Virus record (IMG/VR): IMGVR_UViG_3300037321_000105
Location: 1-30,480 of that record
Origin: a virus
Reading direction: 5' to 3' (one strand)
Length of the DNA: 30,480 nt
Shown: positions 1-30,480 of the stretch, piece after piece
Position numbering within the stretch: the first letter of the stretch is position 1
Layout of the letters: every line of letters starts with the position of its first letter
Position numbers and translations under genes: made by a program
Notes under the pieces: generated by a model
The model's input: the letters and a program-made list of their open reading frames with translations, nothing else
Told to the model about the DNA's origin: nothing
Database searches by the model: none

Positions 1-622
1 GCTGGTCATCGTGACCACTCAGGCATTCAGGCAACGTGTCCTCAAGGGCGATTTTCCCACCCATGATTCTGAAGGCAACGAGATTGACTATGAAGGCGTG
101 TTTGATTCTTCAGCGGGTTCTTTGTGGATGATTCCAGAGGGTGCTGAGGTTTCTGAGCTGGGCCAGGCTGATATTTCAGGAATTCTGGCCGGGGTGCGTG
201 CCGATATTCAAGACTTGGCTGGGGTTACGAGAACCCCCATGCACTATTTGATGCCAGAGGGCGCTAATGGGAGTGCTGAGGGTGCCGCGTTGGCGCGTGA
301 GGGTTTGGTTTTCAAAACCCAGAACCGTATTGACCGGGCAACGCCTAGCTGGTCCAAAGTCATGTCCCTAATGTTTTTGTGGATGGGTGACGATGTGCGG
401 GCGAAACTTATTGACTTGGAGCCAATCTGGTATTCGCCTGAGCGTTACAGTCTGGCAGAACGGGCTGACGCGAACTCTAAGTTTGCTGACGTGCCTTTCC
501 GGTCCAGGATGACAATTATTGGCCAGTTTTCTGCCGCTGAGGTCGCTGACATGGAGATTCAACGGGCTGGTGAGGCAATTTTCGCACAATCTTTGACTGG
601 GGGAAATGGTGACAGAGCTTGA
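1..622 (+). CDS. Portal protein, C-terminal part (5' end at 29582-30297)
   Basis: This is the C-terminal 206 or so residues of the portal protein, which forms the dodecameric DNA gate at the capsid vertex. The reading frame is open from base 2, and the apparent GTG start at 11 is an internal valine. Joined to the ORF starting at 29582, via the overlap at the contig ends, it makes one uninterrupted 445-residue protein, a usual size for SPP1 gp6-like actinophage portals. The assignment rests on position (directly after TerL, directly before a MuF protein) and on overall portal-like character. The stop overlaps the next gene by 17 bases. The head/portal assignment is firm; the exact portal family is less so. 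Confidence 0.88.
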   Translation, partial: LVIVTTQAFRQRVLKGDFPTHDSEGNEIDYEGVFDSSAGSLWMIPEGAEVSELGQADISGILAGVRADIQDLAGVTRTPMHYLMPEGANGSAEGAALAREGLVFKTQNRIDRATPSWSKVMSLMFLWMGDDVRAKLIDLEPIWYSPERYSLAERADANSKFADVPFRSRMTIIGQFSAAEVADMEIQRAGEAIFAQSLTGGNGDRA

Positions 623-2654
623 CGCAATCACAGAGGGGTATAACCAGGTTTCGTCCTCACTTTTGGATGACGCTGGCCGTCTAGCGAACAACTCTTTCAA
701 GGGCTTAGGCTCTTGGCGGGACGATGACATTTCCCGGTTTGTGGACACGCTTGCCCCGGCGCTTATGGGGGTCAAGGCTAAGTCTGCCCAGGTGTCTATT
801 GCTTACGGGCAGAAAGTCGCTGAGCTGGCCGGCAAAAAGTTTGTTGCGCCCAGCGTGGCCGCCCTGGATTTGTCCACCAAAGCTTTGCGCAATGGGGCCA
901 ACACGCTTGACGTGTACTCTAGGCCATTCGTCCAAATGCGTATGGCTTTGGCCAAGGGGGAGTCTTTTACTGACGCGCTCAACACGGGCGCTATGAACTC
1001 ACGGCAGTTGGCGAGGACGGAAATCCAGTTGTCGAGGCGTAAGGCGTCTTTGTACGCACGAAAAGCTAATGACAACGTTGTGGGATATTTGAGAACCTTG
1101 ACTGGCTCGGAGAGTTGCGCCCTGTGTTATACGGCTTCGACCCAGCGTTACAACAAGGGCGATTTGATGCCTATTCATCCCGGCTGTGACTGTGGAGAAA
1201 TGCCCATTTATGGGGATACTGACACGGGGCAGGTTATTGACCAACAGTTATTGGACAAGTCCCATGAGGCCGTTGAGGACCGCTTTGGTTTCAGCGATTT
1301 GTCTGGAAAAACAGATTTAGATTATCGCAAAATCATGGTGAGGGACCATGGCGAGATTGGCCCCATGTTGACGGTTAAGGGCCACAAGTTTATTGGGCCT
1401 AACAACCTGGATTTGGTGGGCAAGAAAATGCCTTTGCCACCTGTGTTGCCCCCTGTGTCTGAACGGGTCCAGAAAATCAAGGACAAGGCTGGCCGCATTT
1501 TTGGGGCTGATATAGCGAGCGATATTAAGGAAGAATTCAAACAGAATAATGAGCCGGCCAAGCGGATCCCCGCGCGTAACGTTCTAGGGCGTTCGCTAGT
1601 GCCCGCCGGCGTCAAGGCTGAAAAAGCCCTGGATGATGTTGTGGCGCTTGGCAAAGAGGTTGACGATGAGTTGTCAATCAGGGTCAAGGCTCGCATTGAC
1701 GAGGTGGGACAAAAGTACCAGGTCGAGAAAGTCAAGACTGAAATCAAGGTGGCCAAGGTCGAGCTTGAAAAGCTGAACGCTGACGTAGTTGGTTTCAACT
1801 CCCAGATGGAGGGTTTCATTGAAGCCCACTATCGGAAACGCATTGGGACGTTCTACACAGATGAAGGCTTGGCGGCCTACAAACTGACAGATGAATACAC
1901 CAGAAATCTCGACAAGATGATTGCTCAAAATCAGGACTATTTGGAGGGCCGCATTAGAGCCAAAGACGCAATGGCCACAAAGGTCAAGGCTTTTGAGGAC
2001 ACTCTGAATGACCAGATAACGCCTGGTTCTGTCGCTTACGACACCATCCAGCGGGAAGAATTCAGAAAGCTCTTGGCTGAAGTGAGGGAAACGGGGGGTG
2101 GCACCAGGCCAGCGGTCACGTCCAAAATCAAAAAAGACGTGGCGGTATTAGAACAGGCGTTTGATGAATACCCCACCGCCTGGGTAAACACTTTCCAGGC
2201 GGCCTTTCCAGACATTGCCCTTAAGAAAACTTCTCGCGGGCGCTGGACTGAGCGCGGGCCGGGGGGACGCCCAGAGTTACGGCTCAGCGGTGGCCGGGGG
2301 CGTCTAGGTGACGTGGACACATACGACACAGCGGTGCATGAATTGGGCCACGGCTTTGAAGATTCCATTCCGGGCCTGAAGCCACTGGAATATGCAATGT
2401 ATATGCGCCGGGCCAAGTCCGACAATTATGAATATACTCGCTGGGCCAAGGGCGAGTATGGGAGCAAAGACGAGTGGCGCGAACCTTACAGTGGCAGGGA
2501 CTACGGGGCAACGCCCACAGACAATTTTGAAATCTTCACCACAGGGGTCGAGTCCCTTTTGGGGGGCAGTGGCTACTTTGGTGACGTCATAAAGAATCAG
2601 ACCGTTGACACAGATTTTCGCAGATTCATTTTGGGGGTGCTAGTTGGTCTATAA
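606..2654 (+). CDS. MuF-type minor head protein fused to a HELGH metallopeptidase domain
   Basis: A 682-residue fusion. Residues 1 to about 220 form a MuF-type minor capsid domain with its usual cysteine signature: C171, C174, H191, C194 and C196 (HPGCDC). Residues about 270-510 are charged and partly coiled-coil. The C-terminal domain carries HELGH at 578-582, followed by E642 in a DNFEIFTTG context, the arrangement of a zinc-dependent gluzincin-like peptidase. Plain MuF proteins are usually 250-400 residues, so the tail is a real addition. MuF proteins enter the capsid with the portal, and phage-encoded MuF proteins with toxin or enzyme C-termini are a known class. This peptidase could act in head maturation or be delivered to the host or a competitor; the sequence does not say which. 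ATG start overlapping the portal stop. Confidence 0.85.
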   Translation: MVTELDAITEGYNQVSSSLLDDAGRLANNSFKGLGSWRDDDISRFVDTLAPALMGVKAKSAQVSIAYGQKVAELAGKKFVAPSVAALDLSTKALRNGANTLDVYSRPFVQMRMALAKGESFTDALNTGAMNSRQLARTEIQLSRRKASLYARKANDNVVGYLRTLTGSESCALCYTASTQRYNKGDLMPIHPGCDCGEMPIYGDTDTGQVIDQQLLDKSHEAVEDRFGFSDLSGKTDLDYRKIMVRDHGEIGPMLTVKGHKFIGPNNLDLVGKKMPLPPVLPPVSERVQKIKDKAGRIFGADIASDIKEEFKQNNEPAKRIPARNVLGRSLVPAGVKAEKALDDVVALGKEVDDELSIRVKARIDEVGQKYQVEKVKTEIKVAKVELEKLNADVVGFNSQMEGFIEAHYRKRIGTFYTDEGLAAYKLTDEYTRNLDKMIAQNQDYLEGRIRAKDAMATKVKAFEDTLNDQITPGSVAYDTIQREEFRKLLAEVRETGGGTRPAVTSKIKKDVAVLEQAFDEYPTAWVNTFQAAFPDIALKKTSRGRWTERGPGGRPELRLSGGRGRLGDVDTYDTAVHELGHGFEDSIPGLKPLEYAMYMRRAKSDNYEYTRWAKGEYGSKDEWREPYSGRDYGATPTDNFEIFTTGVESLLGGSGYFGDVIKNQTVDTDFRRFILGVLVGL

Positions 2655-2919
2655 CTGTGACACACCAGAGGGCAACATCCGATGGTACGAAAAGCATGGG
2701 GTCATGGGGCCACCTGTGGCGTGCCTGAAAATTTATGGGTTCCTGACCGGCAAGACCGTGGGACTTTTTGGCAACCAGCCACAGATACGGCTGGTCATGT
2801 CGGACCCCTACGCGGTGCGCTACGCCGTCCAGACTCTTTTCCCAGACGCCACGTTCGCCGGTGGCTGGCCCCCTCTCACAGACCTATATGACGATGGGCC
2901 TGTGGGCACCATTTATTAG
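2644..2919 (+). CDS. Small protein coupled to the MuF-peptidase gene, function unknown
   Basis: A 91-residue protein starting at TTG, 11 bases inside the end of the MuF-peptidase gene. A GGGGG tract just before the TTG (about 2633-2637) would serve as ribosome site, so translation is probably coupled to the upstream gene. It has no signal peptide or membrane segment and I recognise no family. Residues include two cysteines and many aromatic and glycine-proline positions. Its place directly behind a MuF protein with an enzymatic C-terminus is where an immunity or inhibitor protein would sit, but it could equally be a minor head component. The start is uncertain because ATG codons further in (for example 2683) are not in this frame. 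Confidence 0.6.
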   Translation: MVYNCDTPEGNIRWYEKHGVMGPPVACLKIYGFLTGKTVGLFGNQPQIRLVMSDPYAVRYAVQTLFPDATFAGGWPPLTDLYDDGPVGTIY

Positions 2920-2942
2920 ATTTTCACCTTGACTGGTGAGAA

Positions 2943-2957
2943 GGCGCGAAACGCGCC
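2943..2957 (+). promoter_or_regulatory. GC hairpin in the scaffold gene leader
   Basis: A perfect 6-bp stem, GGCGCG / CGCGCC, with an AAA loop lies in the 70-base gap before the scaffold gene, 19 bases upstream of its GGAGG ribosome site (2976-2980). There is no T-run after it, so it is not a terminator. It may stabilise a processed 5' end or tune expression of the abundant scaffold and capsid. Its AAA loop recalls the CTCG-AAA-CGAG hairpins before the terminase genes. Confidence 0.5.
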
Positions 2958-2989
2958 AAACCGTAAACGAAACGTGGAGGTAACAACAC

Positions 2990-3601
2990 ATGACCGTAGA
3001 AAGCACACCAAACCCCGCAGACGGCACGCCCCCTGAAGGTGGAGCGCCTGATGAAAAAGGGGCAGAGAACCAAGACGGTGGGGAGAAAGCTGAACCTACA
3101 GTTGCCGAGGCAATGGCAGAGGCGGCCAAATGGAAAGCTCTCAGCCAGAAGAATGAGAAGCAAGCAAAAGCCAATGACCAGGCCGTGAAGGACTTGGATC
3201 AGCTAAAGAGAACGCAACTGACGGATCAGGAACGGCTGGTGGAGTCTGCAAAAGATGAAACCCGCCTGGCTGTTCGCGTGGAGTTTGCAAGCAAACTAGT
3301 TGATGCAGAGTTCAAATCCAGCCTGAGTGGCCGTTCTCTGGATGGTAACGCATTGCTTGAGTTCGATAAGAGTTCTTTCATCACTGACGGTGGCGAGGTG
3401 GATTCTGATGCAATCGCGGCATGGGTTGAGGCTCATAGCACTAAAACGGCGCTGGCAAGCCCTGACATGGGGCAAGGCAGTAGAGGCAAAAGTTCTGATT
3501 TGGCACAAATTACTTCCAGAGAAGAATTCAAGAATATGTCACCAGCGGAAATCACAGAGGCCCACAAAAGTGGCCGCCTCGACCAAATGATGGGGAAATA
3601 A
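2990..3601 (+). CDS. Capsid scaffolding protein
   Basis: A 203-residue, strongly acidic, glutamate/lysine/alanine-rich protein directly before the major capsid gene, the standard place for a scaffold. The N-terminal 45 residues are low-complexity (proline, glycine, acidic). Residues about 45-100 are predicted helical or coiled-coil (KWKALSQKNEKQAKANDQ). The C-terminal 30 residues contain a conserved-looking segment (SREEFKNMSPAEITEAHKSG) like the capsid-binding end of actinophage scaffolds. Scaffolds of this kind assemble inside the prohead and leave or are degraded before packaging. ATG start with GGAGG 9 bases upstream. Confidence 0.85.
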   Translation: MTVESTPNPADGTPPEGGAPDEKGAENQDGGEKAEPTVAEAMAEAAKWKALSQKNEKQAKANDQAVKDLDQLKRTQLTDQERLVESAKDETRLAVRVEFASKLVDAEFKSSLSGRSLDGNALLEFDKSSFITDGGEVDSDAIAAWVEAHSTKTALASPDMGQGSRGKSSDLAQITSREEFKNMSPAEITEAHKSGRLDQMMGK

Positions 3602-3627
3602 GACACCCCAAAGAAAGGTAGCTTAAC

Positions 3628-4446
3628 ATGGCTATTGACCAATTTATTCCAGAAATTTGGGCGGCTGGTGTAACCCAGTCTTTCATTGCAAACCAGGTTG
3701 TAATCCCCACGTTGCGTACTCAGTACACTGACGCGGTTGCTCCTGGTAACAAAGTTCACATTATTAACGCGACTACGCCCACGATTGTGGACTACGCCGG
3801 GGCCAGCCGCGTTATCAACCCTGAAGCGTTGGCGGATACTGAAGTCAACTTGGACATTGACCAGGAAAAAGCGTTCTCTGTGAACGTTGATGACGTGGAC
3901 AAAGTACAGGCTGGCAACGGGTTCCAGGCGTGGGTTGATTCCGCGGGGAAAGCACTCGCTGAGGATGCTGAAAACTACCTGGTTGACCTCATGGTTGCTG
4001 GTGGTACTGACGGCAACCCTGACGATGTTGAACTCGACACGGCGGCCAAAGCCAAGACCGCGGTGCGCGACATTCGCCGGCTCATGGCAAACGCTAAGGT
4101 GCCCACTGGCAACCGTTACCTGGTTGTGAACCCTGATTTCACTGACTTGCTCATTCAAGCTTTGGATGACTCAAGCATTGCCGGGACAGATGACACGTTG
4201 CGCAATGGGGTGATTGGGCGTCTTTACGGGTTTACCGTAATTGAGTCCCCTTTGCTCTCTGTTGCGGGTACGCCTGCCGCTATGGGCTACCACCAGGACA
4301 TGGTTGCCTATGTCAACCAAATTCAGTCCCTTGAGGCGCTGAGAAGCCAGAGCAAGTTCGCTGACATTGTTCGCGGGCTGAACGTCTATGGAGCCAAAGT
4401 GGTTAAGACTGCCGCGGTTGTCCAGTACGTTTCAGTGGCCGCTTAG
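3628..4446 (+). CDS. Major capsid protein
   Basis: A 272-residue protein in the canonical place after the scaffold. It builds the icosahedral shell. The N-terminus (MAIDQFIPEIWAAGV) and the later pattern, including a spine-helix-like segment around residues 95-115 (GFQAWVDSAGKALAEDAENY) and a VVNPDF strand near 165, are typical of HK97-fold or P22-coat-like capsids of actinophages. GAAAGG at 3613-3618 is the ribosome site. A hairpin follows the stop and may limit read-through. No large N-terminal delta domain is present, in keeping with a separate scaffold. Confidence 0.9.
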   Translation: MAIDQFIPEIWAAGVTQSFIANQVVIPTLRTQYTDAVAPGNKVHIINATTPTIVDYAGASRVINPEALADTEVNLDIDQEKAFSVNVDDVDKVQAGNGFQAWVDSAGKALAEDAENYLVDLMVAGGTDGNPDDVELDTAAKAKTAVRDIRRLMANAKVPTGNRYLVVNPDFTDLLIQALDDSSIAGTDDTLRNGVIGRLYGFTVIESPLLSVAGTPAAMGYHQDMVAYVNQIQSLEALRSQSKFADIVRGLNVYGAKVVKTAAVVQYVSVAA

Positions 4447-4465
4447 TATCAGGCCACGCTTGGCA

Positions 4466-4488
4466 GGGGGTTGGTTTCGGCCAACCCC
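4466..4488 (+). terminator. Hairpin after the major capsid gene (attenuator or partial terminator)
   Basis: GGGGTTGG (4467-4474) pairs perfectly with CCAACCCC (4481-4488) around a TTTCGG loop, with further weak pairing outside. Only three T residues follow, so termination is probably partial. This would let the capsid be expressed more strongly than the neck genes downstream. Confidence 0.6.
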
Positions 4489-4536
4489 TTTCCCGGCACC
4501 CAGCCGCAAATCTTTTGACACAGGGAGGGCACAAAA

Positions 4537-5139
4537 ATGGCATTAGCCACAATTGCTGACGTGACGGCCCGCCTGGGCAGAGATCTAACAACGGCAGAAA
4601 CAAGCAAAGCCACAGCATGGCTCACAGACGCTTCAGCCATGTTTGTGCAACGCTCTGTTCAACAGTTCGAGGTGGGTGAATCCACTGTGCGCCTGTTCCC
4701 CCTCAGCGGGGTTGTGCGCTTAGTCCAGCGCCCGGTCATTAGCGTTGTGACAGTCAAAGACCTTGAGAACGTGAACATGACTTTCACGTTCGATAACAGT
4801 CAAGCAATCTATGACCTCGGCACTTTCACCCCTGTGATTGTGAACTACACCCACGGTGACGCCACTATTCCTGACGATGTGGTTGCTGTGGTTGCCGGCA
4901 TGGTGGTCAGAACGCTACAGATCCCCGCTGACGCGGCGGCTGGTATTCAACAGCAATCAGTTGGCCCCTTTTCCCAGACCTACGCAAATTGGGCTGTGGG
5001 CGCACAAGTTTTGCTTTCACCGTCTGACACTCAGGTGGCTGACTCTTACAGGGACAAAACTTTCAGGTCAGCCTCAACGATTGGAAACAAAAACTATGGA
5101 GGATATTACCCAAGTCAGACGCGCTTCGGCATCAACTGA
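4537..5139 (+). CDS. Head-tail connector (adaptor) protein
   Basis: A 200-residue protein immediately after the capsid gene, where gp6/gp15-type adaptors that extend the portal are coded. It begins with an alpha-helical segment (IADVTARLGRDLTTAE...AWLTDASAMF), as adaptors of this fold do, and continues with beta-rich regions. GGGAGGG at 4523-4529 is a strong ribosome site 7 bases before the ATG. The 3' end overlaps the next gene by 44 bases. Assignment is by position and overall pattern; individual neck proteins diverge fast. Confidence 0.75.
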   Translation: MALATIADVTARLGRDLTTAETSKATAWLTDASAMFVQRSVQQFEVGESTVRLFPLSGVVRLVQRPVISVVTVKDLENVNMTFTFDNSQAIYDLGTFTPVIVNYTHGDATIPDDVVAVVAGMVVRTLQIPADAAAGIQQQSVGPFSQTYANWAVGAQVLLSPSDTQVADSYRDKTFRSASTIGNKNYGGYYPSQTRFGIN

Positions 5140-5419
5140 CGCATACGGTGAGCCGGTCTATACCACCGTGTCCACCACGGTCCAGGGCATGGTTTCTGCC
5201 CGTGTTTCTAGCACCAATTTTGACCCTGACCAAATCACGATTGCAGACGGTTTGACCGTCTACTTTGCCAGCGGTTTTGACATTGAGGATGATGACAAGT
5301 TCATTGTTCGCGGAAAAACTTATGAGCTTGACGGTGAGGCTTTTGATTGGCGGGCCGGCTTAGGCTCCTGGTCCCCCGGCACCGTGGCTAACTTGCAAAG
5401 CGAGGTTGAACGTGGCTAG
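5096..5419 (+). CDS. Head-tail joining (neck) protein
   Basis: A 107-residue protein beginning MEDITQVRR. The frame is open further upstream to 4856, but that part lies antiparallel to nothing and fully inside the connector gene, so ATG 5096 is the first sensible start. GGAAAC lies upstream. The content (beta-rich, acidic, DIEDDDKFIVRGKTYELDGEAFDWRA split by turns) matches head-closure or stopper proteins, which are often annotated as minor capsid or head-tail joining protein. Position second after the capsid agrees. It overlaps the following gene by 8 bases. Confidence 0.7.
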   Translation: MEDITQVRRASASTDAYGEPVYTTVSTTVQGMVSARVSSTNFDPDQITIADGLTVYFASGFDIEDDDKFIVRGKTYELDGEAFDWRAGLGSWSPGTVANLQSEVERG

Positions 5420-5720
5420 TCAAATCCCCGGCAGAGGCGGCAGGGTAGAAATCAACAGAAAAGGTATGAGGGAGCTGATGCTTTCCCAGCCAATAGCTGA
5501 TGAATTAGAAAAACGTATGGCAAAAGTCCAGGCGGCTTTGCCAGGTTCAGAACTTTATGTCACTAGAGGCCCGCGTGGAGGTGGCCGTGCCAGAGCTGTG
5601 GTGGCTCACGGCACAGATTATGACGAGGCAAACACTGGGGATCTTTCCAGAGCTTTGGATCTTGCTGGCGGGAAGCGAGGGGACAGAGTGCAAACTAAGA
5701 AACCCCGCGCTAGGAGGTGA
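5412..5720 (+). CDS. Neck/tail-joining protein
   Basis: A 102-residue basic protein. I place the start at GTG 5412 because GCGAGG ends six bases upstream; a TTG at 5406 is also in frame. It has a helical N-terminal part (RELMLSQPIADELEKRMAKV) followed by a glycine/arginine-rich stretch and a basic C-terminus (TKKPRARR). In siphovirus maps this slot holds an HK97 gp10-like tail-completion or minor capsid protein. I see no motif that settles the family. Confidence 0.65.
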   Translation: MASQIPGRGGRVEINRKGMRELMLSQPIADELEKRMAKVQAALPGSELYVTRGPRGGGRARAVVAHGTDYDEANTGDLSRALDLAGGKRGDRVQTKKPRARR

Positions 5721-5728
5721 GGCATTGA

Positions 5729-6112
5729 ATGGCTGACGCAGTAATTTTTTCGGACATAATTTCACACCTGGTGGGGAGGCTCAAGACTGGTCTTACCGCT
5801 GAGGGCTTCACCACCACGCGGGTGGGCGTGCTGGCAGACTCCACCGTTTCACAAGTCATTCTGAGGTATGACGGTGGCAACAGGAAGTCTAAAACTCTTG
5901 CCACAACAAGTGTGGGCGTGAATATCTACGCTGACACCTACGGCAACGCCAACGCTTTGGCGCTCATGGTCACAGCCCTTTTTGATGACCTACCCAATGG
6001 AACCCCAATCACTAACACCAGCCCTGAATCGTTGATTCAAGACGTTTCAGATTTAAGTGGCGAACGCAGATTCATGCGTTTTGCCGTGGACCACAGAGGG
6101 ACAAACCTCTAA
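5729..6112 (+). CDS. Tail terminator / tail completion protein
   Basis: A 127-residue protein directly before the major tail protein, the usual slot for the tail terminator (lambda gpU-like), which caps the tail tube and joins it to the head. It begins with an amphipathic helix (FSDIISHLVGRLKTGL) followed by alternating strands, as in that fold. AGGAGG at 5712-5717 is the ribosome site, 11 bases upstream. Identified by position and pattern. Confidence 0.72.
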   Translation: MADAVIFSDIISHLVGRLKTGLTAEGFTTTRVGVLADSTVSQVILRYDGGNRKSKTLATTSVGVNIYADTYGNANALALMVTALFDDLPNGTPITNTSPESLIQDVSDLSGERRFMRFAVDHRGTNL

Positions 6113-6135
6113 CCCAATTAGCTAGGAGAAAAGAA

Positions 6136-6669
6136 ATGGCATTAGATTCTGACAACGTGAGAGTTGGCACCACGGGGGTTGTGTATGTGGCTCCCACCAG
6201 CACCACTGGCCCTACAGATTCAGACGGCACGCTTGACGCGGCCTTCATTGACCTGGGGTATTGCTCACCTGATGGGGTGAAAGAAACCATTGACAAAAGC
6301 ACAGTCCAGATTAGGGGCTGGCAGAATGGCGCGTTGGTGCGCGAGGTTGTTTCTGAGGGCACTTACTCAATTGACACCACGTTCATTGAAACCAATGAAG
6401 CCGTTTTGGAACTGTACTACGGCGTGGCCATGGATGCCGGCAAGTTCCTGATTGACCCCCGCAAAACGGGTGGCCGGCAATCATTCGTCATTGATGTAAT
6501 CGATGGGGACTCTATCGAGAGAACTTACATTCCGTCAGGCGAAATCACGGCGGTGTCAGAGCGCACACAAGCATCTGGTGAGGCTATGACCTACGGGGTC
6601 ACAATCACCGCCTACGCTGACGCAACATCAAACGTGGTCACTAAGTGGTTTTCTGATTTAGAGTCCTAA
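6136..6669 (+). CDS. Major tail (tube) protein
   Basis: A 177-residue beta-rich protein. It starts MALDSDNVRVGTTGVVYVAP, the usual opening of actinophage tube proteins, and ends with a GEAMTYGVTITAYADATSNVV strand pair. It polymerises into the tail tube around the tape measure. It sits between the tail terminator and the tail chaperones and is followed by a strong terminator, both typical. AGGAGA at 6124-6129 is the ribosome site. Confidence 0.87.
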   Translation: MALDSDNVRVGTTGVVYVAPTSTTGPTDSDGTLDAAFIDLGYCSPDGVKETIDKSTVQIRGWQNGALVREVVSEGTYSIDTTFIETNEAVLELYYGVAMDAGKFLIDPRKTGGRQSFVIDVIDGDSIERTYIPSGEITAVSERTQASGEAMTYGVTITAYADATSNVVTKWFSDLES

Positions 6670-6676
6670 CATTTTG

Positions 6677-6712
6677 CCCCAGACGTTTTTTTGCGGCGGC
6701 GTCTGGGGTTTT
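6677..6712 (+). terminator. Rho-independent terminator after the major tail gene
   Basis: CCCCAGACG (6677-6685) pairs with CGTCTGGGG (6700-6708) over 9 bp, followed by TTTT. The loop is 14 bases and T-rich. This should reduce transcription into the chaperone and tape-measure genes, which are needed in far fewer copies than the tube protein. Confidence 0.8.
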
Positions 6713-6718
6713 GACTGG

Positions 6719-6748
6719 GTGGGGGGCCACCCCCTTTTGGCCCCCCAC
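6719..6748 (+). terminator. Second, perfect 10-bp hairpin behind the tail terminator
   Basis: GTGGGGGGCC (6719-6728) pairs perfectly with GGCCCCCCAC (6739-6748), loop ACCCCCTTTT. No T-run follows. Standing 6 bases after the first terminator it may back it up, or protect the 5' end of the downstream message. Confidence 0.55.
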
Positions 6749-6789
6749 TCTCAGCCGCACATTCACACACAAAAGATGGAGCCGCAAAA

Positions 6790-7023
6790 ATGGGTTATGA
6801 ACTGAAGTACAAAACTAAGACAATCATCCTGCCTGATTTCAAAGACATTCCGGTTGGACTTATTCGCAAATCACGGTATGAGGATCCCCAAACTCAAATG
6901 TTCACATTGCTTGAGGGGTGGGTTTCTGAGGAAGATTTAGCGGTCCTAGACACCATCCCAGCCGGCGAGTTTGGCGTGAAGATGGCTGAGTGGACTGGGG
7001 GAGCCAGCCTGGGGGAATCCTAA
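6790..7023 (+). CDS. Tail assembly chaperone G
   Basis: A 77-residue protein at the place of lambda gpG, between the tube and tape-measure genes. It coats the tape measure during tail assembly and is not in the virion. The ATG has GGAG eight bases upstream. The last codons read CTG GGG GAA TCC TAA, with a G-GGG-GAA slippery run that lets some ribosomes enter the -1 frame and make the longer G-T form. Shorter than most G proteins (about 100-140 residues). Confidence 0.82.
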   Translation: MGYELKYKTKTIILPDFKDIPVGLIRKSRYEDPQTQMFTLLEGWVSEEDLAVLDTIPAGEFGVKMAEWTGGASLGES

Positions 7024-7403
7024 AGGTTCTCAAGCTTATTGAGGACCACGGGCAAGCCTTTGTGTACGATTTTAGGAGCCGCTTTGGTTTAGGAATGTCT
7101 GATGTGGGGACTGTTGTACCCTGGGGCGAGGTAGTGAACCTGGTGTTGGTTTTGTTGAGGGATCCGTCATCGTGGTTGCACACCTCAGTGAATGGCTGGT
7201 CACACCCCATCAGTTATGAATGGCCCGTTCTGGCATCCATTTATGATTTGCACGCTCAGGTCAATAGCAAGAGAAAGCCCAAACCGTTCCCGCGGCCCTG
7301 GGCTAACGCTGGGGTCAAACGCCCCAAGCCAAGAGCGAACGCCAGAGAAATTTTGAGACGCGCGAGAAATGGAGAGCTAAAGTGGCAGAACAAGGCGAAG
7401 TAA
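6790..7403 (+). CDS. Tail assembly chaperone G-T (product of -1 frameshift)
   Basis: The -1 frame is open from before the slip site to 7403 and has no good start of its own, while shifting at 7011-7017 joins it smoothly (ASLG then GILKVLKLIEDHG). The product is 204 residues with a basic, arginine-rich C-terminus. In lambda-type tails the T part binds tube subunits and brings them to the G-coated tape measure. The end overlaps the inserted HNH gene by 22 bases; before that insertion it probably overlapped the tape-measure gene in the same way. Confidence 0.8.
7011..7017 (+). other. Programmed -1 frameshift slip site GGGGGAA
   Basis: In frame 0 the heptamer is read G GGG GAA. After a one-base backward slip the P-site glycine codon re-pairs perfectly as GGG, while the A-site changes GAA to GGA with a mismatch at the second position. 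It is 4 bases before the G stop codon. An earlier run at 6997-7001 would not re-pair in the P site. The site is thus less ideal than GGGAAAG of lambda, so efficiency may be low. Confidence 0.7.
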
Positions 7404-7954
7404 GGGCTACGCGCCAGTGTTCCACATGCACAAAAACTAAGCCATTGGGAGATTTTAGTAAACAATCAGGTTGTGATGGTGGTTACAGGGGTGAGTGCCA
7501 ACAGTGTCGCAACGCAAAAGCTCGTGAATGGTATCTCAAGAATAGGGATCGCCGTAAAAAAACTGTTCAATTATGGCGGCTTGCAAACCAAGACAAAATT
7601 GCCAAAGCGGTTTCAGCGTGGACTAAGGCTAATCCAGACAAGAAATCAAATCACTACCACTCTAGAAAAGCAAAGCTTAATCAAAATGGGGTTTACCGGA
7701 TAACGGAAAAAGAATTCAAAAGGCTTTATTCTTTACCCTGTTTTTACTGTGGGGCAAACGATAAAAAAACTCAGGACCATGTGGTTCCTATCCATAGAGG
7801 GGGAAACCACTCGGTGGGCAACTTGGTAACGGCATGTCAGTCATGCAATTCTTCCAAGCAAGACAAGACCATTACTGAATGGAAAATGTACTTGCAGAAA
7901 AGATCTACTAAAGGCGGGAGTGAATTATGGCCGAACAAGCTTATGCATATGTGA
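7382..7954 (+). CDS. HNH homing-type endonuclease inserted between chaperone and tape measure
   Basis: A 190-residue HNH nuclease. The N-terminus has two CxxC pairs (C13-x2-C16 and CQQC near 41), a zinc knuckle probably used for DNA binding, then a basic helical linker. The C-terminal HNH core includes CFYCG, the DHVVPIHRGGNHSVGNL block and CQSC. The gene is visibly richer in A+T than its neighbours and breaks the otherwise constant chaperone/tape-measure junction, both signs of transfer. Its GTG start region, GTGGCAGAACAAG, closely matches the tape-measure start ATGGCCGAACAAG, suggesting insertion at that start. It overlaps G-T by 22 and the tape measure by 28 bases. Confidence 0.88.
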   Translation: MAEQGEVRATRQCSTCTKTKPLGDFSKQSGCDGGYRGECQQCRNAKAREWYLKNRDRRKKTVQLWRLANQDKIAKAVSAWTKANPDKKSNHYHSRKAKLNQNGVYRITEKEFKRLYSLPCFYCGANDKKTQDHVVPIHRGGNHSVGNLVTACQSCNSSKQDKTITEWKMYLQKRSTKGGSELWPNKLMHM

Positions 7955-10008
7955 CATTGGTGCCGGTTGCCAAAGGTTTTCAGGGAGCAATTGCAAAGGA
8001 AATGGGTGGCGCTGGCGGTGCCGGTGGCGCGGCTTTGGCAACCTCTACTGGTAAAGGGTTCACAAGCAATATCAAAAAAGCTATTGGTCCTGCTATTGGT
8101 ATTGTTGGTGCCACTTTTGCGGCGGTCAAGATTGGCGGGTTTCTCTCTGATGCGGTGACTGAAGCCACAGATTTGCGCACAGCTCTTGCTGAAGTTGTGA
8201 CCTTGACCGGGGAAACCGGCGAGGCCGCGGCAACCAGTCTGGGCATTTTTCAGTCACAAATTCGTGAGCTTTCAGGTGAATTTGGTATTGCGCAAAGCAC
8301 TTTAACGGATGGCTTATATAGCGCCATTTCGGCGGGGGTGCCAAAAGGTAATGCTTTTGACTTTTTAGCAATCGCTACAAGAGCATCCATTGCTGGGGTG
8401 ACTGATGTTGAAACAGCGGTAGACGGTGTTTCAACAATTATCAACGCTTTTGGTCTGCAAATGGGGGAAGCTGAAGCTGTTTCTGACTCCATGTTTACCG
8501 CTGTCAAGGGGGGCAAAACAACCTTTGCTGAACTTTCTTCTGCCATGTCGAACGTTGCCCCGGCGGCGGCGGCGGCAGGGGTTAGTTATGAAGAAATCAA
8601 CGCGGCTGTTGCAACCTTGACGGCAGGCGGTGCTGATACTTCTGTAGCTACTAATCAGATAAAGGCCGCACTCGTAGGCTTGCAACGCCCTTCTGAAGAT
8701 ATGAACAAGATTTTCAACGACCTTGGTTATGAGAACGCACAGGCCGCCATTGAGGCTGAGGGTTTGGCGTTTGCTTTGGGTGCTGTGAGTGATGATGCTG
8801 ATGGCAATAACGGGAAGTTGCAACAGCTCATTGGTTCGGTTGAGGGTGTCGCGGCAATTCAGACGTTGGCGGGGACTGGTGCGGAAAAGTTTGCCTCGGA
8901 GCTGGATGCTCAGGCTGATTCTGCTGGTTCAACCCAGGAAGCGTTCGAGCAGATTGATGCTACGCGGAGCGCGGAGAAGAATAAGGTTGCTTTTGATAAC
9001 CTGTCGCTTACTGTGGGAACCATCTTGTTGCCTATGGTCAAAAGTTTCAATGAGTACCTGACCACCACCTTTGTGCCTTTCCTGGAAAACACTTTTATGC
9101 CAGCCTTTGAAAACATTACCGGGTTCATCATGGATTATTTGGTGCCCGCGTTTTCGGCCATCTTTGGTTTCATTAGGGACAACATTGCAACCATTCTCAC
9201 ATTCGTGGGGGTGCTGGGCGTGTTGCTTATTGCTTTCAACGCTCAAGCCATTGCCACAAAGCTGATGACGATTGCCCAAATTGCTCTTAACACGTCAATG
9301 TTTTTGAACCCCATGGCGCTGGTTGCTCTGGGCATTGCGGCTGTCATCGCGGGCATTGTTTTCTTGGCAACAAAAACCCAGTTCTTCCAAAGGACATGGG
9401 AGATTATGACCGCGGTTGCTCTGGCCGCCTGGGAGTTTTTCAAAAACCTTTTCATCACCGCGGGGGAAGCCATTGCAGGTTTTTTCACAGGCATTGTTGA
9501 AGGCATCCGTGAGGATTTTGAAAGAGTCACGGGCTTGCTGGGGGATGCGTGGCAGGGGTTCAAAGACCTTTTCATGACAGTCTTTGACGCCATAGGCGGA
9601 TTCGTGAAAACGGCAATCAACGGTTACATTATGGCGTTTGAAAGCTTTTTCAACTTCATAATTGGTGGGGTCAACCTGCTAATTTCAGCGTTGAACAAAA
9701 TCAAACTGGACATACCAGCCACAGCGTTCAATGAAGCTTTCACTATTGGGGTGAACCTGCCCAGCATCCCCCTGGTTTCGTTGCCCCGTGTTGCTCTGGC
9801 TGAAGGTGCGCTGGTCACTGGGCCAACAAATGCTTTGATTGGCGAGGCCGGCGCAGAGGTGGTTATGCCGTTAGACAGATTTGAAAGAAACATGGGGTTG
9901 AGCGAGCGCAACGGGGAAACACTTAACTATTATGCGGCACCCAATAAGAGCTTTGATGCTGAACAAGAATTGCGTCTAGCCATGCAGAGAAGGGGAGTGT
10001 TCGCGTGA
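7927..10008 (+). CDS. Tape measure protein
   Basis: A 693-residue protein of the TP901/PhageMin_Tail type and the longest gene of the tail module. It has a glycine/alanine-rich N-terminus, a TP901-core region (about 65-350, including SIAGVTDVETAVDGVSTIIN and NVAPAAAAAGVSYEEIN), hydrophobic segments near 419-437 and 461-481 that may enter the host membrane, and the usual C-terminal GEAGAEVVMPLDRFERN. At about 0.15 nm per residue the tail would be near 100 nm; this is an estimate from the family rule. ATG with GGGAG upstream, inside the end of the HNH gene. It ends in a 4-base overlap with Dit. Confidence 0.93.
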   Translation: MAEQAYAYVTLVPVAKGFQGAIAKEMGGAGGAGGAALATSTGKGFTSNIKKAIGPAIGIVGATFAAVKIGGFLSDAVTEATDLRTALAEVVTLTGETGEAAATSLGIFQSQIRELSGEFGIAQSTLTDGLYSAISAGVPKGNAFDFLAIATRASIAGVTDVETAVDGVSTIINAFGLQMGEAEAVSDSMFTAVKGGKTTFAELSSAMSNVAPAAAAAGVSYEEINAAVATLTAGGADTSVATNQIKAALVGLQRPSEDMNKIFNDLGYENAQAAIEAEGLAFALGAVSDDADGNNGKLQQLIGSVEGVAAIQTLAGTGAEKFASELDAQADSAGSTQEAFEQIDATRSAEKNKVAFDNLSLTVGTILLPMVKSFNEYLTTTFVPFLENTFMPAFENITGFIMDYLVPAFSAIFGFIRDNIATILTFVGVLGVLLIAFNAQAIATKLMTIAQIALNTSMFLNPMALVALGIAAVIAGIVFLATKTQFFQRTWEIMTAVALAAWEFFKNLFITAGEAIAGFFTGIVEGIREDFERVTGLLGDAWQGFKDLFMTVFDAIGGFVKTAINGYIMAFESFFNFIIGGVNLLISALNKIKLDIPATAFNEAFTIGVNLPSIPLVSLPRVALAEGALVTGPTNALIGEAGAEVVMPLDRFERNMGLSERNGETLNYYAAPNKSFDAEQELRLAMQRRGVFA

Positions 10009-10856
10009 GTGGGTACAAACTGACCGGGGCGAACGCTGACGAAATCACTTTCGACAATGACACATATGTGCTGAACCCCTCTTTGCTAGGTTTGGGGATC
10101 CCGCCTACGTCTGTGCGCATTGATGAGTCCAGCCGGGCTGGCGGGGTGTGGCGTAACACGCGCCGGGCGGTCAGAAACATTGACCTGCCTGTGACAGTTT
10201 TTGGTGCTAATGCTCTGGCGGTGGAAACCAATGTGCGCCGGTTGTCACGGCTCACTCAGGACACTTTGGGGCCAACAATTCTTACCGTGTTGCGTGATGC
10301 TGGTGACTTGACTATGAAGTTGCATTACACGGGTGGCGCTGAACTAAAATATGGTGGCGCTGATGGTGGGGACCAGTGGGCGAGGCTGATTCTTTCGTTC
10401 CAAGCCCCACAGCCTTTTTGGGAGTCTGCCGCACAAGAGTCTTTCAGTGTGACCTCGGGGGCTACCGGGCGTGGACTGTTGCCTCAACTCTCTAAATTGC
10501 GGATTTCATCTTCACAGTCACTTGGCACAATTGATGTGGATAACACGTCTGATGTGTCAGTTTTTCCCATCTACGAAATTGCGGGGCCGGTCACAGGGTT
10601 GACCGTATCCAATGGGGTAGATGAGTGGAGTTTCAGCACCACAATTCTTGAGGGCGATTTGGTGGAAGTGGACACTGGGGAGGGTACTGTGACCGGAACG
10701 GGCGGCACAAACTTGTACGCCATTCTCAACTCTGCCCCCAAACTGTTTTCTTTCCCCCCCGGCGAAACCACCATTACTATTGAGGGGACAAGCGCGAACG
10801 CGAACACTCGCGTGACCTGCCGCTATAACCTACGATATGAGGTGATTCACGGATGA
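10005..10856 (+). CDS. Distal tail protein (Dit-like)
   Basis: A 283-residue protein right after the tape measure, where siphoviruses encode Dit, the hexameric ring between tail tube and tip. N-terminal part fits the sipho_tail fold (ESSRAGGVWRNTRRAVRNID, then DLPVTVFG, then LILSFQAPQPFWE, a common Dit phrase). The C-terminal half is a beta-sandwich-like galectin-type extension. GTG start overlapping the tape-measure stop as GTGA. Confidence 0.85.
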   Translation: MSGYKLTGANADEITFDNDTYVLNPSLLGLGIPPTSVRIDESSRAGGVWRNTRRAVRNIDLPVTVFGANALAVETNVRRLSRLTQDTLGPTILTVLRDAGDLTMKLHYTGGAELKYGGADGGDQWARLILSFQAPQPFWESAAQESFSVTSGATGRGLLPQLSKLRISSSQSLGTIDVDNTSDVSVFPIYEIAGPVTGLTVSNGVDEWSFSTTILEGDLVEVDTGEGTVTGTGGTNLYAILNSAPKLFSFPPGETTITIEGTSANANTRVTCRYNLRYEVIHG

Positions 10857-12013
10857 TCACCAATGACTTGACTGTGGAGGTTAGGGACCAGAACAAAACT
10901 CGCGTGGGCCAGCTTTTAGGTGCTGACCTGGTGGGGGCAAAACTGATTTTGCGGTACAACACTGTGGGTTCCTGGTTCATGCAGATTGCGGCCACGGCCC
11001 CTTTGGTGGATTTGTTGCGCACCCCAGGGTATGGGCTGGTGGTGACTGGTCCTGGTGGCGTCATTTTGTCTGGGCCTACACTGAAAGCCAATCTTGTTCA
11101 GACTCAGGATGACTTGGCCGGGGTGTGGTTTATTTCGGGCAGTGACGATTCAGTAGTTTTGGAAGAACGTTTGGCTTACCCTGAACCGGGCAACGCTGAT
11201 GTGGATTCTCAAACGGTGACCTTTGATGTTCGTACCGGCGCGGCTGAAACGGTGATGAAAGCTTATGTGGATGCCAACCTGGTTTCAGGGCCGGCTGTGC
11301 GTGTTGTGGCCTCTCTGACGGTGGCTACGGATGCCGGGCTGGGCGCAACGGTGAACGGCAACCCCAGGTTTACTAACCTGCAAGAGCTAATCTACAATTT
11401 GGCGCAGTCTGGCGGGCTGGGGTACACGGTGGCGCAGGTAGGTTCTGCCCTGGTGTTTGACGTGTACGCCCCTGTGGACCGTAGCGCCACGGTGCGCCTT
11501 GACGTGGAGAACGGCAAACTTTCATCCTCACAATACGCTTATGAGGCACCAGCCCTCACCAGAGCGATTGTGGGAGGTTCTGGTACGGCAGTGGACCGTG
11601 TGTTCATTGAGGCTACTACCAGCGATTCTGTGGCGTCTGAAACGGCGTGGGGCAGGCGCATTGAGTCCTTTGTTGATGAACGTGGCACCGATAGTGCTGG
11701 ACAGTTGAACCAGGCAGGGTTTGAGGCTCTGGTGGATGACGGAAAAACGCGGGTGACGATGCAAGTCACCCCTTCAGACACCAACACGATGCTCTATGGA
11801 TCCGATTGGGGTTTAGGGGACACTATTACGGTGGTGGCAAACAATGTGGAGGCCACGGCGGTTGTGTACGAAATTGGGTTATCTATTCAGGCTGATGGGG
11901 TTTACCTGTTGGCAACGGTGGGGAATCCTACCCCTCAACAGTTTGAGTCCCAGTTGGTGGCTACTCAGGCCGCCCATGAAACCAGAATTAGTAACCTTGA
12001 GCGCAACCAATAA
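10853..12013 (+). CDS. Tail tip/hub protein, ReqiPepy6 Gp37-like
   Basis: A 386-residue minor tail protein. The opening (TNDLTVEVRDQNKTRVGQL), the central FTNLQELIYNLA region and the C-terminal DWGLGDTITVVANN segment match the siphovirus ReqiPepy6 Gp37-like family common in actinophages, equivalent in place to the tail-associated hub (Tal). It caps the Dit ring and holds the fibres. The last residues (THETRISNLERN-like) form a short coiled-coil for attaching the next protein. ATG start overlapping the Dit stop as ATGA. Confidence 0.82.
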   Translation: MITNDLTVEVRDQNKTRVGQLLGADLVGAKLILRYNTVGSWFMQIAATAPLVDLLRTPGYGLVVTGPGGVILSGPTLKANLVQTQDDLAGVWFISGSDDSVVLEERLAYPEPGNADVDSQTVTFDVRTGAAETVMKAYVDANLVSGPAVRVVASLTVATDAGLGATVNGNPRFTNLQELIYNLAQSGGLGYTVAQVGSALVFDVYAPVDRSATVRLDVENGKLSSSQYAYEAPALTRAIVGGSGTAVDRVFIEATTSDSVASETAWGRRIESFVDERGTDSAGQLNQAGFEALVDDGKTRVTMQVTPSDTNTMLYGSDWGLGDTITVVANNVEATAVVYEIGLSIQADGVYLLATVGNPTPQQFESQLVATQAAHETRISNLERNQ

Positions 12014-12030
12014 CAGAAAGAGGCGTGGGC

Positions 12031-12651
12031 ATGGCACAAACCAGTTTTCCCTTTGAGGGGATTGATACGACAGAAACCCAGTTCAGCCAGTGGGCGAGGC
12101 ATTTCAACTCAGGAGTGAACGATGCTCCTACCGGGACCGCGTTGAGCGTGGCGGCTGGCACCGGGCTCGCGGTTGATGTGACGGCAGGCCAGGCAATGAT
12201 TCGCGGCCACTATTACGCTTCCACAGACGTGGTGGCTTTGGCTTTGACCACGGCGGATGCGACTAACCCGCGCCTGGATTTGGTGGTGTTGAGGCTTGAC
12301 CCGGTGGCAAACAGTGTCACGTTGGTGGTGAAGGCTGGAACCCCGGCTGGATCCCCTACGTCCCCGGCTTTGGTGCAAACTGATGCAGGCATTTTTGAGC
12401 AAGCTTTGGCAACCGTGTTGGTGCCGGCAAACTCTGGTGTGCCAACCACGATTACTGACGCGCGTGCTTTTATGGGCACCCGTTTGGGGTCTTGGTCTAC
12501 GGCTGGCCGGCCTGATACTGACGGCAAAGTGCAGTTTGGTTTCAACAGTACAACTGGCGCGGTTGAGTTTTACAACATAAACACGTCTGCCTGGACGCCC
12601 GTGGGTGGCGGTTTAGGCTTCGAGGGTTCTTTTCTACTTATGGGAGGCTAA
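12031..12651 (+). CDS. Minor tail protein (baseplate/fibre-base type)
   Basis: A 206-residue protein of a type often found right after Gp37-like hubs: MAQTSFPFEGIDTTETQFSQ opening, a repeated aliphatic beta pattern (ALSVAAGTGLAVDVTAGQAM, LDLVVLRLD) and a C-terminal part (VQFGFNSTTGAVEFYN) like a small adhesin repeat. I chose ATG 12031 since AAAGAGG (12017-12023) is 7 bases upstream; GTG 12025 lies too near it. Probably part of the host-contact tip. Confidence 0.72.
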   Translation: MAQTSFPFEGIDTTETQFSQWARHFNSGVNDAPTGTALSVAAGTGLAVDVTAGQAMIRGHYYASTDVVALALTTADATNPRLDLVVLRLDPVANSVTLVVKAGTPAGSPTSPALVQTDAGIFEQALATVLVPANSGVPTTITDARAFMGTRLGSWSTAGRPDTDGKVQFGFNSTTGAVEFYNINTSAWTPVGGGLGFEGSFLLMGG

Positions 12652-12654
12652 AAA

Positions 12655-12984
12655 ATGACAACTGCATACGGAATTATTGCGCAGGCCGCGCCTGACGCAA
12701 CCACAGATACTGACCTTTATACGGTCCCAAGTGGGACTGAGTTGGTGGGGTCAACTTTATATATTTGCAACCGTGGCGCGACTGCCACAACTTTTCGGGT
12801 TGCTTTGCGCCCTGACGGTGCCACTATTACTGACGCTATGTATATTGCCTATGATGTCCCTGTAGCGGCCAACGACACCACAACGATTACCACAGGGCTC
12901 ACTTTGGACGCTACAGACAAAATCACGGTGTATGCGGGCAACGCAAACCTGTCTTTCAATCTTTCCGGCGCGAAAATAACCTAG
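12655..12984 (+). CDS. Small tail protein, beta-sandwich type
   Basis: A 109-residue protein with alternating strands and no cysteine cluster. Its pattern (DTDLYTVPSGTELVGSTLYI, then CNRGATATTFRVAL and ITVYAGNANLSFNL) is common in small tail proteins encoded between hub and fibre genes. GGGAGG at 12641-12646 is the ribosome site. Likely a virion component near the receptor-binding fibre; specific role unknown. Confidence 0.68.
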   Translation: MTTAYGIIAQAAPDATTDTDLYTVPSGTELVGSTLYICNRGATATTFRVALRPDGATITDAMYIAYDVPVAANDTTTITTGLTLDATDKITVYAGNANLSFNLSGAKIT

Positions 12985-12994
12985 GGGGGTTGTT

Positions 12995-13897
12995 GTGGCT
13001 GTAACAAGTATGGCAAACAGTTCCATAAGGGACTTTACGAAGTCTAATCGTATGAGCAACATTTTTCCGCCTTATGCCACTTTATATCTTGTTGTCGCGG
13101 GTGGCGGTGGAGGTGGATTTGATGCCGCTGGCGGTGGCGGTGCCGGGGGTTATCGCACTAACGCAGGGACTTCTGGCGGTGGGGCATCTTCCGAGACAGC
13201 CTTAAATCTTGTATCTGGTATTTATACGGTGACTGTTGGGGCGGGTGGTGCCGGTAGCAGTTCCGCGTCCGCTGTGGGTAGCGATGGGTCGGATAGTGTT
13301 TTCTTTGCGACTACTTCCTTCGGCGGGGGCGGGGGTGGTTCAGGTTCTTTGAGAACTGGGCAAGACGGTGGTTCTGGTGGTGGCGGGGCAAACAATGGCA
13401 GTTTTGGTGCGGGCGGTTCCGGCAACACCGGGCAAGGCTTTGACGGGTCTGACAGTTCGACTAGTTCAAAAGGTGGCGGTGGTGGTGGTAGTGGCCAAGC
13501 TGGGCAGGCACCCACAACACCTGCGGGTGTTGGCGGTGACGGTGTTGCATCGTCTATCACTGGTTCTTCAGTTACTCGCGCAGGCGGGGGGGCGGGTGGC
13601 AATTCGTCAGCTGGTCTTGCCGCGGCGGCTGGCGGGGCCGGGGGTGGTGGTTCAGGTGCGGTGCGTAGCGGGGCGAACGCAGTAGCCGGAACAGTGAACA
13701 CTGGTTCGGGTGGTGGTGGTGGTTCAAATAATACGGCTAGTGCCGCTGGCGGTTCGGGTGTTGTTATCTTTGCTTTACCTGCTCAAGCAATAGTTACATT
13801 TAGTGGCGGGGTAACACAAACTTCTGCGATTGTCGGTTTGAACCGTGTTTACACGGTGACGGAAACAGACCCAGGAAGTACGGTGACAATAGGATGA
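12995..13897 (+). CDS. Glycine-rich tail fibre / probable receptor-binding protein
   Basis: A 300-residue protein with a short N-terminal anchor, a glycine-rich body from about residue 32 to 255 (many GGGGGG runs, broken by short Ser/Thr/Asn turns) and a beta-rich C-terminus of about 45 residues. The phrase YLVVAGGGGGGFD and the GAGGYR turn match the glycine-rich adhesin domain of phage tail fibres, in which runs form packed polyglycine helices and the turns bind receptor. GTG start, GGGGGG five bases upstream. Position after the hub and low-complexity make it the best host-range candidate. Confidence 0.8.
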   Translation: MAVTSMANSSIRDFTKSNRMSNIFPPYATLYLVVAGGGGGGFDAAGGGGAGGYRTNAGTSGGGASSETALNLVSGIYTVTVGAGGAGSSSASAVGSDGSDSVFFATTSFGGGGGGSGSLRTGQDGGSGGGGANNGSFGAGGSGNTGQGFDGSDSSTSSKGGGGGGSGQAGQAPTTPAGVGGDGVASSITGSSVTRAGGGAGGNSSAGLAAAAGGAGGGGSGAVRSGANAVAGTVNTGSGGGGGSNNTASAAGGSGVVIFALPAQAIVTFSGGVTQTSAIVGLNRVYTVTETDPGSTVTIG

Positions 13898-14280
13898 GCC
13901 ATTACGCACAATTAGACGAAACCAATGTGGTTGTGTTTGTCATTCACGCCAAGTCAAATGACAAAGAAGACGAGTTTACGGAAAGCACCGGTGATGTGTA
14001 CTGGCAAACTTCGTACAACACTTACGGCGGGGTTCACTACACCGATGGGGAGCCAAGCGCTGACCAGTCCAAAGCGCTTCGGTTCAACTATGCGGGGATA
14101 GGTTTCACTTACGATGAAGCCCGCGATGCTTTCATCCCGCCACAACCATACGCTTCATGGGTACTCGATGAGGACACCTGCCTATGGGTGGCACCTATAG
14201 ATTATCCTGCCGATGGTGGGCAATATGTCTGGGATGAAGAAACAACTGACTGGATTGAGGTTCAAAATGGAACTGAATAA
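13894..14280 (+). CDS. Tail-fibre-associated protein of a type seen in aquatic phages
   Basis: A 128-residue acidic, tryptophan/tyrosine-rich protein. The phrases TSYNTYGGVHY, FNYAGIGFTYDEARDAF and FIPPQPYASWVLDEDTCLW are, as I recall the family, recurrent in small proteins next to tail-fibre genes of cyanophages and other aquatic phages. A structural or fibre-chaperone role is likely but not established by the sequence. ATGA overlap with the fibre gene supports co-expression with it. Confidence 0.7.
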   Translation: MSHYAQLDETNVVVFVIHAKSNDKEDEFTESTGDVYWQTSYNTYGGVHYTDGEPSADQSKALRFNYAGIGFTYDEARDAFIPPQPYASWVLDEDTCLWVAPIDYPADGGQYVWDEETTDWIEVQNGTE

Positions 14281-15307
14281 CCCGTGGCCTGACCAGTACC
14301 GTATTACCCCCACACGGGGGTTTGGCATGGTGTGGCATCCGGTCTACAAAGCAATGCGTTTTCACCACGGTGTTGACGTTCGAGGCACTTTCCCTCTACT
14401 GGTGCCCCATGACGGTGTGGTAAAACACGTTAGTGAGGACTGGGACACCTTGACCCCCAAAGAACAGGCCAGACAGGGCGGCGGGAACGTTGTGCTGATT
14501 AGCCATGAAGGGGTCCAAACTATCCCTGGTGCCCCTGTAGGACCAACCTCAATCGTGACCGTGTTTTATCACGGGCGGGACAAAACCAGTCTGGTGGAGG
14601 GCCAATCTGTGAGCCGTGGGGAACTGGTCTACGTTTCAGGGTCCACCGGGTTGTCCACCGGGGATCACTGCCACATGGAGGTTCGCCGCGGGCCAAACGG
14701 CACCTGGGGCGATACGCTTAACCCAGAACATTATTTGAACGGGAAAGAGGCTATAGCTGTGGGTGAAACAATGAACAACACGGATCCAGTTTTAGAAATC
14801 AATGGTGAGCTTGACTATGCTACTTGGTGGCATTGGCAGACCGCCCTGAAAAGTTTTGGTCTGTACACCGGACCAATTGATGGGATTCCTGGCCGGTTGA
14901 CTTACACGGCTATCCAGATGTGGGCTGAGGTCACTGTCACGGGGAACCAGGGGCCGCGAATGATGCGAGCTGTTCAGAGGCGTCTGGGTGTGGAGGCTGA
15001 CGCCATTTGGGGGCCGGTCACTGTGAGCGAGTTGCAGAAAGAGTTGTTGCAGGGTTTGGCGGGGGTTCCAAAGGATGAGCCGATTGTGGCCCCTGTTATT
15101 GTCCCTGTGGTTGTCCCTGAGCTGGTCCCTGAGCCTACGCCAGAGCCAGAACCCACACCTGAACCAGAACCGGCCCCTGAGCCTGTGGAGCCGGCACCTG
15201 TGGAGCCTGAGCCGGTCATGACGTGGCAAGAGGTGGAAGCTATACGCAAACAAAACCAGTTTTGTGCTATGAAAGCCAAGCCCAAACCACGCAAAAGCTC
15301 ACAGTGA
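14267..15307 (+). CDS. Endolysin: M23 peptidase with two peptidoglycan-binding repeats
   Basis: A 346-residue lysin. Residues about 10-165 are an M23 (lysostaphin-type) zinc endopeptidase with H33-x3-D37 (HHGVD) and H134-C-H136 (GDHCHMEV). Residues about 180-270 hold two PG_binding_1-like repeats (GLYTGPIDGIPGRLTYTAI and RRLGVEADAIWGPVTVSEL). A proline-glutamate repeat linker (about 290-320, PEPTPEPEP units) and a basic tail (KAKPKPRK) follow. It cuts peptide cross-bridges in the host wall. ATG 14267 is chosen over upstream in-frame codons because GAGG stands six bases before it. Confidence 0.88.
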   Translation: MELNNPWPDQYRITPTRGFGMVWHPVYKAMRFHHGVDVRGTFPLLVPHDGVVKHVSEDWDTLTPKEQARQGGGNVVLISHEGVQTIPGAPVGPTSIVTVFYHGRDKTSLVEGQSVSRGELVYVSGSTGLSTGDHCHMEVRRGPNGTWGDTLNPEHYLNGKEAIAVGETMNNTDPVLEINGELDYATWWHWQTALKSFGLYTGPIDGIPGRLTYTAIQMWAEVTVTGNQGPRMMRAVQRRLGVEADAIWGPVTVSELQKELLQGLAGVPKDEPIVAPVIVPVVVPELVPEPTPEPEPTPEPEPAPEPVEPAPVEPEPVMTWQEVEAIRKQNQFCAMKAKPKPRKSSQ

Positions 15308-15540
15308 CTGAGCAAAGAGAGGCCACGGTGAGGGTGACAATGGGTGATATGTATAAAGAGCTTCAGCGACAGGGCAAGGTGAATGATCAACTTGCTCAGG
15401 CGCTACCAGGAATTTTAGCAAAATTAGATGACCATGAAAAACAAATCCGCTGGTTGCGAGAACGTGCTGGCTGGGCTTTTGGCGCTGTGGGCGTTGTGGT
15501 TGCTGTGATGCCCTGGATCCAAAACCTAGTTTTGGCGTAA
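15304..15540 (+). CDS. Small membrane protein of the lysis cassette (probable holin partner)
   Basis: A 78-residue protein with a helical N-terminal part (MYKELQRQGKVNDQLAQALP, LAKLDDHEKQIRWLRERAG) and one C-terminal membrane segment (AFGAVGVVVAVMPWI). This is the layout of XhlA-like or type-III holin-associated proteins. I take GTG 15304, which overlaps the endolysin stop as GTGA; GTG 15328 and ATG 15340 are alternatives with better ribosome sites. It probably helps the next gene open the membrane. Confidence 0.68.
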   Translation: MTEQREATVRVTMGDMYKELQRQGKVNDQLAQALPGILAKLDDHEKQIRWLRERAGWAFGAVGVVVAVMPWIQNLVLA

Positions 15541-15578
15541 CCTATACACAAATGGACACCTATCGAGGGAGAAAAAAT

Positions 15579-15785
15579 ATGATGGAAAAATTTGAGCAGT
15601 ATTGGACTCTGGGGCGGCGGCGTTGGCTGTACCAGGTTTCACGGGCGGTGTTGCCGTTTGCCGTGTTGTGGGGCGCAATATCACAGGACACGGCGGGCCT
15701 GATTGCCATTCTGGTAGCTACGGCGCTCAGCATGAGCAGTGACACTTCAGCTCTGAAGAACCCCACGCCTGACAGGTCCAAGTAG
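15579..15785 (+). CDS. Holin
   Basis: A 68-residue protein with two hydrophobic segments (about 20-35 and 43-58) separated by a short turn, a basic N-terminal region (LGRRRWLYQ) and a charged C-terminus (TPDRSK). This is the small two-helix holin pattern, placed right after endolysin. The start is ATG 15579, with CGAGGGAG seven bases upstream; an in-frame ATG at 15552 lacks one. It would form membrane lesions that time lysis. Confidence 0.75.
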   Translation: MMEKFEQYWTLGRRRWLYQVSRAVLPFAVLWGAISQDTAGLIAILVATALSMSSDTSALKNPTPDRSK

Positions 15786-15794
15786 TGCCTTCAG

Positions 15795-15823
15795 TTGTCG
15801 CTTAGCTTTTGCGGCAAAATAGT
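15795..15823 (+). promoter_or_regulatory. Candidate promoter of a tiny transcription unit
   Basis: TTGTCG (15795-15800), a 17-base spacer, and AATAGT (15818-15823) make a sigma-70-like promoter with 4/6 matches in each box. TAGTGCCT occurs twice around it (15782-15789 and 15820-15827), which could be operator half-sites. A strong terminator ends the unit at 15983. Confidence 0.4.
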
Positions 15824-15861
15824 GCCTGTTTACTTAGGTTTTCCACTAACGGGGGCGCATA

Positions 15862-15936
15862 ATGGATGAAGTTGTCGAAGGTGTTGTGTGTCCCACAGAT
15901 CCTCAAGAGGCTGTGGAGTGTGCCGCCTGCCAGTAA
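15862..15936 (+). CDS. 24-residue cysteine-containing peptide
   Basis: MDEVVEGVVCPTDPQEAVEC-AACQ (24 residues, acidic) with three cysteines, the last two as CAAC. ATG with GGGGG six bases upstream (15851-15855). It lies between a possible promoter and a strong terminator, in a gap otherwise empty of genes, so it may be a real small protein or the whole unit may be a small RNA. No family recognised. The 389 bases between holin and regulator hold this unit, an inverted repeat and a minus-strand terminator, and nothing longer. Confidence 0.5.
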   Translation: MDEVVEGVVCPTDPQEAVECAACQ

Positions 15937-15947
15937 GTGAAAGAATT

Positions 15948-15983
15948 AGTGCCCCTCAGTTAACGCTGGGGGGCACTTTTTTT
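15948..15983 (+). terminator. Strong rho-independent terminator of the late operon
   Basis: AGTGCCCCTCAG (15948-15959) pairs with CTGGGGGGCACT (15966-15977), 12 bp with a single G-T pair, loop TTAACG, then seven T residues. The best terminator in the window. It ends the late (structural and lysis) transcription and the small unit before it. Confidence 0.9.
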
Positions 15984-15999
15984 GTGCCCAAATGGGGGA

Positions 16000-16036
16000 G
16001 ATACTTGAAAAGTATCCACTGGCGATACTTTTCAAG
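16000..16036. repeat. 13-bp perfect inverted repeat with three GATACTT boxes
   Basis: CTTGAAAAGTATC (16004-16016) and GATACTTTTCAAG (16024-16036) are perfect inverse copies, 7 bases apart. The left arm is itself a palindrome (GATACTT-GAA-AAGTATC, 16000-16016), giving GATACTT three times in 37 bases. It stands between the late terminator and the regulator terminator. No T-run follows on either strand, so a binding site is more likely than a terminator. Confidence 0.6.
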
Positions 16037-16061
16037 CTTATTTCTGGAAGGGGAAAGACAA

Positions 16062-16088
16062 AACCCCCGGCTACTAGGACCGGGGGTT
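16062..16088 (-). terminator. Terminator of the minus-strand regulator gene
   Basis: AACCCCCGG (16062-16070) pairs with CCGGGGGTT (16080-16088), loop of nine. On the minus strand the hairpin is followed by TTTTGTCTTT, so it ends transcription of the regulator at 16175-16426. Confidence 0.7.
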
Positions 16089-16174
16089 CTGCCTATCAAC
16101 AGAAAGGAAAGGATGAAACGAGCAATCATGCAAGTGAGTGCCTATCTGGAATGTTAGCACAGCCCAGCCGCAGA

Positions 16175-16426
16175 TTATTTTCCTCGGAGCCATTCGTAGA
16201 TGGTGGGGCGTGCCACCCCGGCAGTTTCGGCCAGCTTTGTGATGTTCATGCCGTTAGCTTTTTCTTTGATTACAGCGAGTTTCATTTCAGCGGTGAGTTC
16301 ATCGACAGCGTTCAGGGCTGTGACTCTGGCGTAGGCCAATGCTTCTAGGCTCATGCCCTCATATGCTGAACCAAAAAAAGGATATGGGGATCGGGCCGAG
16401 GTGTCTGTTTCATCGTTGTCTATCAT
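16175..16426 (-). CDS. Helix-turn-helix regulator, convergent to the late operon
   Basis: An 83-residue protein on the minus strand, one of only two minus-strand genes. The C-terminus is a helix-turn-helix (about 60-82: MNITKLAETAGVARPTIYEW), preceded by a long helix (MSLEALAYARVTALNAVDEL). AAGGTGA stands about seven bases before its ATG. It faces the late operon and is divergent from the early genes, so it sits where a phage switch regulator would. No integrase or partner repressor is seen, so it may time early and late expression rather than lysogeny. A control site at the 16000-16036 inverted repeat is speculation. Confidence 0.78.
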   Translation of the reverse strand: MIDNDETDTSARSPYPFFGSAYEGMSLEALAYARVTALNAVDELTAEMKLAVIKEKANGMNITKLAETAGVARPTIYEWLRGK

Positions 16427-16570
16427 TGGCTATCACCTTACACCATGCGCGGGTGTGTCCTAATCGTTACTTTGTGGGGTTGCCGTGGGCGGGGCGGGTG
16501 TGCCATTGTGAGTTTTGTAAAGAACTATCCAAGTCATATCGAACAGATGTTCAAGGAAAAGGGCAAAGCA

Positions 16571-16879
16571 ATGAGTGAAACAAAAACGCCAATGGGGCAA
16601 CATGACGTTGATCGGGTAGCAGAATGGTGGAGGCAAAACAAGAGCCACTACCCTGACAATCAGCTCACCCATATTCTGAGTAATGAAAGGGTTTTGTGGG
16701 CAGTAATCAATGAGTGGGAGCGCCGCGAGGGTCTTAGCGTAGCTTTCCAAGGGAAACCAAAGCGGCCAGCGCACCGGGCAAAGAAAAAACGTGGCTGGGT
16801 AACATTCCAAGTGCTGATGTTGGCGGCAATATGGGCGGCCATTATGGCGTTATTCCTACAAGAGGCTGGCCTGCTGTGA
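16571..16879 (+). CDS. Small membrane-anchored protein opening the early region
   Basis: A 102-residue protein with a hydrophilic N-terminus (TPMGQHDVDRVAEWWRQNKS), a basic stretch (KPKRPAHRAKKKRGW) and one C-terminal membrane helix (FQVLMLAAIWAAIMALFL). ATG 16571 is chosen for AAGGAAAAGGG upstream; ATG 16547 is possible. It is the first early gene; a weak promoter candidate is TTGTAA-16-TATCGA just before it. Family unknown. Its stop overlaps the next gene as GTGA. Confidence 0.65.
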   Translation: MSETKTPMGQHDVDRVAEWWRQNKSHYPDNQLTHILSNERVLWAVINEWERREGLSVAFQGKPKRPAHRAKKKRGWVTFQVLMLAAIWAAIMALFLQEAGLL

Positions 16880-17025
16880 CAGTCACAGGTTGGGCCATGC
16901 TCACCCTGGGTGGGTTCATGGCAGTAATCCCAGGAATGTTTGGCGTGGTCAACGGGGCAACCGTGTGGGGTGTCCTGTTGGCTGTGGGTGGTGCCGGTGT
17001 ACTATTGACAAGAAAAGGGGCATAA
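16876..17025 (+). CDS. Tiny two-helix membrane protein
   Basis: A 49-residue GTG-started peptide consisting almost wholly of two hydrophobic helices (WAMLTLGGFMAVIPGMFGVV and WGVLLAVGGAGVLL) with a basic end (TRKGA). It overlaps the preceding gene as GTGA. No family recognised; small membrane proteins of this kind are frequent in actinophage early regions. Confidence 0.6.
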   Translation: MTVTGWAMLTLGGFMAVIPGMFGVVNGATVWGVLLAVGGAGVLLTRKGA

Positions 17026-17026
17026 C

Positions 17027-17314
17027 ATGGCGAGAGCTAGGGGCACGGATCCAGAAACATCACACCAGGCGGCAGAGTCAGTGGATGAAATCACGCTCAC
17101 CCAATCGTTTGTGATGCGAGTGTTGCGCCGGCCACGGGTTGATGTGGAACTGGTGAAGGCTTACCAGGCTATGAGGACAGCGCCGAGGGCGTCTGAGTCT
17201 GGGATTCGTTCGCGGCGGTCTGAGCTTGTGCGTTTGGGCTTTGTGCGGGATTCTGGGCGGCGAGTCTGTTTGGAGTCTGGGCGGATGGCAATTGTCTGGG
17301 AGAGGACACCATGA
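17027..17314 (+). CDS. Winged-helix-like DNA-binding protein
   Basis: A 95-residue basic protein. The opening TDPETSHQAAESV and the segment SGIRSRRSELVRLGFVRDSG, where a helix is followed by a beta wing, match a common actinophage early family with a winged-helix fold. Probably binds DNA, as a regulator or in replication. AAAGGGG precedes the ATG. Confidence 0.68.
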   Translation: MARARGTDPETSHQAAESVDEITLTQSFVMRVLRRPRVDVELVKAYQAMRTAPRASESGIRSRRSELVRLGFVRDSGRRVCLESGRMAIVWERTP

Positions 17315-17493
17315 CCGCCGGCAAGTGGGTTATCACGATGGAGCTGAACCCCAGGGGCGAAGTTAACTACGACTTGACCCACGTTGTAGGTTTTGCCCAA
17401 ACCTTGGTGAACCAAGGCTCTGGCACTTTTGGTGACGTTGCCTATGAGTGTGAAAAAGTAATCACAGGGTTCAAGGGATGGGAGCATATCTAA
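17311..17493 (+). CDS. Small early protein of unknown function
   Basis: A 60-residue protein (MTAGKWVITMELNPRGEVNY opening) overlapping both neighbours: ATGA with the gene before and TAATG with the exonuclease after. No motif. Its place directly before the exonuclease/annealase pair suggests it is co-expressed with them. Confidence 0.6.
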   Translation: MTAGKWVITMELNPRGEVNYDLTHVVGFAQTLVNQGSGTFGDVAYECEKVITGFKGWEHI

Positions 17494-18089
17494 TGTTGAG
17501 CGCAGACCAATTTGTGGCGTCAAAAGCACTAGGAGAAGTTGAGTGGTTGGCGGCCCGGCGTACTGGGGTCACGGCCACACAGGTGGCTAAGGCGGCAACC
17601 CCTTCAGGCAGGAAGGAAGTGGTCGAAAAGTATTTTGAGGCATTTTCCACTTTTGATAACCCGGCCATGGAGTTTGGGCGGGACCAGGAACCAGCACTTT
17701 CAATGTGGGTCAAAGAACACCACGGCGGGATTATGCCCAATGACTGGCTCATTCGCCATTATGGGGACAGTCTGGCATTGGCTACCCCAGACGGAATCAG
17801 CCTCTCGCACAACCGCATTTCTGAAGTCAAAACCACCGGCAAAGATTGGGGTTCTGTTGACAAAATCCCGATTGCGTACAAGCGGCAAGTTCAATGGCAA
17901 CTCTATGTGACCGGCGCGGATGAATGTGTGTTCGCGTGGATGCTGAGAGCTGAGGTTGATGGGCGGATGGTGCCCGGCTGGTTTGAACCAAAATCAGACA
18001 TTATTGGCAGGGATGAAGTGATGATTACTGATCTGAAGCTGGCGGCAACCATGCTGTGGGCTGAAATACAAGCACAGGGGGAAAACTAA
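17493..18089 (+). CDS. YqaJ-type (lambda Exo-like) exonuclease
   Basis: A 198-residue nuclease. It carries the D-ExK core of the PD-(D/E)XK fold: D100 in ATPDG and E111-V-K113 in SEVKT. Other family phrases are RRTGVTATQVAK, AMEFGRDQEP and YKRQVQWQLYVTG. It degrades one strand of double-stranded ends to give 3' tails for the annealase coded next, forming a two-gene recombination pair. I use ATG 17493, with GGGAG seven bases upstream, rather than ATG 17478 inside the previous gene. Confidence 0.88.
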   Translation: MLSADQFVASKALGEVEWLAARRTGVTATQVAKAATPSGRKEVVEKYFEAFSTFDNPAMEFGRDQEPALSMWVKEHHGGIMPNDWLIRHYGDSLALATPDGISLSHNRISEVKTTGKDWGSVDKIPIAYKRQVQWQLYVTGADECVFAWMLRAEVDGRMVPGWFEPKSDIIGRDEVMITDLKLAATMLWAEIQAQGEN

Positions 18090-18736
18090 TGGCTACGAGC
18101 GCAGAAATTGTGACCGCAGTAATGACCGCGGTGAGAGCTGTGGGCAAGGATGGGGTCAACAAACACCAGAATTTCAATTTTCGTGGCATTGATGCTGTGG
18201 TGAACGCTGTAGGCCCGGCGTTGAGAAGTGCTGGCGGGTTCATTGTGCCCACCGTTTTGGGTTGTGAATACTCTCAGGGCCGTTCAACGGCTGGCGGGGT
18301 TCTCAACACAGTCCACCTTGAGGTCATGTTCTCAATTTATGGGAGCGAGGGGGAGCCAATCAGTGGGACTGTGAGGGCTGAAGCGTTTGATTCTGGCGAT
18401 AAGGCCACGGCCAAGTGCATGAGTGTGGCGTTCAGAACTTTCATGTTGCAAGTGTTTTGTCTGCCAACAAGTGAACCTGATCCTGACGCTGACACCTACA
18501 AATCGGGGGATGCTAACCAGGTAGCGGCAGGCACCCCGGTTGTGGCAGAAATTCCGGCAGGGTTCATTGAATCCCTGGAAGCTTGTGTGTATGTGGAGGA
18601 CATGATGCCGATGTGGGCTACCGCTATGAAGGGCGGTTTCTCGGAGGCGGTCCAGGGCCATTTTGCGGCCAGAAAAAAGCGGTTTGTTGATGAAGAATTG
18701 CCTATCCCTGAGAGTGTGCCTGTTGTTGAGCCGTGA
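18089..18736 (+). CDS. ERF-family single-strand annealing recombinase
   Basis: A 215-residue ERF protein. The signature YxFRGID-type motif appears as HQNFNFRGIDAVVNA (about 27-41), and the second conserved block is SGDKATAKCMSVAFRTFMLQ (about 108-127). It anneals complementary single strands made by the neighbouring exonuclease. The C-terminal 70 residues are variable and acidic and may bind SSB or exonuclease. The ATG overlaps the exonuclease stop as TAATG. Confidence 0.9.
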   Translation: MATSAEIVTAVMTAVRAVGKDGVNKHQNFNFRGIDAVVNAVGPALRSAGGFIVPTVLGCEYSQGRSTAGGVLNTVHLEVMFSIYGSEGEPISGTVRAEAFDSGDKATAKCMSVAFRTFMLQVFCLPTSEPDPDADTYKSGDANQVAAGTPVVAEIPAGFIESLEACVYVEDMMPMWATAMKGGFSEAVQGHFAARKKRFVDEELPIPESVPVVEP

Positions 18737-18857
18737 TAGGCGGGTGTTGGCGTTGGTGAGTCATTATCACGCGGTTTTGGTGATGGGGATGCGTGGGGAA
18801 CCTTGGCGGTTGTTCGCTAACGATATGACCATGTTGTTCCAGAGAGGTGGGGAGTGA
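18726..18857 (+). CDS. Small early protein, start uncertain
   Basis: A 43-residue reading (LSRDRRVLALVSHYHAVLVM then GMRGEPWRLFANDMTML) filling the gap between ERF and the next gene. I take TTG 18726; GTG 18744 is also possible. The 3' end overlaps the next ATG as TGATG. It is coding-like in composition but matches no family I know. Confidence 0.45.
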   Translation: MSRDRRVLALVSHYHAVLVMGMRGEPWRLFANDMTMLFQRGGE

Positions 18858-19198
18858 TGGCGGCTAAAGAGTTTGTGAGTAACGTTTTTACGGGAATCCA
18901 CTGGACTGACCGGCAGAACGGTGCGGCAGGTCAAACAAAAAGAGAAGGGGAAAATGGGATGGGCAATCGTGAGGCACAGTTGAATGAGGCTGAAGCGTTG
19001 CTAATTCAGTCAGTGGATCCGCTGGTGGTGCCACCTACGGGGAATAATGATTGGGCCGCGCTGGTGTTGCGTGGGTTGATGGCTCAGGGCTGGCGTTGCC
19101 CCTCGGATGCGTTCGCGGTCAAGTTCCAGGTGTTTGAGCAGGGCCGTGGTGCTGGTGCTAAAGGGGTGAACCCGTATCGGGGGTGGGTTGATGACTGA
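18857..19198 (+). CDS. Early protein of unknown function
   Basis: A 113-residue protein; the N-terminal 33 residues look unstructured, and a second start at ATGGGCAATCG (about 18960) preceded by GAAGGGGAAAA would give a compact 80-residue form (MGNREAQLNEAEALLIQS). It contains a WRCPSDAF segment and no clear motif. The exact start cannot be decided from the sequence. Confidence 0.55.
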   Translation: MAAKEFVSNVFTGIHWTDRQNGAAGQTKREGENGMGNREAQLNEAEALLIQSVDPLVVPPTGNNDWAALVLRGLMAQGWRCPSDAFAVKFQVFEQGRGAGAKGVNPYRGWVDD

Positions 19199-19382
19199 CC
19201 AAAATCACATAAAAATACTAAGCAATGAGGATGTGCGCATGAGTTACGCCGTGGGAGGCGGTGCGGTGAGGGTTGCTGAGTTCAATCGGTGGCTTAAGTC
19301 TGTCCAGGAGGAAGCCTACAAAGCGGGCGCGGAAGATGCTCTGGAAGAAGCGGACATGAATATGAGAATGGTGGGTTACTGA
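19191..19382 (+). CDS. Small helical early protein
   Basis: A 63-residue acidic protein with a helical C-terminal half (RWLKSVQEEAYKAGAEDALE). ATG 19191, within an 8-base overlap of the previous gene, preceded by GGGGGTGGG. The start ATGACTGACC is repeated at the next gene. No family recognised. Confidence 0.58.
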   Translation: MTDQNHIKILSNEDVRMSYAVGGGAVRVAEFNRWLKSVQEEAYKAGAEDALEEADMNMRMVGY

Positions 19383-19732
19383 TGACTGACCAGGTGAGCG
19401 AGCTGACCCCTCTTTCCATAATGAAAACATTGTCCAAAATTTCTAAAGAAATTGATGCCCAGACTACTGAGATTGCGCGGTGTGATGTGGCGGCGGTGAA
19501 GGCGCGGGTGGCGTATAAGAAAGCTTATGCACGCGAGTTTTTGACGTGTGCGGGGTCGATGGATATTCGGCGGTATACGGCTGAGCTTGAAACGGCGGAT
19601 GCTCACTTAGCCTCAGAAATTTCGGATCAGGAATTGCGGGCGGCGGTGGGTGCTATCAAGGCTTTGCGCGATCGGCTCGAAGTAGGGCGCTCGCTGGGAC
19701 CTCTCATTAGGCTTGAGTGGACAAACGCATGA
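19382..19732 (+). CDS. Coiled-coil early protein near the recombination genes
   Basis: A 116-residue protein with a long helical and coiled-coil pattern (VKARVAYKKAYAREFLTCAG, then ISDQELRAAVGAIKALRDRL) and a VGRSLGPLIRLEW end. Proteins with this layout recur next to ERF/RecT genes in actinophages; function unknown to me. TGATG overlap with the preceding gene. Confidence 0.6.
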   Translation: MTDQVSELTPLSIMKTLSKISKEIDAQTTEIARCDVAAVKARVAYKKAYAREFLTCAGSMDIRRYTAELETADAHLASEISDQELRAAVGAIKALRDRLEVGRSLGPLIRLEWTNA

Positions 19733-19866
19733 CTGAGAGTGAAAAAGATTTTGATTGCTGTGCTGAGAATGGTTGTGGTGGGGAGGCTGACCCGGATCAG
19801 ATGATTGCTGATTTTAGGGCAGTTTTTGATAGGGCTGAGCGCAAAGCAAAGGAAGGCCAGGCATGA
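19729..19866 (+). CDS. 45-residue acidic peptide with a cysteine cluster
   Basis: Starts ATGACTGAGAG, overlapping the previous stop, and ends ATGA into the resolvase gene. The N-terminal part has CC and a further C in an acidic stretch (DFDCCAENGCGGEADPD), the rest an amphipathic basic helix (FRAVFDRAERKAKEG). The exact joins at both ends make it a credible gene although it is very short. Confidence 0.6.
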   Translation: MTESEKDFDCCAENGCGGEADPDQMIADFRAVFDRAERKAKEGQA

Positions 19867-20192
19867 ATGGGGCTACCGCGCGGCGTAAAGGCAACCAGGC
19901 AGAGGTAGAAGTATGCAAGGCGCTACAACGTGCCGGCTGGGATGCTGTGACCTCTAGGGCGGCCCGTGGAGGCTTTCAGGCAGGCGAGGACATTGTGACC
20001 AACTTCCCTGCCGCTATCGAGGTCAAAAATCATGCCAGAATGGATTTGGCTGGCTGGTGGGGACAAGCTGTGGAGCAAGCTGTGGACAAACCCCCAGTTG
20101 TTGTGCATAAACGTGTGGGTAAGTCTGAGCCTGAGCAGTGGTGGGTGACGATGGATCTGGCAACATTGTTGCGGCTGGTGGGCGAAAAGTGA
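19863..20192 (+). CDS. Hjc-like Holliday junction resolvase
   Basis: A 109-residue nuclease with the archaeal-Hjc-like PD-(D/E)XK layout: E14 in GNQAEVEV, D43 in GEDIV, and E53-V-K55, followed by a helix (WWGQAVEQA) that closes the site. The GTS/RAARGG loop before D43 is typical. It would resolve branched DNA produced by replication and by the ERF pair before packaging. ATGA overlap with the previous gene. Confidence 0.82.
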   Translation: MNGATARRKGNQAEVEVCKALQRAGWDAVTSRAARGGFQAGEDIVTNFPAAIEVKNHARMDLAGWWGQAVEQAVDKPPVVVHKRVGKSEPEQWWVTMDLATLLRLVGEK

Positions 20193-20377
20193 GTGTGGCG
20201 CAGGAGGGTTACGACATTGCGGCAACTAATTTTTCCGAGGCCAATCAAAGGTACTGTGCTACTGGGCAGACTGATGATGGCAAAGTTTTGGTGCGGGCGG
20301 CCATGAGGGAGTTGGAGGCGGCAGAAACCGCTTTGGCTTTTGCTTTGAAATCGGTCAACCGTGTGGGTAAGCCGTGA
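20189..20377 (+). CDS. Small helical protein after the resolvase
   Basis: A 62-residue protein, mostly two helices (ANQRYCATG, then VLVRAAMRELEAAETALAFA). I use GTG 20189, which overlaps the resolvase stop as GTGA; upstream codons in frame lie inside the resolvase. Unknown function. Confidence 0.6.
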   Translation: MSVAQEGYDIAATNFSEANQRYCATGQTDDGKVLVRAAMRELEAAETALAFALKSVNRVGKP

Positions 20378-20787
20378 GTTTGGGGAAACAGTCACGCAAA
20401 CAGGTGGAGCAGGCCCGCGCTGGCGTGTATGAGCGTGACGGCGGGGTATGTATCTCTAAAGGTGTCCAGAGCGCCTGTGGCGGTCCTGTGACGTTACAGC
20501 ACCGGGTCAGCCGCGGAATGGGGGGAAGCGCACTCTATGACAAAAATCCGGCGTACCTGTTGACAATGTGCAATGACCACAACGGTTTGGAAACGTCTAA
20601 CGCGGATTATCACCGTCTGTGCCAAGATTTGGGGTGGTCTGTGCCTCGCTGGGTGGTGGAGCGCCGTTCAATCAGTGAAATTCCGGTCTGGTATTGGGAT
20701 GGTTGGTTCTACCTGACCGGCTTTGATAGAGTGCCGACAACGGAGGGTTTGGCGAGGGGGAGGATGGATGAAATTTATGGGCCTTGA
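20374..20787 (+). CDS. HNH-type nuclease
   Basis: A 137-residue protein. A basic N-terminal helix (RKQVEQARAGVYERDGG) leads to an HNH-like core: a C-x(n)-C pair (GGVCISKGVQSACGGP), LQHRVSRGMGGS as the HN part, and CNDHNGLETSNADYH. The usual DH is QH, so the active site may be altered. It follows the resolvase and lies in the replication block rather than near the terminase. GTG overlaps the previous stop as GTGA. Homing activity is possible but no insertion scar is seen. Confidence 0.75.
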   Translation: MSLGKQSRKQVEQARAGVYERDGGVCISKGVQSACGGPVTLQHRVSRGMGGSALYDKNPAYLLTMCNDHNGLETSNADYHRLCQDLGWSVPRWVVERRSISEIPVWYWDGWFYLTGFDRVPTTEGLARGRMDEIYGP

Positions 20788-20822
20788 GAGGGTGATGGTG
20801 GCCGGTGAGGTGGTAAGATGAA

Positions 20823-20881
20823 AGCAGGGCCAGAGCGATGAAACTCTGACCCTGCTATAAACCCGATGACACGACCATCGG
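20823..20881 (+). promoter_or_regulatory. Hairpins overlapping an extended -10 promoter
   Basis: AGCAGGGcCAGAG (20823-20835) pairs with CTCTGaCCCTGCT (20844-20856), 12 of 13 pairs, loop CGATGAAA. The 3' arm runs into TGCTATAAA (20853-20861), an extended -10 sequence. A second hairpin, CCGATG/CATCGG, lies at 20863-20881. In this 135-base gap no gene is supported; a 7-residue ORF (ATG 20818) is too short to call. The layout fits a promoter with operator for the following two genes. Confidence 0.45.
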
Positions 20882-20922
20882 CAGTCCAATGATACCAGGA
20901 CAGCCGGTAGAAAAGGACAAAC

Positions 20923-21357
20923 ATGAAAGTTTACGACTACGAAAGTTCTGAGCGCCACTGTAGAGAAGGCGTTGCAATCGAGAGAGAGCCTGGCCAATTC
21001 TTTGACACCTTTTGGGCTTCAGGTCAAGACGCTCACCGGCTAACAGCCGATGAGGCGGCAACGGCAGTTCTGTCATTCGATACGGATGATTTTGATGAGC
21101 TTGACAAATACGGCAGGGCGGCAAGACCTTCGGAATGGGAACAGTACGCCCCAAAAGATCGTGCGCTGATTACGTCTCAGCATCGTCTCCAAGTTCGGTA
21201 CTTCGTTAGGCGTGGTGCGGTTCCTGATTTGGGGACTCAAATTGAGAATGCCACTCATAACGTGTTTGATGCGGAGGCTGATTTGCGTAGCGCCAAGCGG
21301 GGGTTGGAATCTGCAAAAAAGATTCTTGCAGATTTAAGAGAATTGAGTTCTAAATGA
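20923..21357 (+). CDS. Early protein with coiled-coil C-terminus
   Basis: A 144-residue acidic protein. The N-terminal part is a mixed fold without motif; residues about 105-140 form a coiled-coil (AEADLRSAKRGLESAKKILA). AAAGGA lies before the ATG, which follows the promoter/hairpin region. Its stop overlaps the replication-initiator gene as ATGA, so the two are co-expressed. Unknown function. Confidence 0.6.
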   Translation: MKVYDYESSERHCREGVAIEREPGQFFDTFWASGQDAHRLTADEAATAVLSFDTDDFDELDKYGRAARPSEWEQYAPKDRALITSQHRLQVRYFVRRGAVPDLGTQIENATHNVFDAEADLRSAKRGLESAKKILADLRELSSK

Positions 21358-22124
21358 GCGACCAGTTAGCCAGCGACAACAAGTGGGCGCAAATACCTGA
21401 GTGGGTAATCAACCTCGATATATCACATACGGCGTTCAGATTGTACGCGGTGCTTGCTAGGTATGCCGACAATGTGACTGGTGAGGCTTTCCCTGCTAGG
21501 GATACCCTGGCGGATCGTTTGAGTTGTTCGGTGAAAACTATTGATCGTGCAGTTCTAGATTTGGTTGAGCATGGGGCGGTTGAGAAGGTGAACCGTGGGA
21601 GGTATCAGTCTGCTACTTATACGGTCATTACTGCTATGCCGCAGGTGTCATCGGTGTCCGGCGATGAGTCAAAAGTGTCTAGCGAGTGGACAAATTTGTC
21701 TGAACGAGAGGACAAAAATGACTACATAACTAGAACCACTGAACTAGAACCACTTAACATAAACAGTGACTTTGAAACATTTTGGCAGGCATACCCCAAA
21801 AAGGCTGACAAGAGGGTGGCAGAACAGGCGTTTTTCAAAGCTCTCAAGAGGACAAACCTTGACAAGCTCATGGCAGGGGTGTTGCAATACTCGCTGGATC
21901 CGGCCCGCAAACCTGAGTTTACCAAGAATCCTGCAACGTGGCTGAATGCGGATGCGTGGGCGAACGCGCCCCTGGTGGCTCCTGAGCCGTTGAATGATTG
22001 GGGCAAACCTTTTGGGAAGCCGGCTGAGTCCCCTGGGCAGAGGGAGTGGGTGAGGGCTAGTCATGACCGTGGTGAGCATTGGGAGTGCCGGCCTGGTGAG
22101 TTTGATTGCTCTGAGGGTGTATAG
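21354..22124 (+). CDS. Replication-initiator-like winged-helix protein
   Basis: A 256-residue protein. Residues about 20-90 form a winged helix (HTH_36-like: FRLYAVLARYADNVTGEAFP, then LADRLSCSVKTIDRAVLDL). Residues about 140-200 hold FWQAYPKKADKRVAEQAFFK and FTKNPATWLNADAW, the C-terminal motif common in DnaD-like or O-like phage replication proteins. Such proteins bind the origin and recruit host helicase. No helicase or loader is encoded nearby, consistent with that. The origin itself I could not place; the 20808-20922 hairpin region is a candidate. Confidence 0.78.
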   Translation: MSDQLASDNKWAQIPEWVINLDISHTAFRLYAVLARYADNVTGEAFPARDTLADRLSCSVKTIDRAVLDLVEHGAVEKVNRGRYQSATYTVITAMPQVSSVSGDESKVSSEWTNLSEREDKNDYITRTTELEPLNINSDFETFWQAYPKKADKRVAEQAFFKALKRTNLDKLMAGVLQYSLDPARKPEFTKNPATWLNADAWANAPLVAPEPLNDWGKPFGKPAESPGQREWVRASHDRGEHWECRPGEFDCSEGV

Positions 22125-22157
22125 TGGGCAACACATTATCTAGGAAAGGAAAGTGTG

Positions 22158-22340
22158 ATGGAAGATAACAAACTGTTGGAAGATGCCAAAGACGCGGTGT
22201 TGCGAGAAGGCTTGAGAGCTATTTATGCGTGGGAAGCCGCCAAGCAGAGTGGGTACACGGGTGACTTGGTTCACGCCGCGGATCGTGCAGACGAAAACGT
22301 GCGATTGGCGTGGAAACACTTCGCATTGGTGGCAAGATGA
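22158..22340 (+). CDS. Small helical protein
   Basis: A 60-residue protein (LLEDAKDAVLREGLRAIYAW, then ADENVRLAWKHFALV) that looks all-helical. ATG 22158 is preferred to GTG 22155; AAGGA stands about seven bases before it. The 33-base gap before it is one of the few in this stretch. Unknown function; ends ATGA into the next gene. Confidence 0.58.
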   Translation: MEDNKLLEDAKDAVLREGLRAIYAWEAAKQSGYTGDLVHAADRADENVRLAWKHFALVAR

Positions 22341-22513
22341 GAAACCCAAACCTGGCTATTTCGCTCAGTCTGATTGTGTTAGCCGCGGGAGCTTTTCTCG
22401 CTGTGGAGGTATTTCACCCAGCACATTCTCCCAATGGGTGGATGGTTGCAGGGATTATTTTTGGCGCTTATGGGCTTATGGTGTTTGTTTTTGAGGCTTT
22501 TTCCCATGAGTAG
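22337..22513 (+). CDS. Small two-helix membrane protein
   Basis: A 58-residue protein with two membrane segments (LAISLSLIVLAAGAFLAVEV and WMVAGIIFGAYGLMVFVF) and a short basic N-terminus. ATGA overlap with the previous gene; the ATG at 22310 lies inside that gene and is not used. Unknown role. Confidence 0.6.
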   Translation: MRNPNLAISLSLIVLAAGAFLAVEVFHPAHSPNGWMVAGIIFGAYGLMVFVFEAFSHE

Positions 22514-22829
22514 CGAGGGCGGAGGGCTGATTGCTTTGAAAGAAATTACGCCAGAAAAACTTGAGCAAAAGGCTAAAGAACGGGAAGCTGGCCGGCTGGC
22601 AAGACTGAACAGGCTCAGCGCAGAGCGTTTGGGGCAAGAGCGTGTTGAGGCTGAAGCTGATTTGCGTAACGTGAACACTCGGTGCCAGTTGCGTGCTATG
22701 GAGTTGCGGTGGGCGCGGGGGATGGGTGTGGCAGAGATTGGTGAGTGGTTGAGGGTGTCTGAGGGGACTGTTTTGGGTTGGCTTGAGGCACCTGTTGAGG
22801 TTGAGCTAACACCGGGGTTCAGAAAATGA
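22506..22829 (+). CDS. Helix-turn-helix protein
   Basis: A 107-residue, highly charged protein. Residues about 15-60 form a long helix (EKLEQKAKEREAGRLARLNR), and about 75-100 a helix-turn-helix (WARGMGVAEIGEWLRVSEGT). Probably a DNA-binding accessory or regulator. ATG 22506 overlaps the preceding stop by 8 bases. ATGA into the next gene. Confidence 0.65.
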   Translation: MSSEGGGLIALKEITPEKLEQKAKEREAGRLARLNRLSAERLGQERVEAEADLRNVNTRCQLRAMELRWARGMGVAEIGEWLRVSEGTVLGWLEAPVEVELTPGFRK

Positions 22830-23113
22830 CGATTAGAAGCGCACCCTATTACTGGGTTGCATGCGATTGTTGTGAAGAACGTGTTGATTATGGGGACAAG
22901 AGCGTGAGCAAGCCACAGGAAACATGGATGAGTGGCTCAGCGGCATGGCATGCGGACTTTCAAACTGTTGATGTTGCTGGGGTTGAGCAACAACTTTGTC
23001 CGAATTGTTGGGAATGGCCCGAGGATATGCCTGGCTACGATGAGGCCACCAGTGTGAGTGATGATCCTGTGCGGGCGCATGACCAGCACCCTGTGAAAGC
23101 GGCGGGCCTGTGA
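22826..23113 (+). CDS. Zinc-ribbon-like protein
   Basis: A 95-residue protein with ACDCCEERVDYG near 13-24 and LCPNCWEWPEDM near 57-68, two cysteine pairs spaced as a zinc ribbon. ATG overlapping the previous stop as ATGA. Its stop sits in CTG TGA C, just before a frameshifted zinc-finger gene. Unknown partner or function. Confidence 0.62.
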   Translation: MTIRSAPYYWVACDCCEERVDYGDKSVSKPQETWMSGSAAWHADFQTVDVAGVEQQLCPNCWEWPEDMPGYDEATSVSDDPVRAHDQHPVKAAGL

Positions 23114-23237
23114 CGCGAAACCTTGTGACCAGCCGGCTGGGACACATTGGGGTCCACACTTTTGTCCTGAGCATGATGAGGCCCGGCTGGTGAGTATTGA
23201 CCGGGAATTGCGGGCGCTCAAGGGCTTGTTTCGGTAA
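23110..23237 (+). pseudogene. Frameshifted small zinc-finger gene
   Basis: GTG 23110 overlaps the previous stop as GTGA but its frame soon departs from the conserved-looking one. Frame three from 23115 reads AKPCDQPAGTHWGPHFCPEH and then DEARLVSIDRELRALKGLF to TAA 23237, a recognisable actinophage-type C/C/C/H finger, yet it has no start codon after the stop at 23094. Adding one A to the AAA at 23118-23120 gives MTRKPCDQPAGTHWG and a 42-residue gene. So a one-base loss (real or consensus error) is the likeliest reading. Confidence 0.6.
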
Positions 23238-23261
23238 GACCAAATCAACAAGGGGAGCGAG

Positions 23262-23429
23262 ATGGTTCAGAAGTGTGATGTGTGCGCCCGTGAGCGTACT
23301 GTGCAAGACGTTCTGGAATACGCGCCTGTGCAGGCGGTTATGCGTCAGCCTTTGGGTTGGTACAGCGCCGGGGATTCCGAGATGTGTTCTGAGTGTGTGA
23401 CTTTGATGATTAGGGGGAGCAAAAAGTGA
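23262..23429 (+). CDS. Small CxxC/CxxC zinc-binding protein
   Basis: A 55-residue protein: MVQKCDVCARERTVQ at the start and MCSECVTLMIRGSKK at the end, so two CxxC pairs that could bind one zinc. GGGGAG at 23252-23257 stands four bases before the ATG. It ends in a GTGA overlap. Another frame (23197-23400) is a shadow. Unknown function. Confidence 0.65.
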   Translation: MVQKCDVCARERTVQDVLEYAPVQAVMRQPLGWYSAGDSEMCSECVTLMIRGSKK

Positions 23430-23554
23430 GCAACCCAGGGCTGTCAGTAATCCTGGACTGGATTCTTATTGTGGTGTTTGGCGGGGCATTATTTTGGGCT
23501 GTTGTCTGTTTCATTGCTTACATTGTTGACGTGTTGAGGGGGAACCGGGGATGA
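23426..23554 (+). CDS. Single-span membrane peptide
   Basis: A 42-residue protein with a long hydrophobic segment (WILIVVFGGALFWAVVCFIA) and a basic end (VLRGNRG). GTG start overlapping the previous stop as GTGA; ends ATGA into the next. Exact joins at both ends support it. Unknown function. Confidence 0.6.
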   Translation: MSNPGLSVILDWILIVVFGGALFWAVVCFIAYIVDVLRGNRG

Positions 23555-23742
23555 TCAATGAAGAACGAAAGGCAGAGCTGGAACGCCTACTCAATGACGG
23601 TGGCAAGAGGGTGCAAGAGTTTTTTGACAACGCGCCAGGCAGTGATGATGATGACCTTGAGCAGGTAGTTGAGAAGGCCCGGTTTGAGGCGGCGGTGAGG
23701 TATGACCCTAGTTTGGGCGAGCTGTTCGAGGGCACACAATGA
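23551..23742 (+). CDS. Small acidic helical protein
   Basis: A 63-residue protein: helical start (INEERKAELERLLNDGGKRV), a DDDD patch at 32-35 and a second helix (EQVVEKARFEAAVRY). ATGA overlaps at both ends. The acidic profile could mimic DNA, but nothing in the sequence proves it. Confidence 0.58.
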   Translation: MINEERKAELERLLNDGGKRVQEFFDNAPGSDDDDLEQVVEKARFEAAVRYDPSLGELFEGTQ

Positions 23743-23924
23743 CTGACGTGAATTGGGCGCGTGAGCTGGGCATTGATGTGCAGGCATTGGAGGGGGAGCG
23801 CCCTTTGAGTGTTGGGCAGTTGAGGGCGGCGGTGGAGCATGGGCGGCGGGCTGACCGTCTGTGGGAGGCGGCGCGGGCGCGTGAACCAGATCCACCCGGT
23901 GGTAGGATTGTGACAAGCGCCTAA
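23739..23924 (+). CDS. Small helical protein before SSB
   Basis: A 61-residue protein (NWARELGIDVQALEGERPLS, then LRAAVEHGRRADRLWEAARA). ATGA overlap with the previous gene. Followed by a 28-base gap containing a possible promoter. Unknown function. Confidence 0.58.
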   Translation: MTDVNWARELGIDVQALEGERPLSVGQLRAAVEHGRRADRLWEAARAREPDPPGGRIVTSA

Positions 23925-23935
23925 TACAAGATAAA
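23908..23935 (+). promoter_or_regulatory. Candidate promoter before SSB
   Basis: TTGTGA (23908-23913), a 16-base spacer, GATAAA (23930-23935): 4/6 matches in each box. It overlaps the end of the previous gene and points into SSB after a rare gap in this stretch, so extra SSB transcription would make sense. Weak evidence. Confidence 0.3.
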
Positions 23936-23952
23936 ACAGAAACGGTGGACTC

Positions 23953-24414
23953 ATGGCCCAGGTGAAACTAGACAACGTTGAGGTTAGCGGCATCTTTTGG
24001 GAGGGCAAAGGGCTGAGAGTCAAAGACATGATTACGGTCAGTGGCAACACGTTCCCCCAAATCTTTTCCATCTTTTTTGACACCCCCCATGACTATAAAG
24101 TGGGGGACATTTTGAGCATGGTTGGCGAGCTAGGGGCCAGCCCTAAAGGGTTTGAAAAAGCTGATGGCACAGAGGGTTTCGCGGCTAACTTGAGCGTGAA
24201 CAAGATGGTGCTGACGGCTGAGCCGATTAGGGCACCACAACAGGATCCGTGGGCGAACCAAGGGGACCAGCGGGCGGCACCCCCCGTGGCACAAGACCCA
24301 CAGTATGCTCAGCCGCCACAGGGCGCACCCGTGAAAACTCAGGAGGCCGCCATTTTGGAGCAATGGCCTGGCGCACAGATTGGGCAAGCGGGGCCGGCAG
24401 ATGCCCCGTTCTGA
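23953..24414 (+). CDS. Single-stranded DNA-binding protein
   Basis: A 153-residue SSB-like protein. Residues 1 to about 95 are a beta-rich OB-fold region (VKLDNVEVSGIFWEGKGLRV start, GDILSMVGELGASPKGF). The C-terminal third is proline/glutamine/alanine-rich and disordered, ending ADAPF, which resembles the acidic-tip DDDIPF that recruits partners. It would serve the ERF/exonuclease pair and replication. GGTGGA lies before the ATG. Family identity is by layout and tip, not by strong motif. Confidence 0.72.
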   Translation: MAQVKLDNVEVSGIFWEGKGLRVKDMITVSGNTFPQIFSIFFDTPHDYKVGDILSMVGELGASPKGFEKADGTEGFAANLSVNKMVLTAEPIRAPQQDPWANQGDQRAAPPVAQDPQYAQPPQGAPVKTQEAAILEQWPGAQIGQAGPADAPF

Positions 24415-25165
24415 CACTGACCCGCTAACAGACGATTTGCTCACTATGGTGGACAAGTTGACGATGTCACACCAATCCTCTTTTACTGTGGATGAGTTGA
24501 CAATGATTGTCACCCATGACCCCCTGTTGCACCAACTGAGGGCGGCTGTGAGGTCTACCACCGGCGCTCACGCGGTAGGCGGCGGCCTAGCCTCAGAGCG
24601 TAACGTCATTGATTCTGAGGCGTTGGAGCAATACGAGAAGGCCAAGTTGCAGGTTGTCTGCCTCTATCAAGAGGTGACTGATGCTAAACCTTTCCCTGAC
24701 CCTGTGGTGAACCTCAGACAGTGGTACATAGTTTTTGCAAACTTGGCACGATCTGGCAAGGTTTCGCGTGATGTGGTCCAGAAAAAGTATCGGATCCTGT
24801 ACAAGCTGGCGAGTTCGATTGAGGGCCGCCTGAATCCGCCCACCACCCTAGAAATTACTAGCCCATGCCCTCGCTGTGGGGTGTCCCACGGGGCAGACGA
24901 TAAAGGGGCGTATAGGCACGCGGTCATTGTGGAGTCACGCATTGAGGTGTATCGATCACTTGAACACACTCGCGCCACCTGTGTGGTGTGTAAGGCAACC
25001 TGGGTTCATGGTCAGGGGATGCGTCAGTTGCGTTATGAGATTGATGTGGCGGAGGGGACACGCCCAGACGATGGTGAAGGGGTTGACCAAATGTTCTCTA
25101 ATTCTGATACAATTATAGGTGCAGGTGTTCACCCATCCCATTTTCAGGGTTTGGGGCACCGCTAG
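24401..25165 (+). CDS. Zinc-finger-containing early protein of a common actinophage type
   Basis: A 254-residue protein. The N-terminal half is helical (DELTMIVTHDPLLHQLRAAV, then GGLASERNVIDSEALEQYEK). The C-terminal half has CPRCGVSH (about 157) and CVVCKATW (about 193), two pairs likely to bind one zinc. The whole layout, including a LASERNV phrase, matches a frequent uncharacterised actinophage family. Found next to SSB or replication genes, so a DNA role is likely. ATG 24401 overlaps SSB by 14 bases. Confidence 0.7.
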   Translation: MPRSDTDPLTDDLLTMVDKLTMSHQSSFTVDELTMIVTHDPLLHQLRAAVRSTTGAHAVGGGLASERNVIDSEALEQYEKAKLQVVCLYQEVTDAKPFPDPVVNLRQWYIVFANLARSGKVSRDVVQKKYRILYKLASSIEGRLNPPTTLEITSPCPRCGVSHGADDKGAYRHAVIVESRIEVYRSLEHTRATCVVCKATWVHGQGMRQLRYEIDVAEGTRPDDGEGVDQMFSNSDTIIGAGVHPSHFQGLGHR

Positions 25166-25178
25166 ATTTCCTTCCAGC

Positions 25179-25292
25179 GTGACAGTCACAACGCCAGGAC
25201 TATACACAACGGCCACCTACGGGATGGTTGAGGCTAAAGCCATTAGACATGAGAGCGATACCTGTCACGGCGATGGAGGGATTTTAGAGTGA
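25179..25292 (+). CDS. 37-residue ORF, weakly supported
   Basis: GTG 25179 gives MTVTTPGLYTTATYGMVEAK and a CHGDGG end. It starts 13 bases after the previous stop, lacks a ribosome site, and ends in a GTGA overlap with the next gene, which argues for translation. No motif. Confidence 0.42.
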   Translation: MTVTTPGLYTTATYGMVEAKAIRHESDTCHGDGGILE

Positions 25293-25529
25293 GTGAAGCA
25301 ACGTTAGAGGCTTTGCAAAAGGCAGTGACCGATCATGTTTTGGAAGAATCGCCGGGCGCTGACATTGTGCGTGATTGGGTGCTGGGTGCTGGTTGCTTGT
25401 GCCATGTCAATGGATGACGATGGTGATGAGGTTGAGATTATGGTGGAGAGTTCCCACAACACTACGCCTTATGCCACAACTGGACTGTTAGAGTGGGGCA
25501 AAACAGTGGTGAGAGGGGTAGACGAATGA
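25289..25529 (+). pseudogene. Small gene disrupted by a 7-bp tandem duplication
   Basis: GTG 25289 overlaps the previous stop as GTGA and reads MSEATLEALQKAVTDHVLEE to DIVRDWVL, then runs out of frame to a stop at 25417. GGGTGCT stands twice in tandem (25377-25383 and 25384-25390). Removing one copy joins DWVL to VACAMSMDDDGDEVEIM in the other frame and gives an uninterrupted 77-residue protein ending at 25529. The joined DWVLVA...DDDGD pattern looks like a common actinophage early family. An ORF from ATG 25335 to 25529 is also open but starts in the wrong frame for the N-terminus. Confidence 0.65.
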
Positions 25530-25681
25530 ACCCGTGGGATGTGATTGGGTGGCTGATTGCGGTTCCTTTGGCGGTTGGTACAACCTTTTTTTTGTTTGGC
25601 CTGGTGGTTGCTCTCTGCAAGTTAGGGTCTAAGAGGGCGCTGGCGGCGAGGTCGAGGCGTCAGTTTGAGGCGTCAGTTTGA
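25526..25681 (+). CDS. Single-span membrane protein, C-terminus cut by a 13-bp tandem duplication
   Basis: A 51-residue protein with one membrane segment (WLIAVPLAVGTTFFLFGLVV), ATGA overlap with the gene before. The end is abnormal: GAGGCGTCAGTTT occurs twice in tandem (25654-25679) plus six bases more. Without one copy the frame continues as RRQFEADYPAYGKAHLRVV to a stop at 25739, 66 residues in all. The present protein ends EASV instead. Likely still membrane-inserted. Confidence 0.58.
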   Translation: MNPWDVIGWLIAVPLAVGTTFFLFGLVVALCKLGSKRALAARSRRQFEASV

Positions 25682-25777
25682 GGCGGATTATCCAGCGTAT
25701 GGGAAGGCCCATCTGAGAGTTGTCCCTGACCGCGACTGATAGAATTGAAGCGAGGCACCCAAGTGTGCCATGCGTTA

Positions 25778-25810
25778 GCCTCCCAGACTGTTGAAGGTAC
25801 GGGGGGCTTT
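25778..25810 (+). terminator. Weak terminator-like hairpin at the end of the early region
   Basis: GCCTCCC (25778-25784) can pair with GGGGGGC (25801-25807), 7 bp with one G-T pair, 16-base loop, followed by TTT. GGCAC/GTGCC also pair just before (25755-25770). This 100-base stretch separates the early string from the packaging block. Confidence 0.4.
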
Positions 25811-25838
25811 CGTGTTCCTGGCGTGATACCGTGGGCGC

Positions 25839-26093
25839 ATGAACAGTAAAGACACATACACATTGACTGACCCTGACCTACGGGCAGAGCTGTTCGAGAC
25901 AGTTCACCGCAAACGGGCAGTGTTGACGTGGCTTGAGTGGGAGAAGCAAGTGACTGATGACCTGGTAGAGGTAGTCCAGAGGCGTGTCGAGGAAGCGAGG
26001 CAGGAAGCCTTTATGGCCGGGCAAGAGTCGCTGACGGAAACAGCTTGGCTTCAGCGCGTTCGGGAAGTCGCACGCAACATAGGACCCCGATGA
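25839..26093 (+). CDS. Small helical protein before the packaging HNH gene
   Basis: An 84-residue, charged, all-helical protein (LFETVHRKRAVLTWLEWEKQ, then VVQRRVEEARQEAFMAGQES). No motif. ATGA overlap with the HNH gene suggests shared use, perhaps in packaging or DNA processing. Confidence 0.6.
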   Translation: MNSKDTYTLTDPDLRAELFETVHRKRAVLTWLEWEKQVTDDLVEVVQRRVEEARQEAFMAGQESLTETAWLQRVREVARNIGPR

Positions 26094-26443
26094 CCCACAA
26101 CTGGGACAGTAGCAAGCGCAGACCAGACCCCCCCTACTGGCCGGCACTACGGCGGCAGATCATTGCAAGGGCCAAAGGCTTATGTGAACACAGTGACGGA
26201 TGCACCTATACCGGGCAAGACGTTGACCACATACTGAACTTAGCCAAGGGAGGCACAGACGCCTCAGACAACCTGCAACTCTTATGCGCATGGCACCACA
26301 AGCGCAAAACATCTAAGGAAGCGAGTGAGGCCCGTGGCCCCCGTGAGTCCATATACCGCAAAAAAGAGGCCCACCCAGGGCTAATTGACCCCAGGGGGGG
26401 CACCCTGTACCCCCTGCTAGAGCCTGGCGGAGAGGTGCTGTAG
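26090..26443 (+). CDS. HNH endonuclease of the packaging type
   Basis: A 117-residue HNH protein. C-x(n)-C pairs (CEHSDGC and the C before WHH) surround DVDHILNLAKGGTDASDNLQ and LLCAWHHKRKT, a complete HNH core. The short basic form, and its place two genes before TerS, match HNH proteins that work with terminase in cos-type phages such as HK97 gp74. This suggests cohesive-end packaging, though no cos site was recognised. ATG overlaps the previous stop as ATGA. Confidence 0.82.
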   Translation: MTHNWDSSKRRPDPPYWPALRRQIIARAKGLCEHSDGCTYTGQDVDHILNLAKGGTDASDNLQLLCAWHHKRKTSKEASEARGPRESIYRKKEAHPGLIDPRGGTLYPLLEPGGEVL

Positions 26444-26514
26444 TTCGCTGTGTGTGCAATTTCTGGACCTTTGACCCTATATAAACACTGGGTTGCTGGG
26501 ATGCAGGTTTGGGA

Positions 26515-26543
26515 TTGACCTCAGCATGATGTAACGATAAACT
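26515..26543 (+). promoter_or_regulatory. Promoter of a probable leaderless primase transcript
   Basis: TTGACC (26515-26520), a 17-base spacer and TAAACT (26538-26543) form a good sigma-70-type promoter (5/6 and 4/6). The ATG of the primase is at 26550, seven bases after the -10, just where transcription should start, and no ribosome site is present. A second TTGACC at 26471 lacks a matching -10. Confidence 0.6.
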
Positions 26544-26549
26544 TTTAGC

Positions 26550-27107
26550 ATGACCGTTTGTGAAGTATGCAAGACCCCGATTGTGCCTGGTGCGCGTGGC
26601 AGGAAGCCCCGCTTTTGTGGCTCAAATTGTCGAGTGCGTTCGCACCGTGGAGAACATATCCCGCGTGAGTTGAGGATGCTGGCCCGGTGGATCCGCCACC
26701 GCAATAAGGTGCCTTTGACAATCACGGGGAGGCCGGCGAGTTCAACCAACCCGTTGACGTGGAGTTCTTACTCTGATGCCAGGCGCTCTGTGAAGGGTGA
26801 CGGTTTGGGCTTTGTCCTGAATGGTGACGGAATCGTTTGCATTGATCTTGATCATTGCTTTGACGGCGTTCCCTCAGTTCAGGCTCAGGCTGTTCTAGAT
26901 TTGTTCCCTGACACTTATGTGGAGGTCAGCCCTAGTGGGACCGGGTTGCACATTTGGGGTTTTGCGCCTTTGCTGAAGGGCCGCCGTTTCACGTTGAATG
27001 GTTTGAGTGTGGAGGTTTACCCTAGTGGCCGCTATATGACTGTGACTGGGAACGCTGTGAATAGTTCCAGCTTTGCGGATTTAGACTTATCACAAATTCT
27101 GCCCTAG
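26550..27107 (+). CDS. Compact primase-polymerase (AEP/Prim-Pol) with N-terminal zinc knuckle
   Basis: A 185-residue protein. Residues 1-35 have CEVC and CGSNC, a zinc knuckle with a basic end (RVRSHRGEH). The rest is a Prim-Pol core: D99-L-D101 in CIDLDHCFDG (metal-binding), H134 in SPSGTGLHIWG (nucleotide-binding) and E155 in VEVYPSGRYMTVTG (third motif). It would make primers, or short DNA, for replication. Most Prim-Pol proteins carry a helicase or C-terminal domain that is missing here. Likely leaderless. It lies next to the terminase genes rather than the replication block. Confidence 0.82.
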   Translation: MTVCEVCKTPIVPGARGRKPRFCGSNCRVRSHRGEHIPRELRMLARWIRHRNKVPLTITGRPASSTNPLTWSSYSDARRSVKGDGLGFVLNGDGIVCIDLDHCFDGVPSVQAQAVLDLFPDTYVEVSPSGTGLHIWGFAPLLKGRRFTLNGLSVEVYPSGRYMTVTGNAVNSSSFADLDLSQILP

Positions 27108-27125
27108 CGAAACGCCGGGGGGATG

Positions 27126-27145
27126 ACTCGAAACGAGGACACAAA
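27126..27145 (+). promoter_or_regulatory. Repeated hairpin/SD leader, copy 1 (before TerS)
   Basis: ACTCGAAACGAGGACACAAA occurs here and again at 27889-27908 without change. It contains a CTCG-AAA-CGAG hairpin whose 3' arm runs into the GAGGA ribosome site, so folding could hide the site. The last A is the first base of the TerS ATG. Confidence 0.7.
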
Positions 27146-27603
27146 TGGTGATGCCAGGAAAAAAGCCCACTAGCGGGCCTACAGTAACAAGACACAAGCC
27201 CACGGTGGATTGGGTTGACGTCATTGATGTGCCCTTCACGGGCGAGTGTCCTGAGTTGCCTGATGTGAGAATGGTGGCAACCGGCCAGGGCGATATTTAC
27301 CATGTTCCCATTCCCAACGGCACTTATGTGTGGTGGCGGTCTTTGCGGCGGATGCCTCATTGTGTTTTGTGGCAGGACTCTGATTGGTCTTACGCTTTGG
27401 ACACGGCCATGGTTCATGCTCAGGCGTCTTTGGGCCAGATTGGTGCAATGGCTGAGCTACGGATGAGGGAGAAAACTTTGGGTACTACGGTGGATGCGCG
27501 GCGTGACTTGAGGTTGCGTTATGTGGATCCGGTTGTGGAGGCGCTGGTGTTGGCCCCGGTGGCTGATATTAGTGACCGCCGCCAACGGTTGCTAGATGAT
27601 TAG
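27145..27603 (+). CDS. Terminase small subunit
   Basis: A 152-residue protein followed closely by TerL. The C-terminal half (LRMREKTLGTTVDARRDLRL, then VADISDRRQRLLDD) has the arginine-rich, helical end of actinophage small terminases, and the N-terminal half has an aromatic-rich region (YVWWRSLRRMPHCVLW). It would recognise phage DNA and guide TerL. ATG 27145 with GAGGA five bases upstream within a repeated leader. The N-terminal fold is not a classic helix-turn-helix, so identity leans on position. Confidence 0.75.
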   Translation: MVMPGKKPTSGPTVTRHKPTVDWVDVIDVPFTGECPELPDVRMVATGQGDIYHVPIPNGTYVWWRSLRRMPHCVLWQDSDWSYALDTAMVHAQASLGQIGAMAELRMREKTLGTTVDARRDLRLRYVDPVVEALVLAPVADISDRRQRLLDD

Positions 27604-27619
27604 GTGGGGCAAAGAAAAA

Positions 27620-27639
27620 GCCCCCGCCTGAGCGAGGGC
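27620..27639 (-). terminator. Terminator of the minus-strand 46-residue gene
   Basis: GCCCCCGC (27620-27627) and GCGAGGGC (27632-27639) pair with one mismatch, loop CTGA. On the minus strand this is followed by TTTTTC, making a clear terminator. It may slow plus-strand transcripts from TerS too. Confidence 0.7.
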
Positions 27640-27655
27640 CGTTTCTGTGTCAGGC

Positions 27656-27796
27656 TTACTCTTTTAGCCACCAGTCAATGATTTGCCCAGATTCCATCAT
27701 TTCGTTATAGCCATTTTCCATGACCTCTTTTTGTTGTTGAGGCCAAATCTGGGTTCTGACAAGTCCTTCAGAGAACTTAATGTTTGCAATGAGCAT
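27656..27796 (-). CDS. 46-residue minus-strand protein between TerS and TerL
   Basis: Reading on the minus strand, MLIANIKFSEGLVRTQIWPQ then a helical acidic stretch (QQKEVMENGYNEMMESGQII) and DWWLKE. AAAGGA precedes the ATG, and a good terminator follows the stop. Codon use is AT-rich. No family recognised. It runs against both terminase genes, so it is independently controlled; a regulator or antisense-like modulator of packaging is possible, or a recent insertion. The 307 bases between TerS and TerL hold this gene, its terminator and its control region. Confidence 0.65.
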   Translation of the reverse strand: MLIANIKFSEGLVRTQIWPQQQKEVMENGYNEMMESGQIIDWWLKE

Positions 27797-27888
27797 GGGG
27801 TTCCTTTCCAGTGGAGGCGTGCTGATTACTCAAAAGTAACACACTTTACACTTTGCGCAATGTCAACGGGCGAAACGCTCCACGACTC
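27797..27888. promoter_or_regulatory. Divergent control region between the minus-strand gene and TerL
   Basis: It contains TTACT-CAAA-AGTAA (a 5-bp palindrome near 27824-27837) and the tandem ACACTTT-ACACTTT (27841-27854). On the minus strand, TTGACA (complement of 27862-27867) is a perfect -35 with a poor -10 19 bases on (TGTTAC). The palindrome would lie over such a promoter. Confidence 0.42.
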
Positions 27889-27908
27889 ACTCGAAACGAG
27901 GACACAAA
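27889..27908 (+). promoter_or_regulatory. Repeated hairpin/SD leader, copy 2 (before TerL)
   Basis: Identical over 20 bases to the leader of TerS at 27126-27145, with the same CTCG-AAA-CGAG hairpin and GAGGA ribosome site (27898-27902), eight bases before ATG 27911. This copy decides the TerL start in favour of 27911. Confidence 0.7.
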
Positions 27909-27910
27909 AA

Positions 27911-29572
27911 ATGCGAGAGCTAGTTAAGGCTGATGCCCATAACAGGCACCTAAGCCTGGGCTGGTTTGCCATTTGGTGGATGGAAACATTTTGTGTGCAT
28001 GGCCCTGGTGACGTTCAGGGCCAAGACGTTGAACTGGATGATGAATGGGCCAAGTTCATTATTGATTGCTACGCGCTGGGCGAGGATGGCCGGCGTCTTT
28101 ATGATTCCGTTTTTCTCTCACGCGCTAAGGGCCGCGCCAAGTCTGAACTGGCCGGGTTCATTGTTCTCTTTGAGGCGCTGGGACCGGCAAGGTTCTCCCA
28201 TTTCTCGGATGGGACAGACCTCTATGAGCGTGACGGCTTTTCCTACCAGTACGCGGTGGGGGAAGTTGTGGGGAGAAACGTCACAGCGCCTGTGATCCGT
28301 TGCCTAGCGACTGAGGAAGGGCAGGCGGGCAACACATACGACAACGTATATTTCAACCTCACTGAGGGTCCACTGGCGGCTGGTTTGCCACGGGATGCCG
28401 CGGGGCTGACACGCATTTTTTTGCCAGGCAATGGCGAGATTATTCCGTCAACTGCCAGCAATAGCGCCAAAGATGGCGGCAAGGAAACCATGGTGGTGTT
28501 TGACGAAACCCACCTGTACACCCGGCCAGAGCTGAAACGTATGTATCAGACCGTTAGACGAAATCTTGCTAAACGAAAAATGGCTGAACCGTGGTCCCTC
28601 GAAACCAGCACCATGTATTTGCCGGGGGAAGAAAGTGTGGCTGAGGCCACCCACAAACTGGCCCAAAAAATTGTGGAGGGTAAAACGTCACGCCAGCGGT
28701 TGTTGTTTGACCACCGCCAGGCGGATCCAGACATTGACTTAGGTGATGAAGCCCAGGTCATTGCGGGATTGCGTGAGGCGTATGGGCCGTTTGCTGACGT
28801 CATGGATTTGGACCGCATTGTGTCTGAAATTTATGACCCCCGGAATGAGCCGGAGGATTCCCGCCGCTACTATTTCAACCAGCCCACCAGCGCCAAAGAT
28901 GCGTTTTTGTCTGCCCCTGAGTGGACCGCGCGCTATAAGCCGCTGGAAATTGCCAACGGTGAAGAAATCACTTTGGGCTTTGACGGCTCACGCAAACGTT
29001 CTAAGGGCGTGACAGACGCCACAGCACTGGTGGGGTGCCGTGTTTCAGACGGTCACGTTTTTGAGGTTCGCATTTGGGAGCAACCAGATGGTCCTCGCGG
29101 CGAGGACTGGGAAGTGCCTGTTGCTGAAGTTGACTTTGAGGTTCGCAAAGCCCATGAAACGTACAAGGTTGTGGGAATGTTTGCGGATCCTGCCAAGTGG
29201 GAGTCATACATTGCCCAGTGGGAATCAGACTTTGGCCGCAAATATAAAGTGAAGGCGAGCCTGTCCCACCCTATTGAATGGTGGATGACTGGCAACAGGT
29301 CACATTTGGTGGTGCGTGCGGTGCAACAATTCCAAGACGCTGTGATTGATGGGGAGCTAACCCATGATGGTTCACTGGCGTTGACCCGGCACATTTTGAA
29401 CGCCCGCAGACGTGTTGGCCGTTCTGGTATGAGCATTTCCAAAGAACACCCTGATTCCAGGAACAAGATTGATGGCGCGGTGAGCGCAGTTCTGGCCTTC
29501 CAGGCAAGGTTGCAAGCTTTGTCTAAAGGGGAGGCCACAAAAAACACATTCGTGCCCCGCCGTATTCGTTAG
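27911..29572 (+). CDS. terL: Terminase large subunit
   Basis: A 553-residue motor-nuclease that pumps DNA into the capsid and cuts it. Walker A is divergent (SRAKGRAKSE at 70-79), Walker B is VVFDETH with D198-E199, and the RNase-H-like nuclease acids are D358 (LGFDGSRKRSKG), D426 (FADPAKW) and D521 (KIDGAVSA). The frame is open upstream to 27683, and ATG 27860 is possible, but ATG 27911 has the repeated leader and a ribosome site. Length and layout match actinophage terminases. It is followed by the portal gene with AGGAGA across its stop. Confidence 0.93.
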   Translation: MRELVKADAHNRHLSLGWFAIWWMETFCVHGPGDVQGQDVELDDEWAKFIIDCYALGEDGRRLYDSVFLSRAKGRAKSELAGFIVLFEALGPARFSHFSDGTDLYERDGFSYQYAVGEVVGRNVTAPVIRCLATEEGQAGNTYDNVYFNLTEGPLAAGLPRDAAGLTRIFLPGNGEIIPSTASNSAKDGGKETMVVFDETHLYTRPELKRMYQTVRRNLAKRKMAEPWSLETSTMYLPGEESVAEATHKLAQKIVEGKTSRQRLLFDHRQADPDIDLGDEAQVIAGLREAYGPFADVMDLDRIVSEIYDPRNEPEDSRRYYFNQPTSAKDAFLSAPEWTARYKPLEIANGEEITLGFDGSRKRSKGVTDATALVGCRVSDGHVFEVRIWEQPDGPRGEDWEVPVAEVDFEVRKAHETYKVVGMFADPAKWESYIAQWESDFGRKYKVKASLSHPIEWWMTGNRSHLVVRAVQQFQDAVIDGELTHDGSLALTRHILNARRRVGRSGMSISKEHPDSRNKIDGAVSAVLAFQARLQALSKGEATKNTFVPRRIR

Positions 29573-29581
29573 GAGAATTTT

Positions 29582-30480
29582 ATGGCTACCGAGTTCAGTC
29601 CTGGTCAGTTGAAAATGTTTAAGGCTCTGTCAAAATTGCAGGGCGAGCTAAACGTTTTGGAGCGTTACCACAGTGGGGATGCCCCTTTGCCTGAAGGCGC
29701 AAAAGGGCAGAATAAGGCGTTCAGCGCGTTCCAGCGCAAAGCCCGTTTGAACATGGCAGAAATGGTTGTTTCGGCTATAGAAGAACGTATGCGCATTGGC
29801 GGGTTTCGCACCGGCGCTGACGATGACGAAAATGGGGACTTAGAGGCCCGCCGTCTGTGGAAAGCCAGCAACCTTGCTGTGGGATCATCAGACCTTCACA
29901 CCATGCTCCTAAAATTTGGCACCGCTTACGCCATTGTGGGCAAGCCAGAGGGTGAAGAATACCCTGTGGTGACTGTCGAGGATCCGCGCCAGGTGTACGC
30001 GGCCACCAGCCCCACAAACGCTAACAAGGTGACGGCGGCAATCAAGGTGTTCAGTGAAGATGACTTTCACTACGCATATTTTTATTACCCAGAAACCATT
30101 GAGGTGTACAGAAAGCCCACAAGCTCAGGCCACGGTGGGGTTTACAAATCTGATGGCTGGGCGTTGCTCTCTGACGGTTTGAGGGCAAACGTTCTGGGCC
30201 AAATGCCTGTGGTGAAATTTACTAATAAAGATTCCGCTGGCGAGTACCAAAAGCACACAGATTTGCTGGACCGGATCAACCACATGATTTTGCAACGGCT
30301 GGTCATCGTGACCACTCAGGCGTTCAGGCAACGTGTCCTCAAGGGCGATTTTTCCACCCATGATTCTGAAGGCAACGAGATTGACTATGAAGGCGTGTTT
30401 GATTCTTCAGCGGGTTCTTTGTGGATGATTCCAGAGGGTGCTGAGGTTTCTGAGCTGGGCCAGGCTGATATTTCAGGAAT
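29582..30480 (+). CDS. Portal protein, N-terminal part (continues at 1-622)
   Basis: The first 299 residues of the portal, running off the window. It starts MATEFSPGQLKMFKALSKLQ, with AGGAGA six bases upstream. VVTVEDPRQVYAATSPTNAN near residue 125 and MPVVKFTN near 206 are typical of SPP1-type actinophage portals. Past 30298 it repeats the start of the window, and the joined gene is 445 residues. One of the two mismatches in the overlap changes residue S to P (base 30353 versus 56); the other is silent. Confidence 0.9.
   Translation, partial: MATEFSPGQLKMFKALSKLQGELNVLERYHSGDAPLPEGAKGQNKAFSAFQRKARLNMAEMVVSAIEERMRIGGFRTGADDDENGDLEARRLWKASNLAVGSSDLHTMLLKFGTAYAIVGKPEGEEYPVVTVEDPRQVYAATSPTNANKVTAAIKVFSEDDFHYAYFYYPETIEVYRKPTSSGHGGVYKSDGWALLSDGLRANVLGQMPVVKFTNKDSAGEYQKHTDLLDRINHMILQRLVIVTTQAFRQRVLKGDFSTHDSEGNEIDYEGVFDSSAGSLWMIPEGAEVSELGQADISG
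30298..30480 (+). repeat. Terminal 183-bp overlap with bases 1-183 (genome closure)
   Basis: Bases 30298-30480 match 1-183 except at 30322 (G versus A at 25) and 30353 (T versus C at 56). The frame is unbroken across the join. This is what an assembled circular or terminally redundant phage genome looks like, with two variants in the population rather than a true long repeat. Confidence 0.9.

Follow-up and report, generated by a model that had tools for sequence, protein, structure and literature searches.

The HNH endonuclease gene at positions 7382–7954 of IMG/VR virus record IMGVR_UViG_3300037321_000105 begins precisely where the tape-measure protein (TMP) gene begins in relatives that lack it, and carries at its 3′-end a substitute start at which the TMP gene now opens. 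The element is very probably a free-standing homing endonuclease gene that captures the start of its downstream neighbour and rebuilds it, with homing as the presumed route of entry. Coordinates refer to the window, the whole stretch of DNA that was analysed (30,480 nucleotides, positions 1–30,480 of the record). Sites in relatives are called empty when the HNH gene is absent (for example, L001) and filled when it is present (L049 and L050). The features of the junction between the T-type tail assembly chaperone gene (T) and TMP are as follows.

6790–7023, + strand: G-type tail assembly chaperone ORF (PHROG tail assembly chaperone, E = 3e-10)
6990–7403, + strand: T-type tail assembly chaperone ORF, in the −1 frame relative to G (PHROG tail assembly chaperone, E = 2e-17)
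7371–7376, + strand: former ribosome-binding site of TMP, GGAGAG, located inside T and now that of the HNH gene (same bases before the TMP start in the empty site L001)
7382–7394, + strand: captured start of TMP (GTGGCAGAACAAG), which now opens the HNH gene; left-hand copy of the 13-bp repeat (base-by-base alignment with the one TMP start present in empty sites)
7382–7954, + strand: HNH endonuclease ORF, 190 aa, with N-terminal CxxC..CxxC and C-terminal HNH (PF01844, E = 1e-10; PHROG endonuclease VII/HNH)
7395–7939, + strand: insert, 545 bp, its position ambiguous within the 13-bp repeat (equal length, without indels, in L049 and L050)
7401–7403, + strand: present TAA stop of T, within the insert (insert-supplied T-frame stop at the same position in 3/3 filled sites)
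7916–7920, + strand: replacement TMP ribosome-binding site GGGAG, in the 3′ coding end of the HNH gene (GGNGGAG at the matching place in L049 and L050)
7927–7939, + strand: rebuilt TMP start ATGGCCGAACAAG, with GCC rather than GCA at codon 2 (GCA in 34/35 distinct empty sites)
7927–10008, + strand: TMP gene, 693 aa (PF10145, E = 3e-26; PHROG tape measure, E = 9e-70)

Upstream, the −1 frameshift of the G/GT chaperones probably takes place at CTGGGGGAATCCT (7009–7021), and TGGGGGAATCCT within this region is kept in L001, L049 and L050.

The two start repeats

The 13-mers GTGGCAGAACAAG (7382–7394) and ATGGCCGAACAAG (7927–7939) are identical at 11 of 13 positions and differ at the first and sixth bases, exactly as a preliminary description made from the window alone had reported. 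Its further observations, that both starts read MAEQ and lie in similar ribosome-site contexts, are borne out by the translations of both ORFs (7382–7954 and 7927–10008) and by the location of GGAGAG at 7371–7376 and GGGAG at 7916–7920, for which similar anti-SD pairing energies are predicted (−9.7 and −8.9 kcal/mol, respectively). The HNH/TMP pair, formed by adjacent genes, is the sole 11/13 match among 1035 plausible gene-start pairs in the window. Taken alone, the 13-mer match is only moderately improbable; we regard the alignment with relatives, rather than the match by itself, as decisive for the observation.

Empty sites in relatives lacking the HNH gene

When viral contigs were searched with the N-terminus of TMP, 48 loci emerged; 42 of them lack the HNH gene and have sufficient flank, and 35 of these 42 are distinct. 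The preliminary description had placed the original TMP start at 7382 and had proposed looking for a single MAEQ start in HNH-less relatives. All 35 distinct empty sites have one such start, at the position equivalent to 7382 and within the 3′-end of T, while a second MAEQ-like start or a start elsewhere occurs in none (0/35). The start sequence is ATGGCAGARCARGC in 34 of the 35, and the general context is GATGGAGA, or a site resembling it, in the T gene, followed by ATGGC[A/T]GARCARGC. All empty sites, as well as L049 and L050, have ATG as the start codon at this position, which in the window has become GTG. The T frame extends 28 bp into TMP in 33 of the 35 distinct empty sites. The 22-base overlap with the G-T chaperone gene that had been attributed to the original arrangement is therefore true of the present T (7382–7403), but the ancestral overlap is 28 bp; the difference arises because the insert shortened T.

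Two near-isogenic pairs of empty and filled sites define the insertion most closely. The empty site L001 shares 98.4% identity with the window across the 3991 bp upstream (3404–7394) and then runs straight into TMP, with 12 mismatches to the window in the first 270 bp downstream of the junction. L008, the empty partner of the filled site L050, differs from it at 0–3 positions per 30 bp on either side, close to the junction. The HNH gene is thus optional between two conserved genes, being present or absent in close relatives (window/L001 and L050/L008), and its insertion at the old start, with use of that start and its ribosome-binding site, is established by the empty/filled alignment. Farther downstream, identity between the window and L001 falls from ~95% to ~67% about 360 bp into TMP (8290–10008), a sharp mosaic boundary.

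The conservation peak of the region coincides with the first 12 bases of TMP (mean identity 96%), presumably because they code in two frames. Such a conserved junction would suit a homing endonuclease, which needs a conserved target. A natural site-less state is seen in L010, L011 and L012, whose TMPs are 63% identical to that of the window but have an unrelated N-terminus and no MAEQ site. No isolated phage with DNA similar to window positions 5400–10000 was found in the phage collection.

Structure of the filled sites

The window, L049 and L050 are the three filled sites, and each carries the same 545-bp insert at the same base without indels. In all three, the HNH ORF opens with the former TMP start and is served by the ribosome-binding site embedded in T. 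The T stop is a TAA within GTAAGG or ATAAGG, two codons past the repeat, so that the last four T residues past WQNK are replaced by two. At the other end, the HNH gene encodes KGG in 3/3 filled sites, and this stretch holds the purine-rich site now serving TMP. The substitute TMP start that had been proposed at the HNH 3′-end is present at 7927 in the window and likewise in L049 and L050. The rebuilt starts are ATGGCCGAACAAG (window), ATGAGCGAACAAG (L049) and ATGGCCGAGCAAG (L050), with codon 2 being GCC, AGC and GCC, respectively, as against GCA in 34 of the 35 empty sites. The insertion had been called scarless, which holds almost fully: the N-terminus of TMP remains MAEQ (MSEQ in L049), and T loses four terminal residues and gains two.

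In L049 and L050, the HNH gene ends in a TAA stop directly before the TMP ATG. The window HNH gene has lost its own TAA and consequently reads 28 bp into TMP, ending in ..WPNKLMHM, with its last 28 bp in the former T frame. The lost stop and the GTG start may mean that the window copy is in decay; its reading frame, on the other hand, remains intact.

The HNH protein and its mobility

The protein matches PF01844 at 41.9 bits, above the Pfam gathering score of 21.4, and the solved HNH endonuclease 4h9d at 2e-08. A comparison with endonuclease VII-type (DHHRN) homing endonucleases points two ways: its top PHROG is endonuclease VII (8e-34), but the catalytic domain, taken as a whole, scores as a classical HNH domain. 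Assignment to a defence system was discarded, as the PADLOC matches are weak and involve the HNH domain only. The family at the T/TMP junction has three known members (window, L049 and L050) at one site, all on metagenomic contigs. Viral contigs, scanned by alignment and with two degenerate DNA patterns, returned L049, L050 and one distant match, and a scan of genome contigs yielded no further members. The window has a second HNH ORF (26045–26443; PF01844, 25.5 bits), possibly a packaging HNH; ~1.2 kb downstream of it follows a large ORF, at 27683, that may be the terminase.

Between the window and L049, identity is 87.5% for HNH, 58.6% for T and 73.9% for TMP; between L049 and L050, it is 86.0% for HNH, 96.4% for T and 96.7% for TMP. 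This mismatch indicates that HNH alleles move independently of their backbones, always to the same base. Base composition, a comparison the preliminary description had suggested, also sets the gene apart: its GC content is 43.5% in a window of 53.2%, and that of the L050 HNH gene is 38.0% in a locus of 49.2%. The dN/dS of HNH is low (0.16–0.19 by NG86, 0.23–0.31 by YN00), and the protein is therefore under selection. The first 25 bp of the window TMP differ from L001 at four positions, and CTTATGC there is common to L049 and L050; these differences would fit a short co-converted tract, a weak sign by itself.

Start capture in other phage groups

Capture by homologous HNH genes was judged where empty relatives were at hand. 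A 13-bp start repeat like that of the window is absent from all 12 sampled homologues. The HNH gene of Museum, a cluster A mycobacteriophage, lies between lysB and terL and is homologous to the window HNH (34% identity). It begins with VAVHYPESLLPAP, which matches, at all but one base, the first 13 terL codons of the HNH-less relatives Kugel, IgnatiusPatJac and PinkPlastic. At its 3′-end, terL is rebuilt as TTG..LQESPEKK-LLPAP-SHI, in which LLPAP is recoded in 5/5 codons and the first eight residues differ. Kenmech, Marge and Niza agree with Museum, two of these three having LLPDP in the captured copy. Left of the insert, Museum and IgnatiusPatJac are near-identical bar one small patch; right of it, there are 5–8 differences per 30 bases for ~300 bp, followed by near-identity. 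This divergent terL tract, with its near-identical flanks, corresponds to L062 1970–2270. It is likely, from this pattern of divergence, to be the mark of homing co-conversion, and the Museum recoding may for that reason also reflect normal divergence of the donor instead of selection for recoding.

In Lactococcus phage 63301, the HNH gene sits upstream of an intact portal start, and capture is hence not universal. The Wanda HNH gene (L067 1498–2082) starts where lysA starts in LittleE (L076), a comparison hampered by the high divergence of lysA.

The Corndog-type HNH protein, composed of HNH_3 plus AP2, is not homologous to that of the window. The comparison was made on relatives of Corndog rather than on Corndog itself. 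In Firecracker, Mori and Murai, the HNH start coincides exactly with the start that TMP has in Catdawg and Ryadel. The insert measures 604 bp, and a GCGGGGTG site precedes TMP, which opens as ACGGCAATACAT... In a 2015 proteomics study, mass spectrometry places AIHIDIYAHLQK at the beginning of the Corndog TMP peptides; the study finds no splicing and, in the part available, leaves the ACG initiation unexplained (PMC4351075). On the present reading, this ACG is the rebuilt TMP start supplied by the HNH 3′-end, and the peptides reported there indicate that the rebuilt starts of such elements work.

Alternative explanations

A self-splicing intron, an intein-like element or a ribosomal-bypass segment would leave TMP starting at 7382, with the repeats as splice or landing sites. 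The insert is flanked by repeats, and introns with HNH genes do occur in some phage tape-measure genes (ICP1; PMC10448857). The HNH ORF, however, occupies nearly all of the 545 bp and leaves no space for a ribozyme core, no Rfam intron matches positions 6700–8400 at E-values up to 1, and the junction provides TMP with a ribosome-binding site and an ATG of its own. For Corndog, the parallel case, the RT-PCR described in the available text of PMC4351075 gave no spliced RNA. An intein was rejected separately, as an insert of 545 bp, which is not a multiple of three and contains a T-frame stop, is not in frame on both sides. Elements of this kind are accordingly very improbable here. A comparably small probability attaches to the idea that a transposase-like or staggered-cut insertion duplicated its target site as the 13-bp repeat, with the rebuilding of the start accidental. 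Direct repeats do flank the insert in 3/3 filled sites, but the right copy departs from the target in every one (GCC, AGC and GCC against GCA), and the right-hand substitute in Museum is no copy of the first eight codons. The HNH gene is moreover the sole ORF of the insert, which additionally brings a ribosome-binding site and a T stop.

Least probable of all is an ordinary resident HNH gene, such as a packaging HNH, whose double MAEQ would reflect chance or a local duplication of a gene start. Phage packaging modules often contain HNH proteins, many genes start with MA.., and the 13-mer match by itself is not very improbable, but this explanation is contradicted by the 35 distinct empty sites and the near-isogenic empty/filled pairs, by HNH divergence that departs from that of the backbone, and by the position of the gene in the tail module.

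Proposed mechanism

Under the preferred reading of a start-capturing homing endonuclease gene, the 545-bp HNH gene came to lie in the T/TMP junction, precisely at the TMP start. Its ORF takes over the former TMP start codon and ribosome-binding site. The opening codons of the insert terminate T in its own frame, and the terminal HNH codons double as a new ribosome-binding site, followed by an ATG and recoded TMP codons 2–4 that retain MAEQ. In a mixed infection, the HNH protein would cut HNH-less genomes at or near the junction, and repair of the break would copy the insert across along with part of its flanks. Capturing the start and then rebuilding it would free such an element from any need for splicing, an intergenic gap or a promoter of its own. 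In T4 free-standing homing endonucleases, cleavage and insertion sites usually lie hundreds of bases or further apart (PMC2988022), and the target here may thus be in TMP or T instead of at the junction.

Speculatively, the recoded start might protect the element from self-cutting or from loss via recombination between the two copies. A broader proposal, which we consider rather doubtful, is that these elements are natural 'home-and-rescue' devices, in which the endonuclease targets and captures the start of an essential gene and brings a synonymously recoded, uncuttable substitute, such that imprecise loss of the element would cost the phage that gene. Capture with a recoded rescue would then have arisen at least twice (in one HNH family at TMP and terL, and in the unrelated HNH_3 type at TMP). 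Engineered home-and-rescue gene drives target an essential gene and carry its rescue (PMC7968924); the likeness to them is our own analogy.

Relation to known systems and significance

Free-standing homing endonucleases, their ORF overlaps with neighbours and their presence before tmp are already known. The T4 seg and mob genes, like the window element, are unspliced, lie between conserved genes and undergo intronless homing, and several T4 free-standing endonuclease genes overlap the upstream ORF by 11–24 bp, but the part of PMC2988022 available describes no capture or rebuilding of a downstream start. The same paper covers mobE in Aeh1 nrdA and mobA in T4 gene 60, which resemble the present case in that an essential gene is interrupted yet functional. 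In ShiLan (PMC11855218), an HNH gene likewise lies in a protein gene without an intron or intein; unlike that of the window, it is inside a phage methylase gene, is read through in another frame and gives its host gene no new start. Museum and its relatives share with the window a homologous HNH gene that has captured the start of a downstream essential gene and provides a substitute at its 3′-end, but the capture extends 13 codons into terL and the substitute begins with TTG and differs in its first eight residues. Closest in position is the HNH gene of Corndog, Firecracker and YungJamal (PMC4351075), which is also found at the tail assembly chaperone/tmp junction, begins at the old TMP start and has the TMP ribosome-binding site and start at its 3′-end. 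It differs in its non-homologous HNH protein and its rebuilt ACG start, and start capture is not described in the available text of that study. In the open-licence literature, no description was found of an endonuclease gene that captures a downstream start and supplies a substitute at its 3′-end.

The finding offers a reading of the otherwise unexplained ACG at which Corndog TMP starts. For annotation, it is a warning that a start codon conserved in relatives may now be that of an HNH gene. How mobile genes enter operons is usually discussed in terms of introns, inteins and intergenic insertions. The recurrence of the same start-capture scheme in two further phage groups, as read from their sequences, suggests a general and harmless route into packed operons, by which selfish genes can enter overlapping phage genes without splicing and leave essential genes unbroken.
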